64,000 nucleotides of DNA, from contig JAUNIB010000001.1 of assembly GCA_030523645.1 (NCBI GenBank), forward strand, positions 372,001 through 436,000, in the 5' to 3' direction. Below the pieces are notes generated by a model. That model saw only the letters and a list, made by a program, of their open reading frames with translations. It made no database searches and was not told where the DNA came from. The stretch is from Selenomonadaceae bacterium (lineage in GTDB: Bacteria; Bacillota; Negativicutes; Selenomonadales; Selenomonadaceae). The position numbers and the translations under genes were made by a program. This document shows, one piece after another, positions 1 through 64,000 of the stretch (positions are counted from its first letter, which is position 1; the number at the start of each line of letters is the position of its first letter).

Positions 1-359
1 TCGATGTCCTCACCAAGAAGGAAGCTCAGAAGCTCCGTCACGAGATGGAGAAGCTAGAGAAGTATCTCGGCGGCATCAAGGAAATGAACCGTCTCCCGGG
101 CGCTATCTTCGTAGTAGACCCCCGCAAGGAGCGTATCGCTGTTTCCGAGGCTCGCAAGCTCAATATCCCCATCGTAGGTATCGTTGATACCAACTGCGAT
201 CCGGATGAGATTGACTATGTAATCCCGGGCAACGACGATGCTATCCGCGCCGTCCGTCTCCTTACCGGCCGCATGGCTGATGCTGTTATCGAAGGCCGTC
301 AGGGTCTTACCGAGACCAGCGCTGATGCTGCAGCTGAGAAGGCAGAAGCTGACGAATAA
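1..359 (+). CDS. rpsB: 30S ribosomal protein S2, 3' part
   Basis: Only the C-terminal part is present; the frame is open from base 3 to the TAA ending at 359 and the start lies upstream of the window. S2 is a structural protein of the small ribosomal subunit. The visible part has typical S2 sequence, including [13 protein letters not shown], the [12 protein letters not shown] segment and the [11 protein letters not shown] segment. The tail after the conserved core is short, acidic and Ala/Glu rich, as is common in S2. It is followed 78 bp later by tsf, the usual rpsB-tsf order. Confidence 0.96.
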
Positions 360-437
360 TAATCACCCATAATACGCGAAATGACTTTAGGGGTAAGGGA
401 GGTTATCCCTTGCCCCTGTTTTATAGGAGGAAAAATC

Positions 438-1088
438 ATGGCACAGATTACCGCTGCAATGGTTAAAGACCTGCGTGAGACTACCGGCGCAGGCATGATG
501 GACTGCAAAAAGGCCCTGGCTGCCGTAGACGGCGACAAGGAGAAGGCTATTGACTGGCTCCGCGAGAAGGGCATGGCTGCCGCTGCCAAGAAGGACAGCC
601 GCGTAGCTGCTGAAGGCGCTTGCGTATCCTACATTCATGCCGGCGGCAAGATTGGCGTTCTCGTAGAAGTAAACTGCGAGACCGACTTCGTTGCCAAGAC
701 CGATGATTTCATCGATTTCGCAAAGGACATCGCAATGCAGATTGCCGCTGCTAACCCGACCTGCATTCGCCGCGAAGAGGTTGACACCGCTGCTATCGAC
801 CATGAGCGTGAAGTTCTTCGTCAGCAGGCTCTCAACGAGGGTAAGCCGGAGAAGATCGTCGAGAAGATGGTTGAAGGCCGCCTCGAGAAGTACTACAAGG
901 AAGTCTGCCTCATGGAGCAGCCTTTCGTTAAGGATCCGGACAAGACCATTGAGCAGCTTGTCAAGGAGAAGATTGCCAAGATCGGCGAGAAGATTTCCAT
1001 CCGTCGCTTCACCCGCTATCAGCTGGGCGAAGGCATCGAGAAGAAGGAAGAAGACTTCGCAGCTGAGGTTATGGCTCAGATTAAGTAA
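438..1088 (+). CDS. tsf: Elongation factor Ts
   Basis: EF-Ts is the guanine-nucleotide exchange factor that recycles EF-Tu-GDP. The start ATG at 438 follows a strong ribosome-binding site (TAGGAGG at 424-430) and gives [14 protein letters not shown]; an in-frame TTG further upstream has no such site. The N-terminal UBA-like motif [12 protein letters not shown] and the core segment [12 protein letters not shown] are intact. At 216 residues it is the short EF-Ts form, lacking part of the C-terminal region of the E. coli protein. It sits between rpsB and pyrH and ends before an intrinsic terminator. Confidence 0.97.
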
Positions 1089-1098
1089 TTGATTTAGG

Positions 1099-1136
1099 AG
1101 GCTGTCCGACAGATGTTTGCCGGGCAGCCTTTTTTA
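1099..1136 (+). terminator. Intrinsic terminator after tsf
   Basis: A 10-bp stem, AGGCTGTCCG pairing with CGGGCAGCCT with one G-T pair, is followed by six T residues. It separates rpsB-tsf from the pyrH transcript. Confidence 0.9.
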
Positions 1137-1258
1137 TGCCGTGAGGGAAGAGGATTTCAGAGATTTTCCAACTGAGTGCAATAAAATACTCACGAAAATA
1201 GAGGAAATTTTCTTTCTTTGTCGAATTGTCTTGTAATAAATAAATTGGGGGTATCAGC

Positions 1259-1981
1259 TTGAGTCAGAAGTATAAGCGTGTTGTCCTGAAGCTCTCCGGC
1301 GAATCTATGGCCGGTGAGGAAAAATTCGGCATCAACCCGGCAGTAGTCGAGGAACTGGCAAAGCAGGTAAAGCTTGTTCAGGAGCAGGGAATAGAGGTTA
1401 CTGTCGTCGTAGGCGGCGGCAACATCTGGCGCGGTCTCGCCGGCAGTGCAAAGGGCATGGAGCGCGCAGCAGCCGACTATATGGGTATGCTGGCCACTGT
1501 TATGAACGCTGTGGCTCTGCAGGATGCACTGGAGAAGCTGGGCGTTGATACCCGTGTACAGAGCGCTATTGAGATGCGTGAGGTAGCAGAGCCGTACATC
1601 CGCCGCAAGGCTGTTCGTCATCTGGAAAAGAATCGTGTCGTTATCTTCGCTGCCGGTACCGGTAATCCCTATTTCTCCACCGATACTACTGCGGCTCTCC
1701 GCGCTGCAGAAATTAACGCCGATGTCATCCTCATGGCCAAGAAGGGCGTCGACGGTGTATATGATGATGACCCGAAGAAGAATCCGAATGCGAAGAAGTT
1801 TGAGACTCTCGAATATATCGAGGTTCTCCAGCGCGGTCTGCAGGTAATGGATTCCACGGCTATCAGCCTCTGCATGGACAACAAGATTCAGATTGTTGTC
1901 TTCAATGTTGACAAATATGAGAATATTCTGAAGGCCGCTGTCGGCGAGCCTATCGGCACCACCGTAGGAGGAAACAAGTAA
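1259..1981 (+). CDS. pyrH: UMP kinase
   Basis: Phosphorylates UMP to UDP in pyrimidine nucleotide synthesis; a hexameric amino-acid-kinase-fold enzyme. The N-terminal [14 protein letters not shown], the glycine-rich [10 protein letters not shown] and the [13 protein letters not shown] segments are diagnostic. The start is TTG at 1259, placed by a run of G at 1246-1250 and by alignment of the family N-terminus. Its stop shares one base with the frr ATG (TAATG), so the two are translationally coupled. Length of 240 aa is normal. Confidence 0.96.
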
Positions 1982-2538
1982 TGGTATCCGGTATAATCAA
2001 GACCAACGAAGAAAAGATGCAGAAGACTCTCGACGCTTTGAAGCGCGAGTTTACATCCCTCCGGGCAGGCCGTGCTACTCCGGCCCTGCTGGACAAGATT
2101 ATGGTTGATTACTACGGCAGCCCCACTCCGGTTAATCAGGTTGCCAAGGTATCTGTTCCCGAGTCCCGCATGATTGTAATTCAGCCTTGGGAGAAGCCCA
2201 TGCTGAAGGAAATCGAGAAGGCAATCATGAAGTCCGATCTTGGACTCTCTCCCAACTCCGACGGTCAGTCTATCCGCCTTGCTATTCCGCCTCTTACTCA
2301 GGAGCGCCGCACTGAGCTGGTTAAGACCATCAACAAGAAGACCGAGGAAGCCAAGGTCGCTCTCCGCAACATCCGCCGTGATATAAACGATGCCATCAAG
2401 AAGCTTGAAAAGGCAAAGGAAATCACCGAGGACGATATGGAGAAGGGTCAGAAGGACGCTCAGAAGGTTGTGGACAAGTACACGAAGCTCATCGATGAAG
2501 CCCGTGCTGCCAAGGAAACTGAGGTTATGTCCATCTGA
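1981..2538 (+). CDS. frr: Ribosome recycling factor
   Basis: Splits post-termination ribosomes together with EF-G. It has the full 185-aa length and the family motifs SLRAGRATPALLDKI near residues 27-41 and the C-terminal segment ending in KYTKLIDEA. It overlaps pyrH by one base upstream and a small conserved gene by one base downstream (TGATG), so three genes are packed without gaps. Nothing unusual. Confidence 0.97.
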   Translation: MVSGIIKTNEEKMQKTLDALKREFTSLRAGRATPALLDKIMVDYYGSPTPVNQVAKVSVPESRMIVIQPWEKPMLKEIEKAIMKSDLGLSPNSDGQSIRLAIPPLTQERRTELVKTINKKTEEAKVALRNIRRDINDAIKKLEKAKEITEDDMEKGQKDAQKVVDKYTKLIDEARAAKETEVMSI

Positions 2539-2765
2539 TGCAGGATGTTGCTGTTAAAAATATTGATGTCATCGGTCGTCTGCTGAGTGAAGCAGAGTCA
2601 ATGCTGAAGCAGTGCGGTGTAGAGTACACTGTGGAGCAGACGCGGCCGGGAAGGGATTTTTTCCCCATAGACGATTCAAGACTATATGTTGTCAAGCAGG
2701 TTGAGGGTAAGAACGGAAAACTCAGACTGACTGTGGCTGCTGGTCTAAGAAGGGAGGTGTCCTGA
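2538..2765 (+). CDS. Small conserved-looking protein between frr and a ferredoxin
   Basis: This 75-aa protein of unknown function starts at an ATG overlapping the frr stop and ends 1 bp before the ferredoxin start. I do not recognise a named family. It reads as a short helix (about residues 8-24, IGRLLSEAESMLKQCG) followed by a beta-rich half with LYVVKQV and LRLTVAAGL. It has no signal peptide or membrane segment and is soluble and slightly basic. Position in a tight operon and codon use like its neighbours argue that it is a real gene. A PASTA-like beta fold in the second half is only a weak impression. Confidence 0.75.
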   Translation: MQDVAVKNIDVIGRLLSEAESMLKQCGVEYTVEQTRPGRDFFPIDDSRLYVVKQVEGKNGKLRLTVAAGLRREVS

Positions 2766-2936
2766 TTGGCTTACAAGATTGGTGATGCTTGCATTAAGTG
2801 CGGCTCCTGTGCTGCGACCTGCCCGGTCGGCGCAATTACTGAGGGTGAGAACCAGTATGAGATCAACCCCGATGTTTGCGTTGAGTGCGGTGCTTGCGCT
2901 GCCGGTTGCCCTGTAGAGGCTATCGCAGCTCCCTGA
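2766..2936 (+). CDS. 2[4Fe-4S] ferredoxin
   Basis: A 56-aa clostridial-type ferredoxin, an electron carrier for low-potential reactions. It is easy to miss because it is short and begins with TTG at 2766; AGGGAGG at 2751-2757 supports that start. Two cluster motifs are complete: C9-x2-C12-x2-C15-x3-C19-P and C38-x2-C41-x2-C44-x3-C48-P. The protein starts MAYKIGDACIKCGSC. It lies directly after the 75-aa gene and before a strong terminator, so it is the last gene of the pyrH transcript. Its redox partner cannot be inferred from the neighbours. Confidence 0.95.
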   Translation: MAYKIGDACIKCGSCAATCPVGAITEGENQYEINPDVCVECGACAAGCPVEAIAAP

Positions 2937-2946
2937 TGCAATAGAA

Positions 2947-2983
2947 AGCCCCTCTCACCGCCATGGGAGAGGGGCTGTTTTTT
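2947..2983 (+). terminator. Intrinsic terminator after ferredoxin
   Basis: A perfect 10-bp stem (AGCCCCTCTC with GAGAGGGGCT) with a 10-nt loop is followed by G and six T residues. Confidence 0.93.
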
Positions 2984-3017
2984 AATCGGGAATAAATTAC
3001 TATTACGGAGAATAGAT

Positions 3018-3788
3018 ATGTGGCAGTCACTTTTCGGTAAAGGTACCGAACAAGACAACACCATTTTAGAAAAGCTGAAAGGCTGCTCGCTCCCGCGGCA
3101 TACCGCCATTATTATGGACGGCAACGGCCGCTGGGCAAAGCTGAGAGGTCTTATTCGCACAGCAGGACATACAGCCGGCGTTGATACGCTGCGCAATATT
3201 ATAAAGACAGCCGTGGATTTGAAGCTGGAGGCGTTGACTGTGTATGCCTTCTCCACGGAGAATTGGAAGCGTCCCGCCACTGAGGTGGATTTTTTGATGA
3301 CGCTGTTTTATGATTACCTGAAAAAGGAAATAATCGAGATGAAGCGGGATAATGTGAGACTCCGCTTCCTCGGCCGGATAGATGAACTGGCTCCGAGGCT
3401 TCGTGACCTGGCTCATGAAGCAGTAGAGGAGCTGAAAGACAATACCGGACTGACTCTCTCCGTGGCAATGAACTACGGAGGACAGGACGAGCTTCTGAGG
3501 GCAGTGCAGAAAATCGCTGCCGTTAAAAAAGAAAATGATAGGGAAATAACCCTTGAGGATGTTGAGAATAATCTGGACACCGCCGGACTGCCGCCGGTGG
3601 ATTTGGTTATCAGGACCAGCGGTGATTTGCGCCTGAGCAATTTCCTTATCTGGCAGACTGCTTACGCAGAATTCTGGGCTACAGAGAAGAATTGGCCGGA
3701 TTTTGCTCCGGAGGACTTTGCACAGGCTTTGTATGATTTCTCCCATCGGGAGAGGCGCTTCGGCGGGGTGGAGGCTGTTAAATGCTGA
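3018..3788 (+). CDS. uppS: Isoprenyl transferase (undecaprenyl diphosphate synthase)
   Basis: Cis-prenyltransferase that extends farnesyl diphosphate to the C55 lipid carrier for wall and surface polysaccharides. It shows the diphosphate-binding motif IIMDGNGRWA (about residues 31-40), the AFSTENWKRP motif and the C-terminal signature RTSGDLRLSNFLIWQTAYAE. At 256 aa it has normal length. The start ATG at 3018 follows a GGAG site. It overlaps cdsA by 7 bp and begins an envelope-lipid and isoprenoid block. Confidence 0.96.
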   Translation: MWQSLFGKGTEQDNTILEKLKGCSLPRHTAIIMDGNGRWAKLRGLIRTAGHTAGVDTLRNIIKTAVDLKLEALTVYAFSTENWKRPATEVDFLMTLFYDYLKKEIIEMKRDNVRLRFLGRIDELAPRLRDLAHEAVEELKDNTGLTLSVAMNYGGQDELLRAVQKIAAVKKENDREITLEDVENNLDTAGLPPVDLVIRTSGDLRLSNFLIWQTAYAEFWATEKNWPDFAPEDFAQALYDFSHRERRFGGVEAVKC

Positions 3789-4606
3789 CGAGAATTATTT
3801 CCGGCGTTATCGGAATCGGTATTGCCGCCTTCGTTATTCAGACCGGCGGGCTTCTTTTCGCCCTTTTCTGCCTCATGCTGATGCTGGTGGGCTACCATGA
3901 GTATGTGAAGGCATTTAAGAATATTGACATGGGTCTGTCCCTGTATGGGGCTATGGCCGCCCTGGTATTCATCTGGTACGGCACATATTCAATCGGTATC
4001 TGCGGATTGATTGGTACGGCTACCTTCGCTGTGCTGGCGGTGCTTTCGCTGGCGGTGCTGCGCTACGGCAAATTAAATGTCGCCGAGACTCTTACCTCGG
4101 CGGCGGGTGTCTGCTATCTCGGTCTGACATTGCCCTGCCTGATGCTTATACGCTTCAGCTGCGGCGGAAAGGTGGTGGAGTCGCCCTTCGGCACTATGGA
4201 GCTGGGCTGTGCCCTGGTATGGCTTACCTTCGTAGGTACCTGGGCGAGTGATACCTTTGCTTATTTTGCCGGCAGGTTTTTCGGACGGCACAAGCTCTGT
4301 CCCAATGTCAGCCCCAAGAAAACCATTGAAGGATTTATCGGCGGACTTATCGGTACAGCCGCTTCTGTGGCCGCTCTTGGTTCGGCCTTCGGCTTTGACC
4401 CGGCTCCGCTGGCTATTCTTGGCGTGCTTCAGTCGCTTGTCGCCGCCTTGGGTGATTTGGTGGAGTCAATCATCAAGCGATATACCGGAATTAAGGACTC
4501 CGGCAATCTTATCCCCGGTCACGGCGGTGTTCTTGACCGTTTTGACAGCGTTATTTTTACGGCACCGACCGTATACTATTTCCTGTTCTTCCTGTTTGGG
4601 ATTTGA
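3782..4606 (+). CDS. cdsA: Phosphatidate cytidylyltransferase
   Basis: Integral membrane enzyme making CDP-diacylglycerol from phosphatidate and CTP. About eight hydrophobic segments cover the 274 residues. The family signature is present near the C-terminus (GHGGVLDRFDSVIFTAP), as are SPKKTIEGFIGG and the SDTFAYFAGRFFG segment. Its start lies inside the end of uppS (7-bp overlap), which implies coupled translation; dxr follows after 16 bp. Confidence 0.95.
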   Translation: MLTRIISGVIGIGIAAFVIQTGGLLFALFCLMLMLVGYHEYVKAFKNIDMGLSLYGAMAALVFIWYGTYSIGICGLIGTATFAVLAVLSLAVLRYGKLNVAETLTSAAGVCYLGLTLPCLMLIRFSCGGKVVESPFGTMELGCALVWLTFVGTWASDTFAYFAGRFFGRHKLCPNVSPKKTIEGFIGGLIGTAASVAALGSAFGFDPAPLAILGVLQSLVAALGDLVESIIKRYTGIKDSGNLIPGHGGVLDRFDSVIFTAPTVYYFLFFLFGI

Positions 4607-4622
4607 GTGAAAAGAGGATTTC

Positions 4623-5825
4623 ATGATAGAGATAAAGAAACAAAAAAACATAGCAATTCTAGGGTCTACCGGGTCAATCGGTACACAGACTCTTGATGTT
4701 GTCCGCTCTCATCCGGAGCTGTTCACGGTAAAGGCTATCGCCGCTTACGCCAGTGATGAGCTGGTGGAGAAGCAGATGGCTGAGTTCCTTCCGGAGCTGG
4801 TGGTGCTGGTAGATGAAGCTGCAGCCGACAGACTTCGTCAGCGGGTAGGGGACAAGTACAAGGGAAAGACAGAAATCCTTTCCGGCAGTGAGGCACTTAT
4901 CACTGCTGCCACCCTTGACGGTATAGATACTGTTGTTACTTCCCTTATGGGCTTTGCCGGTCTCGCTCCTACGATGGCGGCTATCAAGGCTCATAAGCAT
5001 ATTGCACTGGCCAACAAGGAGACTCTCGTTGTTGCCGGTGAGCTGGTAATGAAGACCGCGGCTGCCGAGGGAGTGGCAATTCTTCCGGTTGACAGCGAGC
5101 ATTGCGCTCTTTTCCAGTGCCTTGAAGGTGAGCGCCGGGACAAGATAAGCAAGCTGATTGTTACCGCCTCCGGCGGACCTTTCCGCGGAAAGACCACAGC
5201 GGACCTTGCCGGTGTTACCGTTAAGGAATGTCTGGCTCATCCCACCTGGTCAATGGGAAAGAAGATTACCATTGATTCCGCTACTCTTGTGAATAAGGGA
5301 CTGGAAGTTATCGAGGCCCATTGGCTCTACGATATTCCCTACGATAAAATTCAGGTAGTAGTCCATCCCCAGAGCATCATCCACTCCATGATTGAGTATG
5401 TGGACGGAGCGGTGATGGCACAGCTTGGCTCTACCGATATGCGCCTGCCCATTCAGTATGCGCTTACCTATCCGGAGCGGCAGGCGGCAGAGTGGCCGCG
5501 CCTTGACTTCTGGCAGATGAAGAATCTGACCTTTGAGAAGCCTGACATGGATACTTTCAGAGGTCTGAAGATTGCCTATCAGGTCGGCAAGGCCGGCGGC
5601 ATAATGCCCTGTATCTTCAACGGAGCCAATGAGATTGCCGTTGCCGAGTTCTTAGCCGGAAATATCGGCTTCCTCGACATCTATGAAATAATTGAGCGGA
5701 CTATAGACGCCCGCGAAAATGTCACCGGTGAACTGAGCCTGGAGCTGCTGAACAGTGAAGATGCCTGGGCCAGAGAGTATGCCCGGGGCATCGTGAGCAG
5801 CCTCAATGCCATGGGAGGCAAGTGA
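4623..5825 (+). CDS. dxr: 1-deoxy-D-xylulose-5-phosphate reductoisomerase
   Basis: Second enzyme of the MEP isoprenoid pathway, converting DXP to MEP with NADPH. The NADPH-binding GSTGSIGTQTLDVV is near residues 14-27. The metal/substrate segment around LPVDSEHCALFQ, the flexible-loop segment HPTWSMGKKITIDSATLVNK and the C-terminal GANEIAVAEFL are all present. It is 400 aa, which is full length. Its end overlaps rseP by 4 bp (ATGA). ispG of the same pathway lies two genes downstream. Confidence 0.97.
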   Translation: MIEIKKQKNIAILGSTGSIGTQTLDVVRSHPELFTVKAIAAYASDELVEKQMAEFLPELVVLVDEAAADRLRQRVGDKYKGKTEILSGSEALITAATLDGIDTVVTSLMGFAGLAPTMAAIKAHKHIALANKETLVVAGELVMKTAAAEGVAILPVDSEHCALFQCLEGERRDKISKLIVTASGGPFRGKTTADLAGVTVKECLAHPTWSMGKKITIDSATLVNKGLEVIEAHWLYDIPYDKIQVVVHPQSIIHSMIEYVDGAVMAQLGSTDMRLPIQYALTYPERQAAEWPRLDFWQMKNLTFEKPDMDTFRGLKIAYQVGKAGGIMPCIFNGANEIAVAEFLAGNIGFLDIYEIIERTIDARENVTGELSLELLNSEDAWAREYARGIVSSLNAMGGK

Positions 5826-6856
5826 TGGTTACAGTCATTTCGGCCCTTGTCGTTTTTGGCGTTCTTGTTCTCGTCCATGAGCTTGGCCATTTTGTCATGG
5901 CGAAGCAGACCGGAATGATGGTAAAGGAATTTGCCATCGGTTTCGGTCCCAAGCTCGTCAGTAAGAAGATAGGCGAGACGGTGTACTCCATTCGCTGTGT
6001 TCCTCTGGGCGGCTTCAACGACATAGCCGGTATGGACCCCAGCGATGACGAGGCAGGGGAGCGTTCCTACTACCGCAAGCCGATTTTTCAGCGAATGGTG
6101 GTTATCGTTGCGGGAGCGGCGATGAATCTCGTCCTGCCGGTATTCCTCTTTTGGGGAATGATTTATTTCAACGGAGTGGCCAGCCCCTCGCCGGAGCCTG
6201 TGCTTGGAGAGGTGGTAGCCGATACGCCGGCGGCAAGAGCCGGTTTGAAAAACGGCGACCGAATTGTTAAAATGGACGATAAGTCCATAAACAGCTGGCA
6301 GGATTTTACCACAGTTGTCAGAGACGGCGCCGGCCACAGCTTCAAGGTTGTACTTGAGCGTGACGGCAAGCAGCAGGAAACTGTTCTCACTCCGGAATAC
6401 AACGAGCAGGCTAAGCGGGCAATGGTTGGCGTCCGCAGTGATGTCGTTATTGAGAAGGTTGGCTTCGGTGAAGCCTTTTCCATGGCGGTGAGCCGGAATG
6501 TCCTCATCATCAGGCGCATGGTTGCCGGTATCGGTGATATCATTTTCGGTGAAGCGGCAGGAGAGGTTTCCGGCCCTATAGGTGTTATTCAGATGACCGG
6601 CGAAATGGCCGAGGCAGGAATGATGCACCTTATAAACTTTGCCGCTCTGCTGAGCCTCAATCTCGGTGTCGTAAATCTTCTGCCCATTCCGGCTCTTGAC
6701 GGCGGCCATTTTGTAGTGCTGCTGCTGGAGGCTGTGAGAGGCAAGCCTTTGGGTGAAAAGGCACTCAGCAACATTCAGATGATAGGCATTGCCTGCCTTC
6801 TGACAATTATGCTTTTTGCAACGAAAAACGACATTGTACGAATTTTTTTCAAATAA
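5822..6856 (+). CDS. rseP: Site-2 metalloprotease RseP/RasP
   Basis: Intramembrane zinc protease that cleaves anti-sigma factors and residual signal peptides. The HExxH zinc motif sits in the first membrane segment (LVHELGHF, about residues 17-24), a single PDZ domain covers about 115-195, and the third zinc ligand motif NLLPIPALDGGH is near residue 285. A length of 344 aa fits the one-PDZ Firmicutes form. It overlaps dxr by 4 bp and precedes ispG. Confidence 0.95.
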   Translation: MMVTVISALVVFGVLVLVHELGHFVMAKQTGMMVKEFAIGFGPKLVSKKIGETVYSIRCVPLGGFNDIAGMDPSDDEAGERSYYRKPIFQRMVVIVAGAAMNLVLPVFLFWGMIYFNGVASPSPEPVLGEVVADTPAARAGLKNGDRIVKMDDKSINSWQDFTTVVRDGAGHSFKVVLERDGKQQETVLTPEYNEQAKRAMVGVRSDVVIEKVGFGEAFSMAVSRNVLIIRRMVAGIGDIIFGEAAGEVSGPIGVIQMTGEMAEAGMMHLINFAALLSLNLGVVNLLPIPALDGGHFVVLLLEAVRGKPLGEKALSNIQMIGIACLLTIMLFATKNDIVRIFFK

Positions 6857-6873
6857 ATCTGTGAGGAATTGAT

Positions 6874-7953
6874 ATGCCGGACTATACAAACTATGGCCGT
6901 AAGAATACCCGACAGATTAAAATCGGCGGTATTCCCATCGGCGGCGGTGCCCAGATTTCCGTTCAGTCTATGACCAATACTAAGACGACTGATACCGCAG
7001 CTACTGTTACTCAGATTAATGCCCTTACGGCGGCCGGCTGCGATATTGTCCGTCTGGCTGTACCGGATATGGATGCAGCCAAAAACCTTGGCAGCATTGT
7101 GGAGAAATCCCCCGTACCGCTGGTAGCCGATATTCATTTCGATTACCGTCTTGCCTTGGAAGCTATCAATCAGGGTATATCAGCCTTGAGACTGAATCCC
7201 GGAAATATCGGCGACCATGAGCGGGTAAAGACGGTGGTGGCCGCTGCCAAAGCAGCCGCTATTCCTATCCGCATTGGTGTCAATGCCGGCTCTCTTGATA
7301 AAAAGCTGCTGGAGAAATACGGCGGCGTTACGGCTGAAGCTCTGGTAGAGTCTGCCATGGAGCATGTGCGGATTCTTGAGGAGCTGGACTTCTACGATAT
7401 GAAAATATCGCTGAAGGCTCACGATGTTCCTTTGACATTGGCTGCCTACCGCCTCATGCATGAGACAGTAGATTATCCGCTGCACCTGGGCATCACCGAG
7501 GCCGGTACGCCAAATACCGGCATTATTAAGTCCTCCGTCGGTATCGGCGCTCTCCTTGCCGAAGGTATCGGCGACACTCTCCGAATCTCCCTTACCGGTG
7601 ACCCGGTAATCGAGGTGAAGGTAGCAAGAGAAATCCTGAAGGCCCTCGGTCTGCGCGAGTACGGTCCCACTCTTGTATCATGTCCCACCTGCGGACGCAC
7701 CTGCATAGACCTGCCGGCCATAGCCGCAAGGGTAGAGAAGCGGCTGGAGGAAATCAAGGAGCCAATCAGCGTAGCTGTCATGGGCTGTGTAGTAAACGGC
7801 CCCGGCGAAGCAAGGGATGCTGATGTAGGTATTGCCGGGGGCAAAGGAGAAGGTCTCGTATTCCGTCACGGCGAGGTTCTTCGCAAGGTGCCGGAAAATG
7901 AACTCGTTGACGAACTGTTCAAGGAAATAGATGCATTGCTGGCAGAGAAATAA
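6874..7953 (+). CDS. ispG: 4-hydroxy-3-methylbut-2-enyl diphosphate synthase (flavodoxin/ferredoxin)
   Basis: Penultimate MEP-pathway enzyme, a [4Fe-4S] reductase turning MEcPP into HMBPP. The N-terminal TIM barrel carries VSVQSMTNT-type sequence (here ISVQSMTNTKTTDT), ADIHFDYRLAL and LRLNPGNIG. The C-terminal cluster domain has SCPTCGRTC and GCVVNGPGEA, which supply the cysteine ligands. The length is 359 aa. Its redox donor could be a small ferredoxin such as the one at 2766, though nothing here proves that. Confidence 0.97.
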   Translation: MPDYTNYGRKNTRQIKIGGIPIGGGAQISVQSMTNTKTTDTAATVTQINALTAAGCDIVRLAVPDMDAAKNLGSIVEKSPVPLVADIHFDYRLALEAINQGISALRLNPGNIGDHERVKTVVAAAKAAAIPIRIGVNAGSLDKKLLEKYGGVTAEALVESAMEHVRILEELDFYDMKISLKAHDVPLTLAAYRLMHETVDYPLHLGITEAGTPNTGIIKSSVGIGALLAEGIGDTLRISLTGDPVIEVKVAREILKALGLREYGPTLVSCPTCGRTCIDLPAIAARVEKRLEEIKEPISVAVMGCVVNGPGEARDADVGIAGGKGEGLVFRHGEVLRKVPENELVDELFKEIDALLAEK

Positions 7954-7997
7954 TCTGCCTGAATATAGAAAATACAAAAACGAAAAGAGGAAAATAA

Positions 7998-9710
7998 ATG
8001 CGTACATCTCAGCTTTATGCCCCCACTCTCCGTGAGACCCCTGCTGAGGCCGAGGTCATCAGCCACAAGCTAATGCTTCGTGCCGGCATGATCCGCAAGG
8101 CTGCCGGCGGCCTCTATACCTATCTGCCCCTTGCCTGGCGTACCCTGCGGAAAATTATGCAGATTGTCCGTGAGGAAATGGATGCAGCAGGCGGTCAGGA
8201 AATCGCCATGCCGATTGTTCAGCCGGCAGAAATCTGGCAGGAAACCGGTCGCTGGTCCGTATACGGCGACGAGATGTTCCGGGTGAACGACCGTCACGGC
8301 CGCAACTTCTGCCTTGGCCCCACCCATGAGGAAATGGTTACCACCCTTATTCGTGACGAGGTTCGCTCCTATAAGCAGCTTCCACTGCTTCTGTACCAGA
8401 TTCAGAACAAGTATCGTGATGAAATCCGTCCCCGCTTCGGTCTCATGCGCGGTCGCGAGTTTATCATGAAGGACCTGTATTCCTTCGACAAGGATCAGGC
8501 CGGTATGGATGAATCCTACAAGAAGATGTACGATGCCTACTGGCGTATCTTTGACCGTATTGGTCTGAAATTCCGCCCGGTAGAGGCAGACAACGGCGCC
8601 ATCGGCGGCGGTCACTCCCATGAGTTCACCGTTTTGGCCGATGCCGGTGAGTCCAACATCGTATACTGCGACAAGTGCGACTACGCTGCTAGCGATGAAA
8701 AGGCAGAGCTTCTTCCTCTCACCGCCGAGCAGGAAGAGATGCAGCCTCTGGCTAAAGTATCTACTCCGGAAGCTCACACTATTGAGCTGCTGGTGGACTT
8801 CCTCAAGTGCGATATTAAGCACACAATTAAGGCTGTTGCCTTCCAGACGGAAGAGGATGAGGTGGTTCTTGCCTTTGTCCGCGGTGACCATGATGTAAAC
8901 GAAGTAAAGGTCATCAACGCCATCGGTGCTATCGACCTGCACATGGCAGAGGATGCCGCCATCCGTGAAGTTGGCGGTATGCCCGGCTTCATGAGTCCTA
9001 TCGGTATTAAGAAGGGTACGAAGATTCTTGTTGATACCACTGTCATGAATATGTACAACGCTGTCAGCGGTGCCAACGAAGCCGATATGCACTACACCGG
9101 TGTTAATCCGTCCCGTGACTTCGACAAGAACGAAATTATCGTTACCGATATTCGTCTCATTAAGGACGGTGACCCGTGCCCCCGCTGCGGCGGTACTGTT
9201 CACATGACCCGCGGCATCGAGGCCGGTCAGGTATTTACCCTCGGCACTAAGTATTCCAAGTCCCTCCATGCCACCTACCTCGATGAGCAGGGCAAGGAGC
9301 AGCTTCTGATGATGGGTTGCTACGGTATCGGTGTTTCCCGTACTATGGCTGCTGCTATCGAGCAGTGCAATGACAAGGACGGCATCATTTGGCCGCGCAG
9401 CATTGCTCCCTATGAGGTCGTTGTTGTTCCGGTCAATGCCAAGGTGCCCGAGCAGCTTGCTCTTGCTGAGGAAATCTACGAGGAGTTGAAAAAGGCTGGC
9501 GTAGATACCATTATCGACGACCGCAAGGAGCGGGCCGGTGTCAAGTTCAAGGACTGCGACCTCATCGGCTATCCTCTCCGCATTACTGTCGGCCCGAAGG
9601 CTGTGGAAAACGATACCATCGAGCTGAAGGTTCGCAAGAACGGTGAAACGGCAGAGGCAGGTAAGGCTGAGGTTGTTGCCAAGGCACTTGAGATGCTGAA
9701 AGACCTTTAA
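7998..9710 (+). CDS. proS: Prolyl-tRNA synthetase, bacterial type
   Basis: Class II synthetase that charges tRNA-Pro. Motif 1 to 3 regions are clear ([33 protein letters not shown] and [14 protein letters not shown]). The editing insertion domain between motifs 2 and 3 is present (about residues 225-405), and the anticodon-binding domain follows. At 570 aa it is the bacterial, editing-competent type. It is the last gene of the run starting at uppS; no clear terminator was found before the repeat element at 9738. Confidence 0.97.
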
Positions 9711-9737
9711 TTGTTTTGAAACCTAAAAATTAAACAG

Positions 9738-9890
9738 GACTGTTGCATAGCACCCAAAGGCCCCCATCCAGGAGGGCTGTCACCGAAGGTGACTGGGGGG
9801 TAATCTGACCGCAAGACTATTTGATTACCCCTCCGCCCTTCGGGCACCTCCCCTGGAGGGGAGGCTTTTGAGCTGTTTTATGCGACAGTC
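9738..9890. repeat. Palindromic intergenic repeat with imperfect terminal inverted repeats
   Basis: The ends GACTGTTGCATA (9738-9749) and TATGCGACAGTC (9879-9890) are inverted copies matching at 11 of 12 positions. Between them lie nested G/C-rich palindromes, among them CACCGAAGGTGA and CCTCCCCTGGAGGGGAGG. The size of about 150 bp, absence of coding sequence and end structure look like a MITE or REP-type element. The inner CTCCCC..GGGGAG core recurs at 18624-18728 and, shortened, at 53855-53880. No target-site duplication is convincing. Confidence 0.75.
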
Positions 9891-9900
9891 TATTTTTTTC

Positions 9901-9947
9901 TTGTGAAAAGTCAAAAAATCAGATATAATAAAGTCAAATAGTCAGTT
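9901..9947 (+). promoter_or_regulatory. ctsR promoter with CtsR-type heptad pairs
   Basis: A -35 box TTGTGA (9901-9906), 17-bp spacer and perfect -10 TATAAT (9924-9929) lie 74 bp before ctsR. Two pairs of AGTCAAA-like heptads overlap it: 9909/9917 in the spacer and 9932/9940 just after the -10. Such sites match the known CtsR operator type and imply autorepression. The repeat period here is 8 bp, while the textbook Bacillus operator has a larger spacing. Confidence 0.8.
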
Positions 9948-10002
9948 TGCGATTTTGAAATAAGTAATTGGTTGTGTTTTATTCAGAATTGAGGTCTTTA
10001 CT

Positions 10003-10458
10003 ATGAGTAACATTGCCGACATGATAGAGGCTTACATCCTCCAGCGCCTTGCCCTGGAGCAGAGCGGACAGGTGGAGATACGCCGTACCGATATTGCCGA
10101 GGAGATTTCCTGTGCGCCGTCACAGATAAGCTATGTTCTTTCTACCCGCTTCACGCCCCAAAAGGGCTTTGCCGTTGAGTCCCGCCGCGGACTTGGCGGT
10201 TTCATCCGCATCGCTCAGGTGCCTATGCGGGAGATTATTTATGAGGAAATGCTGGAAAAGCTGGAGGACGACCCTGAGTACGAAACCGTTCAGTCCATGG
10301 TGCGCTATCTCCTGCAGCATCAGATGATTTCAAAGCGGGAGGCCGCCCTGGTGATGGCCTCGGCAGCTGCTGCCTATGAAGCAATGGACGCGGAAGACAG
10401 AGTACATCTTTTGAAGTCGCTGTTCCTGACACTGGAGCATTACGGAGAGGAGGGCTGA
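10003..10458 (+). CDS. ctsR: Transcriptional repressor CtsR
   Basis: Class III heat-shock repressor of clp genes in Firmicutes. The N-terminal winged HTH begins MSNIADMIEAYILQRL and includes AEEISCAPSQISYVL; the glycine-rich wing reads ESRRGLGGFIRI, the thermosensing feature of the family. The length is 151 aa. It is followed after 2 bp by mcsA, whose product with McsB inactivates CtsR. The promoter upstream carries its own probable binding sites. Confidence 0.97.
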   Translation: MSNIADMIEAYILQRLALEQSGQVEIRRTDIAEEISCAPSQISYVLSTRFTPQKGFAVESRRGLGGFIRIAQVPMREIIYEEMLEKLEDDPEYETVQSMVRYLLQHQMISKREAALVMASAAAAYEAMDAEDRVHLLKSLFLTLEHYGEEG

Positions 10459-10460
10459 CA

Positions 10461-11117
10461 ATGCTGTGCGATGAATGCGGAAAGAATCAGGCAAGTATTC
10501 ATATAGTTCAGATTACCCCGGAGGGGAAGGCTGCCCGCAATCTCTGTCAGCAGTGCGCCGCAAAATTCGGTGCCGGTCTTCCAAGTCTGGAGGAAATGGG
10601 AGATTTAGAGGGAGACTTCACCGTAAATGACTTCCTTCGCGGTGTCTTTGGCGGCAGTCAGTCCCACAGGGACGAGAAGAAAAACCGACCGCTGACGGGG
10701 AAAAATCTCTCTGACCGGGACATTGGAATCCTTGACCCCGCAAAGGTCTTTAACAGCGGTAAGGATGAAGAAAAACAAGGCTCATCTGACAGTCAGCAGG
10801 AAGAGTCTGTGGACTCTATGCGCTGCGACAGCTGCGGCCTGACCCTGCAGGAGTTTGCCGACAGCGGCAAGCTGGGCTGCGATAGCTGCTACATGAGCTT
10901 CCAGAAATATTTGACACCGGTACTGAAGCGCATTCACGGTGCCGGAAGCCACAGCGGCAAGATTCCTGCCCGCAGCGGTGACAAGCTGGCTGTGAAGCGT
11001 CATCTGGAAACTCTGCGTACCAAGCTGAAGGAGGCTGTAGCCGCAGAGGAATACGAGAAGGCTGCAGAGTACCGCGATATGATACGGGCAATGGAGCAGG
11101 AGAAGGGGGAGGTGTAA
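10461..11117 (+). CDS. mcsA: McsA, zinc-binding activator of McsB
   Basis: Partner of the arginine kinase McsB in CtsR control and protein marking for ClpCP. Cysteine pairs MLCDECGK and NLCQQCAAKF lie at the N-terminus, with a second set MRCDSCG and LGCDSCYMSF in the middle. A C-terminal UvrB/UvrC motif helix follows (EAVAAEEYEKAAEYRDMIRA). An acidic variable linker, about residues 70-115, separates the two zinc regions. It lies 2 bp after ctsR and 3 bp before mcsB. Confidence 0.95.
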   Translation: MLCDECGKNQASIHIVQITPEGKAARNLCQQCAAKFGAGLPSLEEMGDLEGDFTVNDFLRGVFGGSQSHRDEKKNRPLTGKNLSDRDIGILDPAKVFNSGKDEEKQGSSDSQQEESVDSMRCDSCGLTLQEFADSGKLGCDSCYMSFQKYLTPVLKRIHGAGSHSGKIPARSGDKLAVKRHLETLRTKLKEAVAAEEYEKAAEYRDMIRAMEQEKGEV

Positions 11118-11120
11118 GTC

Positions 11121-12212
11121 ATGAGCAATACCTTAAAGCGACCGGAGAATACATGGCTTACCGGCTCCTCTGACAATGTGGTAGTTCTGGCCAGCCGGGT
11201 AAGACTTGCCAGAAACTTTGCCGGAATGCCGTTCCCGAACCGGGCAAATGCCCAGCAGCTTGAAGCGGTGCTTATGAAAGCTGGGGAATGCTTCAGCGAC
11301 ATAGAAATCGCCCTGAAAAAGCGGCTGGATGTAATAGATATTGAGAAGCTGGGGACTATAGAGCGGCGGGTGCTGGTAGAGAAGCAGCTGGTCAGAGACC
11401 AGTTCGTCACTCAGCCGAAGAGCCGTACTGTGTTTCTCGACGAAGACGAAACGGCAGCAGTGATGGTAAACGAGGAGGACCACCTCCGTATTCACTGCAT
11501 GGGAGCCGGACTTTGTCTGGAGGAGCAGCTTGAGCGGGCCTTCGCCATTGATGATGCCATCGAGGCACGGCAGGATATAGCCTTTGACGAAAAGTTGGGC
11601 TACATTACCTCCTGTCCTACAAATCTAGGTACGGGACTTCGGGCAACGGCCGTACTTCATTTGCCGGGACTGTTCTACACTCAGAATATGCAGAATATCA
11701 CCACCATCTCGCAGCAGCTTGGACTGTCTGTCCGTCCTCTCTTCGGTAAAGGGAACGAGAGCAAAGGAAACCTGTATCTCGTTGCCAATCAGATGACCCT
11801 CGGCTTCAGCGAGCAGGGAATAATAGATAATATTGTCAGCGCCGTTCAGGGAATAACCGACAACGAGCTGCGGGCAAGAAAGGCTCTGCAGATGTACAGC
11901 GGAGCAAGGCTGGAGAACTCCGCCCGCCGGGCATTGGGCATCATGAAGTATGCTTCCATGCTGGAGTGGGACGAAGCGATGGAATTCATCAGCAAGATAA
12001 GAATGGGCATTGATATGGGCTACATCACCGAGGTGTCCGCCGAGGCGGCGGGACGCCTGCTGATTGCCATACAGCCTGCCTACATCAAGTATATAGAGAA
12101 CAATGAAAATATGTCCCAAACCGAGCTGTCGCAGGCAAGAGCCGACCTGGTGCAGACTATTCTGGCCGGCAGATGTGCAGACTATGGCATCGAGGACAGG
12201 AGAGAAGTATGA
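11121..12212 (+). CDS. mcsB: Protein-arginine kinase McsB
   Basis: Phosphoguanidino-kinase-fold enzyme that phosphorylates arginine in proteins, tagging them for ClpC. The N-terminal segment VVLASRVRLARNFAGMPFP and the catalytic-domain segments NEEDHLRIHCM and TSCPTNLGTGLRA are characteristic. The length is 363 aa, as usual. Its last codons overlap the clpC ATG (ATGA, 12209-12212). Confidence 0.97.
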   Translation: MSNTLKRPENTWLTGSSDNVVVLASRVRLARNFAGMPFPNRANAQQLEAVLMKAGECFSDIEIALKKRLDVIDIEKLGTIERRVLVEKQLVRDQFVTQPKSRTVFLDEDETAAVMVNEEDHLRIHCMGAGLCLEEQLERAFAIDDAIEARQDIAFDEKLGYITSCPTNLGTGLRATAVLHLPGLFYTQNMQNITTISQQLGLSVRPLFGKGNESKGNLYLVANQMTLGFSEQGIIDNIVSAVQGITDNELRARKALQMYSGARLENSARRALGIMKYASMLEWDEAMEFISKIRMGIDMGYITEVSAEAAGRLLIAIQPAYIKYIENNENMSQTELSQARADLVQTILAGRCADYGIEDRREV

Positions 12213-14776
12213 AAGCTAAACTGACAGAGGATGTTGTTCGCGTATTGCGGTACGCCTACGACCATCGAAGCGGTCATGTAAATATAAATGAGCTGCTGAT
12301 AAACATACTGGCAGACGAAAAGGGAATCGCCAATCGCGTGCTGGAGCTGCTGGGTATCGAGAGAACGCAGGTAGCGGGAGAGCTAAGCTCCGTCTCGGAT
12401 AACGGAAAGCGGCGTCCCGGCAACCGGGCCGACTCGGATGCCCAGCGCATAATGAAGGCGGCCATCAGCGAGGCTCGGGAAATGGGCAACGACTATATCG
12501 GGACAGAGCATATTTTCCTCGGCATACTGCGGGACAATGACACCCCGGCAGCTGCGGTGCTGGACGATTTCGGCCTTGATATCAGGAGCGCCCGGAAGGC
12601 AGTCAGCTTCGTCCTGAATGAAGAAATGGACGAGGAGGATGACGACGACAGCCGTGAGCTGTTCAATGAAGGCGGGCTGGAGTTTCGGGACGATGATTTC
12701 CCGGAGGACGACGATGATGATGACAGTATGGGAAGGGCCGACAGCCGCAGGCACGGTCATGACGCCGCCACTCCCTATGTAGACAAATTCGGGCGAAATC
12801 TCAACGAGCAGGCAGAAAAGGGTAATATTGACCCGGTTATCGGCCGTGACAAGGAAATCCGCCGCATAATTCAGATACTTTCCCGCCGGACGAAGAACAA
12901 TCCAATTCTGCTGGGTGAGCCCGGTGTCGGAAAGACAGCTGTGGCCGAGGGACTTGCAGCCCGCATCGTCAGCGGGGATGTACCCTTCATGCTCAGCGGC
13001 AAGAAGGTCATCAGCCTGAATATGGCCTCGGTAATCGCCGGTACGAAGTATCGGGGAGAGTTTGAGGAACGGCTGAAAAACATCATTGACGAGATAATCA
13101 ATGCAGGGAATATCATCCTCTTCATCGACGAAATCCATACTCTTATCGGTGCCGGGGCACCTGAAGGAGCAATGGATGCGGCCAATATACTGAAGCCTGC
13201 TCTTTCCCGGGGTGAGCTGCAGATTATCGGTGCTACTACGCCAAGAGAGTACAAGAAACGGCTTGATAAGGATGCGGCACTGGAGCGCCGTTTCCAGACC
13301 GTAAATATCGAGGAGCCGGAGGAAGAGGAGGCTGTAGCCATCCTGCAGGGACTACGGCCTGTATATGAGGAATTCCACCACGCGGAAATAAAGCCGGCGG
13401 CTATCGAGGCGGCGGTTCATCTTTCCAAGCGCTACATTACCGACCGATTCCTGCCGGACAAGGCCATTGACCTTATCGATGAGGCAGCTTCCAAGGTGCG
13501 TCTCAGTCAGGTGACTCAGCCGGACAGCCTGAAGGAGCTGGAGCGGCAGCAGGAGGAAATTGAGAAGGAGAAGCAGGCAGCAATCGCCATACAGGACTAT
13601 GAGAAAGCAGCCGGCCTCCGGGATGAAGAAAACCAGCTGAAGGAGCAGATTGCCGCTGCCCGCCGTCATCTGAAATCCAAGGAAAAGGTCAGTGTAGTTG
13701 TCACCGCCGAGGATATTGCTCAGGTGACGGCCCAGTGGACAGGCATCCCGGTACAGGAGCTGGCGGCTACTGAGTCGGAGCGGTTGCTGAAGCTGGAGGA
13801 AATCCTCACCAAGAGAGTCATCGGGCAGAAGGAAGCGGTCACCGGTGTGGCAAGAGCTATTCGCCGGGCCCGTACCGGGCTGAAGGACCCCAAGCGTCCA
13901 ATCGGCTCCTTTATGTTCCTCGGCAGCACCGGCTTAGGCAAGACCGAGCTGGCAAAGGCTCTCGCCAAGGCAATGTTCGGCAGTGAGGAAGCCATCGTCC
14001 GCTTCGATATGTCAGAGTATATGGAGAAGTTTACCGTCTCCCGCCTTGTAGGTGCGCCTCCGGGCTATGTTGGCTATGAGGAGGGCGGTATGCTTACGGA
14101 CATGGTACGCCGCAAGCCATACTCCGTAATTCTCATGGATGAGGTGGAGAAGGCCCATCCCGATGTATTCAACCTGCTGCTGCAGGTGCTGGAGGACGGC
14201 CGCCTTACCGACAGTCAGGGACGGACTATCGACTTCAAGAACACCGTTATTATCATGACCTCTAATATCGGCTCTTCTCTGCTGAAGCCGGAGGCTCCGA
14301 AGATGGGCTTCGCTCTCGGCGGAGAAACTAAAGAGGAGCAGGCAAAGGACATCCGCAAAAAGGTGCTGGGTGAAGCGAAAAAGAGCTTCAAACCGGAGTT
14401 CCTGAACAGAATTGATGAAATTGTGGTATTTAATCCATTGGGCAAGGAAGAAATTTCCTCTATCATTGATATTCAGCTAAAGAGCCTGATGAGCCGCTTG
14501 GAGGAAAGACAGCTTACCATCGAGCTGACGGCATCGGCAAGGGAGAGAATTATTGCCAGAGGCAGCGACTTCAAGAACGGAGCCCGTCCCTTGAAGCGGG
14601 CAATTCAGCGGATGATTGAGAATGATTTGGCTGAAGAGCTGCTGGCGGGAAAATTCGTCCCCGGTGATACAGTCATCGTGGGAATAGATGAAGCAGATGA
14701 AGGAAAACTCTCCTTTGCAAAGAAGGAGCCTATGGCTGAGCAGGTGATGGGAATTGGCGAAGAAGCAGACGATTAA
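12209..14776 (+). CDS. clpC: AAA+ unfoldase ClpC
   Basis: Hexameric unfoldase feeding ClpP. The start ATG at 12209 overlaps the mcsB stop and follows CAGGAGAG. The Clp-N repeats occupy about residues 1-145, followed by an acidic linker rich in Asp/Glu. AAA domain 1 has Walker A GEPGVGKT, the UvrB/C-like middle domain contains [20 protein letters not shown], and AAA domain 2 has GSTGLGKT. The length is 855 aa. The acidic stretch [11 protein letters not shown] and a second run of aspartates are longer than in many ClpC proteins. It overlaps radA by 23 bp. Confidence 0.96.
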
Positions 14777-16148
14777 GACTCGCTATGTCTGTCAGGACTG
14801 CGGCTACGATACATCCAAGTGGCTTGGCCGCTGCCCCGGCTGCGGTGCCTGGGGAACTCTCACAGAGGAACGGGTCAGCGAGGCGAAGGACGACGGTCGT
14901 CGGGGACTCAGTCTCGGAGTAGGAACCAGCGGCAGCAAGCCGGTTCCTATTGCACAGGTGGAAACGGAGGACCTGCCCAGGTATACCGGCGGCTCCGGTG
15001 AGCTGGACAGAGTGCTGGGCGGCGGTATCATCCCCGGCTCGGTAGTTCTCATTGCCGGTGATCCCGGCGTAGGCAAATCCAGTCTTACTATCCGGGTCTG
15101 TGCCGAGGTGGCAAGGCAGGGGAAAAAGGTACTCTATGTCACCGGCGAAGAAAGCGCCCGGCAGGTGAAGATGAGGGCCGACAGGCTGGGAGCCATAGCC
15201 GACAGCCTCTATGTAGTCAGCGAGACAAACCTCACCACCATAACAGCTCATATTGAAAACATCCAGCCGGAGCTGCTGGTCATCGACTCTGTCCAGACCG
15301 TATTCATGCCGGAGATAGCCAGTGCTCCCGGCAGTGTCAGTCAGGTGAGGGAGTGTGCAGTAGAGCTGCTGCGGATTGCCAAGACTGCTGGCATGGCTCT
15401 CTTCGTGGTTGGCCATGTGACGAAGGAGGGGAGTCTCGCCGGACCCCGGGTACTGGAGCATATCGTAGATACGGTGCTGTTCTTTGAGGGCGAGAAGAAC
15501 GCCGGCTACCGCATCCTCCGGGCGGTGAAGAACCGCTTCGGCAATACCAACGAAATCGGCCTCTTTGAAATGAGGGAGTCCGGTCTTGTTGATGTCCCCG
15601 ATGCTTCAGAGCTGTTCCTGTCGGAGCGGGCAGACGATGCAGGCAGCGTCATCATACCTACGGTGGAGGGTACACGCCCCCTGCTGGTGGAGATACAGTC
15701 GCTGGTAGCCAAGACTCCCTATGTACCGCCCCGGCGTACTACCGATGCCATTGATTTGAAGCGGCTGCAGCTGCTTATCGCTGTGCTGGAGAAGCGGGTA
15801 AATCTCCCCTTGGGACTCTGTGATGTATTCGTGAAGGCAGCTGGCGGCATCAGGATAGACGAGCCGGCGGCAGACCTTGGTCTCTGCGTGGCTATGGCTT
15901 CCAGTTATTCCGGCCGTAAGCCCCGACCGAAGATGATAGTCATCGGTGAAGTGGGACTGGCGGGAGAGGTCAGGGCCGTCAGCCAGATAGACAACAGGCT
16001 CCGGGAGGCATCACGCCTCGGCTTTACCACCGCAATCATTCCAAGAAAGAATGCCGATTCACTCACAGAGAAGAAGCCCTACGGCATGAAAATACAGGCT
16101 GTTTCTTCACTGCGGGAGGCTCTTACTGCCGCTATGCCAAAAGAATGA
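14754..16148 (+). CDS. radA: DNA repair protein RadA
   Basis: RecA-like branch-migration helicase. The N-terminal zinc finger (YVCQDCGYDTSKWLGRCPGC), the Walker A motif GDPGVGKSS, the RadA-specific KNRFGNTNEIGLFEM and a C-terminal Lon-like domain with GGIRIDEPAADL are present. The start is TTG at 14754 inside clpC, with a GGTGATGGG site before it. The gene closes the ctsR operon; ctsR-mcsAB-clpC-radA is a frequent Firmicutes order. Confidence 0.95.
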   Translation: MAKKQTIKTRYVCQDCGYDTSKWLGRCPGCGAWGTLTEERVSEAKDDGRRGLSLGVGTSGSKPVPIAQVETEDLPRYTGGSGELDRVLGGGIIPGSVVLIAGDPGVGKSSLTIRVCAEVARQGKKVLYVTGEESARQVKMRADRLGAIADSLYVVSETNLTTITAHIENIQPELLVIDSVQTVFMPEIASAPGSVSQVRECAVELLRIAKTAGMALFVVGHVTKEGSLAGPRVLEHIVDTVLFFEGEKNAGYRILRAVKNRFGNTNEIGLFEMRESGLVDVPDASELFLSERADDAGSVIIPTVEGTRPLLVEIQSLVAKTPYVPPRRTTDAIDLKRLQLLIAVLEKRVNLPLGLCDVFVKAAGGIRIDEPAADLGLCVAMASSYSGRKPRPKMIVIGEVGLAGEVRAVSQIDNRLREASRLGFTTAIIPRKNADSLTEKKPYGMKIQAVSSLREALTAAMPKE

Positions 16149-16167
16149 ATTTTTATTCAAAAAAATC

Positions 16168-16196
16168 TTGACAATAGCGGAAACCTGATATAAAAT
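16168..16196 (+). promoter_or_regulatory. Promoter of the tRNA pair
   Basis: A perfect -35 TTGACA (16168-16173), a 17-bp spacer and -10 TAAAAT (16191-16196) lie 25 bp before the first tRNA. Confidence 0.85.
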
Positions 16197-16221
16197 AACC
16201 TTCGTTGGGTAGCCAACAGAT

Positions 16222-16297
<76 letters not shown>

Positions 16298-16308
16298 TTT
16301 GATGATAA

Positions 16309-16346
16309 CTCGCATGCAGGCATGGTCCATGGTGTTTGCGTGCGAG
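16309..16346 (+). terminator. Hairpin between the two tRNAs
   Basis: CTCGCATGC (16309-16317) pairs with GCGTGCGAG (16338-16346) with one G-T pair; a weak T run (ATTTTCT) follows. It could be a partial terminator or a processing signal. Confidence 0.4.
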
Positions 16347-16359
16347 ATTTTCTATGATT

Positions 16360-16436
16360 GGGCCTATAGCTCAGTTGGTTAGAGCAACCGGCTCATAACC
16401 GGTCGGTCCTTGGTTCAAGTCCAAGTGGGCCCACCA
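16360..16436 (+). tRNA. tRNA with CAT anticodon, probably tRNA-Ile2 rather than elongator tRNA-Met
   Basis: A 77-nt cloverleaf with encoded CCA. The acceptor GGGCCTA pairs with TGGGCCC and the anticodon loop is CTCATAA on stem ACCGG/CCGGT. The C4-G69 and C5-G68 pairs are those reported as recognised by the lysidine synthetase TilS, and the acceptor/anticodon arms resemble Ile2 of Bacillus. Initiator features (three G-C pairs below the anticodon, unpaired 1-72) are absent. Assignment between Ile2 and Met is an inference. Confidence 0.85.
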
Positions 16437-16447
16437 GTCGTAGATTC

Positions 16448-16475
16448 AGCCGTGCGGTTTGCACGGCTTTTTTGT
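16448..16475 (+). terminator. Intrinsic terminator after tRNA pair
   Basis: A perfect 8-bp stem AGCCGTGC/GCACGGCT with loop GGTTT is followed by six T residues, just before the alr ribosome-binding site. Confidence 0.9.
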
Positions 16476-16489
16476 TAGGAGGTTTTGTT

Positions 16490-17599
16490 ATGGCAATTCG
16501 TGGTGTATATGCAGAGGTTGATCTCGGTGCTGTCCGGAGAAATATCCGCAGCATCAAAGCAAAGGTTTCCGGTGGAGCAAAGTTCTGTGCGGTTGTAAAG
16601 GCTGATGCCTACGGTCACGGTGCAGCAGCAGTAGCCAGAGTTGCCGTTGAGGAAGGCGCCGACTATCTGGCGGTAGCAGTTGTCAGCGAGGGCATAGAGC
16701 TCCGCAAGGCCGGGATAACCACACCTATCCTTGTCCTTGGTCCTTCACTTCCTTCCGAAGCTGACGATGTAGTAGCCTACGGTCTGACTCAGGCTGTATT
16801 CCACGCTGAGGCGGTGGCTGCACTCTCCAACGCCGCTGTCGCTCAGAAGAAAATCGTCAAGCTCCATTTGGCTGTAGATACAGGCATGGGTCGTATAGGT
16901 GTACGACCGGAGGATGCCGGTCTGGTAGCCTCAGCCATTGCCAAGCTGCCTGGTATAGAGCTGGAGGGTATGTTCTCTCACTTTGCTCTCGCTGATGCTG
17001 TAGACAAGAGCTATGCAAATGTCCAGCTTGATCGCTTCAATATGGCTATTGAAATGACCCGTCAGGCCGGTGTGGATATTGCCATTAAGCATATTGCCAA
17101 CTCTGCCGCTATACTGGAAATGCCGGAGACTCACTTCGATATGGTTCGTGCCGGTATCATCCTCTACGGATTGCAGCCCTCTGACGAAATCGCCAATACC
17201 ATCGGACTGGAGCCGGTGCTGGCTCTCAAGGCGCGGCTCACCTATGTGAAGTCCTACCCGGCCGGTGAGACTGTCAGCTACGGCCGTACCTGGACTGCAG
17301 AGCGCCCCAGCCGCATTGCCACCATTCCTATCGGCTATGCCGACGGCTATACCAGAATGTACAGCGGCAAGGCTCAAATACTCTGCGACGGCAAGCGTGC
17401 CCCCATCGTTGGCCGCATCTGCATGGATCAGTGCATGGCTGATGTCACCGACATCCCGGGAGTAAAGGTAGGGGACGAGGTAATCCTCTTCGGTACGCCT
17501 TCCCTTACTACCGATGAAGCAGCCTCCTGGCTTGGTACCATCAACTACGAAGTTGTCTCGATGCTCAGCCCGCGTATTCCGAGGATTTATCACGAATAA
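16490..17599 (+). CDS. alr: Alanine racemase
   Basis: PLP enzyme making D-alanine for peptidoglycan. The PLP lysine motif VVKADAYGHGAAA is near residues 37-49. The catalytic tyrosine region, with IPIGYADGYTRMYSG and GRICMDQCMADVTD, is near residues 275-320. The ATG at 16490 follows TAGGAGG; an upstream in-frame TTG would start inside the terminator and is not used here. The length is 369 aa. Transcription probably starts upstream of the tRNA terminator or by read-through. Confidence 0.96.
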   Translation: MAIRGVYAEVDLGAVRRNIRSIKAKVSGGAKFCAVVKADAYGHGAAAVARVAVEEGADYLAVAVVSEGIELRKAGITTPILVLGPSLPSEADDVVAYGLTQAVFHAEAVAALSNAAVAQKKIVKLHLAVDTGMGRIGVRPEDAGLVASAIAKLPGIELEGMFSHFALADAVDKSYANVQLDRFNMAIEMTRQAGVDIAIKHIANSAAILEMPETHFDMVRAGIILYGLQPSDEIANTIGLEPVLALKARLTYVKSYPAGETVSYGRTWTAERPSRIATIPIGYADGYTRMYSGKAQILCDGKRAPIVGRICMDQCMADVTDIPGVKVGDEVILFGTPSLTTDEAASWLGTINYEVVSMLSPRIPRIYHE

Positions 17600-17611
17600 T
17601 TGATTGCATGA

Positions 17612-17653
17612 AAAATGGATGCTGCCCTCTGCCTCGGGCGGCATCCATTTTTA
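17612..17653 (+). terminator. Intrinsic terminator after alr
   Basis: A long A/T-flanked stem, AAAATGGATGC with GCATCCATTTTT plus inner GCCC/GGGC pairing, ends in a T run. It may work in both directions. Confidence 0.88.
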
Positions 17654-17696
17654 TAAGTAACCACAGAAGTATCACATGACATAGGCAGGATAGACA

Positions 17697-18620
17697 ATGG
17701 ACTTGATGTATCTGCACTGGCTGGAAAGCCTGCGAACACCGTTTTTGACTGATTTCTTTATCAGTGTGACAGCTCTAGGCACAGGTGCGTTTTATCAGAC
17801 GGCACTGCTTGTAATCTACTGGTGTATCAGCAAGCGGGCAGGGACACTGCTCTTAGCGGCTCACGCACTGGGAGCTGTCGTCATGTATGTATGGAAGGCG
17901 CTGGCGGCTATCCCTAGACCATACCTGCTTGACCCGACTTTGACACCACTGCATCATGAGAAAACATTTTCATTCCCCAGCGGACACTCCTTCAACGCCA
18001 GCTCGGTATGGGGCGGCATTGGCTGGCTGCAGGGGCGGGCTGGAAAAATGCTGTCGGCCGTAATATTCTTCATGGTGATGCTGCTGATAATGCTCTCTCG
18101 CAATTATATCGGCGTCCATACACCGCAGGATGTCATCGTGGGTATGCTCCTCGGTCTTGGAGCGGTTATTGCTTGTCAGAGATTACTGGCATGGGGAGAA
18201 TCGTCAGAGCGTAGCAGACTCATGGTCGACCTGCTGCTTGTGCTGTCGGCTGTCGGTTTTGTGTTTTTTGCCTTTGTCTACTGTGCAACAGACGGGAGCA
18301 TGGATAAAGTCATCGTAAAATCCTACCTGTCTACACAGAAGGGTGCGATCAATATCCTTGGTCACATACTTGGTCTTGTTATTGGCATGGAGCTGGAGCG
18401 ACGCTTCATCCGTTTCTCTACCGATGTAAGTCTGAAATACAAACTCATCAGGGTGATACCGGGGCTCTTCCTGTCCACACTGCTCTACAAGCTGCCGCTG
18501 CCGTTCTTGGCAAAGCAGCCGGCTGTCTTCCTCCGGATGTTCATATTCACGGTATTCGTGACAGCTGTCTACCCGGCGCTATGGAAATGCTGGGAGCCTA
18601 AAGGTATTGACAGCAAGTAA
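17697..18620 (+). CDS. PAP2-family membrane phosphatase
   Basis: A polytopic membrane protein of 307 aa with about seven or eight hydrophobic segments. The three phosphatase motifs of the PAP2 family are complete: KALAAIPRP (K-x6-RP), FPSGHSF (PSGH) and SRNYIGVHTPQD (SR-x5-H-x3-D). Family members dephosphorylate undecaprenyl pyrophosphate, phosphatidate or related lipids; which substrate applies cannot be told. The C-terminal half beyond the catalytic core has extra membrane segments. It stands alone after the alr terminator and is the last core gene before the accessory island. Confidence 0.88.
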   Translation: MDLMYLHWLESLRTPFLTDFFISVTALGTGAFYQTALLVIYWCISKRAGTLLLAAHALGAVVMYVWKALAAIPRPYLLDPTLTPLHHEKTFSFPSGHSFNASSVWGGIGWLQGRAGKMLSAVIFFMVMLLIMLSRNYIGVHTPQDVIVGMLLGLGAVIACQRLLAWGESSERSRLMVDLLLVLSAVGFVFFAFVYCATDGSMDKVIVKSYLSTQKGAINILGHILGLVIGMELERRFIRFSTDVSLKYKLIRVIPGLFLSTLLYKLPLPFLAKQPAVFLRMFIFTVFVTAVYPALWKCWEPKGIDSK

Positions 18621-18623
18621 TAA

Positions 18624-18728
18624 CACCCCTAAAGCCTCCCATACAGGGGAGGTGCCGAGTGAAGCCCCACTCCATAAAGCCTCCCCTCTAGGGGAGGTGG
18701 CCGAGCGAAGCGAGGCCGGAGGGGTGAA
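18624..18728. repeat. Palindromic intergenic repeat, two CTCCCC/GGGGAG cores
   Basis: The element begins CACCCCTAAAGCCTCCC and ends GGAGGGGTG, which pair as terminal inverted repeats. It contains two copies of the AAAGCCTCCC..GGGGAGGTG hairpin and a GGCCGAGCGAAGCGAGGCC palindrome. It shares the core with 9738-9890 and follows the PAP2 stop at once, so it may also act as its terminator. It is non-coding. Confidence 0.75.
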
Positions 18729-18757
18729 ATCATAGCAATAACCATATCAAAAATCAA

Positions 18758-19589
<832 letters not shown>

Positions 19590-19704
19590 CGGCAGATATT
19601 ATACCACAAACTTTCATTGTTTTTACAAGTTTTTTTGTATAAAGTAATGTCGTGGAAAAATAGTCAAATGTTGAAAAATCCGATGATAAGCGGATTTCTC
19701 TATA

Positions 19705-19748
19705 AAAAAAGGACAGTTGGTCGTGTTTTTGATCAACTGTCCTTTTTT
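19705..19748. terminator. Bidirectional terminator upstream of the envelope cassette
   Basis: AAAAAAGGACAGTTG pairs with CAACTGTCCTTTTTT around a 14-nt loop, giving A and T runs on both sides. Confidence 0.88.
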
Positions 19749-19826
19749 CGTGTAAATGACGCAAAAGTGTATTTAAAAAAGTACACTTTTTTGTAAAGTC
19801 AAAAATGTAAAAAGGAGTCAATTCAA

Positions 19827-20099
19827 ATGAATAACGGTGAACAACAAAAGGTGATTATCCATAAGCCATTAAAGAATCCGGGAGTAGGAATTATTTTGGC
19901 AATATTACTGGGCCCCTTGGGTTTGTTGTATTCATCCATGTCGGCTGGATTACTTATGATAGCCATAACTTTTGTACTTGTATTTTTTACGTTTGGACTC
20001 GGCTTATATTTTTTGCCGCTGATTAATATTATCTGCGGAGTTTGGGCATATAAAGCAATCAAAGATTATAATAAAAAACTTTTAGAGGAGAGAGTTTGA
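19827..20099 (+). CDS. Small two-TM membrane protein
   Basis: A 90-aa protein of unknown function with two hydrophobic segments (about residues 17-35 and 38-70) after a polar N-terminus. The motif NPGVGIILAILLGPLGLLY is nearly repeated in the next gene as NPGIALALGLLFGPFGLMY, and both end in a WAYKAIKDYNKK-like basic tail, so the two are paralogues. An AAAGGAG site precedes the ATG. The two genes are 1 bp apart. The GPLGLLY turn suggests a small TM2-like hairpin membrane module, which is an impression only. Confidence 0.85.
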   Translation: MNNGEQQKVIIHKPLKNPGVGIILAILLGPLGLLYSSMSAGLLMIAITFVLVFFTFGLGLYFLPLINIICGVWAYKAIKDYNKKLLEERV

Positions 20100-20100
20100 A

Positions 20101-21810
20101 ATGAGCAATATGAATGGTCCCCAGATTATAATAACTAAATCAGAGAAAAACCCGGGAATTGCCCTTGCCCTGGGCTTGCTTTTTGGCCCTTTTGGTTTGA
20201 TGTATGCATCTATTGAAAATGCGATTATCATTCTAATTGCAACGATTGTTTTATGGGTAATTTTATTTGTAATAAGTATACTTACAATGGGATTGGGCCT
20301 CATTCTTTTTATCCCGTTTTGGACAATCCAAGGATTGATTTGCGGTTACTTGGCATACAAGGGAGCAAAAAAATATAATGAGCAGTTGAATGCAGAAGCC
20401 AGAGGTATGTATCAACAACCGCAAAACAAAACAGTAAAACAAGAAACCGTAACTGTTGATGAGGACGGCACTATTGAGATAGAAAACAATAGTGTTCGTT
20501 CTGATGAAAATGAAGTGTTGGCATTGCCAGCCGGTTCAACCATTACAGGAAATGAGGGTAATGCAAATCAAAAAATTGAAATCAATATCCCGAAGGTAGA
20601 TATTGACACTGATGAGCTTAAAGAAAAAGGAAAAGAGATTGCTGGCGAGATTCAGCAGAAAAGTGCCGAAATGGCCGAGAAACTGAAGCCGTTTGCCAAT
20701 CAGGCTGGTGCAAAAGCGGTGGAATTAGGCAAAACAATGGGAAGCACTGCCAATGAAGCCGGTGGTGCGCTAAAGACTGCTTTACAGGGCGAATCCGGAA
20801 AAAAGATTGCTATGGTTGTCGGTGGTGTGGCTATGGCAGGAATACTTGCTTTCGCTGGGTACAAGTCGCTTGATTTGATTGGCCCCATGCGGTATGAGAG
20901 CAAGGCGAAATCCTATGTTGAGATAGTGTTAGATACCAAGCCGGTTTTTGAATCATTGGCGTCGCTGGACAAAAACTATACTGATGAAAAAATCACGGAA
21001 GCAAAAGGAAAGCTTCAGGATGCATTGGCTAAGCTGGCTGCACTTGAAGCAGAACTGATGGGAGCGGAAGTGCCTAAAAAGTACAGTGTAGAACACATAA
21101 GGATGATGAAAAGCATTGAGGCAGAGAGAAGCCTATTGGAGATTTGTATAAATGACCTTGAAGATCCAAAGAAAAATACGATAAAGAGAATTTATCTGAA
21201 GCCGCATTATGAAATGAACAGAAAATGCCTGAATGGAGTTGTAATTGGCAGTGCAGATTTCAAATCAATGTCTTATCAGAACAAACTCCTGAATAAGGCA
21301 ATGAATAATTTTGAAAAAATGTATGTGGAGCGAGGAAAGAAACAGGAGGCAGATAACAGAGCAGCCAAAATGGCAGATGCAAAAAAGAAACAGGATGAGG
21401 CAAAGAAAACTGCATCTGCAGGACAGTTGGCAGCAGGCCCAAAACAGGCAGAAATAAACGATGCTGCCAGAAGTGCCAAAGAATTGTCCTTTATAACTGA
21501 GATAGTAAACAGAAAAGGTGGGGAGCTTGCAATTACCGGCAGCTTCTTCAATGGATATGATAAGCCAGTTCTTAGGGTTGCAGACCTTCATGTTGAAGTA
21601 GTGCTGATAAACAACGGCAAAGAAGTAGCGCTGGTAAGAGACTGTGTGGTAAGTGATGTGCCGCTTGGGGTTAAGGTATTGATGCCTAATGCCATGTCTG
21701 CGGCGGTGATTAATATTCCGGAAGGAAATTTCCCTAAAGATATTATTGCCGATGCCTGTGTTGTTCGCGTAAGCAAAATCAAATGCGCTCTTGGTAAGCC
21801 AAAGGCGTGA
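20101..21810 (+). CDS. Large membrane protein with duplicated two-TM module and long helical domain
   Basis: A 569-aa protein with no recognised function. Residues 1-95 repeat the two-TM module of the preceding gene. Residues 105-175 are a polar, acidic linker. Residues 175-232 are amphipathic helix rich in Ala/Glu/Lys with apolipoprotein-like KGKEIAGEIQQKSAEMAEKL. A third membrane segment spans about 235-255 (IAMVVGGVAMAGILAFAGY). A helical region (265-385), a Lys/Ala-rich stretch (400-450) and a beta-rich C-terminal domain (about 455-569, LAITGSFFNGYDKPVLRV) follow. It is likely an envelope-spanning or cytoplasmic-membrane anchored scaffold. It is followed after 13 bp by an exported protein. 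Confidence 0.85.
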   Translation: MSNMNGPQIIITKSEKNPGIALALGLLFGPFGLMYASIENAIIILIATIVLWVILFVISILTMGLGLILFIPFWTIQGLICGYLAYKGAKKYNEQLNAEARGMYQQPQNKTVKQETVTVDEDGTIEIENNSVRSDENEVLALPAGSTITGNEGNANQKIEINIPKVDIDTDELKEKGKEIAGEIQQKSAEMAEKLKPFANQAGAKAVELGKTMGSTANEAGGALKTALQGESGKKIAMVVGGVAMAGILAFAGYKSLDLIGPMRYESKAKSYVEIVLDTKPVFESLASLDKNYTDEKITEAKGKLQDALAKLAALEAELMGAEVPKKYSVEHIRMMKSIEAERSLLEICINDLEDPKKNTIKRIYLKPHYEMNRKCLNGVVIGSADFKSMSYQNKLLNKAMNNFEKMYVERGKKQEADNRAAKMADAKKKQDEAKKTASAGQLAAGPKQAEINDAARSAKELSFITEIVNRKGGELAITGSFFNGYDKPVLRVADLHVEVVLINNGKEVALVRDCVVSDVPLGVKVLMPNAMSAAVINIPEGNFPKDIIADACVVRVSKIKCALGKPKA

Positions 21811-21826
21811 TAATTAGGAGTTAATG

Positions 21827-22591
21827 ATGAAGAAATCAATTATTCATATTTTTCTCGTAGTTGTACTGTTTTTTTGCTCTGCTGCGATAGTAGAGGCAGG
21901 CGACTTTGTTCAGCTGGCAGATTCGGGCAAATTGAGCCTTGGACGAGATAAAGCATGGTCAAAGACTTATTCATCCGGGCAGAACAAGATTAAAGTGCAA
22001 TTTAGAAACTTAATGTTGGCATCGTCAAAGTCCAGGTATCATTTAATTGTGTGGTGGAATGGAAAGCGTATTGCCGACGGATATTGCCCGGAGGTGCAAG
22101 GCGGTTACCGAATTAAGGTTTTCCAAAACGGTCCGGACAAAAGGGTCTTCATTAGTTTGAATACGCAGTATAGGTCTGTGTTGCTAGGCTATGAGCCGGA
22201 AGTAAATAAGCTGCATAAATATATCGACAGCAAGGATTTTGCTACCAGTGCGCCAATTCCTAATATGACTATAAACATGAAGACAAAGGACATAATGCTT
22301 CTTTTTACAGGGGCAGGGAGGAATGCCAGCAATCCGGTTAAGTATAGGTTGCATTGGGATAGCGATGCCAAGTGGTTTGGCTACAGTGATGAGACTGTAT
22401 ACTACACAGAGTCTGACGAAGAGGAAGATGATGAGCCTGAATACTATGGCGGCGAAGAATCAGTGACACCGACTGTTGCTGCCGGTAGCAATAATGGCTC
22501 ACAGGAATTCGAGGAAGCTGAAGTGGTTACAGGCAGCAGTGCGGATGGAGAATTGTTCTATGAAGAGTCAGAAATTGTAGTAGGAAAATAA
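21827..22591 (+). CDS. Exported protein of unknown function
   Basis: A 254-aa protein with a clear signal peptide (basic KK, then IIHIFLVVVLFFCSAAIVEA, likely cut after VEA). The mature part is beta-rich, with repeated short strands such as KIKVQFRNLML and YHLIVWWNGKRIADGY. Its C-terminal 70 residues are very acidic (ESDEEEDDEPEYYGGEE). The second of two adjacent ATGs is chosen for its 6-nt spacing from AGGAG. No family recognised. It is part of the same-strand run 19827-24597 with short gaps. Confidence 0.82.
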   Translation: MKKSIIHIFLVVVLFFCSAAIVEAGDFVQLADSGKLSLGRDKAWSKTYSSGQNKIKVQFRNLMLASSKSRYHLIVWWNGKRIADGYCPEVQGGYRIKVFQNGPDKRVFISLNTQYRSVLLGYEPEVNKLHKYIDSKDFATSAPIPNMTINMKTKDIMLLFTGAGRNASNPVKYRLHWDSDAKWFGYSDETVYYTESDEEEDDEPEYYGGEESVTPTVAAGSNNGSQEFEEAEVVTGSSADGELFYEESEIVVGK

Positions 22592-22616
22592 TTGGAGAGA
22601 AAAATTGGAGGAAAAA

Positions 22617-23174
22617 ATGAAAAGGGTAAAGCTTTTATTACTAGTTGCAGTAGCAATGATTTTGTCAATTTCATTAGCAGGATGCGGTGGCGATAAATTC
22701 GCTGGAAAGTGGATGATTCAGAATGATGAAGAAAATAAATCGCAGAGTCAGATAGGTTATATAGATATTGCTAAGAATGGCGACGCGAGCTATATTGTCA
22801 CAATAAATGAAGATGTGGTGAACTACGATAATTATTGGAGAAAAACAGTATCTGATGTGAAAGGAAATAAAGACGGGGCAATAGAGGTGTCATGGGAAAA
22901 AAAGAAAAGTGGGCCGTATCCTGCTAAGTTGGTGGGAAATACTATTAGCTGCGATATAGGTGGATTCTTTGGAGGTACACTGAATATTGTGCATATAGAA
23001 AAAGACGATTCCTTGATGATGCAGGCTAGCGGTGCTAGTGGTGTCATGTTAAAGAAGTTTAATGAGAAAGACTATGAGGCTTTGAAAAAAGAAAAGGAAA
23101 CAGAATTCTTGATAAAGTTTGCCACAGAAAGACCGGACATTTATATGAGATTTAAGTCTGAGACGAAAAAGTGA
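22617..23174 (+). CDS. Lipoprotein of unknown function
   Basis: A 185-aa protein. The signal peptide MKRVKLLLLVAVAMILSISL ends in a lipobox LAGC, so it should be lipidated at Cys and anchored to a membrane. The mature domain starts GGDKFAGKWMIQ and has a lipocalin-like or META-like feel (FAGKW.., then alternating strands such as DASYIVTINEDV), a weak inference. The ATG at 22617 has GGAGG 7 nt upstream; an in-frame TTG at 22605 is less likely. Confidence 0.82.
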   Translation: MKRVKLLLLVAVAMILSISLAGCGGDKFAGKWMIQNDEENKSQSQIGYIDIAKNGDASYIVTINEDVVNYDNYWRKTVSDVKGNKDGAIEVSWEKKKSGPYPAKLVGNTISCDIGGFFGGTLNIVHIEKDDSLMMQASGASGVMLKKFNEKDYEALKKEKETEFLIKFATERPDIYMRFKSETKK

Positions 23175-23191
23175 GTAGGGAGCAGTGAAAA

Positions 23192-24046
23192 ATGATTAAG
23201 ATAAATAAGGCACTGGTAGCAGGCTTGGCTTTGACCGCTGCACTGGCTACCTTTACTCAAAATGCAGAGGCTAGAAAAATAACTATAGGTGATGCAATAG
23301 GTATTTTGGGCAGCATTGGCGGTGGCTCAGTGGACGGCATAAGTAATATTGGCAAGCAAAAACATGCTGTGGCCAATATGAATGACTCGCAGAAATTGCT
23401 GATGCTAGGAGTAGCAAATGGTGATATCGAAATCGTTTCCCAGATGCTGGCGCAGGGACTGGATATCGATGGAGTATATGATGACAGGAGATATCGGTAT
23501 GGAGGTGTAACCCCACTGTGTTTGGCCTTGGACTATAGGAATATTGAAATGATTCAGTTTTTGCTTGAGCAAGGAGCAGATGTAGATGGATTCTATGATT
23601 TTAATAATAATAGAATCTCATATATTGTATCCGCAGCAGGTAACAATGACCTTGAGCTGGTGAAACTTTTTCATGAATGTGGGGCAAAAGTCAACAGTAT
23701 GTCTAAAGATAGGGATGGGTCGTACAATGCGGTCAATAGTATAGTTTGCAATTATCAGTATTACCCATCTGAAGAATTGTTACGATATTTAGTTGCGGAA
23801 GGTATAAATTTAAATGTTAAGAAGGATGGGTTAACCCCTTTTCTTTTTATGGTTAAGCATAGGTCACAACAATTAGGAACAATTGAGGTGCTTGCTGAAT
23901 GTGGAGCAGATTTGTCTGCCCGCGATGCAAATGGGCAAAATGCTCTGCAGTATGCGGCTGCACAAAGTGATATAAAGTATTACAAATTCATTAAAGATAT
24001 TTATGACCGCGGACAGCAACCTGGCTATTATAACCCGGATAACTAA
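23192..24046 (+). CDS. Exported ankyrin-repeat protein
   Basis: A 284-aa protein with an N-terminal signal peptide (ALVAGLALTAALATFTQNAEA). After a glycine-rich linker, at least four ankyrin-type units follow. They show GDIEIVSQMLAQGLDID, TPLCLALDYRNIEMIQFLL, NNDLELVKLFHECGAKVN, and GTIEVLAECGADLSARDANG with NALQYAAAQSDI. Exported ankyrin proteins often mediate protein-protein contact in the periplasm; the partner could be one of the adjacent exported proteins, which is inference. It lies 17 bp after the lipoprotein gene. Confidence 0.88.
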   Translation: MIKINKALVAGLALTAALATFTQNAEARKITIGDAIGILGSIGGGSVDGISNIGKQKHAVANMNDSQKLLMLGVANGDIEIVSQMLAQGLDIDGVYDDRRYRYGGVTPLCLALDYRNIEMIQFLLEQGADVDGFYDFNNNRISYIVSAAGNNDLELVKLFHECGAKVNSMSKDRDGSYNAVNSIVCNYQYYPSEELLRYLVAEGINLNVKKDGLTPFLFMVKHRSQQLGTIEVLAECGADLSARDANGQNALQYAAAQSDIKYYKFIKDIYDRGQQPGYYNPDN

Positions 24047-24087
24047 ATATGTAATATTTTTAGAAGAGTGCATAAGGAGATAAAAGA

Positions 24088-24597
24088 ATGCGTAAATTTG
24101 TTTTGCCGTTGATTATGGCTTTTGTATTATTTTTCGTTACCGGACAATGTGACGCCGCAGACAAGAGGATACCGGTAATTTCGACTGAGGAAGTATCCAT
24201 CGGAGGTATTACGGTTGGTACATCAGAGGAAGAAGTTAAAGGGATATACGGCGAGCCATCCGAGGAAGAAGACAGACAGGGACCAAGCGCATGGGGCGGG
24301 CCTACGCGAAAAGCACTATATGGAGATAGCTTCGAGATAACTTATGCAATGCGAACTGGAACTGCTATGGTTATAACAAGCTCTGCTAATAATGGCTTGA
24401 TGAGCGGCGGCGGCTTCTCTGTAGGAGACAAGATACATTCCGTGTTGGCTAAATATGGTAATGGATGGCACGGTGGCTTTAAGGATAAGCAAGGTCGTCC
24501 TCTTAAAATGATGATGTATCGTAGTAGCCGCAATACAATTATAAGATTTAAATATAATGATAATATGGTTATTACGGAGATTAGTTGCTTTAATTAA
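24088..24597 (+). CDS. Exported protein with two BamE/SmpA-like motifs
   Basis: A 169-aa protein with signal peptide (FVLPLIMAFVLFFVTGQCDA). The mature part has two units of the form small-residue-G-x3-x3-V-x3-YG: ITVGTSEEEVKGIYGEPS and FSVGDKIHSVLAKYGNGW. This pattern is seen in SmpA/BamE-like and related beta-alpha modules. It is the last of the six consecutive membrane or exported genes; the strong hairpin at 24680 ends the run. Function unknown. Confidence 0.82.
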   Translation: MRKFVLPLIMAFVLFFVTGQCDAADKRIPVISTEEVSIGGITVGTSEEEVKGIYGEPSEEEDRQGPSAWGGPTRKALYGDSFEITYAMRTGTAMVITSSANNGLMSGGGFSVGDKIHSVLAKYGNGWHGGFKDKQGRPLKMMMYRSSRNTIIRFKYNDNMVITEISCFN

Positions 24598-24679
24598 ATA
24601 TAGTCCGATAGCAGCAGATTCATTGAATAATGGTGCTGTGTTTGTTGTGTCAACGGATGTACGAAATCAATATAATAAG

Positions 24680-24722
24680 AAAGATGGCTGCTGCACAGTA
24701 ATCATGTGCAGCAGCCATCTTT
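24680..24722. terminator. Terminator closing the envelope cassette
   Basis: A perfect 18-bp stem (AAAGATGGCTGCTGCACA with its complement) with a 7-nt loop and flanking A/T runs. Part of the right arm, GTGCAGCAGCC, recurs directly at 24741. Confidence 0.9.
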
Positions 24723-24738
24723 TATGCTTACTAGATTT

Positions 24739-24837
24739 TAGTGCAGCAGCCAATCCATCAGGTTCAGATTTTTTATCCCGTCGTAGGAGCTGACCACGCT
24801 GCGGTCGAGGGAGAGGACGATTTTTCGTGATTGTCCT
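24739..24837 (-). pseudogene. Remnant of a DUF4143-type ATPase 3' end
   Basis: On the minus strand the bases encode DNHEKIVLSLDRSVVSSYDG followed by IKNLNLMDWLLH, nearly the same as the last 30 residues of the intact ATPase at 25961-27193 (IILSLDRSMVNSYDG, then IKNLNLIDWLL). The rest of the gene is missing. At TTGTCCT (24831-24837) the similarity passes to deoC. Confidence 0.88.
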
Positions 24838-24904
24838 GCAGCGGCCTTACTGCTTAACTGGCACCAATCTGGCTGAAGTCATTCTAAATGTGTTATTTCA
24901 TGTT
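24838..24904 (-). pseudogene. Decayed copy of the deoC 3' end
   Basis: Reading the minus strand, MK-stop-HI-stop-NDFSQIGAS-stop-AV lines up with MKQYIEEGCSRIGASRAV of the intact deoC at 28802-29467. About two thirds of bases agree over 54 positions by hand count, with three stop codons. It is joined directly to the ATPase remnant and ends next to the toxin gene. Confidence 0.78.
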
Positions 24905-24913
24905 ATTGGAGTT

Positions 24914-25186
24914 TCAGAATAAATCCGAATGACTGCCGGTTCTTGCCGCAGTTAAAACAAGTTTATCCTGTTCAATGTAATAGACAAGCAACCAGTCAGG
25001 TTGAACATGACATTCCCAAAATCCTTCGTAATCTCCTGTCAGTCTGTGATTTCTGTGCTTTTCCGCTAGCGGGCGTTCTGCTAAAAGCTCATCTATCACT
25101 TTTTGTAACAGTCGAAGGTCAGCGCCTCGCTTTTTCATGCGCCTATAATCTTTACGGAATTTTGCCGTTGTGCTAAGCGTCAGCAT
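24914..25186 (-). CDS. yafQ: YafQ-family mRNA interferase toxin
   Basis: A 90-aa RelE/YafQ-type toxin that would cut mRNA on the ribosome. The N-terminus LTLSTTAKFRKDYRRMKKRG, the segment EKHRNHRLTGDYEGFWECHV and the end LVLTAARTGSHSDLF match the family; the catalytic histidines HRNHRL and the C-terminal GSHSDLF are present. The start is the ATG at 25186, 1 bp past the antitoxin stop; upstream in-frame codons overlap dinJ. It is co-transcribed with the antitoxin. Confidence 0.93.
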   Translation of the reverse strand: MLTLSTTAKFRKDYRRMKKRGADLRLLQKVIDELLAERPLAEKHRNHRLTGDYEGFWECHVQPDWLLVYYIEQDKLVLTAARTGSHSDLF

Positions 25187-25187
25187 A

Positions 25188-25475
25188 TCATGCGTCCTCT
25201 GCATCAAGCTCGTCAAAAAGCTCGGCTGCGGACTGATATTTTTTTGCTTTTATTGTACCCTCGGCGATGGCCTTTGCCTCAGCCATAGCCAGTAGTGTTT
25301 CTCTGTTATATGAGGGGAGTTCCACGCTGAATGGAAGACCGCCTCGCATTATACTCTGTCGTAGGAAAATATTTATAGCGGAAGAAAGGTCGAGCCCCAA
25401 TGTGCGGAAGAGTGCGGTTGCCTCTTTTTTTACGTCGGCATCCAATCGGATTTGTGCTTGTGCTGTTGCTGCCAT
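25188..25475 (-). CDS. dinJ: DinJ/RelB-family antitoxin
   Basis: A 95-aa antitoxin. The ribbon-helix-helix N-terminus reads AQIRLDADVKKEATALFRTL, followed by GLDLSSAINIFLRQSIMRGG, the standard DinJ pattern. The C-terminal tail (AAELFDELDAEDA) is acidic and should wrap the toxin. An AAGGAGG site precedes the ATG. The complex usually represses its own promoter, found at 25498-25529. Confidence 0.94.
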   Translation of the reverse strand: MAATAQAQIRLDADVKKEATALFRTLGLDLSSAINIFLRQSIMRGGLPFSVELPSYNRETLLAMAEAKAIAEGTIKAKKYQSAAELFDELDAEDA

Positions 25476-25497
25476 AATTAATCCCTCCTTAAGAATG

Positions 25498-25529
25498 AGT
25501 ATAAGGGAATTCTGTACATTGTCAATACA
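25498..25529 (-). promoter_or_regulatory. dinJ-yafQ promoter and possible operator
   Basis: On the minus strand, -35 TTGACA (25520-25525), a 16-bp spacer and -10 TATACT (25498-25503). TGTACATTGTCAATACA (25513-25529) is a loose inverted repeat over the -35 that could bind the antitoxin. Confidence 0.75.
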
Positions 25530-25555
25530 TTATATTGAATTTGGACGAGATGTGG

Positions 25556-25650
25556 GCTTACAAGTCAAAACTTTTGACTTCACTAGTGATATTTTCTGCA
25601 ATCATTCTTGCGTGCGGGTTGAATTTGTACTTCCTGAGCAGTACAATTTG
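25556..25650 (+). promoter_or_regulatory. Duplicated promoter region before the CxxHNxWH lipoprotein
   Basis: A -35 TTGAAT (25619-25624), 17-bp spacer and -10 TACAAT (25642-25647) match the DUF3990 promoter at 27368-27396 in position and context. The similarity runs left through CTGCAAT and TTACAAGT..AAAACTTTTG. TGTACTTCCTGAGCAGTACA is an inverted repeat corresponding to the ATACTTC operator there. AAGTCAAAACTTTTGACTT (25562-25580) is a perfect palindrome. Confidence 0.7.
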
Positions 25651-25694
25651 AAAAGATGCTTTATTAGATTCAGAGTCTGGATGGTGACTGAATT

Positions 25695-25910
25695 ATGAAG
25701 AAGAGAATTGCCGCACTTGTTGCACTGCTGCTGGTGACCGGATGCTCCTACGCCAGTGCCGCGTATTTCTGCCGTGAGCATAATGTCTGGCACGATGGCT
25801 CAAAGATGTATTTCTGCAAGAAGCATAATACATGGCATAAGCCTGACTCGAAATTCTTTTGCCGTGAGCATAACACTTGGCATACAGGCTTCGGATGCTG
25901 TCACAGCTAA
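25695..25910 (+). CDS. Small lipoprotein with three CxxHNxWH repeats
   Basis: A 71-aa protein, function unknown. The signal peptide MKKRIAALVALLLVTGC ends in a lipobox (VTGC, Cys17). The mature part is almost wholly three 15-residue repeats: YFCREHNVWH (24-33), YFCKKHNTWH (39-48) and FFCREHNTWH (54-63), followed by CCHS. Each repeat supplies one Cys and two His, so metal or haem binding is likely but unproven. The repeats are divergent at the DNA level, so this is not a fresh slippage event. It is monocistronic, between a duplicated promoter and a terminator. Confidence 0.85.
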   Translation: MKKRIAALVALLLVTGCSYASAAYFCREHNVWHDGSKMYFCKKHNTWHKPDSKFFCREHNTWHTGFGCCHS

Positions 25911-25955
25911 AAATCGGGTGCAGTTCCTATTACGGACTGCACCCGATTTTTTATA
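25911..25955. terminator. Terminator between lipoprotein and convergent ATPase
   Basis: AAATCGGGTGCAGT pairs with ACTGCACCCGATTT, with T and A runs on either side. The right arm and TTTTTTATACAT tail closely resemble the terminator at 28761-28803. Confidence 0.9.
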
Positions 25956-25960
25956 CATAT

Positions 25961-27193
25961 TTAATCCTTCAGCAACCAATCTATCAGGTTCAGATTTTTT
26001 ATCCCATCGTAGGAGTTGACCATGCTGCGGTCGAGAGACAGGATGATTTTTTCGTGATTGTCCTTTATCATTTGCAGCGGCCGCAGCTCTCTTGCTCTTG
26101 TTTCTTCTGACATCATTGTTTCCGTGACTTGAATATAGAGTCGTTCATCGGGCTTTTCGGCTACGAAGTCGATCTCGGTGTCACCAATCTTGCCGATGTA
26201 CACTCGGTAGTCACGACGAAGAAGCTCCAGATACACAATGTTTTCCAGTATGTGTCCGGTGTCGGTATCTCTGTAGCCTAAAAGCATATTGCGGAAGCCA
26301 ATGTCAGAAATATAGTTTTTGCCCAATGTTCGCAGAAGTTGCTTTCCTCTCACATCGTAACGGCCTACAGAGTAGAAGATATAAGCACTGTTCAGCATGG
26401 AAATATATTTATCAATAGTTTTTCCGGCGACTTTGTTTCCTCGGACAGATGGCAGTTCTCCTTCATTTGAGAGTACATTTCCTATGTTGTTTGGCGAGGT
26501 AATACTCCCAATGCTGGAGCAGAGAAATCTGATGATTTTGTCCAGAGTCCGTTGGTCTGCCTGATTGTTTCGCTGTAGGATGTCTCTGAGAATGACGGTA
26601 GAGTAGACTCCTTCAAGAGCCTGATGGCAGCGCTGCTCATTAAATTTGTATTCCCGTAGAACAGGCATCCCGCCAAACTGCATATACAACTGGAATTTTC
26701 TTTCGATTGTCGTTGGGTTTTCAAATTCGTAAAACCTTAGAAAATCCTTGAAGGATAAAGGCAGCATTTTTATTTCGACATATCTCCCGGAGAGGAGAGT
26801 CGAGAACTCGGTGGAGAGGAAGTACGCATTGGAGCCTGTGATATAAATATCAACATCAAATTCCAATCGGAATGATTCAATGGCCTTTTCCCAATGCTCA
26901 ATTGCTTGCAGTTCATCAAAGATTAAATAGTTTTTTGCACCGGCTGTCATTTTGCCGCATACATAGTCGTAAAATTCCAAGTAGCTGGTCAAATCACGAT
27001 ATCTTAGAGACTCTAAATTCATGTGGACTATCTGTGTCTCCGGTATGCCGTCGGCAAGGAGCCTCTGATGGAAAAGCTCTAGTAGGGATGACTTTCCGCA
27101 GCGGCGTATTCCGGTGACGATTTTTACCAAATCAACATCCTTGTGCTCGATGAGTTGTTTTACATATTCCGGTCTGTCCATCAACTGACTCAT
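25961..27193 (-). CDS. P-loop ATPase, AAA/DUF4143 type
   Basis: A 410-aa protein. Walker A is in IVTGIRRCGKSSLLELF (about residues 26-42), Walker B in YLIFDELQAIEHWEKAI, and a sensor-like IYITGSNAYFLSTEFSTLLSG follows. The C-terminal half carries the nuclease-like DUF4143 region with ENIVYLELLRRDYRVYIGK and TEIDFVAEK. Such stand-alone ATPases are common in anaerobes and their role is unknown. The ATG at 27193 is preferred because GGGAAG lies 7-8 nt before it; two ATGs upstream lack a site. A decayed copy of its 3' end lies at 24739. Confidence 0.9.
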   Translation of the reverse strand: MSQLMDRPEYVKQLIEHKDVDLVKIVTGIRRCGKSSLLELFHQRLLADGIPETQIVHMNLESLRYRDLTSYLEFYDYVCGKMTAGAKNYLIFDELQAIEHWEKAIESFRLEFDVDIYITGSNAYFLSTEFSTLLSGRYVEIKMLPLSFKDFLRFYEFENPTTIERKFQLYMQFGGMPVLREYKFNEQRCHQALEGVYSTVILRDILQRNNQADQRTLDKIIRFLCSSIGSITSPNNIGNVLSNEGELPSVRGNKVAGKTIDKYISMLNSAYIFYSVGRYDVRGKQLLRTLGKNYISDIGFRNMLLGYRDTDTGHILENIVYLELLRRDYRVYIGKIGDTEIDFVAEKPDERLYIQVTETMMSEETRARELRPLQMIKDNHEKIILSLDRSMVNSYDGIKNLNLIDWLLKD

Positions 27194-27249
27194 AAGTTCA
27201 CTTCCCAACATCATTTAATGACTAAAGCATATAATAAGTGTGAATATAA

Positions 27250-27325
27250 ATCAAGAAGTTTTCGACTTGCAGGTCAGAAACTTCTTGATTTATAAAAGTT
27301 TTCAACTTACAAGTCCAAAACTTTT
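27250..27325. repeat. Two similar hairpins upstream of ATPase and DUF3990 genes
   Basis: ATCAAGAAGTTT/AAACTTCTTGAT (27250-27289, perfect 12-bp arms) and AAAAGTTTT/AAAACTTTT (27294-27325) enclose related inner sequences (CGACTTGCAGGTC and CAACTTACAAGTCC). The second hairpin is the part shared with 25556-25580. Confidence 0.65.
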
Positions 27326-27367
27326 GGTATCACCGGTGGTATTTGCTGCAATAGTTTGGTGCGCAGC

Positions 27368-27422
27368 TTGAACTTATACTTCTTTGGAAGTATAATGAGT
27401 GAAAATACTTCTGTAGAAGTAT
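27368..27422 (+). promoter_or_regulatory. Promoter with twin palindromic operators for the DUF3990-HTH pair
   Basis: A -35 TTGAAC (27368-27373), 17-bp spacer and perfect -10 TATAAT (27391-27396). Inverted repeat 1, TATACTTC-TTTG-GAAGTATA (27375-27394), covers the spacer and -10. Inverted repeat 2, ATACTTC-TGTA-GAAGTAT (27405-27422), lies at the expected transcript start. Both have the same ATACTTC-N4-GAAGTAT form, centred 29 bp apart, as for a dimeric HTH repressor. Confidence 0.82.
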
Positions 27423-27434
27423 ACGAGGTGAAAC

Positions 27435-28124
27435 ATGGTGAAGAAAGTTTTATATCACGGTTCTGCCAATATTATTGAGCAGCCGGTATATGGAGCCGGG
27501 AAGCCTTATAATGATTACGGCAGGGCGTTTTATTGCACAGAGCACATCGAGTTGGCAAAGGAATGGGCTTGCAATGAAGGTGCGGATGGGTACGCCAATA
27601 AATATGAGCTGGACGCAGACGGGTTGAGTATTCTGAATCTGTCTGGCAAGGAATATACTATTCTTAACTGGTTGGCAATATTGCTGGATAACAGGACAGC
27701 TCGGGCAGCATCGCCGGTAGAAAAAAGGGGCAAAGAATATCTGTTGGAGAATTTTTTGCCGGAATACAGGCATTATGACATAATCATTGGTTATAGGGCA
27801 GATGATTCTTACTTCTCTTTTGCCAGAGCTTTTCTTGCCAATACGATTTCTCTTTCTCAGCTGAGTTATGCCATGAGACTGGGAAAGCTGGGTGAACAGT
27901 ATGCAGTAGTTTCAGAGCGGGCATTTAGTAGGCTGAAGTTTATTGACTGCTTGGCAGCAGACAATACAGTCTACTATCATAGACGGAAGTCCAGGGATGA
28001 TGAAGCGAGGGTGGCCTTTCACAAGGAAATGGAAAAAGACGATATGGATGGTATATTTTTGCGGGATATCATCAGAGAGGGGATGAGGGATGATGATGCA
28101 CGCTTACGACAGTATCTATCTTGA
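27435..28124 (+). CDS. DUF3990-family protein, possible ADP-ribosyltransferase fold
   Basis: A 229-aa protein. The N-terminus VLYHGSANIIEQPVYG, then YNDYGRAFYCTEHIELAKEWA, is the DUF3990 signature, a family placed near ADP-ribosyltransferases (the H of YHGS and the Y of FYCT would be the NAD-contacting residues). It has no signal peptide or membrane segment. The start follows a GAGGTG site. Its 3' end overlaps the HTH gene by 35 bp, so the two are coupled. Toxin role with the HTH protein as antitoxin is inferred from layout and operators, not shown. Confidence 0.85.
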   Translation: MVKKVLYHGSANIIEQPVYGAGKPYNDYGRAFYCTEHIELAKEWACNEGADGYANKYELDADGLSILNLSGKEYTILNWLAILLDNRTARAASPVEKRGKEYLLENFLPEYRHYDIIIGYRADDSYFSFARAFLANTISLSQLSYAMRLGKLGEQYAVVSERAFSRLKFIDCLAADNTVYYHRRKSRDDEARVAFHKEMEKDDMDGIFLRDIIREGMRDDDARLRQYLS

Positions 28125-28737
28125 TGATGCAATGAGAAATCTCGGGGAAGCTGTTGATTATGCCGTCAATGCCTGCCAAATTTCTCCGGATGAATTCATG
28201 AATTTTTTTATAGCAAGTCGTTTGGCTGAGCAATTTGGCAAAGGTAATCCCAAATATTTAGCCGGCATGTCCGGGACGGAACTGGTCATGGAGAGTGTGT
28301 CGGTCAGCGGGAAGAAGATGGCTTTCCCTCCGGCTAGGGTCGAATACGATTGCTCACCTGAATACTGGTGTGGTTGGATTCTTGCGTATTATCAGTGGGC
28401 TACGGGTCGCCCGTTTAGAGATATTCATAGCCGGTTTTCTATGCAGGAATTATTGAAGCTGTATCCCACATTACATGAAGCTGATGAGGAGAAGGCGGTG
28501 GATACGCTAAACAATATGATTAAAAATGCCAATCAGCCGACAAAGCTGCAGCAGCAGAGGAAGAGATGCGGATATACGCAGAAAAGGCTGGCAGAAATAT
28601 CGGGCGTTAATATGAGAACATTACAGCAGTATGAACTGAAAGCAAAGGATATTGACAAGGCATCTGTTCAGACTGTGCTTGCGCTGTCAAATGCACTTGG
28701 TTGTGGGATTGAAGACATTATAGAGTATTCAGCGTGA
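28090..28737 (+). CDS. HTH protein paired with DUF3990, probable repressor/antitoxin
   Basis: A 215-aa protein. Residues about 155-215 form an Xre-type HTH (CGYTQKRLAEISGVNMRTLQ, then QYELKAKDIDKASVQTVLAL). The first 150 residues are an acidic alpha-helical domain (NACQISPDEFMNFFIASRLA, then SPEYWCGWILAYYQWATGRP) that I do not recognise by name. Three ATG codons in a row open the gene; any could be the start. It overlaps DUF3990 by 35 bp. The HTH is the natural candidate to bind the twin palindromes at 27375-27422. Confidence 0.88.
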   Translation: MMMHAYDSIYLDDAMRNLGEAVDYAVNACQISPDEFMNFFIASRLAEQFGKGNPKYLAGMSGTELVMESVSVSGKKMAFPPARVEYDCSPEYWCGWILAYYQWATGRPFRDIHSRFSMQELLKLYPTLHEADEEKAVDTLNNMIKNANQPTKLQQQRKRCGYTQKRLAEISGVNMRTLQQYELKAKDIDKASVQTVLALSNALGCGIEDIIEYSA

Positions 28738-28760
28738 CGGTATCGGGTGGTAAGTTGAAA

Positions 28761-28803
28761 ATAGGGTGCGTTCCCTGTAAAAGGAACTGCACCCTGTTTT
28801 TTT
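28761..28803. terminator. Terminator between HTH gene and convergent deoC
   Basis: AGGGTGC-G-TTCC pairs with GGAA-CT-GCACCCT, followed by seven T residues; it overlaps the last base pairs of deoC. Similar to 25911-25955. Confidence 0.88.
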
Positions 28804-29467
28804 ATACATCTTCGTTCATTTTGTCCTTCAGCAGTTTTACTGCCCGGCTGGCACCGATGCGGCTGCAGCCTTCTTCGATGTACTGCTTCATGTCCTCAAT
28901 GGTGGAGATACCGCCGGCGGCTTTTATCTTCACATTCGGGCCGATGTTTGCTGCCATCAGCTTTACATCTTCGTGGGTGGCTCCGCCGCTGCCGAAGCCG
29001 GTAGAGGTTTTGATGTAGTCGGCACCGCCATCGGTGACACACTTGCAGGCGGTGATTTTTTCCTCTTCCGTGAGATAGCAGGCTTCGATGATGACCTTGA
29101 GGATTTTGTCGCCTACCACGGATTTTACGGCGGCGATTTCCTGAGTGACATATTCATCGTTGCCGTTCTTCAGGGCTGAGATATTGAGTACCATGTCCAC
29201 CTCGTCGGCTCCGTCGCTGATTGCCTGTCTGGCACTGATGACCTTGGATATGGTGGTGTCATAGCCGAGAGGGAAGCCGATGACGGTGGCTATTTTCAGC
29301 TTCTCACCGTATTTTTCAGCCGCATGGCTTACATAGCAGGCCGGTATACAGACGGCGGCGGTTTTGCAGGTGATGGCTTCTTCACAGAGGGTATCTATTT
29401 GCTCCGTTGTTGCCGTTGCCGACAGCAAAGTATGGTCAATTTTGGCAAGAATATCTGTAGCTTTCAT
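28802..29467 (-). CDS. deoC: Deoxyribose-phosphate aldolase
   Basis: Class I aldolase splitting deoxyribose-5-phosphate into acetaldehyde and glyceraldehyde-3-phosphate, in deoxynucleoside breakdown. The 221-aa TIM barrel shows AKIDHTLLSATAT at the start, LKVIIEACYLTEEE with the Schiff-base lysine LKV, and DYIKTSTGFGSGGAT with the second catalytic lysine. It is monocistronic here. An AAAGGAAA site precedes the ATG. Its 3' end exists as a decayed copy at 24838-24904. Confidence 0.96.
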   Translation of the reverse strand: MKATDILAKIDHTLLSATATTEQIDTLCEEAITCKTAAVCIPACYVSHAAEKYGEKLKIATVIGFPLGYDTTISKVISARQAISDGADEVDMVLNISALKNGNDEYVTQEIAAVKSVVGDKILKVIIEACYLTEEEKITACKCVTDGGADYIKTSTGFGSGGATHEDVKLMAANIGPNVKIKAAGGISTIEDMKQYIEEGCSRIGASRAVKLLKDKMNEDV

Positions 29468-29518
29468 GTTTTTTTCCTTTCTTTTCTGTTATAATATAAT
29501 TGTATCAAAGAAACCAAT

Positions 29519-29560
29519 ATAGGGTAGCTGTCTATGGTTGTGCACCTGACACATCCCTAT
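29519..29560. other. Structured intergenic element between deoC and nagB
   Basis: ATAGGG (29519-29524) pairs with CCCTAT (29555-29560), and inside it TGTC pairs with GACA around a 15-nt loop. TTTTAT follows. A second small stem, AACGGTT..AACCGC, lies at about 29566-29591. It matches no riboswitch I know; it could be an operator region or a weak terminator. Confidence 0.35.
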
Positions 29561-29609
29561 TTTATAACGGTTTAAGAGTAATATCAACCGCTATGTTTTG
29601 GAGGACAGT

Positions 29610-30341
29610 ATGGATATCCGAGTAATGGAATCTTACGACGAGATGAGCGACACTGCAGCCGCTCTTGTTATAGAACAGATAAAGAGCAAGCCCGACAGTG
29701 TACTTGGTCTTGCCTGCGGAGCTTCTCCTATCGGACTTTACAAGCGTCTGGTGGAGGCCGGCCAGCGGGGAGAGGTGGATTTCTCTCAGGTGAAGACGGT
29801 GAACATTGATGAGTACATCGGCGTATCGGCAGACAATCCCGACAGCTATCACGGCTTCATGCGGAAGCATCTCTTTGATGGCTTGGGGATAAAGCCATCT
29901 CAGGTGCTGATACCTGACGGCATGGCAGTGGACGTCCTCAATGAGTGTGCCAGATATTCCAATAAGATAAAGGAATGGGGCGGCATTGATCTGATGGTGC
30001 TTGGTATCGGGGCGAATGCGCATATCGGCTTCAATGAGCCGGGAGATACCTTCGTGCCGGAGACTCATGTAGTGGAGCTGTCGGAGGCTACGAGGAATGC
30101 AAACTGTCTCTTTTTCGCCAATCCCGATGATATGCCTCACTGGGCTATCAGCATGGGAATGCGAGATATAATGTTTGCCCGGAGACTCATTCTGCTGGCC
30201 AGCGGCTCGGCTAAGACTGTGGCGCTAGGCAAGATGGTAGGCGATATTACGCCACAGGCTCCGGCCTCTATACTGCAGCTTCATCCCCATGTGACTATCG
30301 TTGCCGACAGGGCAGCAGCGGCAAGACTGGAGCAGGAATAA
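29610..30341 (+). CDS. nagB: Glucosamine-6-phosphate deaminase
   Basis: Converts glucosamine-6-phosphate to fructose-6-phosphate and ammonia. The family segments GLACGASPIGLYKRL, VNIDEYIGV and MVLGIGANAHIGFNEPG are present. The ATG at 29610 follows TTGGAGG; an in-frame TTG in that site is rejected. The length is 243 aa. Its stop overlaps the nagA start by one base (TAATG), so the two enzymes of GlcNAc-6-P catabolism are made together. Confidence 0.96.
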   Translation: MDIRVMESYDEMSDTAAALVIEQIKSKPDSVLGLACGASPIGLYKRLVEAGQRGEVDFSQVKTVNIDEYIGVSADNPDSYHGFMRKHLFDGLGIKPSQVLIPDGMAVDVLNECARYSNKIKEWGGIDLMVLGIGANAHIGFNEPGDTFVPETHVVELSEATRNANCLFFANPDDMPHWAISMGMRDIMFARRLILLASGSAKTVALGKMVGDITPQAPASILQLHPHVTIVADRAAAARLEQE

Positions 30342-31519
30342 TGACAGTCATAATAAACGGCCGGTTAATTGTTCCAGATGGACAGGACGGCTTCATGGTA
30401 GAGGAGCATAAGGCTCTTCTCTTTCGCGAGGATACAGGTACGATTGAGTCCATTGTCCCTGAGGGTCAGATGACGGCTGGGGCATTGAGAGCTATTGACA
30501 ATGTGATTGATGCTGAGGGAGGCTATGTGTCCCCTGGCTTCATCAATGTCCATATTCACGGCGCTATGGGCTGTGATACTATGGATGCTACGCCGGAGGC
30601 GCTGGAGACTATCGCCCGTCATCAGGCGACTACCGGTGTTACCTCTATCCTGCCCACTACGATGACTTATGATTTTGACCATATCAATAGGGCACTGGAT
30701 AATGTCCGTGAGGCAATGAAGCGGGAGTTGGATGGTGCGGCTGTCATCGGTGCCAATATGGAGGGCCCGTTCATCAGCCGTGAGCGGTGCGGTGCGCAGA
30801 AGGCTGATTATGTGCAGCCGCCTGACTGGTCAAAGGTAGAGCCTTATAGGGATGTTATTCGCCTGCTGACATTGGCACCGGAGGAGCTGCACGGAGACTA
30901 CAGCTTCGTGGATAACTGCAACAAGGCAGGAATAGTAGTATCGATGGGTCACAGTACCGCCGACTACAATCTGGCCCGGCGGGCGATACTGCAGTACGGC
31001 ATCACGCATCTGACCCATATTTTCAACGGTATGGCTCCCTTCCATCACCGTACTCCCGGTCTGGTCGGTGCTGCCCTTGATACTGACTCCGACTGCGAGA
31101 TGATTTGTGACAATGTGCATCTTCACTCTGTGACTCAGCGCCTTATCTGGCGGATGAAGCAGGGGAGGCAGATAATCCTTGTCACCGACTCTATAAGGGC
31201 CACCGGTCTGCCGGACGGCGAGTCGGAGCTGGGCGGTCAGAAGGTCTTTGTAAAGGGACAGTGTGCTACTCTGGCTGACGGTACTATCGCCGGCAGCGTG
31301 CTGACCATGGACAGAGCTATTGCCAATTTCACCGCCAATACCGGCTGCGGCATTGCGGCGGCGGTAGTGTGCGCCACCAAGACACCGGCTCAGAGTCTCG
31401 GTATATACGGACGCTGCGGCTCCCTGACTCCCGGCAAGCAGGCAGATATCACCATCTTCCGGAATGCTGCCGAGATAGTGATGACGATAGTCAGGGGAAA
31501 GACCGTCTATCGAAAATAA
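30341..31519 (+). CDS. nagA: N-acetylglucosamine-6-phosphate deacetylase
   Basis: Amidohydrolase that removes acetate from GlcNAc-6-P before NagB acts. The metal-site motif GFINVHIHGAMGCD, the VSMGHSTADY and LTHIFNGMAPFHHR segments, and the catalytic-Asp segment LVTDSIRATGLPDG are present. It is 392 aa. Its 3' end is 12 bp from the ileS leader promoter; no separate terminator is evident. Confidence 0.95.
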   Translation: MTVIINGRLIVPDGQDGFMVEEHKALLFREDTGTIESIVPEGQMTAGALRAIDNVIDAEGGYVSPGFINVHIHGAMGCDTMDATPEALETIARHQATTGVTSILPTTMTYDFDHINRALDNVREAMKRELDGAAVIGANMEGPFISRERCGAQKADYVQPPDWSKVEPYRDVIRLLTLAPEELHGDYSFVDNCNKAGIVVSMGHSTADYNLARRAILQYGITHLTHIFNGMAPFHHRTPGLVGAALDTDSDCEMICDNVHLHSVTQRLIWRMKQGRQIILVTDSIRATGLPDGESELGGQKVFVKGQCATLADGTIAGSVLTMDRAIANFTANTGCGIAAAVVCATKTPAQSLGIYGRCGSLTPGKQADITIFRNAAEIVMTIVRGKTVYRK

Positions 31520-31530
31520 TAAAATTTCTC

Positions 31531-31559
31531 TTGATATTTGGCTGAATAGTTGCTAAAAT
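31531..31559 (+). promoter_or_regulatory. ileS leader promoter
   Basis: A -35 TTGATA (31531-31536), 17-bp spacer and -10 TAAAAT (31554-31559), just upstream of the T-box leader. Confidence 0.8.
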
Positions 31560-31565
31560 AATTCC

Positions 31566-31806
31566 CGATAAAATCAAATGCGATGACCAAGTCAGTAACC
31601 TTTGGGGAAGTTCCTACAGCGAGCCGGTGAGGGTGGAAGTCCGGCGGAACAGACAGAGGCGAATATCCCTTGCGAGCAGCCGGCTGAAATCGCAATGACG
31701 ATAGTAAGCACGGACGGATTCCGCCGTTACATGGATAGTATATGATAGTATGCGAATAGGTGGTTGTGAGTATTATCCTCATCCTGTTTGGGATGAGGAT
31801 TTTTGT
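31566..31806 (+). promoter_or_regulatory. T-box leader (tRNA-Ile sensing) before ileS
   Basis: The roughly 240-nt leader has a long stem I with GCGAGCCGGTGAGGGTGGAA-type sequence, and GAATATCCC in its specifier loop. This offers the isoleucine codon ATC at 31665-31667. It ends with AGGTGG (TGG at 31761-31763, which would pair with the tRNA NCCA end) and a terminator, ATCCTCATCC/GGATGAGGAT plus T run (31775-31804). Uncharged tRNA-Ile would stabilise the antiterminator and turn on ileS. A covariance search is needed to fix the boundaries. Confidence 0.78.
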
Positions 31807-31835
31807 TTTGTTTGAAGAAATTTGGAGGGATAGCT

Positions 31836-34800
31836 TTGTACAGTAAGGTAGAAACCAATCTGGACTTCGTAAAGCGTGAGCGCGAAGTCCTGAAATTCTG
31901 GAAGGATAACGACATCGCCACGAAGACTGTCGATGCCCGCAAAGGCAACGACACCTTCACATTCTATGACGGTCCTCCGACAGCCAACGGCAAGCCCCAT
32001 ATCGGCCACGTTCTTACCCGCGTTATCAAGGACCTGCTGCCTCGCTATCAGTGCATGAAGGGTAAGTATATTCTCCGTAAGGCAGGCTGGGATACCCACG
32101 GTTTGCCGGTAGAGCTTGAGGTCGAGAAGGCTCTGGGCATCAACGGCAAGGAGCAGATTGAGAAGTACGGTATCGAGCCCTTCATCAAGAAGTGCCGCGA
32201 GTCCGTATGGAAATACAAGGGTATGTGGGAAGAGTTTTCCGATGTTGTCGGCTTCTGGGCCGATATGGACCATCCCTACATCACCTATGAAAATGATTTC
32301 ATCGAGTCCGAGTGGTGGGCGCTGAAGACCATTTGGGAGAAAGGGCTTCTCTACAAGGGTCACAAGGTAGTTCCTTACTGCCCCCGCTGCGGCACTCCGC
32401 TGTCCTCTCATGAGGTAGCTCAGGGCTACAAGGATGTCCGTGAACGGTCTGCTATGGTCAAGTTCAAGGTCGCCGGTGAGGATGCCTACTTCCTGGCATG
32501 GACAACCACCCCCTGGACTCTCCCCAGCAACCTGGCTCTCTGCGTCAATCCGGAAGTAGATTATGTAAAGATTAAGGTTAACGATACTGTCTACTATCTG
32601 GCTGAGGCTTTGGTAGAGACTGTATTTGCCGAGACCGAGGGCGAGCGTGAAGTGTTGGCTACCATGAAGGGTAAGGATTTGGAGTACCGCGAGTACGAGC
32701 CGCTTTATCCCTTTGCTGTCGGCAAGACCGGCAAGAAGTCATTCATCGTCACCTGCGATGATTATGTAACCACTACCGACGGTACCGGTATCGTCCACAT
32801 GGCTCCGGCCTTCGGTGAGGACGACGGCCGCGTCTGCCAGAAGTACGATGTTGGCTTTGTTCAGTTCGTAGACAGCCACGGCAATATGACCGAGGATACC
32901 GATTGGGCAGGGGTATTCGTCAAGGATGCCGATCCGCTCATCATCAAGGATTTGAAGATAAGCGGCAAGCTCTTCAAGGCTCCGGTCTTTGAGCATAGCT
33001 ATCCGCACTGCTGGCGCTGCGATACTCCGCTGCTCTACTACGCCCGTGAGACCTGGTTTATCAAGATGACCTCTGTCCGTGACAAGCTCATCGGCAACAA
33101 CAATACTGTAAACTGGGTACCGGATGCTATCGGCAAGGGACGCTTCGGCGACTGGCTGGAGCATGTTCAGGACTGGGGTCTCTCCCGTAACCGCTACTGG
33201 GGTACTCCGCTGAATGTCTGGGAATGCTCCTGCGGCCATCAGCACGCTATCGGCTCCATTGCCGAGCTGAAGGAGCTGTCCGACAACTGCCCGGATGAGA
33301 TAGAGCTCCATCGTCCCTATGTAGACAATGTCACCATCCGCTGCGAGAAGTGCGGCAAGGAAATGCACCGCGTACCGGAGGTTATCGATTGCTGGTTTGA
33401 CTCCGGCTCCATGCCCTTCGCTCAGTGGCATTATCCGTTTGAAAATAAGGAAATCTTCGAGAACCGTTTCCCGGCAGATTTCATCTCCGAGGCTGTAGAC
33501 CAGACCCGCGGCTGGTTCTATTCCCTTATCGCTATCTCCACGCTGCTCTTTGATGTATCTTCCTTCAAGAATGTAATCGTTCTCGGTCATGTTCTTGATA
33601 AAGACGGCCGCAAGATGTCCAAGTCCAAGGGCAACGCTGTTGACCCAATGGAGACCCTGAATCACCACGGTGCTGATGCTGTACGCTGGTACTTCTATTC
33701 TGCCGGTGCGCCCTGGATTCCGACCCGCTACCATGATGCTGCCGTCAAGGAAGGCCAGAGCAAGTTCATGGGTACTCTCTGGAATACCTATGCGTTCTAT
33801 GCTCTCTATGCCGAGATTGACCAGTTCGATCCCACCAAGTACAGCCTTGAATACGACAAGCTGGCTGTTCTTGACAAGTGGATTCTCTCCCGCCTGAATA
33901 CAGCTGTTGCCGCTGCCGATAACAGCCTTGCCAACTACAAGATTCCTGAGGCTGCCAAGGCTCTCTACAGCTTCGTTGACGAGCTGTCCAACTGGTATGT
34001 ACGCCGCAGCCGTGAACGCTTCTGGGCAAAGGGCATGGAGCAGGATAAGATTAATGCCTACATGACCCTCTACACCTCTCTCTCTACCATCATCAAGGCA
34101 GCTGCCCCGATGATTCCGTTCATGACCGAGAGTATTTATCAGAACATCGTCCGCAGCGTAGACAAGGACGCTCCCGAGTCCATTCACCTCTGCGACTACC
34201 CGGTTGCCGATATGGCTCATGTGGATGCAGAGCTTGAGAAGACCATGGAGCTTGTCCGTGATATCGTTGTTCTCGGCCGTGCTGCCCGCAATCAGGGCAA
34301 CCTGAAGAACCGTCAGCCGCTTTCCACTCTCTATGTTCATACCGAGAAGGGCGAGAAGCTGGATGAATTCTTCGCCGCTATCGTCCGGGCTGAGCTGAAT
34401 ATCAAGTCCGTCGAGTTCGTTTCCGATATGGAGGCATATCTCACTTATACCTTCAAGCCCCAGTTCAAGGTACTGGGCAAGAAGGTGGGCGGCAAGATTG
34501 GCACCATCAAGAACATGCTGGCCGAGCTGAACGGCCACAGCGCCAAGGCTGAGCTGGACAAGACCGGTCAGCTGGTCCTGGAGCTGCCGGACGGCCCCGT
34601 CACACTCCTGCCGGAAGATATCGATGTCACCATGTCTCAGACTCCGGGCTACATCAGCCAGCACTACGGCGAAGTCACCGTTGCTCTTGCTACCACTCTC
34701 ACCGCCGAGCTCGTAGAAGAAGGCTTCGTCCGCGAGATAATCTCCAAGGTGCAGACCATGCGCAAGGAGAACGGCTATCAGGTGACCGACCGCATCAAGG

Positions 34801-34967
34801 TCGCTCTTGAGGGCAGCGAGAAACTCTCCGCTATTGCTCAGCGTAATGAGGCAGAGCTGAAGAAGGTCCTTCTGGCCGATGATATCACCGCCGGTGCGCT
34901 TGCTGACTGCAAGGTATCCAAGGAATGGAATATCAACGGCGAGACCGTTACTATCTCTGTTCTGTAA
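31836..34967 (+). CDS. ileS: Isoleucyl-tRNA synthetase, long (IleS2) type
   Basis: Class I synthetase of 1043 aa. The HIGH motif is PTANGKPHIGHVLTRVIKD and the KMSKS motif is DGRKMSKSKGNAVDP; the editing domain lies between. Length, the N-terminal layout and the C-terminal region without the usual bacterial zinc finger point to the eukaryote-like IleS2 clade, known to include mupirocin-resistant forms. The start is TTG at 31836 after GGAGGG; the in-frame upstream codons lie within the terminator. Controlled by the T-box. Confidence 0.94.
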   Translation: MYSKVETNLDFVKREREVLKFWKDNDIATKTVDARKGNDTFTFYDGPPTANGKPHIGHVLTRVIKDLLPRYQCMKGKYILRKAGWDTHGLPVELEVEKALGINGKEQIEKYGIEPFIKKCRESVWKYKGMWEEFSDVVGFWADMDHPYITYENDFIESEWWALKTIWEKGLLYKGHKVVPYCPRCGTPLSSHEVAQGYKDVRERSAMVKFKVAGEDAYFLAWTTTPWTLPSNLALCVNPEVDYVKIKVNDTVYYLAEALVETVFAETEGEREVLATMKGKDLEYREYEPLYPFAVGKTGKKSFIVTCDDYVTTTDGTGIVHMAPAFGEDDGRVCQKYDVGFVQFVDSHGNMTEDTDWAGVFVKDADPLIIKDLKISGKLFKAPVFEHSYPHCWRCDTPLLYYARETWFIKMTSVRDKLIGNNNTVNWVPDAIGKGRFGDWLEHVQDWGLSRNRYWGTPLNVWECSCGHQHAIGSIAELKELSDNCPDEIELHRPYVDNVTIRCEKCGKEMHRVPEVIDCWFDSGSMPFAQWHYPFENKEIFENRFPADFISEAVDQTRGWFYSLIAISTLLFDVSSFKNVIVLGHVLDKDGRKMSKSKGNAVDPMETLNHHGADAVRWYFYSAGAPWIPTRYHDAAVKEGQSKFMGTLWNTYAFYALYAEIDQFDPTKYSLEYDKLAVLDKWILSRLNTAVAAADNSLANYKIPEAAKALYSFVDELSNWYVRRSRERFWAKGMEQDKINAYMTLYTSLSTIIKAAAPMIPFMTESIYQNIVRSVDKDAPESIHLCDYPVADMAHVDAELEKTMELVRDIVVLGRAARNQGNLKNRQPLSTLYVHTEKGEKLDEFFAAIVRAELNIKSVEFVSDMEAYLTYTFKPQFKVLGKKVGGKIGTIKNMLAELNGHSAKAELDKTGQLVLELPDGPVTLLPEDIDVTMSQTPGYISQHYGEVTVALATTLTAELVEEGFVREIISKVQTMRKENGYQVTDRIKVALEGSEKLSAIAQRNEAELKKVLLADDITAGALADCKVSKEWNINGETVTISVL

Positions 34968-35018
34968 AATCGAAATTGTGCGGTATGATAACAACTTTCG
35001 CAAATTACTAATAATACA

Positions 35019-35047
35019 AGGCCCCTCGGCGTATGCCGAGGGGTCTT
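35019..35047 (+). terminator. Hairpin after ileS
   Basis: CCCCTCGGC pairs with GCCGAGGGG (loop GTAT); the T run (TCTTTA) is weak. Confidence 0.65.
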
Positions 35048-35070
35048 TAGTGTATAAAGGAACTATTTAA

Positions 35071-35952
35071 TCATTTGTCCTCAACAAAGGCTTTTAAGCC
35101 ATCAATAAATTTACTCGCAATAGGTGTTAGCAGCTGTCCTTTTTTCCAGATAATATAAATTTTTGTTTCCAGCTTTGGGCAGAGTGGTCTAAAGGCTAAT
35201 CCGCTATCAGGACTGGTATCACAGAGCTTGTCGTAGGTCAATAAATAGCCAAGACCTTCTTTAACAAAGACAGAAGCGTTGTAGTGCAATCTAAAGGAGC
35301 CTTCTAAATTGAGCTGTTCAATTCCTTTCCCACACCATTGGGGCAGGTCAAAGCGCCAGCCCTGACCGGAGCAGAAAAGCGGTAGACCAATCAGGTCTTC
35401 AAATGTAATGCTTTCCTTCTGTATAAGTTGACTATCGGCAGGCATAACTAATCCCCATACATCTCCTTCCGGTAACTCTAAAACATTGTAATTGTCATAG
35501 TCCGGTTCTTCTACAATTAGGGCAAAGTCCAGGATGCCTGCATTTAGCTTTTCTTCTACCTGCTCCGTATCACCACTGGTAATGTGGTAATGAAAACTGG
35601 GATAGCGAGTTTTGAATTCTTTGATATAATTCGCCAAATAGCGAATCTGATAGGTCTCTGCACAGCCAAAGAAAATATTACCGCCTGTAATATCATCTAA
35701 GGCAGCAAACTCAGCGTTGATTTTGTCTGTCAGTAAAAGCACATCGGCTGCGCGCTTGCGTAAAAGCATACCTTCTTCGGTTAAGCTGATAGAAAAGCTG
35801 TGCCGCTTGAAGAGCTTCTTGCCCAGTTCGTCTTCCAGCATCTGCATCTGCTTGGATAGGGTCGATTGGGAAACATGCAAAAGTGCGGCTGCTTTGGTCA
35901 TGTTTTCTTCTCGCGCGATAGCCATAAAATAGCGTAAAGTACGAATTTCCAT
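35071..35952 (-). CDS. LysR-family transcriptional regulator
   Basis: A 293-aa LysR-type regulator. The N-terminal winged HTH reads MEIRTLRYFMAIAREENMTK, then AAALLHVSQSTLSKQM. The substrate-binding domain starts near residue 90 (GGNIFFGCAETYQIRYL). It is divergent from 36110-37464, with a T-N11-A palindrome in the gap, which is the usual arrangement for control of the adjacent genes and of itself. The effector is unknown. Confidence 0.93.
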   Translation of the reverse strand: MEIRTLRYFMAIAREENMTKAAALLHVSQSTLSKQMQMLEDELGKKLFKRHSFSISLTEEGMLLRKRAADVLLLTDKINAEFAALDDITGGNIFFGCAETYQIRYLANYIKEFKTRYPSFHYHITSGDTEQVEEKLNAGILDFALIVEEPDYDNYNVLELPEGDVWGLVMPADSQLIQKESITFEDLIGLPLFCSGQGWRFDLPQWCGKGIEQLNLEGSFRLHYNASVFVKEGLGYLLTYDKLCDTSPDSGLAFRPLCPKLETKIYIIWKKGQLLTPIASKFIDGLKAFVEDK

Positions 35953-36019
35953 AATGTGACTCCTGCTTGTTATGTGTATAAGCCATTATACCATAGCAGG
36001 CTCTTTTTTTACGGTGTGA

Positions 36020-36036
36020 TATGAATATAATTCATA
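36020..36036. promoter_or_regulatory. LysR-type operator
   Basis: TATGAATATAATTCATA is a perfect 17-bp inverted repeat containing the T-N11-A pattern of LysR binding sites. It lies between the divergent genes; TATAAT at 36080-36085 is a candidate -10 for the rightward pair. Confidence 0.7.
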
Positions 36037-36109
36037 ACTGATATCGATTTTATATATTAGCGAAAATATCAGGTATAGCTATAATGATTTTCAGAAGGGA
36101 GTTATGCAA

Positions 36110-36361
36110 ATGGCAAACACAGATGTGGAGAAGGCGAAGGTTTTATATTTGCTTCAAGGGTTACAACTGGAGCAAAAGGATAACGATATGCTTAACCAAT
36201 ATCTGACAGAAACAAATTATGAATTAGCTGTTGTATGGCTAAGGAAGAAACGTGTTTCTATGCTGGCAAAACTTCATGAAATCCAAAAGGCTATTGATGA
36301 TCTGGATTTAATAGTTTATCAACTAAGAAAACTGGGAAATGAAAGGACGGAAAGAAAATGA
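36110..36361 (+). CDS. Small helical protein upstream of secreted hydrolase
   Basis: An 83-aa soluble protein predicted almost wholly alpha-helical (KVLYLLQGLQLEQKDNDMLN; MLAKLHEIQKAIDDLDLIVY), with no signal peptide. I do not recognise it; it has the helix-loop-helix size of small DNA- or partner-binding modules. The second ATG (36110) is preferred for its 8-nt spacing from AAGGGAG. It overlaps the hydrolase gene by 4 bp, so the two are one operon facing the LysR gene. Confidence 0.75.
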   Translation: MANTDVEKAKVLYLLQGLQLEQKDNDMLNQYLTETNYELAVVWLRKKRVSMLAKLHEIQKAIDDLDLIVYQLRKLGNERTERK

Positions 36362-37464
36362 AAAAGACAATGAAAATTTTGACAACTGCTTTACTGTTGA
36401 CTGCAGGCTTTACTACCAGCGCTTTTGCGGAAAGAGTGGGCATCCCCAACAATACTCCCGTAGGCTCGGCAATTAAGGTGGAAAAACTAAAATTGGAAAA
36501 TAATTGGGACAAAACCTTCAGGAAGAGTGAAAAGGTTGACCATAAGAAGGTGACCTTTGTGAACCGTTATGGCATCACCTTGGCCGCTGATATGTATATT
36601 CCGAAAAATGCCAAAGGCAAGTTGGCAGCAATAGCCGTAAGTGGGCCGTTTGGTGCTGTTAAGGAACAATGCTCCGGCCTTTATGCTCAGGAAATGGCAG
36701 AGCGCGGCTATTTAACCATTGCTTTCGATCCTTCCTTTACCGGTGAAAGCGGCGGATATCCCCGTTATGTACAATCTCCAGATATCAATACCGAGGATTT
36801 CAGCGCAGCTGTGGATTTTCTGTCTACGCAAGCTAATGTAGATGCTAATAAGGTTGGCATTATCGGCATCTGTGGTTGGGGCGGTTTGGCTGTTAATGCC
36901 GCAGCTGCTGACCCCCGTATTAAGGCTACCGTTGCTGTTACTATGTATGATATGAGCCGTGTTAATGCTAATGGTTATTTTGATGCCATGGACGCTAAAG
37001 CCCGTTACGAAGCTCGCAAGACTGTCAGCGACCAACGTACTGCAGATTATAAGAACGGTTATTATAAACTGCAGGGTGGTGTGCCTGACAGATTGGGCGA
37101 CGATGCTCCGCAATTTGTCAAAGACTATTTTGACTATTATAAAACTGAACGCGGCTATCACAAACGTTCCTTGAATTCCAACGGCGGTCGTACTTCCACT
37201 AATCCATATTCATTCATGAATATGCCTTTGCTTACCTATAGTAATGAAATTCAAAACGCAGTAATGTTAGTTCATGGGGATAAGGCTCATTCCTTCTATT
37301 TCAGCAAGGACGCTTATGCAAATATGATTAAAGACAATCCGTATGCAGATAACAAAGAATTTGTAATTATTCCCGGTGCTTCCCACACTGATTTGTATGA
37401 CGGCGGCGAGAAAAAGGTAATTCCTTTCGATAGACTGCAGGCCTTCTTTGACAAGAATATGTGA
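36358..37464 (+). CDS. Exported alpha/beta-hydrolase
   Basis: A 368-aa protein with signal peptide (ILTTALLLTAGFTTSAFA). The hydrolase core includes GITLAADMYIPKNAKGKLAA, AFDPSFTGESGG and the elbow region VGIIGICGWGGLAVNAAA, and ends with the histidine segment IIPGASHTDLYD. The elbow has GICGWGG instead of GxSxG, so the nucleophile is either the Cys or lost; related dienelactone-hydrolase-like proteins share this form. The substrate is unknown. Overlaps the 83-aa gene by 4 bp and is probably controlled by the divergent LysR protein. Confidence 0.88.
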   Translation: MKKTMKILTTALLLTAGFTTSAFAERVGIPNNTPVGSAIKVEKLKLENNWDKTFRKSEKVDHKKVTFVNRYGITLAADMYIPKNAKGKLAAIAVSGPFGAVKEQCSGLYAQEMAERGYLTIAFDPSFTGESGGYPRYVQSPDINTEDFSAAVDFLSTQANVDANKVGIIGICGWGGLAVNAAAADPRIKATVAVTMYDMSRVNANGYFDAMDAKARYEARKTVSDQRTADYKNGYYKLQGGVPDRLGDDAPQFVKDYFDYYKTERGYHKRSLNSNGGRTSTNPYSFMNMPLLTYSNEIQNAVMLVHGDKAHSFYFSKDAYANMIKDNPYADNKEFVIIPGASHTDLYDGGEKKVIPFDRLQAFFDKNM

Positions 37465-37485
37465 AAAAGCATTTATCTTATAAAC

Positions 37486-37533
37486 GAAAAAGCTTCCATA
37501 GCTGCTGGATTTCAGCAGCTGTGGAAGCTTTTT
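37486..37533. terminator. Terminator after hydrolase gene
   Basis: AAAAAGCTTCCATAGCTGCTG pairs with CAGCAGCTGTGGAAGCTTTTT with one G-T pair, flanked by A and T runs, so it can serve both convergent genes. Confidence 0.92.
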
Positions 37534-37569
37534 GCATCGTAAGCTATGGGGCATGAGTTGCGGTTGAGC

Positions 37570-38352
37570 TTATTTGTTTTTCTCAATCATCTGCTCTTTG
37601 GTAAGAATACCTGAGTAGCACTGAATGGTGAAGTCCTTGGTGGAAACCAGTTTGCCGTTTTGCTGGATGCCTGCGATAGTATACTCGCCGTTAGCAACCT
37701 TTTCTCTGCCGGTATAGCTAATGCGGGAAACACCTTCGTTTTGTGCACGCAGTTCACTGCCAACCTGCATGAAATGTTCAGCAATGCGACGATTAGTTAG
37801 GAATGCTCTGGTGGCAATGCCTTGTTTCCAGTAATTCATACCACTTCTGGACGCCATATCACGGGTAACTGCAATCTTCTTGGTACTGAACATACTGTTC
37901 AGAGGATTACCGGTAATGGTAAACTGGCCGATTTTAGCTTCGCCGGTAAAGGTTTCTTTCTTCCAGGGGGCTCTATCGCTCTTTGTATTGTTATCCTTCC
38001 AAACGTATTCGGTAGTCTTTTTTGTTTGGGTAGTTTGGCTGCTGGTATTCTTCTTGTCATCAGTTTTGGTGGTTGTGGTCGTGCTGGTAGTCCTGGTTTG
38101 AGCGGTTAAAACCTGAACCTCTCTGATAACAGACGGTGAATCAAAGGTAAGGCCTAAGTCCGGATCCTGAGCACCTTTGGACATTTTGGCAACACCATGG
38201 ATAATAACCAATTTGCCTTCGTTTGCAGGATTAATAACAGGCTGATCAAGATATATTGCATCTTTTAAGGCATTAGCCGCTTTCTCATTGCTGCAGCCCA
38301 ACAGGGAGAAGCATAATAGAGCACCTATTAATAGATATACGAGTTTTTTCAT
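37570..38352 (-). CDS. TMEM43-like lipoprotein
   Basis: A 260-aa protein. The lipoprotein signal is MKKLVYLLIGALLCFSLLGC. The mature part begins with an NEGKLVIIHG segment, DPDLGLTF and IREVQVL, which resemble the conserved blocks of the TMEM43 family; EYVWKDN fits the family's next block. Between them is a threonine-rich low-complexity insert of about 30 residues (TRTTSTTTTTKTDDKKN and on). The family's terminal membrane segments are missing, replaced by a lipid anchor. Function unknown; family assignment is by eye. Confidence 0.75.
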   Translation of the reverse strand: MKKLVYLLIGALLCFSLLGCSNEKAANALKDAIYLDQPVINPANEGKLVIIHGVAKMSKGAQDPDLGLTFDSPSVIREVQVLTAQTRTTSTTTTTKTDDKKNTSSQTTQTKKTTEYVWKDNNTKSDRAPWKKETFTGEAKIGQFTITGNPLNSMFSTKKIAVTRDMASRSGMNYWKQGIATRAFLTNRRIAEHFMQVGSELRAQNEGVSRISYTGREKVANGEYTIAGIQQNGKLVSTKDFTIQCYSGILTKEQMIEKNK

Positions 38353-38421
38353 AATAAATACCTCTGCTCATTGGATTGGGCGATATTGTACAAACATGAT
38401 GCTTGAAGGGTGGCTGCATGA

Positions 38422-38736
38422 TTACAGCTCCAAGGATCTCAGAAGGAAGTCCTTTGGCTGGAAGCCAACAGTCTGACCGGTGATTTTTCCTTTTTCAAAC
38501 ATTATCACCATGGGAATGCTCATAACATTGTACTGCTGGGCAAGGGTAGGGTTTTCATCCACATTAATTTTGCAGACCTTCATGTCATCATGCTCCGAGG
38601 CAATCTCCTCAATGATGGGAGACAGCATACGGCAGGGACCGCACCAGTCAGCCCAGAAATCTACCAATACACGGCCTTCGGCATTCAGTACTTCCTGCTC
38701 AAAGTTGTCGGCGGTAACTATAGCGGGTTTACTCAT
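38422..38736 (-). CDS. trxA: Thioredoxin
   Basis: A 104-aa classical thioredoxin with the active site FWADWCGPCRML (about residues 26-37), the cis-proline segment SIPMVIMFEKG and a full-length fold. It reduces protein disulfides in the cytosol. It has its own promoter at 38811-38839 and lies 69 bp before the lipoprotein gene on the same strand. Confidence 0.97.
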   Translation of the reverse strand: MSKPAIVTADNFEQEVLNAEGRVLVDFWADWCGPCRMLSPIIEEIASEHDDMKVCKINVDENPTLAQQYNVMSIPMVIMFEKGKITGQTVGFQPKDFLLRSLEL

Positions 38737-38810
38737 TTCTAATCCCTCATTTCTTTGTAAATAGCTGAAAAAAGGACGGGAAAATCTCTCTATCCTAACA
38801 ATTTATGTAT

Positions 38811-38869
38811 AGTATACTATATCCGATGGGGAAATACAAATTGACAAGGTGGTTGTATAGTTCTAAAAT
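38811..38869. promoter_or_regulatory. Divergent promoters of trxA (-) and thioesterase gene (+)
   Basis: Plus strand: TTGACA (38841-38846), 17 bp, TAAAAT (38864-38869). Minus strand: TTGTAT (38834-38839 on plus as ATACAA), 17 bp, TATACT (38811-38816). The two -35 boxes almost touch, so the promoters share one face of about 60 bp. Confidence 0.8.
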
Positions 38870-38916
38870 ATATAGATTACAGGATTGGCATAGTATATTT
38901 TTATGGAGGCTTAAGA

Positions 38917-39324
38917 GTGGTTTTAGAGACGGAACACAAAGTTAACTTTTATGATACTGACACGATGGCAGTCGTTCATCATTCAAATTACATCCGCTGG
39001 TTTGAGATAGGGCGTGTGGAGCTGCTGCGGGCAGTAGGCATTACCCTCGGTGAGATGATGGAAGATGGCTATGTTTTCCCCATTACCGATGTAAGCGCAA
39101 AGTTTCATTCTCCCGGATATTTTGACGATGTTCTTATCATTGAGACGACTCCTACCGCATTGACACGGGCAAAGATGGCCTTTGACTATCGAATCATGCG
39201 GAAGAGTGACAGGACAGTGCTTGTCACCGGTCACACACAGAATGTTTTCACCGAGAAAGCTACCGGTAAGATTACCCGCCTGCCGGCGAAGTACTTTGAG
39301 CGTCTGGCAAAGGGCTTGGAATAA
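38917..39324 (+). CDS. Hot-dog acyl-CoA thioesterase, YbgC/FadM type
   Basis: A 135-aa single hot-dog domain. The signature FYDTDTMAVVHHSNYIRWFE contains the catalytic Asp and is followed by RVELLRAVG. Family members hydrolyse short or medium acyl-CoA. The start is GTG at 38917 with TGGAGGC 6 nt upstream. It leads a run of five same-strand genes up to 42019. Confidence 0.92.
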   Translation: MVLETEHKVNFYDTDTMAVVHHSNYIRWFEIGRVELLRAVGITLGEMMEDGYVFPITDVSAKFHSPGYFDDVLIIETTPTALTRAKMAFDYRIMRKSDRTVLVTGHTQNVFTEKATGKITRLPAKYFERLAKGLE

Positions 39325-39344
39325 TTGGAGGATATGAGGATAAA

Positions 39345-39893
39345 ATGTTAATGCTTATACTGAAGGGGGTTATCGTCCTTCTGCTGTTGATGGTCATCGG
39401 CTACAAGCTTCTGTGCATCGTGGAGGGAGATGCCGACCTGATTTTGGAGAAGGATACAGAAAAGGAATTTACCAAGGCTGCTAGGGATGAGGATTCTGTC
39501 ACCATCCGCCGCCGTCTGACCTTCCGCAACCGCGGTAAGCAGGCTGCCGTTGTCAGTGACTGCATTGCCCGTACTCAGCTGCCCTATGAGCAGTATGACG
39601 GCATTGAGGCAAGAGGCCGTGTGGAGAGAGTAGGAGAGCCTCGCGAGGATGATTACTTCGAGGCGGTAATCGTAGATCCGCACAAGTCTATGGATATCGA
39701 TGTCTTCATTACCTTGAAAGCCCGCAAGGGCCAGAGCCTGGAATTCGCTCTTTCCCGTATGGTTGATATGCCCATAGATATCATCTACACGACCTTCAGC
39801 CGTCGTCCTTATGAGATGGTGAAGGACCGTATCGTAATGACTGCTCAGGAAGCAGCCAACAGTGTGGGCGTGAAGCTCGTTGATGAGGATTGA
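39345..39893 (+). CDS. Membrane-anchored protein of unknown function
   Basis: A 182-aa protein with one N-terminal membrane helix (LMLILKGVIVLLLLMVIGYK). The rest is a soluble domain, beta-rich at first (DSVTIRRRLTFRNRGKQ), with a conserved-looking end MVDMPIDIIYTTFSRRP. No family recognised. Position between a thioesterase and the CofE-like gene with short gaps suggests co-expression. The fold looks like a small immunoglobulin-like beta domain, inferred only from strand spacing. Confidence 0.8.
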   Translation: MLMLILKGVIVLLLLMVIGYKLLCIVEGDADLILEKDTEKEFTKAARDEDSVTIRRRLTFRNRGKQAAVVSDCIARTQLPYEQYDGIEARGRVERVGEPREDDYFEAVIVDPHKSMDIDVFITLKARKGQSLEFALSRMVDMPIDIIYTTFSRRPYEMVKDRIVMTAQEAANSVGVKLVDED

Positions 39894-39908
39894 GGAGGAT
39901 TCGGGAAT

Positions 39909-40568
39909 ATGTCACAGGTAGAAATCGTAAAGGTTCCCACTCGCATCCTTACCGACAAGGATGATATTGTGGATGCAATAGAGAAATTCGCGGCCAAGGT
40001 CGGTGGCGTAGGCCCCGATGATGTGGTATCCGTAGCGGAGAGCGTAGTAGCTGTCACTCAGGGTATGGTTGTCCGTCCGGAGGATTTGAAGATAAGCATT
40101 TGGGCAAAAATCTTCTGCCGGGTATTCCCGGATGTAGGCAGTCTCGCCAGTCCTCACGGTCTGCAGTCTCTCTTTGATGTGGAGGGTACCCTGCGGGTAA
40201 TCGCTTCGCTGGCTGTTGGCTTTTTGGCAATGCCCTTTAAGCGCGGAGTATTTTATCAGCTGGCCGGCTATCAGGCTGCTCTTATTGATGAGGTCACCGG
40301 TACTATGCCGCCCTTTGATAAGCATATAGTATATGGTCCCAAGGAGCCGCAGAAGGTGGTAGAGGCTATCAAGGCCCGCTTCGGCTGCTACGGTGCCATG
40401 ATTGCCGATGCCAATGACCTCCACCGCTGCAAGGTGGTAGGTGCCAGCAAGGGACTGGAGGCAGAGGAGGCAGCAAAGCTGCTGCTGGACAATCCTTTCG
40501 GCAACGCATCCCAGAAGGTGCCAATCGTAATCATCAAGGGATTCGGAAAATATATCAGAAATAAATAA
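39909..40568 (+). CDS. CofE-like protein (F420-0:L-glutamate ligase family)
   Basis: A 219-aa protein matching the F420-0 gamma-glutamyl ligase fold: [20 protein letters not shown] near residue 36, [13 protein letters not shown], and a C-terminal [12 protein letters not shown]. In F420 makers the enzyme adds glutamate to the cofactor. No other F420 gene is in this window and Negativicutes are not known F420 producers, so its substrate is likely different. GAGGAGG precedes the ATG. Confidence 0.8.
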
Positions 40569-40583
40569 ATTTGGAGAAGTTAT

Positions 40584-41408
40584 TTGGAAAACAAGAGAGT
40601 AGACGGACGCAGCAATAATGATATGCGTCCTTTGAAGATTACCCGCTTCTTCCAGCATGGGCCGGCCGGCTCGGTGCTGATTGAGGTGGGCAATACAAAG
40701 GTAATATGTGCAGCTACCGTTGAGCAGCGTGTTCCTACTTTCCGGCGTACTCCCAACGGAGAGAGCCGCGGCGGATGGCTGAAGGCAGAGTATACTCTGC
40801 TGCCCTCGGCTACTGCTACCCGTACCCCCAGAGAGTCGGTGCGGGGAAAGCAGAACGGGCGCACCCACGAAATTCAGCGGCTTATCGGCCGCAGCCTGCG
40901 CTCGGTGCTGGATATGAAGGCGCTGGGTGACAGGACGATAACCATTGACTGTGATGTTATCGAGGCGGACGGCGGTACCAGGACAGCTTCTGTGACCGGA
41001 GCGTTCATTGCGCTGGTGGATGCCTGCGAGAGCTTTTATGACCCGGAGAGCGGTCAGCCATTCCCGGTGAAGGATTTCCTTGCGGCAATCAGCGTGGGCA
41101 TGGTAGCACCGCCCAGAAAGCGGGTAAAGAAGGGGCAGAAGATTGTCCTTGCTCCGGCAGAGCCGGAAGAGCCGCTCCTCGACCTCTGCTATGCGGAGGA
41201 CAGTCAGGCGGCTGTAGATATGAATGTGGTCATGACCGGCAGCGGTGAGTTTGTCGAGCTGCAGGGTACCGGCGAGGGCCGGCCCTATACTCTGGCTGAG
41301 CAGAAGGCTCTCGTAGAGCTGGCTGCCGAAGGAATTGACAGAATAATTTCCTATGAGAAGGATGTTTTGGGCAATCATCTTGTCTGGAGAATCGGAAGGG
41401 AAGGTTGA
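40584..41408 (+). CDS. rph: Ribonuclease PH with an extra insert
   Basis: Phosphorolytic 3'-5' exoribonuclease that trims tRNA 3' ends. Core motifs are RVDGRSNNDMRPLKI, GRTHEIQRLIGRSLRSV, IDCDVIEADGGTRTAS and EVQGT-like VELQGTGEG. At 274 aa it is about 25-30 residues longer than usual. The excess is an Arg/Lys-rich then Pro/Glu-rich insert (residues about 175-195, PPRKRVKKGQKIVLAPAEPE) between SVGMV and PLLDLCY. The start is TTG at 40584 after TTGGAGAAG. Confidence 0.94.
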   Translation: MENKRVDGRSNNDMRPLKITRFFQHGPAGSVLIEVGNTKVICAATVEQRVPTFRRTPNGESRGGWLKAEYTLLPSATATRTPRESVRGKQNGRTHEIQRLIGRSLRSVLDMKALGDRTITIDCDVIEADGGTRTASVTGAFIALVDACESFYDPESGQPFPVKDFLAAISVGMVAPPRKRVKKGQKIVLAPAEPEEPLLDLCYAEDSQAAVDMNVVMTGSGEFVELQGTGEGRPYTLAEQKALVELAAEGIDRIISYEKDVLGNHLVWRIGREG

Positions 41409-41410
41409 CC

Positions 41411-42019
41411 ATGGAAAAGCAAAGAGTTGTAGTAGCTACGAAGAATAAGAAGAAGCTGGCCGAGCTGATAGCTGCCTTCGACGGTTTGGCGATTGAGCTT
41501 GTACCGCTTTCTTTTTACGGCGAGACTCCGGACGCAGTTGAGGATGGAGAGACCTTTGAGGACAATGCCATCATCAAGGCAAGATTTTACTCTGAGCAGC
41601 TCGGTGTCCCGGCTATTGCCGATGACAGCGGACTTACCATAGATAAGCTGGACGGTGCGCCCGGTGTATACTCCGCCCGCTACTGTGGTCATCACGGCAG
41701 TGATGAGGAGAACAACGCCCACATGGTAAAGGAAATGAAGCACATAGGGGCAGAGGAATCAAAGGCTGCCTATGAGTGCGCGCTGGCCTTTGTCAATTCG
41801 GCGGATGGCACCGTTCTCACCTCTCACGGCAGTGTTTCCGGTCTTATTACCCTCGTACCGAGGGGAGAGGGAGGCTTCGGCTATGACCCTTATTTCTACA
41901 TGGAGGGCGGCAAGACGATGGCGGAGCTGACTCCCGAGGAAAAAGATGCCGTCAGCCACCGCGGAGAAGCAATTCGGGCAATGCGCCCCCTGCTGGAAGG
42001 CTATCTGGAAAATAAATAG
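41411..42019 (+). CDS. rdgB: XTP/dITP diphosphatase
   Basis: House-cleaning pyrophosphatase removing XTP, dITP and ITP. The N-terminal VVVATKNKKKLAEL, the catalytic PAIADDSGLTIDKLDGAPGV and the GEGGFGYDPYF segment are diagnostic. The length is 202 aa. The ATG at 41411 lies 2 bp past the rph stop; the rph-rdgB pairing is common in Firmicutes. Confidence 0.95.
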   Translation: MEKQRVVVATKNKKKLAELIAAFDGLAIELVPLSFYGETPDAVEDGETFEDNAIIKARFYSEQLGVPAIADDSGLTIDKLDGAPGVYSARYCGHHGSDEENNAHMVKEMKHIGAEESKAAYECALAFVNSADGTVLTSHGSVSGLITLVPRGEGGFGYDPYFYMEGGKTMAELTPEEKDAVSHRGEAIRAMRPLLEGYLENK

Positions 42020-42067
42020 TGTATGCCTATAATGACTCAGAACTTTATAAAAAATATTTATAAACTT

Positions 42068-42103
42068 TGTCTAAAATACTTCACAACATAGTATATCTAT
42101 GTT
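42068..42103 (+). promoter_or_regulatory. Fumarase operon promoter with palindrome
   Basis: In an A/T-rich 150-bp gap, TTGTCT (42068-42073), 17 bp and GTATAT (42091-42096) form a moderate promoter. AACATAG-TATAT-CTATGTT (42085-42103) is a 7-bp-armed inverted repeat right over the -10, a plausible repressor site. The regulator is unknown. Confidence 0.55.
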
Positions 42104-42169
42104 AAACTAATTTAGATATATTTTTTATGTATATTAATGGTGTTCAATCATTTTAAGGAGGAGTTCACT

Positions 42170-43012
42170 GTGCGCATTATTCAAGCCGAAGCAATCACTG
42201 AAGCTGTGGCAAAGCTCTGCAAAGACACCGCTTATTATCTCCCGGAGGATGTTTACGAAGCCCTGAAAAAGGGTCGGGCAACCGAGAAATCTCCTGTAGG
42301 CTGCGATGTTCTTGACCAGATCATAAAGAATGCAGAGATTGCTCGTGAAGAGGATCGTCCTATTTGCCAGGATACCGGTATGGCCATTGTCTTTGCCGAA
42401 ATCGGACAGGATGTTCACATTGAAGGCGGTGCCTTTGAGGATGCTGTAAATGCCGGCGTTTCCAAGGGCTATGTTGATGGTTACCTCCGTAAGTCTGTTG
42501 TCAAGGAGCCTATTTTCAATCGCGTTAATACCAAGGATAACACCCCGGCTATAATTTATGTCCGCATCGTACCGGGCGACAAGATTGTTCTCAAGCTGGC
42601 AGCCAAGGGCTTCGGCAGTGAGAATAAGTCCGGTCTGAAGATGCTGGTTCCGGCTGATGGCGTTGAAGGCGTAAAAGCGGCTGTTCTCGATATCGTAAAG
42701 CACGCAGACTGCAATCCCTGCCCGCCTATCGTAGTCGGTGTAGGTGTCGGCGGTACCATGGATGCAGCCGCTGTTCTTTCCAAGAAGGCTCTGCTCCGTC
42801 CCACCAATGTTCGTCATCCTGAGCCGGAGTACGCAAAGCTGGAGGAAGAACTGCTGGAGATGGTCAACAAGACCGGTATCGGACCTCAGCTTGGCGGTAC
42901 TACCACTGCTATGGCAGTAAATGTTGAGTATATGCCGACTCATATTGCCGGTCTGCCGGTGGCTGTTACTATTAATTGTCATGCTATGCGCCATAAAGAG
43001 TGCGAGCTCTAA
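42170..43012 (+). CDS. Fumarate hydratase class I, alpha subunit
   Basis: The N-terminal, [4Fe-4S]-bearing half of the two-subunit fumarase/tartrate dehydratase. The segments RPICQDTGMAIVFAEIG and the NPCPPIVVGVGVGGTMD stretch are typical. The start is GTG at 42170, 8 nt after AAGGAGG; the family N-terminus (VRIIQAEAI) fits that start. It interconverts fumarate and malate, feeding the fumarate reductase genes downstream. The beta subunit follows after 17 bp. Confidence 0.94.
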   Translation: MRIIQAEAITEAVAKLCKDTAYYLPEDVYEALKKGRATEKSPVGCDVLDQIIKNAEIAREEDRPICQDTGMAIVFAEIGQDVHIEGGAFEDAVNAGVSKGYVDGYLRKSVVKEPIFNRVNTKDNTPAIIYVRIVPGDKIVLKLAAKGFGSENKSGLKMLVPADGVEGVKAAVLDIVKHADCNPCPPIVVGVGVGGTMDAAAVLSKKALLRPTNVRHPEPEYAKLEEELLEMVNKTGIGPQLGGTTTAMAVNVEYMPTHIAGLPVAVTINCHAMRHKECEL

Positions 43013-43029
43013 TAGGGGAGGAAAAGAAA

Positions 43030-43587
43030 ATGGCTGAAAAGATCAGAATCACTACTCCGCTTACCGAGGAGCAGTCCCGCAAGCTGAAAGCCGGAGACAG
43101 CGTTCTCATTACCGGTGTTATCTACAGCGCTCGTGATGCTGCTCACAAGGCAATGACTGAGGCGCTTGCCCGTGGAGATAAGCTCCCCATCGATTGGAAG
43201 AATCAGATCGTTTACTATCTTGGACCTTCCCCTGCAAAGCCGGGTGACCCCATCGGCTCCGCCGGCCCTACCACCAGCGGCCGTATGGATGCCTATACCC
43301 CGACCATGCTTGATCAGGGTATTACCGGTATGATTGGCAAGGGTTCCCGCAAGCCGGCAGTTGTTGAGTCCATGAAGAAAAACGGAACCACTTATTTCGC
43401 TGCCGTCGGCGGTGCTGCTGCCCTCATTGCCAAGTCCATCAAGAAGTATGAGGTTATCGCATACCCCGAGCTTGGCCCCGAGGCACTGGCTGCTCTTACG
43501 GTTGAGGATTTCCCGGCAATCGTTGTAATTGATACCGAGGGCAACAATTTCTACGAAATCGGTCAGAAACCTTATCGTCAGATTTAA
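43030..43587 (+). CDS. Fumarate hydratase class I, beta subunit
   Basis: The C-terminal half of the two-subunit enzyme, 185 aa. LKAGDSVLITGVIYSARDAA and the signature GPTTSGRMDAYTP are present, as is GKGSRKPAVVESMKKNG. The ATG at 43030 follows GGGGAGG. Together with the alpha subunit it is a full class I, oxygen-sensitive fumarase, consistent with anaerobic life. Confidence 0.95.
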   Translation: MAEKIRITTPLTEEQSRKLKAGDSVLITGVIYSARDAAHKAMTEALARGDKLPIDWKNQIVYYLGPSPAKPGDPIGSAGPTTSGRMDAYTPTMLDQGITGMIGKGSRKPAVVESMKKNGTTYFAAVGGAAALIAKSIKKYEVIAYPELGPEALAALTVEDFPAIVVIDTEGNNFYEIGQKPYRQI

Positions 43588-43602
43588 TTTGGAGGCCCCT
43601 GA

Positions 43603-44226
43603 ATGTTTAATATCACCTTTTACCTCCGCCGTCTGCATTCTCTGGTAGGTCTCTTCATGGGTGCTTTCCTGATGATGCACATCGGCAACAATAGTGCGGT
43701 TCTCCTCGGTCCCGATGTGATGAACATGGTCATCGGCACCCTGGATAAGATTCCGATGTATATCCGTTTGCCGCTGGAGCTTGGGATGATAGCGGCTCCT
43801 TTCGGCTTCCACGCTCTCTATGGCGTGTATATCGCCCTGCAGGCCCGCAACAATCCTATCAGCTACGGGTATCTTCAGAACTGGCAGTTTACGCTGCAGC
43901 GCTGGACCGCATGGTATCTGCTGGTATTTCTGGTTTGGCATGTTTATTACTTGGCTGTTCATACCCGGATTACCGGAATTCATCTCTGCTTTGAGTTCCT
44001 GCAGAGCTACCTCTCCAATCCTGTTTACTGGGTGCTTTATGTTCTTGGCATGTGGGCTGCGATTTTCCACTTTGCCAACGGTATCAATACCTTCTGCATG
44101 ACCTGGGGCATTGCCAAGGGTCCTCGCATCCAGATGGTTATCAACATGGCCTGCATGGGTTTCTGCGGTGCTCTCTGTCTTGAGACGCTGGCTCTCATGC
44201 TGGTTTACATTCTGCCCATATTCTGA
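43603..44226 (+). CDS. sdhC: Succinate dehydrogenase/fumarate reductase cytochrome b subunit
   Basis: A 207-aa membrane protein with five hydrophobic helices. Histidines in the helices (RRLHS, MMHIGN, GFHALYG, WHVYY, IFHFANG) can bind two haems, as in the B. subtilis-type single-subunit anchor. It passes electrons between menaquinone and the FrdAB head. The order C-A-B matches the type B succinate:quinone oxidoreductases. AGGCCCCTG spacing is modest but the ATG is well placed. Confidence 0.92.
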   Translation: MFNITFYLRRLHSLVGLFMGAFLMMHIGNNSAVLLGPDVMNMVIGTLDKIPMYIRLPLELGMIAAPFGFHALYGVYIALQARNNPISYGYLQNWQFTLQRWTAWYLLVFLVWHVYYLAVHTRITGIHLCFEFLQSYLSNPVYWVLYVLGMWAAIFHFANGINTFCMTWGIAKGPRIQMVINMACMGFCGALCLETLALMLVYILPIF

Positions 44227-44245
44227 GGAAAAGGAGAGTAACATC

Positions 44246-46000
44246 GTGGCAAAGAAAAAATTTAAGGTTATCGTTGTCGGCGGCGGCCTCTCCGGCCTCA
44301 TGGCGGCACTTAAAATCTGCGAAGCAGGCAGCGAGGTAGATATTTTCTCCTACTGTCCCTTCAAGCGCAGTCATTCTCTCTGTGCTCAGGGTGGCATGAA
44401 TGCCTGCATGGACACCAAGGGTGAGCATGACAGCGTTTATGAACACTTCGATGACACCGTATACGGCGGCGATTTCCTGGCTGACCAGGTAGCCGTTAAG
44501 GGTATGTGCGAAGGAGCCCCGGCTCTTGTCCGTATGTTCGACCGTATGGGTGTGCCGTTCACCCGCTCCGCAGAAGGTGTCCTCGACCTCCGCAACTTCG
44601 GCGGTCAGAAAAATAAGCGTACCGTATTCGCCGGCTCCACTACCGGTCAGCAGCTCCTTTACGCTCTCGACGAGCAGGTCCGCAAGTGGGAAACCAAGGG
44701 TCAGGTAAAGACTCATGTTTTCTGGGAATTCCTGCGGATTATCAAGAACAAGGAAGGCGTATGCTGCGGTATTGTCGCCCAGAACATGAACTCCATGGAG
44801 ATTGAGGCTTTCCGTGCCGATGCTGTAATCCTTGCAACCGGCGGCCCGGGCATGATTTTCGGCCGCTGCACTGCTTCCACCATCTGCAACGGTTCTGCTG
44901 TCTCCGCTGTTTATCAGCAGGGTGCCCGCATCGCAAATCCGGAGTTCGTGCAGATTCATCCTACCGCTATTCCCGGTTCCGATAAGAACCGTCTTATGTC
45001 TGAGGCCTGCCGTGGTGAAGGCGGCCGCATTTGGGTATATAAGGACGGCAAGCCCTGGTACTTCCTTGAGGAAATGTATCCGGCTTACGGCAACCTTGTA
45101 CCCCGTGACATTGCTTCCCGTGCCATTTATGATGTCTGCGTAAATCAGCATCTCGGTGTAAACGGTGAAAACAAGGTCTACCTCGACCTGTCTCATATTC
45201 CTGCCGACTATCTTGAGAAGAAGCTGGGCGGCATCTTGGAGATGTACTCAGAGTTCATGGGTGAGGATCCCCGTAAGGTGCCGATGGAGATTTATCCGTC
45301 CGTCCATTACTCTATGGGCGGAATCTGGGTAGACCGCAAGCACAATACAAATATTCCTGGTCTCCTCGCCTCTGGCGAGTGCGACCATCAGTATCATGGC
45401 GCAAACCGTCTCGGTGCAAATTCTCTCCTTTCCGCTGCTTATTCCGGTACCATTTCCGGTCCGGAGGCTCTCAGATGGGCAGAGAAGGGCGAACGCGGCT
45501 CCGCTATCACCGACGGCGAGCTTGAAGCAGCCCGTATGGAGTGTGTTCACGAGTATGAGCGCATCCTGAAGATGGAAGGCGAGGAGAATCCCCGTCAGCT
45601 CTACCATGAGCTGGGCGAACTGATGAATCGCTATGTCACTATTGAGCGTGTAAACGCTGATTTGGATTACTGCTACGAGGAAGTAAAGAAGATTCTTGCC
45701 CGCTGGGAAAACATCGGTGTTACCGATCGCGGCAAATGGGCAAATCAGGAGTGCATGTTTGTCCGTCAGCTCCGCAACATGATTCTTTACGCTCTCGTTG
45801 TTATTAAGGCTGCCCGCCTCCGTGATGAGTCCCGCGGCGCTCACTTCAAGCGTGAGTTCCCGACCCGTGACGATGAGCATTTCCTGAAGGAAACCATCGC
45901 CAACTATGACCCCAAGACTGAGGATCCCATCATCACCTACGGTGAATTCGATCATTCCATCATCAAGCCGCGTCCCCGCAACTATGCGGTGGCCAAGTAA
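44246..46000 (+). CDS. frdA: Fumarate reductase/succinate dehydrogenase flavoprotein subunit
   Basis: A 584-aa FAD subunit. The dinucleotide fold VIVVGGGLSGLMAAL opens the protein; the FAD-linkage histidine lies in KRSHSLCAQGGMNA. The substrate-site segments EFVQIHPTAIPGSDKNRLMS and SVHYSMGGIWVD are intact. The start is GTG at 44246 after AAAGGAGAG; an in-frame upstream frame overlapping sdhC is not coding in this sense. In an anaerobe it probably reduces fumarate. Confidence 0.95.
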   Translation: MAKKKFKVIVVGGGLSGLMAALKICEAGSEVDIFSYCPFKRSHSLCAQGGMNACMDTKGEHDSVYEHFDDTVYGGDFLADQVAVKGMCEGAPALVRMFDRMGVPFTRSAEGVLDLRNFGGQKNKRTVFAGSTTGQQLLYALDEQVRKWETKGQVKTHVFWEFLRIIKNKEGVCCGIVAQNMNSMEIEAFRADAVILATGGPGMIFGRCTASTICNGSAVSAVYQQGARIANPEFVQIHPTAIPGSDKNRLMSEACRGEGGRIWVYKDGKPWYFLEEMYPAYGNLVPRDIASRAIYDVCVNQHLGVNGENKVYLDLSHIPADYLEKKLGGILEMYSEFMGEDPRKVPMEIYPSVHYSMGGIWVDRKHNTNIPGLLASGECDHQYHGANRLGANSLLSAAYSGTISGPEALRWAEKGERGSAITDGELEAARMECVHEYERILKMEGEENPRQLYHELGELMNRYVTIERVNADLDYCYEEVKKILARWENIGVTDRGKWANQECMFVRQLRNMILYALVVIKAARLRDESRGAHFKREFPTRDDEHFLKETIANYDPKTEDPIITYGEFDHSIIKPRPRNYAVAK

Positions 46001-46015
46001 AGGAGGGGCAGAGAA

Positions 46016-46768
46016 ATGGCATTGCAGAAAACTGTAACTTTTATAATTGAACGCCAGGACAGCCCCACCGGCAAGCCCTACACTCAGGAATTTGAGCTTC
46101 CCTGGAAGCCGGCACTCAATGTAGTCGCCGCTCTCATGGAAATTCAGAAGAACCCGGTCACAAAGGACGGCAAGCGGGTTGCCCCGGTAGTCTGGGAGTG
46201 CAACTGTCTGGAGAAGGTTTGCGGTGCCTGCATGATGGTTATTAACGGCAAGGCTCAGCAGGCCTGCTGCGCTCTCGTTGATAATCTGAAGCAGCCGATT
46301 CACCTTGCCCCGGCTCGTACCTTCCCGGTCATTCGCGACCTGCTTATCGACCGTACCGTTATGTTTGAGAACCTGAAGCGTATTCAGGGCTGGATTAATG
46401 TAGACGGTACCTGGGAAGTTCGTATCCCGCCCCGTCAGAATCCGAATACAGCTGCCACCGCTTATGAGATTTCTCACTGCATGACCTGCGGCTGCTGTCT
46501 GGAGGCCTGCCCGAATGTCGGACCGCAGTCCGATTTCATTGGGCCTTCTCCCATTGCTCAGGCATATATGTACAACATCAACCCCCTTGGTGAGTACGAT
46601 AAGGCAAACCGCCTAAATGCTCTCATGGCAAAGGGCGGTATCACAAGCTGCGGCAACAGCGGCAACTGTGTGAAGGCATGCCCGAAGGGAATAAAGCTCA
46701 CAACTTATCTGGCACAGATAAATCGTGATGTGAACATTCAGGCATTGAAGAACATTTTTGACCACTGA
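46016..46768 (+). CDS. frdB: Fumarate reductase/succinate dehydrogenase iron-sulfur subunit
   Basis: A 250-aa subunit. The [2Fe-2S] domain has CNCLEKVCGACMMVINGKAQ followed by QACC; the C-terminal domain has CMTCGCCLEACPN and CGNSGNCVKACPKG for the [4Fe-4S] and [3Fe-4S] clusters. It links FrdA to the cytochrome b. The TGA is followed by a strong terminator, which closes the fumarase-reductase operon. Confidence 0.95.
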   Translation: MALQKTVTFIIERQDSPTGKPYTQEFELPWKPALNVVAALMEIQKNPVTKDGKRVAPVVWECNCLEKVCGACMMVINGKAQQACCALVDNLKQPIHLAPARTFPVIRDLLIDRTVMFENLKRIQGWINVDGTWEVRIPPRQNPNTAATAYEISHCMTCGCCLEACPNVGPQSDFIGPSPIAQAYMYNINPLGEYDKANRLNALMAKGGITSCGNSGNCVKACPKGIKLTTYLAQINRDVNIQALKNIFDH

Positions 46769-46776
46769 TTATCAAG

Positions 46777-46822
46777 ACGGTCTGGGAAAATTGAGAAATC
46801 AATTTTCCCAGACCGTTTTTTC
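46777..46822 (+). terminator. Terminator after frdB
   Basis: A perfect 18-bp stem (ACGGTCTGGGAAAATTGA and its complement) with loop GAAA and six T residues. Confidence 0.95.
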
Positions 46823-46906
46823 ATCGGGCGAATATTAACAAGTATACAAAATCCATAAGAAACAACAGGAAATCCCAAATTTTTTCGTCGATTGCATAGG
46901 AATTAT

Positions 46907-46935
46907 TTGACAGAGTTACAGAATTCAACTATAAT
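46907..46935 (+). promoter_or_regulatory. Consensus promoter of the malic enzyme gene
   Basis: Perfect TTGACA (46907-46912), 17-bp spacer and perfect TATAAT (46930-46935), the strongest-looking promoter in the window. Confidence 0.92.
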
Positions 46936-46992
46936 GTGTTATGTAATTTTTAATCCTTTTTTGGATATGAATGAAAGGTTAAGGTGAGTTTC

Positions 46993-48252
46993 GTGGATCT
47001 CAATCAGGAAGCAATGGTAGTACACAAAGAAAATAACGGTAAGCTGGCAACCATCGGCAAAGCAAAGCTGACGGATGCTCATGACCTTGCCATTCTTTAT
47101 ACCCCGGGCGTTGCAGAGCCCTGCCGTGCTATCGAGAAGGAAGAGGATCTCTCCTTCGAGTTGACCATGCGCGGAAACTGCGTAGCAGTTATCAGCGATG
47201 GTACCCGCGTACTCGGTCTTGGCAATATCGGCGCTGCTGCCGCTATGCCGGTTATGGAAGGCAAGTCCATCCTCTACAAGACCTTCGGTGACATTGACTC
47301 CGTTCCTGTCTGCCTCGACACTCAGGACAAGGATGAGTTCATCAAGACCGTAAAGATTCTTCAGAAGAACTATGCAGGTATCAACCTTGAGGACATCCAG
47401 TCCCCAAAGTGCTATGATATTGAAGATGCTCTGAAGGCAGAGCTGGACATCCCCGTATTCCATGATGACCAGCACGGCACAGCTATCATCTGCGCTGCTG
47501 CTGTTCTCGGCGCTCTCCGCTATGTCAAGAAGGACATCGGCGAAGTTAAGGTAGTTCTCTCCGGTGCTGGTGCTGCCGGTACTGCTATCTGCCGTCTCCT
47601 CCTCGACCTCGGCGTAAAGAACATGATTATGCTGAACTCCAAGGGTGCTATGTACGAGGGCATGGATATGTCCCGCGTTAACCGCGTACAGGCTGAGCTC
47701 CTGAAGCGTACCAACCCGGATAAGATTAAGGGCGATCTGGCTGAATGCGCTAAGGGTGCCGATGTACTCCTCGGTGTTTCCTCCGCCGGCCTCTTCACTC
47801 CGGAAATCATTAAGAGCATGAACAAGGATGCCATCGTATTCGCTATGGCTAACCCGGTTCCTGAGACCAGCTATCAGGCTGCTAAGGAAGCCGGTGCTGC
47901 TGTTGCCGGTACCGGCCGCAGCGATGCTCCGAACCAGGTTAACAATGTATCCGTATTCCCGGGCATTTTCCGCGGCGCTCTCGATGTTCGCGCTCGTGCC
48001 ATCAACGAGGAAATGAAGCAGGCTGCTGCTCGTGCTGTTGCTTCCATCATCTCTGATGAAGAGCTTCGTGACGACTATGTAGTACCGCCTGTCTTTGATG
48101 AGCGCGTTGCTCCGGCTGTTGCCGCTGCTGTTGCTCAGGCTGCTATGGATACCGGTGTTGCCCGTATCAAGGTTGATCCGGAAGTTATCCGTCAGCGTAC
48201 TCTTGAGCGCATTCGCAAGAACCATGCAAATGCTGCCAAGGTTCTCGAGTAA
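46993..48252 (+). CDS. NAD(P)-dependent malic enzyme
   Basis: Oxidative decarboxylation of malate to pyruvate. The N-terminal domain has [17 protein letters not shown] and the catalytic region has [20 protein letters not shown]; the Rossmann motif is [17 protein letters not shown]. At 419 aa it lacks the phosphotransacetylase-like domain of MaeB. The GTG at 46993 with AAGGTGA 5 nt upstream is preferred over the in-frame GTG at 46984. With fumarase and fumarate reductase upstream it completes malate utilisation. Confidence 0.94.
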
Positions 48253-48276
48253 TTCACGATTACAAAAGCCATTTAG

Positions 48277-48304
48277 GGGGCTGCTGAAAAGCAGCCCCTT
48301 TTTT
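48277..48304 (+). terminator. Terminator after malic enzyme
   Basis: GGGGCTGC/GCAGCCCC with loop TGAAAA and six T residues. Confidence 0.93.
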
Positions 48305-48317
48305 ATGTTGTAAATAT

Positions 48318-48369
48318 TTTAGTCAAAAAGTCAAAAACCATTTGACTTTTTGACTAAAGCATATATAAT
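48318..48369 (+). promoter_or_regulatory. clpB promoter inside a perfect CtsR-type inverted repeat
   Basis: AGTCAAAAAGTCAAA (48321-48335) is exactly inverted as TTTGACTTTTTGACT (48341-48355), 18 bp per arm if flanking TTT/AAA is counted. Each arm is a tandem pair of AGTCAAA heptads with 8-bp period. The right arm holds the -35 TTGACT (48342-48347); -10 TATAAT is at 48364-48369 (16-bp spacer). CtsR binding here would block the promoter. Confidence 0.85.
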
Positions 48370-48436
48370 GGAGTCATAAAGAAGAAAGCTGTTCACAATC
48401 ATTAGATAGAAAAACAAGACAGGGGAGGAAAGAAAA

Positions 48437-51019
48437 ATGCAGCAGGACAAATACACACAAAAGGCTATGGAAATCATTCAGAAGTCACAGCAGGCAGCAG
48501 TAGTCCGGTACAATCAGGAAGTAACCGGCACCCATATTTTTTGGGCGCTGACCAAGGAGCCGGAGGGTCTTCTGGAGATAATTTTCAAATCAAATGAGGT
48601 AAACACCGCTCAACTCAATGAGAAGCTGGAAAAGAAGCTGGATTCATTCCCGCAGGTAAAGGGCGTAGACTACCTGAACATTAGTGTAGATGCAACGAGA
48701 ATCATGGGACGGGCAGAGGCTTTGTCCAAGGAGCTGGGTGATGAGTATGTCTCCACGGAGCATATTCTTCTGGCTGTCGTCAGCGACGGCAGTCCCGATG
48801 TGCAGGAGCTGGCAAAGAAAGCCGGTCTTACTGAGAAGGGAATCCGCAATGTAATCCGCAAAAACAGGAGCGGAGCTGTTGACGGTGAAAATCCCGAGGA
48901 GCGATACAAGGCGCTGAAGAAGTACGGTCGGGATGTTACTGAGGCAGCTGCAAACGGTAAGCTTGACCCGGTAATCGGCAGGGACGATGAAATTCGCCGC
49001 ACTATCGAGATTCTTTCCCGCCGGACAAAAAATAACCCGGTGCTTATCGGTGAGCCGGGCGTAGGCAAGACGGCAATTATTGAGGGGCTTGCCCGCCGTA
49101 TTGTGGCCGGTGATGTGCCTGAGTCTTTGAAGAATAAGACTCTCTATTCCCTGGATATGGGTGCCCTTATTGCCGGAGCCAAGTTCCGGGGAGAGTTCGA
49201 GGAAAGGCTGAAGGCTGTTCTCGGGGAAATCGCGAAATCTGACGGACAGATTCTATTATTCATTGACGAGCTGCATACCGTGGTAGGAGCCGGTGCAGCC
49301 GAGGGCGCTATGGATGCAGGCAATCTGCTGAAGCCTATGCTGGCCCGGGGAGAGCTGCGCTGTATCGGTGCTACCACTCTCAATGAGTATCGAAAATACA
49401 TCGAGAAGGATACGGCTCTGGAGCGCCGCTTCCAGCCGGTAATGGTAGCGGAGCCGACTGTGGAAGATACCATCTCAATCCTTCGCGGTCTGAAGGAACG
49501 CTACGAGGTTCATCACGGTGTCCGTATTCGTGATGCCGCACTTGTGGCCGCTGCTGCTATGTCTGACCGCTATATAGCCGACCGGTTCCTACCGGACAAG
49601 GCCATCGATCTGGTAGACGAGGCTGCGGCAAAGCTCCGGACAGAAATCGAATCTGTACCGGCTCCTATCGACGATGTACGGAGGAAAATTCTCCAGCTTG
49701 ATATTGAGGAGCAGGCACTGAAAAAGGAAAGCGATGAAGGTTCCAAGGAGCGCTTGGCCAACCTTTTGGCAGAGAAGGAAGAACTGAGGAAAAAAGAGGC
49801 AGAGCTGACTGCCGGGTGGGAAGCAGAGAAGAAGGACATCCTTATGGTGAAGTCCATTAAGGAGGAAATAGACAACATCGGCCGTCAGATGGAAGCAGCT
49901 GAGCGCGAAGGCAATCTCAGCCGGGCCGGTGAACTGAAATACGGCAAGCTGCCGGAGCTGCAGAAGCAGCTGGCTGAAGCTGAAAAGCGCAGCAGCGAAA
50001 AGGCAGAGCAGGGCGGTGAAGGACGGCTCCTGCGAGAAGAAGTAGGAGAGGAAGACATCGCCAATGTAGTAAGCCGCTGGACCGGTATACCGGTTTCCCG
50101 TATGCTTACGGGTGAGCGTGAAAAGCTCATTCATCTTGGTGACATTCTGCATCAGCGTGTCATCGGTCAGGATGAGGCTGTAGACGTTGTCAGCGATGCC
50201 ATCATCAGAGCAAGGGCAGGTATTAAAGACCCGGCTCGTCCAATCGGCTCTTTCATCTTCCTTGGTCCCACCGGCGTCGGCAAGACTGAGCTGGCCAAGA
50301 CCTTGGCAGAGGTCTTGTTCGATGATGAACGCAGTATGATTCGCATTGATATGTCCGAGTATATGGAGAAGCACAGCGTTGCCCGTCTCATCGGTGCGCC
50401 TCCGGGCTATGTAGGCTATGACGAGGGCGGTCAGCTTACAGAAGCGGTTCGCCGTCGTCCATACAGCGTAATTCTGCTGGACGAGATTGAAAAGGCACAT
50501 CGTGATGTGTTCAATGTGCTGCTGCAGATCCTTGATGATGGCCGTCTGACGGACGGCAAAGGTCGGGTCGTAAGCTTCAAGAATACCGTCATTATTATGA
50601 CCAGCAATCTCGGCTCTGATGCAATTCTGACGAAGGAGTTCGGTGAAGCCGAAGAAACCGTTCATGCCATGCTGAAGGAATACTTTCGGCCGGAATTCCT
50701 CAATCGAATTGATGATATAGTTGTCTTCAAGGCACTGGCTAAGGGTCAGGTAGAAGGTATCGCCCGCCTGCTTTTAGGCAATCTGGCCAAGCGTCTGGAA
50801 AATCAGCTAAAGTTGAATATTACCTACAGCGACGAGGTAGTAGCTTATCTGGCTGAAGCCGGTTTCGATCCGGCCTTCGGTGCAAGACCTCTGAAGCGGC
50901 TTATCAGCCACCGCCTGGAGACTGAGCTTTCCCGGGAAATTATCAAGGGAACTATCGCCGAGGGTGACGATGTGGCAGTCGGAATTGACGGCGATAAGCT
51001 GACCTTTGAGAAACAGTAA
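48437..51019 (+). CDS. clpB: Disaggregase ClpB
   Basis: An AAA+ chaperone of 860 aa that works with DnaK to dissolve aggregates. The Clp-N domain is at residues about 1-145. AAA-1 carries Walker A GEPGVGKT, the coiled-coil middle domain spans about 400-525 ([20 protein letters not shown]), and AAA-2 carries [16 protein letters not shown]. There is no ClpP-binding loop, as expected. AGGGGAGG precedes the ATG. It is monocistronic under the CtsR-type operator. Confidence 0.96.
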
Positions 51020-51046
51020 ATGGTGAAATAAACATTTCCAATAAAA

Positions 51047-51095
51047 CAGGCTGTTACGTAAGCAGATTTTCTGCTTTTGTAACAGCCTTGTTTTT
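51047..51095 (+). terminator. Terminator after clpB
   Basis: AGGCTGTTAC pairs with GTAACAGCCT, with an inner AGCAGA/TCTGCT hairpin, followed by G and T5. Confidence 0.9.
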
Positions 51096-51179
51096 ATGCT
51101 AAGTTTTATTTTTCTCCGGCCGGCTTGCTCGGCAGCATGATTCCAGTACCGACAGATTTGATACCGGCTCCTTTATACA

Positions 51180-51704
51180 TCAGTACATCCAGGTGACACC
51201 GCTCTGCGGTTCATCCCATTTCAGCCAAAGCATTTCATTTCGGGTCGGGTCACGATACATGGTCACCTTTGCGAACTCCTCACCCTCCGATTTCAGGGTG
51301 ACAGCCTTCATGCTCTCCTGATGCCAGGTGAAATCTTTTTGAAATGCATTGCTTTCGCCAACGATGTTCCAAACGAGCGTGCCTGTACCATCGAGATTGA
51401 ATACAGCATGAACCTCCATGGTATGGGTCTTATCCCTGTCTGTATTGAGATAGGATTCTTTGCCCATCATGTCGATGGAGACGAAGCCTGTCGCCTGTAA
51501 GTTCTTCAACGCTTCTATACGGACGGGTACCTGTTCAAATTGGTTGCAGTTGAATTTCTTCTGCGCAGCTTCGGCCTGCCTGCTTCCCGCGATTGAGGTA
51601 GCAGACATACAACTGCCATCCGGCAGAGTATCCATAGCTGGTCCCGAAATATAGGTTATTCCCATTGCGATTCCGACTGCAATTATTTTTCCCAGTCTGT
51701 TCAA
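51180..51704 (-). CDS. Exported protein with probable C-terminal frameshift
   Basis: A 174-aa protein with an N-terminal hydrophobic signal (KIIAVGIAMGITYISGPA) and a mature beta-rich domain (HTMEVHAVFNLDGTGTLVWN; KVTMYRDPTRNEMLWLKWD). No family recognised. It ends GVTWMY-stop at 51180. In another frame, from ATG 51180 to the TAA at 51106, follow 24 residues (MYKGAGIKSVGTGIMLPSKP and AGEK) that read like a natural tail; removal of 8 bases (51181-51188) would rejoin them as GVTWMYKGAG. Confidence 0.75.
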   Translation of the reverse strand: MNRLGKIIAVGIAMGITYISGPAMDTLPDGSCMSATSIAGSRQAEAAQKKFNCNQFEQVPVRIEALKNLQATGFVSIDMMGKESYLNTDRDKTHTMEVHAVFNLDGTGTLVWNIVGESNAFQKDFTWHQESMKAVTLKSEGEEFAKVTMYRDPTRNEMLWLKWDEPQSGVTWMY

Positions 51705-51776
51705 GAAAATGTCGCCTCCTGAAAACTATACTAAAAGATGCTGACTTAGCTTGAGCATAACAAAATATATTTATCT

Positions 51777-52412
51777 CTATGCCCAAGGGTCCTGATTCCT
51801 GGGAGTACGGACACCGACCAATATGCTGTTCATATTCCAGATGAAATATTCCCCGGTTGACGGTTTATAGCGCAGGGTGACAGGTCGTGGGCTATCAAAT
51901 GCCGGTGCCTTCAGGAAGACACGACAATATCCTTCCTCCCCGTATCGACCTGCATCCGGGTGAATGGTGAGCGTATATGGTTGCTCCGGCTCATAGTTGT
52001 TCTCCGGTGTCGCACCGTGGAAATAAACCTTCATGAGATACTTTTTATCCTTGAGTCTTTCACGGTAAAAGTAAATATCCTGCGACGAGAGAGGACGAGG
52101 ACCGGCCAGCATATTCAGCGCGGCAATACCATCCGCCTCATTATGAGCAAAGAGATTAGTCGCCGCAAGGTACATGATGACTGTGTTCTCCGGCTTTGTC
52201 AGGTCTAGCTTATCCATAGCCTTGAACTCATCAAGAGTCTGCGGCAGATAGGGGATGCTGACGGTTGCCGGTGCAGAAATGGTAATATCGCAAGTATTGG
52301 CTGCTGCAAGATATGCATCCGCCGCAGCTGTCGGTGCAGCACCGGCAGCTGAAGGCGAGCAGGTTAATCCGAGTACCGCTGCAAAAACACCGGCAAGAAG
52401 CTTCTTCCTCAT
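51777..52412 (-). CDS. Exported protein, DUF6935-like
   Basis: A 211-aa protein with signal peptide (LLAGVFAAVLGLTCSPSAAG). The mature part has a pattern I associate with DUF6935: LPQTLDEFKAMDKLDLTKPE, then NMLAGPRPLSSQDIYFYRER, and KYLMKVYFHGATPENNYEP. Function unknown. It is 18 bp from the nucleoside hydrolase gene on the same strand, suggesting one transcript. Confidence 0.8.
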   Translation of the reverse strand: MRKKLLAGVFAAVLGLTCSPSAAGAAPTAAADAYLAAANTCDITISAPATVSIPYLPQTLDEFKAMDKLDLTKPENTVIMYLAATNLFAHNEADGIAALNMLAGPRPLSSQDIYFYRERLKDKKYLMKVYFHGATPENNYEPEQPYTLTIHPDAGRYGEEGYCRVFLKAPAFDSPRPVTLRYKPSTGEYFIWNMNSILVGVRTPRNQDPWA

Positions 52413-52430
52413 TGACCATTTCCTCCTATG

Positions 52431-53684
52431 TTATTTCTGCGGCTCTACAGCATACAGGTCTACAAGGAAATCCCAGAATTTATTGCGGTCTACAGAGCTT
52501 ACCACCATTGCCGGTGCGGAGGTTTCAGGCCCTTCTCCCGGTTCATAGGCGAAGCTGCTGCCCCAGGCAATACCTTCCTGATTGCAGACGGCGACATCAC
52601 GCATACGCTGCTCGGTGATGAGAGACGGGCAGAGGAGAGCGGCAACGGTGATGGGGTCCCAACAGAAAATCGGATTGGTGGGGTCGTATTTTTCCGTGGC
52701 CAACGGCAGGAGAGTTTCTCTGGCTACAAGGTCAGTGTACTTGTTTACATTGCTGCGATTGAAGCGCTCCATAACATCCATGCCCTTGATACACTTTACC
52801 GCGGCATCATGAGGAACAATTGTCTGCTTCTTCCAGCCACCGTTTAGGGATATTACAGCTGCATCCGGGTCATACCAGAAGTTTATTTCTACGGAGGTGA
52901 GCTTCTCGCCATGAACATCGAATACGCCGCCCATGTAGATGATACCGGCTGCATCCCTGGCGATAGTGGGGTCTTTCTTCAATGCTTCGGCAATATTGGT
53001 GAGACCGGCAAGAGCTACGATGGTTACTTTTCCGGGATATTTGTGTACCTGTTCGATAATGTAGTCAGAGGCACGCTGAGCCTTTGGCCTAGAGGTAGGT
53101 GCTGGGAAGTTGGTCATGGTCAGACCATTTTCTACAGCTTTGGTATAGTCAGTAGTGTAGCGGTCCATGAACTGGTAGGCACCGACATAGGGCATATAGC
53201 CGACCATTTTACGAAGCTTCTCCTTGGACATGAAGCCGCGAAGAGGGGCATCTGTTCCCTGATAGACAGGAACATCACCCCTTCCGAGCAGGTCGAGGGT
53301 AGCCAGCGTGGTATAGGTGACATTGGCGGTCAGGGCATTGGCACCGGCGGCAGTGACACCGAGCAGGTCGATTAGCTCCATCTCATCGGCGCGGAGTAAT
53401 GCGATTAGCGCATAGGTATCGTCATTCATGTGGCGGATATCGGTATCGAGGATAATCTTCGTGTCCTTGCCCTTAGTTACGATATCGTACTTTTTCAGGA
53501 AGGCCTCCTTGCTGTGGTCGGTCAGCAGGTTATAGCTGCCGGTAGCATATTTGGCTGATTCGGCTTGAGCGCTTTCGGCAGTACCATCGCCGGGGGCAGC
53601 GTCAGCAGTTATGGGATTAAGAGCAAAGGCACAGGCAGCAAGTCCACCAGCAATATATTTGGTCAGCTTTTTCCAGGATTTCAT
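52431..53684 (-). CDS. Exported nucleoside hydrolase
   Basis: A 417-aa protein with signal peptide (YIAGGLAACAFALNPITADA). The calcium-site motif is KIILDTDIRHMNDDTYALIA, a variant of DTDxGxDVDDALA, and the segments DLLGVTAAGANALTANVTYT, VTIVALAGLTNIAEALK and YMGGVFDVHGE follow. It would split ribonucleosides to base and ribose outside the cytoplasm. GGAGGTAAAC precedes the ATG. Paired with the exported 5'-nucleotidase upstream, it suggests stepwise nucleotide scavenging. Confidence 0.88.
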   Translation of the reverse strand: MKSWKKLTKYIAGGLAACAFALNPITADAAPGDGTAESAQAESAKYATGSYNLLTDHSKEAFLKKYDIVTKGKDTKIILDTDIRHMNDDTYALIALLRADEMELIDLLGVTAAGANALTANVTYTTLATLDLLGRGDVPVYQGTDAPLRGFMSKEKLRKMVGYMPYVGAYQFMDRYTTDYTKAVENGLTMTNFPAPTSRPKAQRASDYIIEQVHKYPGKVTIVALAGLTNIAEALKKDPTIARDAAGIIYMGGVFDVHGEKLTSVEINFWYDPDAAVISLNGGWKKQTIVPHDAAVKCIKGMDVMERFNRSNVNKYTDLVARETLLPLATEKYDPTNPIFCWDPITVAALLCPSLITEQRMRDVAVCNQEGIAWGSSFAYEPGEGPETSAPAMVVSSVDRNKFWDFLVDLYAVEPQK

Positions 53685-53817
53685 TGTTTACCTCCTATGT
53701 TCAATCAATGTAATCGACAAAGACTTCTTTTGCTGCAGTCACGGTAATACCGGCGACGCGCTTTTCGCTGCTTCAGCCGCCGAAGGGAAATTGAAGATTT
53801 TGCTTTATTCTAAAAGT

Positions 53818-53843
53818 GGGCTGCTGCAGTATCGCAGCAGCCC
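53818..53843 (-). terminator. Hairpin after 5'-nucleotidase gene
   Basis: GGGCTGCTGC pairs with GCAGCAGCCC (loop AGTATC); reading leftward it is followed by ACTTTTA, a weak T tract. Confidence 0.55.
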
Positions 53844-53854
53844 GTTTCAGCTTA

Positions 53855-53880
53855 TAAGGCTCCCGGTTAGGGGAGGGTTT
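53855..53880. repeat. Short remnant of the CTCCC/GGGGAG intergenic repeat
   Basis: AAGGCTCCCGGTTAGGGGAGGG resembles the AAAGCCTCCC..GGGGAGG core at 18624-18728. Only one hairpin is left. Confidence 0.5.
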
Positions 53881-53889
53881 GGCAATAAT

Positions 53890-55536
53890 TTACTTTATAA
53901 TCGTGATACGGCCCTGAGGCTGAGCGTATTCTTCACCGATTACGCCGCCGAGCTCGCTCTTGATGAAGTTGATGGTACCGTCAATGTCAGTGCAGCCAAA
54001 GTAGAATACACCGGGGCATTCCAGCGGAGCAATAGAGGTAACATCATCCGGAGCGGTAAGACCGCCGTAGGCATCACCGCCGCAGGCTATGAAGCTGGCA
54101 ACGACGATATGATATACCTTATCAAGTTCCACCGGCTGACCATTAATCTTTACATCTTTTATACGGTTGCCGATTTTCTCCGGAGCATAATAGTCGGAGC
54201 GGGGATAACGATTGCCCGGGACAAACTTCTTCGTGGTATCAATGGTGTAGCTGATGCCGGCTACCTGCGGGAAAGCACCCATTGCATCGGGAGTTGCACA
54301 GCTGGCAGACTCGAGAATTTCATAGAGCTTTGCTCCGGTTATGGGAACTACAGACAGCTCATTGTCATAGGGGATAGCCCGGCGAATGTCAGCTTCGAGG
54401 ACAGTACCTGCATTTACAGAGGCACGGATGCTGCCGCCATTAACGATAGCACCGTCAATTTGATTGTCCTTGTAGAGCTGACGAGCCTGCCAGAGGTAGG
54501 CATCTGCGAAAAAGTCACCGCTGTTCATTTCCTGAGTGCGGACACCGGGGAAACGGGTACCGTCGAGGGTTACTTTGGAAACGCCGATTTTGGAAGCCAT
54601 CTGCCGGTCAACAGCCTTTTGGGCATCAGCGACCAGCTTGGCGACCTGCTTGTCATCATCCTTCGGATCGAGGGCACCGTAGGGGACAATGGTGGACTGC
54701 CACTCGGCATTGAAATAGCGGACGATACCGATATTCTGAGTGTAGCAGCCGGTTTCCGCCTGTACTTCGCCGTCCACTCTATTGATCTTTATCTGGTGGT
54801 CATGACCGTCGATGATAATGTCAACAGAGGGAGAATTGCGGAGGACATCCTCGGAATTGTTGCCGGCGCTGGCCATCTCGGAGCCAAGGTGAGTAAGAGC
54901 GATGACAACATCAGCGCCCTGAGCCTTCAGCTTGCGAGCCTCGTTCTCGGCGCAGGCATACAGCTCCTCCAATTCTAGGAACTTCAGCCCCCGGACATTT
55001 TTCGGATGGGAGCCGGTCTTGGTGGTAGGAGTGGTAAGACCGATAACGCCAATCTTCACGCCGCCTTTATTAAAGATGGCGGAAGGAGCCGGAGCGAGAG
55101 GCTTGCCGGTGGCTTCAACGATTACATTGGCACAGAGATACTTGTAATTGGCCTCGGATACCCGCTGGAGCAGTACATCCTGACCGTAGTCAAATTCGTG
55201 GTTGCCGAAGGTGGCAGCGTCATAGCCTACCGCATTCATGAACTGAATGGCGGTGGCACCCTTGGAGAGGTTTACAAGATTGTTATCCTGAATGGCATCG
55301 CCTGCATCAAGAAGCAGGACATTGAAACCCATCTGTTCATATCGTTTCTTCAGACCGGCTACAGCAGCCATACCGTTAACGCCTTTGGAAGCATCCCGCA
55401 GATGATAGCCGTGGGTGTCGTTGGTGTGAAGAATGATGAGCTTGGACAGGGCCGCACTGTCAGCAGCAAAAGCCGAGGCAGCGAAGCTGAGAAGGAAAAC
55501 TAAGGTGAGAAAAAGACGATAGCTTTTCTTTAGCAT
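53890..55536 (-). CDS. Exported 5'-nucleotidase/metallophosphatase, UshA type
   Basis: A 548-aa protein with signal peptide (LFLTLVFLLSFAASAFA). The metallophosphoesterase motifs are LIILHTNDTHGYHL, LLLDAGDAIQDN, TFGNHEFDYGQDVL and a later IIIDGHDHQIK. The C-terminal substrate domain has NGGSIRASVNAGTVLEADIR and AIPYDNELSVVPITG. It would dephosphorylate nucleotides in the periplasm. It lies upstream of the nucleoside hydrolase on the same strand, separated by about 200 bp that hold a hairpin and a repeat. Confidence 0.93.
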   Translation of the reverse strand: MLKKSYRLFLTLVFLLSFAASAFAADSAALSKLIILHTNDTHGYHLRDASKGVNGMAAVAGLKKRYEQMGFNVLLLDAGDAIQDNNLVNLSKGATAIQFMNAVGYDAATFGNHEFDYGQDVLLQRVSEANYKYLCANVIVEATGKPLAPAPSAIFNKGGVKIGVIGLTTPTTKTGSHPKNVRGLKFLELEELYACAENEARKLKAQGADVVIALTHLGSEMASAGNNSEDVLRNSPSVDIIIDGHDHQIKINRVDGEVQAETGCYTQNIGIVRYFNAEWQSTIVPYGALDPKDDDKQVAKLVADAQKAVDRQMASKIGVSKVTLDGTRFPGVRTQEMNSGDFFADAYLWQARQLYKDNQIDGAIVNGGSIRASVNAGTVLEADIRRAIPYDNELSVVPITGAKLYEILESASCATPDAMGAFPQVAGISYTIDTTKKFVPGNRYPRSDYYAPEKIGNRIKDVKINGQPVELDKVYHIVVASFIACGGDAYGGLTAPDDVTSIAPLECPGVFYFGCTDIDGTINFIKSELGGVIGEEYAQPQGRITIIK

Positions 55537-55557
55537 AATATATTCACCTCGCTGAAT

Positions 55558-56484
55558 TTAGTAGCTGCCGCCGCCACCGCCGTGGTCATCGTCGGAGGAA
55601 CTGAAGGACATTCCGCCGTCGCTGTCATCGCTGGACTTGGAACGGGGAACAACAGTAACGGTCTGGTAGAGGTAGCTGTCATTGGAAGCATAGAGATTGA
55701 AGGAGCTCTTATCGAGGTAATGGCTGGCTCCGGAAGCAGCGGCTACATTGCTCATAGCGGCAACTCTGGAGGAGCGGCGGGTGGAGGCGTACATATAGCC
55801 GATGATGAGAGCCAGGACAGCAATGATAATCTTTTCGATGGTGGTATCTACTACATCCATAGCATCGCCGGTACGATTGTAGAAGGCGGCCAGCTCACTG
55901 GCTTTTTCACCAAAGATCGAGTAAGCTTTTACAAGGTCATTGCTCTTGAGATTGGGGATAATTTCTGTACTGATATACTCTACATGTTCCTTGTTAGCTT
56001 TGTTGTCTTTGCCAAAGGCAGGCTTCATCTTCTTGTCGGTAGCGATGTACCACTTGCGGCTTTTCACATCCTGAACAAAGACGATGGCACCGTTGCCGCC
56101 GGCCTTGGCACAATTGTCGGCGAAGCTGTTGGCATAGGCACCGATTCCTTTTTCATTGAGACCCTGATTGAGAACGGTAACGGCGATGGTGGTACCGCCC
56201 TTCTTTGAAGCCTCGGCAAGAGCAGCATCGATTTTCTGAATGTCGGCACGGCTGATAGTACCGGTCCGATCGATGATGTATTTGCCGGAATTTGTCTGCT
56301 GCTGTGCAGTCTTGCTCTGCTGTTTGGCTTGCTGCTTGGGCTGTGTTTTTTGTTGTTTTTGCTGAGTCTGCTGATTCTGAGCGGCGAAGACCATTTCCGG
56401 AGAAAGGGCAGCGGCAGAGAAAAGAGCAGAAACGGAGAAAGCAAAAGCCAAGAGGAGCGAATATAATTTATTTGTTTTCATCAT
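55558..56484 (-). CDS. TPM-domain membrane protein, YdjH/YgcG-like
   Basis: A 308-aa protein. A signal peptide is followed by a Gln-rich linker (NQQTQQKQQKTQPKQQAKQQ). The TPM domain spans about residues 70-200 (IIDRTGTISRADIQKIDAAL; GGNGAIVFVQDVKSRKWYIA). A membrane helix (IIIAVLALIIGYMYA) and a Ser/Asp then Gly-rich tail ending DDDHGGGGGSY follow. This matches B. subtilis YdjH in layout. It follows the zinc-ribbon gene by 10 bp. Confidence 0.88.
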   Translation of the reverse strand: MMKTNKLYSLLLAFAFSVSALFSAAALSPEMVFAAQNQQTQQKQQKTQPKQQAKQQSKTAQQQTNSGKYIIDRTGTISRADIQKIDAALAEASKKGGTTIAVTVLNQGLNEKGIGAYANSFADNCAKAGGNGAIVFVQDVKSRKWYIATDKKMKPAFGKDNKANKEHVEYISTEIIPNLKSNDLVKAYSIFGEKASELAAFYNRTGDAMDVVDTTIEKIIIAVLALIIGYMYASTRRSSRVAAMSNVAAASGASHYLDKSSFNLYASNDSYLYQTVTVVPRSKSSDDSDGGMSFSSSDDDHGGGGGSY

Positions 56485-56494
56485 TCATTCCTCC

Positions 56495-57613
56495 TTAAAT
56501 AAAACCAATCATCCAGGCAATAGCACCTGCAACAACACCGGAAGCGACTGTACCGATGATGAAATCCTTGCGGAAGAAGGAAGCCTTCTTATCCTCATCG
56601 GTAGGAAGGGAACCAACCATCTTGCCGGTCTGACCGTTCATCATAAAGGTGTAGGGCTTGTCCTGATAGCGGGTGGTGAGAATCCATACAGGTACCATAG
56701 CATAGGAGATGGTACCGTTTTCTTTTATGACGAAATGATTCTCTTCTTCACAGGAGTCCCAGCCGCTGGCGGTATCATTGAGCATATCACAGCAGGTATT
56801 CTCAATGCGCTCGTTGATGCGCGGCTCAACGGATTCGGCAGATACATCGTACTTATCAGCCAGATAGCCTGCCATATACTGTGAGCTGAAGGGTACCATC
56901 TCACTGTAGTCAAACGGCTCGATGCTGTCCATATATTCGTCCTGCATACGGTTGGAACCATCGGCAGGAACTCGCTCAAAGGCCATGGTAGCGGAGCGGT
57001 CGAGACGGTAGTGGCTGGTGGTGGTGATGATTTCATCGCTGGTGGTCACTACTGCGTCACTGGTGGCATTGTAGACAGCAGAAGCATTGGCAGTGGTATC
57101 AAAGAGCCAGAAGGGGACGAACATACCCTGAATGTCCTCAACGCGGTTGTTGGCTGTAAAGGCATCAGGCAGGAGGTCCTTGCCGTTGTAGAACTCTTTC
57201 AGCTTCGCGACAGCATCCTTCTTCGTGAGCTTGAAGGGGATGATAAAGTCGGGGCGGATATCACCGGCAAAGCGACCGGGGAGCATTGTCGGATTACCGC
57301 AGTAGCAGCATTCGGTTGCCATAGTGTTATCATCGGCAACAAGTTCAGCACCGCAAGAGGAGCAGGTGAATACCCGCATTGCGTCAATTTCGTCCTGACT
57401 GTACTCGCCGCTGCTGGCGCGTCTTTCCCATTTTGCATCCTCGGCTGCCTGCTGCTTGGCGGCGTCTTCTTCCTTCTTGGAAAAGAGCTGCTCGATTACA
57501 TCGGCTTCAAATTCTGTGCCGCAGTATTCGCAGGTTACTTTTCCGTTTTTCGGGGTGAAGGCAAGCGGCGCGTCACAGGAGGGGCATTTGTAGCTTACTG
57601 CTGTTGAGGCCAT
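56495..57613 (-). CDS. Zinc-ribbon membrane protein, YdjG-like
   Basis: A 372-aa protein. Two zinc ribbons open it: YKCPSCDAPLAFTPKNGKVT with CEYCG, and FTCSSCGAELV with ECCYCG. A mixed soluble domain follows (IIPFKLTKKDAVAKLKEFYN; GMFVPFWLFDTTA), and a C-terminal membrane helix (IIGTVASGVVAGAIAWMIGF). This is the layout of B. subtilis YdjG, which acts with YdjH and the SPFH protein YdjI at the membrane. It lies between genes for those two partners. Confidence 0.88.
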   Translation of the reverse strand: MASTAVSYKCPSCDAPLAFTPKNGKVTCEYCGTEFEADVIEQLFSKKEEDAAKQQAAEDAKWERRASSGEYSQDEIDAMRVFTCSSCGAELVADDNTMATECCYCGNPTMLPGRFAGDIRPDFIIPFKLTKKDAVAKLKEFYNGKDLLPDAFTANNRVEDIQGMFVPFWLFDTTANASAVYNATSDAVVTTSDEIITTTSHYRLDRSATMAFERVPADGSNRMQDEYMDSIEPFDYSEMVPFSSQYMAGYLADKYDVSAESVEPRINERIENTCCDMLNDTASGWDSCEEENHFVIKENGTISYAMVPVWILTTRYQDKPYTFMMNGQTGKMVGSLPTDEDKKASFFRKDFIIGTVASGVVAGAIAWMIGFI

Positions 57614-57697
57614 AGATTCATCTCCTAAAAATCATAATAAAAAATCTGGAGGAGGGCAGAAGCCCGCCCCCAGATTTTAAGGAACTAATTAGTATAC

Positions 57698-59107
57698 TTA
57701 TTTTACCTGGTCGTTCTCATCGAATTTATCACCGCACTGGGGGCAGAACTTGGGCGGATTCTTGGGATCCTCCGGCTGCCAGCCGCACTTGTCACAGCGA
57801 TAGAGAGGAGCTTCGGCCGGTTTCGGGCTGCCGCAGTTGGGGCAGAATTTACCCTGGTTTACCTGACCGCAGGTGCAGGTCCAGCCTTGGGGCTGGGGAG
57901 CCGGCTTCGGGGTTCCGCAGTTGACGCAGAACTTACCCTGATTTGTCTGACCGCAGGAGCAGGTCCAGGCGTCGCCTGCCGGAGCGGCGGGAGCTGCAGG
58001 AGCTGCAGGAGCCGGCTGAGGAGCCTGCTGCTGCGGCATCATTTGCTGGTTCATCATCTGCTGCTGCTGAGCCATGCCGAAGAGTGCAGAGGCATTATTC
58101 ATGCCGTTGGCAGCGGCCATGTTCATGCCCATGAAGCCCATCATGGGACCCATGCCGCCGGACTCGTTAGCGGCAGCGGTATTCATTGCCTTGACGGTGC
58201 CGCCTGCGAAGTGAGCTGCAGCCAGGCTGGGATCCTTCAGACCGTAGTTGAGCTGACGCTCGTTGAGATCCTTAATGAGCGGAGCGTATTCATCGGTAAC
58301 CTTGACGCTGCTGACATTGAATTCAACGATTTCAATGCCGCGCATGTCGCGCCAGTCTCTGCTGAGGACATCGTTAAGAGCTTCACGGACTTCTCTTGTA
58401 TGAGCCGGAATCTGGCTGTAGCGGATATCCTGTGCAGAAACCTGAGCAAAGGCATCCTGCAGAGAGGAAAGAACGCTGGACTTCAGCTGGCTGTCAATAT
58501 TATCGCGAGTGTACTCATCGGTTACATTGGCTGCAATGTTGTTATAGAAGAGAATGGGGTTAGTGATACGGTAGCTGTATTCGCCGAAGCAGCGAAGCTC
58601 GATGTCCAGATCAACATCCAGCTTCTTGTCGCAGATGTGGAAGGGGATACCGGAGGGGGTGCCATACTTGTTGCCCATTATCTCCTTGGTATTGATATAG
58701 TAGACACGCTGATCCTTGCCGGGGTCACCGCCGAAGGTGAAGCGCTTGCCCATCTGCTTGAAGACGGCAACGACATTTTCCTTCAGGTCGCCGAGACCCT
58801 GACTGTTCATGATAGACGGCTCCGTGGAGGCGTCATAGGTGTAGCGGCCTTCCTCGGCGCATACATCGACGACCTTGCCGTCCTCGACGATTATCATGCA
58901 CTGGCCGGCATTGACAGCGATGCCGCTGCCGCTGGAAATGATATTGTCTTCGGCAGAGGTATTGGAGCTGCGGCCCATGGAGGAGACGCGCTTCTTACCT
59001 TTGGTAATGAGGACATCGGCAGGTATAGAGTCGCAGTAGATAAACTCTTTCCACTGGTCGGCCATTACGCCGCCGAATGCGCCTTTTGCTGCTTGAATGA
59101 GACCCAT
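57698..59107 (-). CDS. SPFH-domain protein with zinc ribbons, YdjI-like
   Basis: A 469-aa protein. Residues 1-300 are the SPFH/'virion core' domain (MGLIQAAKGAFGGVMADQWK; IPFHICDKKLDVDLDIELRC; DMRGIEIVEFNVSSVKVTDE). A Met/Gln/Pro/Ala-rich linker follows (QQMMNQQMMPQQQAPQPAPA). The C-terminus has three CxC/CxxC zinc ribbons (WTCSCGQTNQGKFCVNCG twice in near-copy, then YRCDKCGWQPEDPKNPPKFC). B. subtilis YdjI has the same core and links PspA to the membrane. No pspA is adjacent here. It is first of a three-gene minus-strand operon. Confidence 0.9.
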   Translation of the reverse strand: MGLIQAAKGAFGGVMADQWKEFIYCDSIPADVLITKGKKRVSSMGRSSNTSAEDNIISSGSGIAVNAGQCMIIVEDGKVVDVCAEEGRYTYDASTEPSIMNSQGLGDLKENVVAVFKQMGKRFTFGGDPGKDQRVYYINTKEIMGNKYGTPSGIPFHICDKKLDVDLDIELRCFGEYSYRITNPILFYNNIAANVTDEYTRDNIDSQLKSSVLSSLQDAFAQVSAQDIRYSQIPAHTREVREALNDVLSRDWRDMRGIEIVEFNVSSVKVTDEYAPLIKDLNERQLNYGLKDPSLAAAHFAGGTVKAMNTAAANESGGMGPMMGFMGMNMAAANGMNNASALFGMAQQQQMMNQQMMPQQQAPQPAPAAPAAPAAPAGDAWTCSCGQTNQGKFCVNCGTPKPAPQPQGWTCTCGQVNQGKFCPNCGSPKPAEAPLYRCDKCGWQPEDPKNPPKFCPQCGDKFDENDQVK

Positions 59108-59156
59108 TTTGATTTCCTCCTTTTATAGAAAGAAAAGATAAATAACCTATAGGACA

Positions 59157-59187
59157 ATTATAAAGGATAAAAAGTCAAAAAGTAAAG
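59157..59187 (-). promoter_or_regulatory. SPFH operon promoter with CtsR-like box
   Basis: Minus strand: -35 TTTACT (59181-59186), 18-bp spacer, perfect -10 TATAAT (59157-59162). AGTCAAA-A-AGTAAAG (59173-59187, plus strand) overlaps the -35 and has the same 8-bp heptad period as the ctsR and clpB sites; the second heptad is imperfect. Confidence 0.6.
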
Positions 59188-59317
59188 ATTCTTTGAAAAT
59201 TTAACCTAATTCTAATTGTTGCTATACAGGGAACTGCTGATTGCAATGCTGGAAGCAAAGTAACCAATCCTAATTATAGCTGTATAGTTATTAATTTACA
59301 ATAGTTAGCTGTTAATT

Positions 59318-60028
59318 TCAAATATCCCAGGTGACAAAATTGGATTTTGGGGTACATTTATCTATGTCCTGTAGGACGAAAGCCATGTTACCGTGGGTGG
59401 CACTGAAGGCTTCATCAAGCTTGGCCCGATAGGAATCGGGAATCTCCATGAATTTGAGAGCCATGTGCATGTAGTCCTTGACGATGAGGGGAGCATCACC
59501 ACGCTTGGCAGCAAGCTGAGCCTTGAACCTGTAGCCGAAATACATATAGCTGTTCTTTATGTCGGTGATGTCTTCGTAGGCTGCGATGCGTTCATCACAT
59601 TCTGCTTCGGCCTCCTCCTCCTGCCCAATGTCGGTGAGCAGATTCCAGCGGTCGGCCCACAGCTCGCCGCGAAGGATAAATTTATAAAGGAAGTCTGTAC
59701 CTTCAGCCAGCTCGATAGCCCGGTTTATGAAGTGAAGGGCTGTCTTGTAATCCTTCTTATCCCGAAGAAGCTCGGCTAGCCGCTGCAGACCTGCGGCCTT
59801 TTCCTCCACCTCCTCGCTGTCCTCGTCGTCCACGGAAGCGGACTCAATGGACTTGAACAGCTCAATGGCTTCCTCTGTATGCCCCGGTACAGAAGGCAGG
59901 GAGAGGAACTGAGCCAGACGGCAGCGGGAGCGCCAGTCCTCCGCGCCGCCGGAGAAAATTGACAGGGGCGGGGGATTGGTGGAGGCCGCGGCAATGTTTA
60001 CGAGCTTCTTGAACTCTATCTCAGTCAT
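59318..60028 (-). CDS. Soluble TPR-like protein of unknown function
   Basis: A 236-aa protein made of helix pairs, with one clear TPR unit (AAGLQRLAELLRDKKDYKTA followed by LHFINRAIEL) and others less clear. Acidic stretches (SVDDEDSEEVEEKAAG; DIGQEEEAEAECDERIAAYE). No signal or membrane segment. The ATG at 60028 with CGAGG upstream is preferred over one 18 bases before it. No family recognised; TPR proteins usually mediate protein contacts. Confidence 0.8.
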   Translation of the reverse strand: MTEIEFKKLVNIAAASTNPPPLSIFSGGAEDWRSRCRLAQFLSLPSVPGHTEEAIELFKSIESASVDDEDSEEVEEKAAGLQRLAELLRDKKDYKTALHFINRAIELAEGTDFLYKFILRGELWADRWNLLTDIGQEEEAEAECDERIAAYEDITDIKNSYMYFGYRFKAQLAAKRGDAPLIVKDYMHMALKFMEIPDSYRAKLDEAFSATHGNMAFVLQDIDKCTPKSNFVTWDI

Positions 60029-60207
60029 TGTTAAACCTCGTTTCATACAAGTAATTTATGGTTAAATTATATCAAAAAAATTTCCTGTTCGCTATTGAAA
60101 TTTTGACTCTGTTGCGGTATCATAACTCAAATATACACAGAGGGAATTATGCAGTTGTCCCTTTATGAAGAGAACGAGATTATAATTAGAGAAAAGAGGG
60201 ATTTTTG

Positions 60208-61710
60208 GTGGCTTTCTACTATTCTGAGCCTTCGCACACTTTTGGTGAATATTTGCTTGTCCCGGGTTACTCTTCTGATCAGTGCATTCCTACGAATGTA
60301 TCTCTCAAGACTCCCCTTTGCCGCTACAAGCGCGGTGAAGAGCCGAGACTTTCTATGAATATCCCGATGATGTCCGCTATCATGCAGGCCGTATCTGATG
60401 ATAAGCTGGCTGTTGCTCTCGCTCGCGAGGGCGGTATTTCCTTCCTCTACGGCTCTCAGACCGCTGAGGATCAGGCTGCTATGGTTCGCCGGGTCAAGAG
60501 CTACAAGGCCGGCTTCGTAAGCAGCGATGCAAACCTTACCGTAGATATGACTCTCGCTCAGGTTCTTGAGATGAAGGAGAAGACCGGTCATTCCACTATG
60601 GCTGTTACCGAAGACGGTACCGCCAACGGCAAGCTCCTCGGTGTTGTTACCAGCCGTGACTATCGCGTCACCCGTATGTCTCCTAACACTCCGGTCAAGG
60701 AGTTCATGACTCCCTTTGAGCGTCTCGTATATGCTGATGAGAACACTACTCTCGGTGAAGCAAACGATCTCATCTGGGACAACAAGCTGGATATGATTCC
60801 TATCATTGATAAGAATCAGTGCCTGAAATACATGGTATTCCGCAAGGACTATACCACCAAGAAAGAAAACGCTATGGAGCTTACCGACAGCAGCAAGCGC
60901 TACTGCGTAGGTGCCGGTATCAATACCCGCGACTATGCTGAGCGTGTACCGAAGCTGCTGGATGCCGGTGTAGATGCTCTCTGCATCGATTCCTCCGAAG
61001 GCTTCTCCGAGTGGCAGCGAATCACCCTGAAATATATCCATGAGAATTTCGGCAATGATGTAATCGTCGGTGCCGGTAATGTTGTAGATAAGGAAGGCTT
61101 CCGCTTCCTGGCTGAGGCCGGCGCAGACTTCATCAAGGTCGGTATCGGCGGCGGCTCCATCTGCATCACCCGTGAGACCAAGGGTATCGGTCGCGGTCAG
61201 GCAACCAGCGTAATCGAGGTTGCTCAGGCTCGCGACGAGTATTTCAAGGAAACCGGTATCTATGTACCTATCGTTTCCGACGGCGGTATCGTCCATGACT
61301 ATCACATCACTCTGGCTCTCGCCATGGGTGCTGACTCCATGATGCTTGGCCGCTACTTCTCCCGCTTCGATGAGTCTCCTTCCGATAAGGTAAAGATTAA
61401 CGGTACCTTCTACAAGGAGTACTGGGGTGAAGGCTCCAACCGTGCCCGCAACTGGCAGCGCTATGATCTGGGCGGCGCTCAGAAGCTCTCCTTTGAGGAA
61501 GGTGTAGATTCCTATGTTCCTTACGCCGGCCCGCTGAAGGACAATGTTGCTATCACTCTGGCTAAGGTTCGTTCCACTATGTGCAACTGCGGTGCTCTGA
61601 ATATCAAGGAGCTGCAGGAGAAAGCAAAGCTCACTCTCGTATCTTCTGTATCCATCGTCGAAGGCGGCAGCCACGATGTTATTCTTCGTGACAAGTTCAC
61701 CGGTCGCTGA
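60208..61710 (+). CDS. guaB: IMP dehydrogenase
   Basis: Catalyses the NAD-linked step from IMP to XMP in GTP synthesis. The 500-aa protein has a (beta/alpha)8 barrel interrupted by two CBS domains (about residues 95-220). The catalytic loop is [20 protein letters not shown] with the active-site Cys; it differs from the common GxGSICTTR. The segments [20 protein letters not shown] and [20 protein letters not shown] are intact. The GTG at 60208 is 7 nt from AGAGGG; a TTG one codon earlier is also possible. Monocistronic. Confidence 0.93.
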
Positions 61711-61728
61711 TTAAATAGGACATAAAGC

Positions 61729-61759
61729 AACCGCGGCAGCTAAGGCTGCCGCGGTTTTT
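61729..61759 (+). terminator. Terminator after guaB
   Basis: A perfect 12-bp stem AACCGCGGCAGC/GCTGCCGCGGTT with loop TAAG and T5; the convergent gene 61783 could also use it. Confidence 0.95.
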
Positions 61760-61782
61760 GCGTTCTGTATAAAGAGTTTGTT

Positions 61783-62601
61783 TTAACTGTTTTCAAGTAT
61801 TGATTTCTTCAGCTTTTCACTGAGGGCAGCGATATTGTCAGGGACTATTCTCAGGTCATAGCCTACGAAAAGTGGGCTGGTAGGGTGACGGGGCATAATC
61901 CTGACCGCCAGTTGATTGCTTTTTTTCAAATAGTAGAAAAACAGGTTGTAGCTAGGGTTTTCCCGCCAGTCTATATTCAGCAGGAGGCGAACTACATGCT
62001 GAATAAGGTCGGCAAGGGTATCAACTGTCTGTTCACTCAGCGGGTAAGTATCCGAGGTGATGGTGAACTCACCGAAACCGAGGCGGGGAAAGGCTGAAGC
62101 CGTCAGCTGAAGCCCGTCCTTTGTGACGATGGGATTATCCGCGGGGAGAAAATTTTCCGCCTCGTAGAGAGTCTCCGGCTCAATATCGTAGAAGCCGATA
62201 ATCTGCATGTGAGGGTGTCTGATAGTTCCCCCGGAGAGGGGCCCGTGATTCTTGAAAAAAATTACCGATTTGTAGTCCGGGTTATTCAGCATCCGATGGA
62301 AATGACGGAGTGCCAGACGGAAAAGACGATGAAGCTTTTCCGGACTGTACTGTTCGATGCCGTCATCACAGCGGCTGCTCTCTACCAGGACGAACTGTTC
62401 CGCATCGGTGAGAACATTGTATTTGTTTTTTAGAAATATGATGTCTCCGTCAGTCTCTATAATGTCCGTCAGCGATTCAGGATGACAAAAGGGACACTCA
62501 CTGCGGCCGGTGACAAGGGTCTCCGGTTTGTTTTTTCCGATGGCGGTGGAGAAGCGGACTGCCTTCGGAGAAGTCAGAGCTGATTTAGACGGTGTATTCA
62601 T
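61783..62601 (-). CDS. GalT-like HIT-superfamily protein (DUF4931-like)
   Basis: A 272-aa protein. ECPFCHPE near residue 37 is a possible metal site, and NHGPLSGGTIRHPHMQIIGF has the HPHxQ active-site pattern of galactose-1-phosphate uridylyltransferases. Sequence otherwise follows the short DUF4931 type rather than true GalT. It probably transfers or hydrolyses a nucleotidyl group; the substrate is not known. It lies 18 bp after the PLP-fold gene on the same strand. Confidence 0.85.
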   Translation of the reverse strand: MNTPSKSALTSPKAVRFSTAIGKNKPETLVTGRSECPFCHPESLTDIIETDGDIIFLKNKYNVLTDAEQFVLVESSRCDDGIEQYSPEKLHRLFRLALRHFHRMLNNPDYKSVIFFKNHGPLSGGTIRHPHMQIIGFYDIEPETLYEAENFLPADNPIVTKDGLQLTASAFPRLGFGEFTITSDTYPLSEQTVDTLADLIQHVVRLLLNIDWRENPSYNLFFYYLKKSNQLAVRIMPRHPTSPLFVGYDLRIVPDNIAALSEKLKKSILENS

Positions 62602-62619
62602 CACAAGATTTCCTTTGAG

Positions 62620-63546
62620 TTAGTTTTTGAAGTTTGTATTAGCGAGGACTGCCTCGGAAATTTCAGTTTCCTTCGGACCGAAATGGAGCTTGGACAGCTC
62701 TGCATCAACATATTCCTGGAAAGCAGTCAGAATTTTCCTGGTGATGGGGCCGGGAGTGCCGTCGCCAATCTTGTGATTATTCAGGCGGATTACAGGCTGA
62801 ACTTCAATATCGGTAGCGGTGATGAAGGCTTCCTCAGCACCGTAGGCAAATTCCGGGGTGACACCTTTCTCTACTGCGGTGATGCCAAGCTTCGGCAGCA
62901 GCTCCTTGAGGATAATCTCACGGGTGATACCGGGGAGAATAAGGTTGTTGGCAGGGTGAGTCCAGAGGATGCCCTCGCGGTAGATGAAGAAGTTTGCGTT
63001 GGCTGCTTCGGTGATCTGATTGGTATCCTTGCGGAAGAGAACTGCATTCTGACAATGCTTGTTGAAGGCTGCCTCCATAGCGATGGCGTTGCCCATCCTG
63101 TTAAGGGTGGGAAGGTCGCAGCGAAGTCCGCGGATATCCTCCTCCAGACTGCAGGCAATGCCCTGCTCCTGAGCATCGAGGTCAATAAGGTTTTCTCTGA
63201 TGGTCATTGCAATGTGGGGGAAGCACTGAAGAGGATAATTAAGCTGCCGCTGCCACTGACCGCGGGAAATCTGAATGTAAATCTGACCAAACTCGATGCC
63301 GGAACGGTTGATAAGCTCCTGGCAGACATTAATCATATCTTCATCCGGGTCAACAATGGGGATTACCAGGTCACGCATTGATTTCGTATATCTGGCGACA
63401 TGCTGCGGCATTGCGAAAACCTTGCCGTCATAAACCGGCAGTACCTCGAAAATACCGTCGCCCATTTGGAAGGCACGATCCTCGATGTGAACGAGACCGT
63501 CTCCTTTTTCATAAAATTCGCCGTCGTAGTAAAAGAGTTCCTGCAT
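62620..63546 (-). CDS. Class IV aminotransferase-fold protein lacking the catalytic lysine
   Basis: A 308-aa protein of the D-amino-acid/branched-chain aminotransferase family. The family segments DRAFQMGDGIFEVLPVYDGK, ITEAANANFFIYREGILWTH and ANNLILPGITREII are clear, so the PLP-phosphate region is kept. Where D-amino-acid transaminase has CDIKSLN with the Schiff-base lysine, this protein has CDLPTLNRMGN: a proline replaces the lysine. The DNA there reads GAC CTT CCC ACC CTT AAC. Normal transamination is therefore doubtful. Starts at ATG 63546 with a GGAGG site; the GalT-like gene follows. Confidence 0.88.
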   Translation of the reverse strand: MQELFYYDGEFYEKGDGLVHIEDRAFQMGDGIFEVLPVYDGKVFAMPQHVARYTKSMRDLVIPIVDPDEDMINVCQELINRSGIEFGQIYIQISRGQWQRQLNYPLQCFPHIAMTIRENLIDLDAQEQGIACSLEEDIRGLRCDLPTLNRMGNAIAMEAAFNKHCQNAVLFRKDTNQITEAANANFFIYREGILWTHPANNLILPGITREIILKELLPKLGITAVEKGVTPEFAYGAEEAFITATDIEVQPVIRLNNHKIGDGTPGPITRKILTAFQEYVDAELSKLHFGPKETEISEAVLANTNFKN

Positions 63547-63654
63547 ATTTAAGCCTCCAAATTAAGTCATAATCTTGCTGAATCATTATATTAGATTTTA
63601 CCATGAAAATACAGAGCCGCACAGAATTTTTTACTCTGACCCGATGAATATAAA

Positions 63655-63695
63655 ATAAAAAACTGCTGCTGTGCCGTAAGGACACAACAGCAGAC
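63655..63695 (-). terminator. Terminator of the cut gene at the right edge
   Basis: On the minus strand CTGCTGTTGTG pairs with CACAGCAGCAG (G-T pair included), followed by TTTTTTATTTT. Confidence 0.85.
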
Positions 63696-63712
63696 AGACA
63701 GCGGAAAACGAA

Positions 63713-64000
63713 TCAGCGGGTACTTTCCGTGACCGGATGGGGCCAGATAGTAAGGATTGGCAGACGGCCTTTGTCGGAGACGGTAAACATGCCGGCGACA
63801 AATCCCTTGGCAGGACTGTAGCAGTAGAGCATGGCGGTGTTGTCGGAATTCTTAATCGTTACCTCAAGAACCTGTATAGTTCCGTTATTGGCAACATCGG
63901 AGAAGACTGTAAGCTGCTTCTGGTCGGTGCGGCGGAAAATGTCATAGAAGCTCTTGCCGCTTGTGGAGCTGATAGGCAGACCTTCCATCTGCTCGAAGGC
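63713..64000 (-). CDS. 3' part of an unidentified gene
   Basis: The frame is open to the window edge and ends at 63713 (-). About 95 residues are visible, with beta-rich character (KQLTVFSDVANNGTIQVLEV; TIKNSDNTAMLYCYSPAKGF). No family recognised; the start lies beyond 64000. Confidence 0.75.
   Translation of the reverse strand, partial: AFEQMEGLPISSTSGKSFYDIFRRTDQKQLTVFSDVANNGTIQVLEVTIKNSDNTAMLYCYSPAKGFVAGMFTVSDKGRLPILTIWPHPVTESTR

Follow-up and report, generated by a model that had tools for sequence, protein, structure and literature searches.

A tiny exported protein with three Cys-His-His repeats and its homologue in a second bacterium, a candidate family of metal binders

We describe a 71-residue exported protein encoded in a 64,000-nucleotide stretch of DNA from a Selenomonadaceae bacterium (the window, meaning the whole stretch analysed), which together with a homologue from another genome of the same class is, judging from the two sequences, a real and previously unnamed protein family, so far found in two distantly related species. 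Both members have a signal sequence, three 15-residue repeats carrying C-x2-H-x3-H, and a GFGCCH tail. The best explanation, to which we give about an even chance, is that these proteins would be exported metal binders whose hairpin repeats each offer a CHH set and whose tail adds CCH. What had been a single odd open reading frame (ORF) is now a family of two, and its proposed ligands, twelve cysteines and histidines conserved within fewer than 50 residues, can be tested.

The gene and the features around it are as follows:

24744-24837, minus strand: 94-bp remnant of the 3' end of an AAA_14/DUF4143 gene, 90.5% identical to 25970-26064
25619-25647, plus strand: sigma-70-like promoter, TTGAAT-17-TACAAT; the same layout is present upstream of a DUF3990 gene
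25625-25646, no strand: operator-like palindrome, TTGTACT-N8-AGTACAA, with a second place at 27374-27395
25683-25687, plus strand: weak ribosome-binding site GGTGA, read from the sequence, 7 nt before the ATG
25695-25910, plus strand: gene for the tiny exported repeat protein, 71-codon ORF with an ATG start, 71 amino acids
25695-25745, plus strand: signal sequence with lipobox V-T-G-C17 (LPAM_1, 7.4e-5, 23.4 bits, cut-off 20)
25764-25808, plus strand: repeat 1, YFCREHNVWHDGSKM, 15 residues, CxxHNxWH
25809-25853, plus strand: repeat 2, YFCKKHNTWHKPDSK, 15 residues, CxxHNxWH
25854-25898, plus strand: repeat 3, FFCREHNTWHTGFGC, 15 residues, CxxHNxWH
25887-25907, plus strand: conserved tail GFGCCHS, of which GFGCCH is identical in the homologue
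25909-25951, no strand: intrinsic terminator hairpin, 43 nt (-28.1 kcal/mol, z -8.6)
27306-27396, plus strand: diverged copy of 25557-25647 (91 bp, 75% identical), in front of the DUF3990 gene

The protein begins with MKKRIAALVALLLVTGC, continues through the three repeats and ends in CHS, the CC of its CCHS terminus straddling the end of repeat 3. Its signal ends in VTGC, which agrees with the lipobox pattern [LVI][ASTVI][GAS]C and with the Pfam model LPAM_1, and an ASA-A site 5 residues past the lipobox would equally suit signal peptidase I. Shuffling the 54 mature residues plus stop yielded one copy of CxxHNxWH in 76 of 300,000 shuffles, and two or three copies in none. The lipobox signal, the three repeats and the CCHS tail given in a preliminary description of this DNA are thus borne out by the ORF, LPAM_1 and the shuffles; so is its statement that no family with this motif was known, in that Pfam, NCBIfam, PHROGs and PADLOC gave no convincing match to the window protein beyond its signal.

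Several lines of evidence speak for a real gene. Compared with one another, the 10-residue repeat cores are saturated with synonymous differences (62-115% of sites) and differ at 12-21% of non-synonymous sites, so the motif is kept by selection and is no recent tandem duplication of DNA. Codon usage is native when scored against the 23 ORFs of the window accepted as genes: the score of the small gene was reached by 0 of 2000 wrong-frame windows, and 51% of right-frame windows scored at or below it. The promoter ends 47 nt before the ATG, and the terminator hairpin, missing from the list of a simple terminator scan, is common to the small gene and to a convergent AAA_14/DUF4143 gene. With its codon usage, promoter, terminator and repeats kept at the protein level, the ORF looks like a real gene. 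Lower codon-usage scores were found in its neighbours, namely a YafQ/RelB pair, the AAA_14 gene and two small exported proteins, as acquired genes would have.

A protein search of the 189 genomes of the window's taxonomic family returned the window gene alone (1/189), and a single-repeat profile matched 125 of these 189 genomes at E<=10, but among the matches listed a small exported ORF bearing the motif was not seen. The search for the repeated motif across genomes that had been proposed beforehand failed in its exact form, CxxHNxWH, and succeeded once relaxed, with one full-length homologue. Scans with close-relative patterns (249 stretches of genome contigs and 23 of viral contigs) contained no relative, and in the class genomes a WH-doublet DNA pattern matched the window itself and nothing else (1/380). 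All 106 stretches with the WH doublet (94 from genome contigs, 12 from viral contigs) were translated with nothing convincing: they read as repetitive-DNA frames, short chance ORFs or stretches lacking an in-frame doublet, and by reading of the translations none encodes a small exported protein of the window layout. The single motif occurred at 49 places in 47 of 380 class genomes, and among the matches listed these were chance frames except for the window gene.

With the pattern relaxed to two copies of C-x2-H-x3-H exactly 15 residues apart, 5 of 379 class genomes matched, as compared to 3 for the reversed control pattern; the five were the window, the genome G221, one 26-codon stretch and two places without an open in-frame doublet. 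A profile built from the two members matched 185 of 380 class genomes at E<=1, three of them, namely G362 and the genomes of both members, at E<=0.001, and revealed no further clear member, the remaining listed matches being taken for noise except for those in one genus, considered below. Viral collections scanned with relaxed queries contained no relative, and tblastn against plasmids and phages gave nothing below E 0.8 with the window protein and nothing with the homologue. The scope of the relaxed searches was 379-380 genomes from a single class together with viral, plasmid and phage collections. Among the titles and abstract openings seen, none describes the window protein, and no homologue of known function was found for the family. 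A family whose signature consists of ligands only can be hidden from an exact-motif search.

The homologue (G221; family f2, of the same class but a different family) is a full-length 72-residue protein of the same layout, MKKKICAITLLIMSMLCSVAFAESYWCNRHSTRHDGSSSYWCKEHNTRHASNGSYWCNEHNTRHSGFGCCHR, 51% identical to the window protein over its full length (E=4e-25). Its gene has a strong Shine-Dalgarno sequence, AAGGAGG, and is preceded by an SseB-domain gene; a gene for a 197-residue protein without a family (L210 7824-8417, plus strand) starts 2 nt after its stop codon and is probably in the same operon. The signal of the homologue has an AFA-ES site resembling that of signal peptidase I and no lipobox, and the motif tryptophan is replaced by arginine in all three of its repeats, so that tryptophan and lipidation both drop out as defining features of the family. 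The designation of the window protein as a lipoprotein consequently probably holds for that protein, whose lipobox is above the cut-off, and does not extend to the family.

What the two proteins share is the set of ligand-like residues, which serves as the family signature because the motif W and the lipobox are not kept in the homologue. Among 48 aligned mature residues, all 12 cysteines and histidines are conserved as compared to 14 of the 36 others, with a Fisher p=1.4e-4 that is somewhat generous, since Cys and His generally rank among the residues that change less, and that comes from one comparison between two members. No Cys or His was gained elsewhere between them. Across the six repeats only C3, H6 and H10 (C, H at +3, H at +7) are invariant; N7 is present in 5/6, and aromatic residues occupy positions 1 and 2 in 6/6. 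Between the two genes pS is 0.81 (near saturation) and pN 0.34. Repeats 2 and 3 of the homologue are identical at 27 of 30 bases, and repeats tend to be more alike within a species than between the two species, which we read as a sign of concerted evolution.

Conserved Cys and His amid otherwise changing sequence suggest the capture of metal ions outside the cell membrane, and the earlier proposal of a multi-site metal binder with one Cys and two His per repeat fits this conservation (C, H and H invariant in 6/6 repeats, 12/12 Cys/His kept). Single-sequence AlphaFold2 modelled the mature part with one beta-hairpin per repeat at pLDDT 71, the best of five models ranging from 48 to 71 (weak); with the signal included the best pLDDT was 59. 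No convincing match among solved folds came from Foldseek or VIA-align, and PDB profile searches gave weak matches at best (antibodies, C2H2 fingers and WW domains; E 0.14 or more, and E 1.4). As we envisage it, the protein would be exported and probably lipid-anchored in the window species, and probably cleaved free in the G221 species; it would be formed of three 15-residue beta-hairpin repeats and the CCH tail, each repeat contributing C-x2-H-x3-H with the Cys ending the first strand, one His in the turn and the other ending the second strand, in the manner of a zinc knuckle to which one more ligand has been added. Twelve ligands, in three C-H-H sets and a C-C-H tail, would suffice for three sites of four ligands each or four sites of three. 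The bound metal would most likely be Zn2+; Cu+, Ni2+ or some other soft metal is less likely. The protein may act as a buffer or acceptor for metal outside the inner membrane. Should the metal-binding reading prove true, few exported proteins with several metal sites would be smaller, and the family could shed light on the buffering of zinc or copper outside the inner membrane of these bacteria. Among the genes next to that of the repeat protein, in the window genome as in G221, none was recognised as a metal transporter or metal regulator.

The predicted hairpins recall those of zinc knuckles and ribbons (Cys-x2-Cys/His), in that C-x2-H falls in a predicted beta-hairpin turn with aromatics before the Cys. 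Zinc knuckles usually have a glycine after the second ligand, where this family has asparagine in 5/6 repeats; we regard a hairpin turn with C-x2-H and then N as knuckle-like. The family differs in its extra His at +7, its 15-residue tandem repeats and its export, and has no sequence match above threshold: the best Pfam zinc-finger or zinc-ribbon model, TtuA_LIM_N, reached E 0.067, and none passed the cut-off with the whole or the mature protein. Like bacterial metallothioneins and small periplasmic metal-binding proteins it is tiny and Cys/His-rich, but it has ordered CHH repeats and matches no Pfam or NCBIfam model of such proteins above cut-off.

Small size, export and Cys-rich hairpin repeats would also suit a disulfide-stabilised secreted repeat protein (adhesin-like, inhibitor-like or antimicrobial), its cysteines in disulfides and its histidines with surface roles, which is a rather unlikely alternative. 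An Asn-rich secreted protein of 74-89 residues occurs in ten genomes of one genus of the same class (L240-L249, f35 g101); its length and Cys number vary between species and some Cys are lost. It resembles the family described here in size, signal, a Y-x-C repeat of similar period, partly a Cys at +7, a 15-residue step at least once and a GC tail, a point in favour of the disulfide reading. It is at most a possible third relative, with E 5e-4 at best: it has no His, and hhalign aligns nothing beyond its signal region and first repeat, so we did not count it. More directly, each of the two family members has five Cys in its repeats and tail, an odd number for which pairwise disulfides alone cannot account, and the seven conserved His are as strictly kept as the Cys. 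The conserved C-H-H sets and the odd Cys count therefore favour metal binding, with zinc most likely.

The small gene carries a diverged copy of the promoter and operator region of a nearby pair, a DUF3990 gene and a helix-turn-helix (HTH) gene (27435-28737, plus strand, the HTH gene at 28090-28737), which match the PADLOC candidates PDC-M42A (1.8e-40) and PDC-M42B (5e-11). The pattern TTRTACT-N8-AGTAYAA is perfect at both operator-like places, with one change matched on both arms, and in the 2.3-Mb genome the exact palindrome occurs only at these two. A third, operator-like place that deviates by one mismatch (C13) was put down to chance, since a single match was obtained with the reversed control pattern as well. 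The terminator after the DUF3990-HTH pair resembles that after the small gene. On the simplest reading, the small gene would have acquired a duplicated promoter of the nearby pair; that the HTH protein controls it is a guess. Kinship of the small protein with DUF3990 through a FYCTEH stretch was rejected, the DNA likeness lying in promoter and terminator and none within the coding region.

The shared promoter and operator copy, the similar terminator and neighbours matching PADLOC candidate families could also mean that the protein is a lipoprotein with a role in defence or phage exclusion, regulated together with the DUF3990-HTH pair (PADLOC candidate PDC-M42), which we consider distinctly unlikely. 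Its weak match to the Cor superinfection exclusion family (phrog_1119, 0.0018) spans residues 1-29, mostly signal, and vanishes with the mature part as query, so that no similarity extends over the mature protein. Moreover, no such module was recognised among the ORFs of 8 kb around the homologue, and 17 kb around it contain no operator of the window type, indicating that regulation through the palindrome is not a family trait. More tentatively than metal binding itself, and rather improbably as a whole, the protein may represent a new class of exported multi-metal protein, a stack of three beta-hairpins that three or four metal ions, bound by the C-H-H sets and a C-C-H cap, hold together; it would serve as a periplasmic or outer-membrane metal store, in one species controlled by the operator of a putative phage-defence module.

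Haem binding at the surface, the other function raised by the preliminary description, agrees with a His-rich exported protein with several sites but is very unlikely: CxxCH, the c-type haem motif, is absent from all 71 residues, the motif W is R in the homologue, and no haem genes are among the annotated neighbours of the window gene. A non-functional orphan or decaying fragment, suggested by presence in one of 189 genomes and by the adjoining gene remnant and local duplication, is hardly credible given purifying selection, native codon usage and transcription signals, and is largely refuted by the full-length homologue.

The AAA_14/DUF4143 gene convergent to the small gene matches the PADLOC candidate PDC-S01 and exists in the genome as five full-length copies and one partial copy in addition to the remnant; the remnant points to local duplication and deletion. 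The YafQ/RelB toxin-antitoxin pair (24914-25475, minus strand) lies between this remnant and the small gene, and a near-perfect 50-bp palindrome (27245-27294; 25-nt arms, no spacer) lies upstream of the AAA_14 gene. A DUF3990 homologue, 53% identical, is present in G184. Further upstream, a serine recombinase (Resolvase, 18833-19561, plus strand) precedes mostly unknown proteins at 20101-24597, and with two tRNAs at 16222-16433 this stretch is possibly an accessory region.

Follow-up and report, generated by a model that had tools for sequence, protein, structure and literature searches.

Whether a protein of the B6 fold can work as an ordinary PLP enzyme depends on its catalytic lysine. A reference for the protein described here is PDB 1daa, the D-amino-acid transaminase (DAAT) of Bacillus sp. 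YM-1 (EC 2.6.1.21). In fold type IV the active sites are built from both subunits of the dimer, and R98 serves the site of the neighbouring subunit. Residue roles, given throughout in YM-1 numbering, come from the study of Haliscomenobacter DAAT: E177 binds pyridine N1, R50, I204, T205 and T241 bind the phosphate, Tyr31, Arg98 and His100 form the carboxylate trap, and the O-pocket trap residues are contributed by the adjacent subunit (PMC8401098).

Two kinds of described system resemble a transaminase without this lysine. Foldseek lists PDB 7z79, an "aminotransferase-like protein" of Variovorax paradoxus, together with 9j32, its N174K mutant. The title of 9j32 suggests another natural lysine-less class IV protein and hence a precedent: judged from the mutant's name, 7z79 shares the class IV fold and apparently has a natural Asn at the expected lysine position, although it is about 21-22% identical and lies in another branch of the superfamily. 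The literature search found no paper on 7z79 or 9j32, and a probe search aimed at N174 identity did not return 7z79. Dead paralogues that regulate an active partner, such as those of trypanosomatid DHS (PMC3663545) and the AdoMetDC prozyme (PMC5201418), likewise lost an ancestral catalytic residue while the gene was conserved. They differ in having other folds; moreover, the partner here is hypothetical, and the second lysine-less family discussed below (f15) offers no class IV partner on which such regulation could act.

A DAAT-like gene without the Schiff-base lysine

The window, meaning the whole stretch of 64,000 nucleotides analysed, comes from a 2.3 Mb genome that is 100% complete and groups with Schwartzia (Selenomonadaceae). 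On the minus strand at 62620..63546, an ATG-started frame encodes a lysine-less, DAAT-like fold-type-IV protein of 308 aa, in agreement with the preliminary description as to frame, strand and length, and a ribosome-binding-like GGAGG can be read upstream of the ATG. The proline that had been reported in place of the catalytic lysine is borne out by alignment and codon. Residues 143-149 (CDLPTLN) align locally, without gaps, with CDIKSLN of PDB 1daa and 9pxs, and the CCC codon at 63109..63111 (minus strand; ggg on the plus strand) places Pro146 at the Schiff-base Lys145 position, where a DAAT has its lysine.

The protein belongs to class IV by Pfam Aminotran_4 (PF01063), scoring 130 bits against a gathering score of 28.5. 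Its best NCBIfam model is TIGR01121 (D-amino-acid transaminase), where its 230.9 bits fall below the curated equivalog cut-off of 277.45 bits and leave it outside the DAAT equivalog; the lysine-bearing sister L005 reaches 315.7 bits. An AF2 model of the Schwartzia protein (pLDDT 86.7, low only in the last 21 residues) has 1g2w as its best PDB match (TM 0.96 to target, rmsd 1.4) and matches YM-1 DAAT at TM 0.95-0.96 to target. The model of an f15 protein (pLDDT 87.6) matches YM-1 DAAT at TM 0.92-0.93 to target; by these models both lysine-less proteins keep the fold.

Orthologues were collected from 189 genomes of the family and 381 of the class, with g7, g13, g16, g20, g29, f15 and f20 as labels for the sampled genera and families. 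The orthologue of the sister species, a Schwartzia sp. MAG (L058), is 96% identical and has the same residue at the site, and the lysine is absent from all 16 orthologues of one Selenomonadaceae clade of five genera, which places Pro146 beyond chance or error. The preliminary description had allowed for a single mutation with lysine in close orthologues; instead, close orthologues also lack it, and both a single mutation and an assembly error are ruled out by the sister species and the five-genus span. The replacing residue is Pro in two genomes (both Schwartzia), Ala in ten (10/10 of g7), Asn in two (g20, g29) and Gly in two (g13). Outside the clade, 19 Selenomonadaceae orthologues from seven genera keep the lysine. 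The lysine-less sequences form one clade in the tree, with support of 98/91 (99/90 once the trait column is left out); its sister is the lysine-bearing G023, and the alignment is best explained by one loss, probably in the ancestor of this clade.

It is scarcely credible that the gene is a relic under decay or a product of sequencing or assembly error. The stem leading to Schwartzia is long, with about 1.0 change per site, which would fit such a view, but the sister species is identical at the site, open reading frames span the homologous part in 16/16 lysine-less genomes, and the Schwartzia pair gives an omega of 0.016 (dN 0.021, dS 1.35), a value that is approximate since dS is near saturation. 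Omega is 0.03-0.10 in the Ala-bearing g7, compared with 0.04-0.15 in the lysine-bearing g16, and when 44 orthologous pairs, a sample of those in the two Schwartzia genomes, are ranked by pN/pS from most to least constrained, the gene comes tenth. The lysine-less proteins are therefore not decaying and are under strong purifying selection, and the clade-wide loss of a catalytic residue from a gene conserved at such a low omega is the pattern of a pseudoenzyme. Because the lysine is missing in several genera and in f15 while selection keeps the gene intact, the lysine-less protein of Schwartzia, a gut bacterium, is a real, unstudied protein.

Annotation is affected as well. Lysine-less members from g7 and g20 score 279.3 bits on TIGR01121, above the cut-off, so automatic annotation would name them transaminases. 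As standard models label some lysine-less proteins DAAT, D-amino-acid metabolism may be mispredicted in rumen and gut Negativicutes. A lone Arg occupies the Schiff-base position (CDIRTTN) in one genome only, at L027:1489-2340 (G055, family f20), and this homologue still passes the TIGR01121 cut-off with 280.4 bits. The occurrence of Lys, Pro, Ala, Asn, Gly and Arg at a single position in homologues whose folds are intact amounts to a natural experiment on the fold-type-IV site without a Schiff base.

Cofactor site and lysine-bearing paralogues

The fold-type-IV PLP anchors are all in place in the Schwartzia protein, where E177, R50, I204, T205 and T241 are identical to those of DAAT, and its carboxylate trap departs from that of DAAT, reading Phe31, Arg98 and Leu100. 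The earlier claim that the PLP-phosphate segments are kept consequently holds for R50, I204-T205 and T241, and for E177 too, but not for the Ser179-181 loop, now Ala-Asn-Ala, or for Ser240, now Ala. Overall, whole-length homology, the fold, these anchors and R98 link the protein to YM-1 DAAT, whereas the lost lysine, the TIGR01121 score and changes at Tyr31, His100, Leu149, Ser180, Ser240 and Thr242 separate the two.

Across the lysine-less Selenomonadaceae, E177, I/V204, T205, T241, R98 and mostly R50 are kept, and Y31, H100, S180, S181, S240, T242 and Lys156 are changed, the last of these being invariant in the lysine-bearing set. E177 is invariant in every aligned lysine-less sequence. R50 has become His or Gln in g13, which makes PLP binding doubtful there.

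A lysine from another position might have moved into the PLP pocket, as the preliminary description recognised. None stands at any aligned pocket position of the lysine-less clade, judged by alignment columns rather than distances, and no new invariant lysine was seen at these positions. The conserved lysine columns of the clade (YM-1 40, 79, 172, 187, 223 and 267) mostly occur in lysine-bearing relatives as well, and no known pocket residue is among them. A migrated lysine is thereby ruled out by alignment.

These proteins probably represent a conserved pseudo-transaminase, a former DAAT with a rebuilt pocket that likely holds PLP, PMP or a similar ligand non-covalently. On this view the former DAAT retained its fold and the greater part of the PLP cradle, the Schiff-base lysine disappeared a single time, in the common ancestor of the Selenomonadaceae clade, and the substrate pocket was rebuilt afterwards. 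Ordinary internal-aldimine transamination would no longer be possible, PLP, PMP or a PLP-like aromatic phosphate would be bound without a covalent link, and the protein would act in ligand binding or regulation, while a lysine-bearing class IV paralogue, found in most of the same genomes, may have assumed the old activity. The aligned residues favour this reading, with anchors E177, R50, I204-T205 and T241 kept in Schwartzia and Y31, K145, H100, S180, S240 and T242 changed, and so do the well-supported clade, the purifying selection, the intact fold and the distribution of the paralogue. Against it stand the His/Gln at R50 in g13, the passage of g7 and g20 over the DAAT cut-off (279.3 vs 277.45), the absence of the paralogue from g13, and a co-occurrence that traces to one clade. 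The changed chemistry, non-covalent PLP use or non-catalytic role proposed earlier is well motivated, as neither a migrated lysine nor lysine-bearing members of the clade were found, and it remains a role that we infer.

Schwartzia has two lysine-bearing class IV paralogues with the motif CNIKTLN, L002 (G000:C9:681294-682016) and L003 (G000:C8:99538-100332), of which L003 does not reach the DAAT equivalog cut-off. Paralogues of the L003 type, counted at an identity to L003 of at least 45%, mostly read CNIKTLN and have the lysine in 31/31 loci read. They occur in 12 of the 16 lysine-less genomes and in none of the 19 genomes with a lysine-bearing orthologue (Fisher p 2e-6 by genome, 0.010 by genus), but since the lysine-less genera form one clade, the correlation stems from few events, not many independent ones. 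The four lysine-less genomes without it comprise two that are 69% and 77% complete and two of g13, in which only a branched-chain type class IV paralogue remains.

This distribution fits a takeover of activity, suggesting that the L003-type paralogue assumed the old function, and it also permits a heterodimer. A catalytically dead subunit pairing, in the manner of a prozyme, with a lysine-bearing class IV paralogue and regulating it would accord with the paralogue's co-occurrence with lysine-less rather than lysine-bearing orthologues, with R98 being kept in 16/16 sequences and with O-pocket trap residues coming from the adjacent subunit (PMC8401098). We consider such pairing improbable: g13 lacks the L003-type paralogue and f15 has no other class IV protein, both of which speak against a heterodimer as a general rule, and the Schwartzia gene is unlinked to its paralogues, since L003 sits on contig C8 and L002, on C9, is separated from the gene by about 250 kb.

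A second lysine-less family in Negativicutes

In f15, a second Negativicutes family, Asn takes the lysine position in 22/22 distinct sequences from 14 genera (loci L127-L128, L133-L148, L158-L160 and L029) and is among the invariant alignment columns. A PF01063 search of ten f15 genomes, nine of which were read at the lysine site, found exactly one class IV protein per genome in all ten, at the orthologue's place. The f15 and Selenomonadaceae lysine-less groups are set apart by supported branches in the tree, and a single lysine-less clade of both families is weakly rejected, with a marginal AU p of 0.045; on these two grounds, one origin was set aside. The loss in f15 is a second, separate one.

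The f15 cofactor site has changed further, with R50 mostly Asn (16/22), T241 mostly Pro (20/22), R98 mostly Tyr and L201 mostly His. It is thus largely dismantled, although E177 is invariant there despite these changes. A non-PLP scaffold or moonlighting protein that binds no B6 vitamer would account for the lost phosphate Arg and T241 of f15 and for the lost R50 of g13. However, the pyridine-nitrogen binder E177 persists in every aligned lysine-less sequence and Schwartzia, g7, g20 and g29 still have the phosphate residues, so that such a scaffold seems a doubtful account.

The invariant Asn also bears on continued catalysis, in which PLP would be bound non-covalently, another residue or the substrate would transfer the proton, and the chemistry would be slow or different (lyase, racemase or half-transamination). 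Retention of E177, R50, T205 and T241 in most Selenomonadaceae members, an Asn that never varies in f15, where the protein is the sole class IV member in the genomes searched, and the apparent study of a natural Asn-for-Lys class IV protein in PDB 7z79 and 9j32 (mutant N174K) all agree with activity of this kind. It is nevertheless unlikely: in Selenomonadaceae Pro, Ala, Asn and Gly all replace the lysine, a variation not expected of a catalytic residue, most members have lost Tyr31 and His100, and f15 has also lost R50 and T241.

Schwartzia and f15 share the changes Tyr31 to Phe, His100 to Leu and Leu149 to Arg, and three of their four identical changes are at O-pocket residues. The number of identical changes between them is not above background: of 10 sites changed in both, 4 changed identically, and other pairs give similar figures. 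It is quite conceivable, if somewhat speculative, that two Negativicutes lineages separately turned the same DAAT into a lysine-less protein whose new function is under selection, that they took partly the same route, and that the fold-type-IV site thereby gained a naturally evolved role without a Schiff base.

Gene neighbourhood

A DUF4931 (GalT/HIT-like) protein of 273 aa is encoded at 61783..62604 on the minus strand (PF16285, E 3.5e-49; PF20956, E 8.3e-21), beginning 15 bp downstream of the lysine-less gene. The order is the same in the sister species L058, and the two genes likely share one transcript in Schwartzia. The preliminary description had suggested this neighbour as a functional partner, but a general link is unsupported. 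DUF4931 follows immediately downstream in the two Schwartzia genomes alone; in one more lysine-less genome it is separated by a few genes, and around the remaining lysine-less orthologues it was not found within the neighbourhoods fetched, on which basis it was rejected as a general partner. Most other Selenomonadaceae, lysine-less or lysine-bearing, have a carboxylase subunit (PYC_OADA/HMGL) as the neighbour; many of the family's orthologues also have a DUF711 protein close by, frequently accompanied by a small protein that looks ACT-like by eye. Lysine-bearing relatives have these neighbourhoods too, so the arrangement is older than the loss of the lysine and gives no clue to the new role. 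Next after the lysine-less gene of f15 there is often a membrane protein (cluster 6), about 167 aa long, for which neither Pfam nor NCBIfam gave a match.

Between the convergent IMPDH-like and DUF4931 genes, a GC-rich hairpin of 12 pairs at 61729..61756 (no strand assigned) resembles a terminator by consensus match only. Long frames overlap on both strands at 60163-61710 of the window, with 501 aa on the plus strand and 503 aa on the minus strand; the former reads as IMP dehydrogenase, so the latter is probably spurious. Further away, at 55558-59107 on the minus strand, three adjoining frames appear by eye to encode a TPM-domain protein, a zinc-ribbon protein and an SPFH-like protein with C-terminal zinc ribbons.
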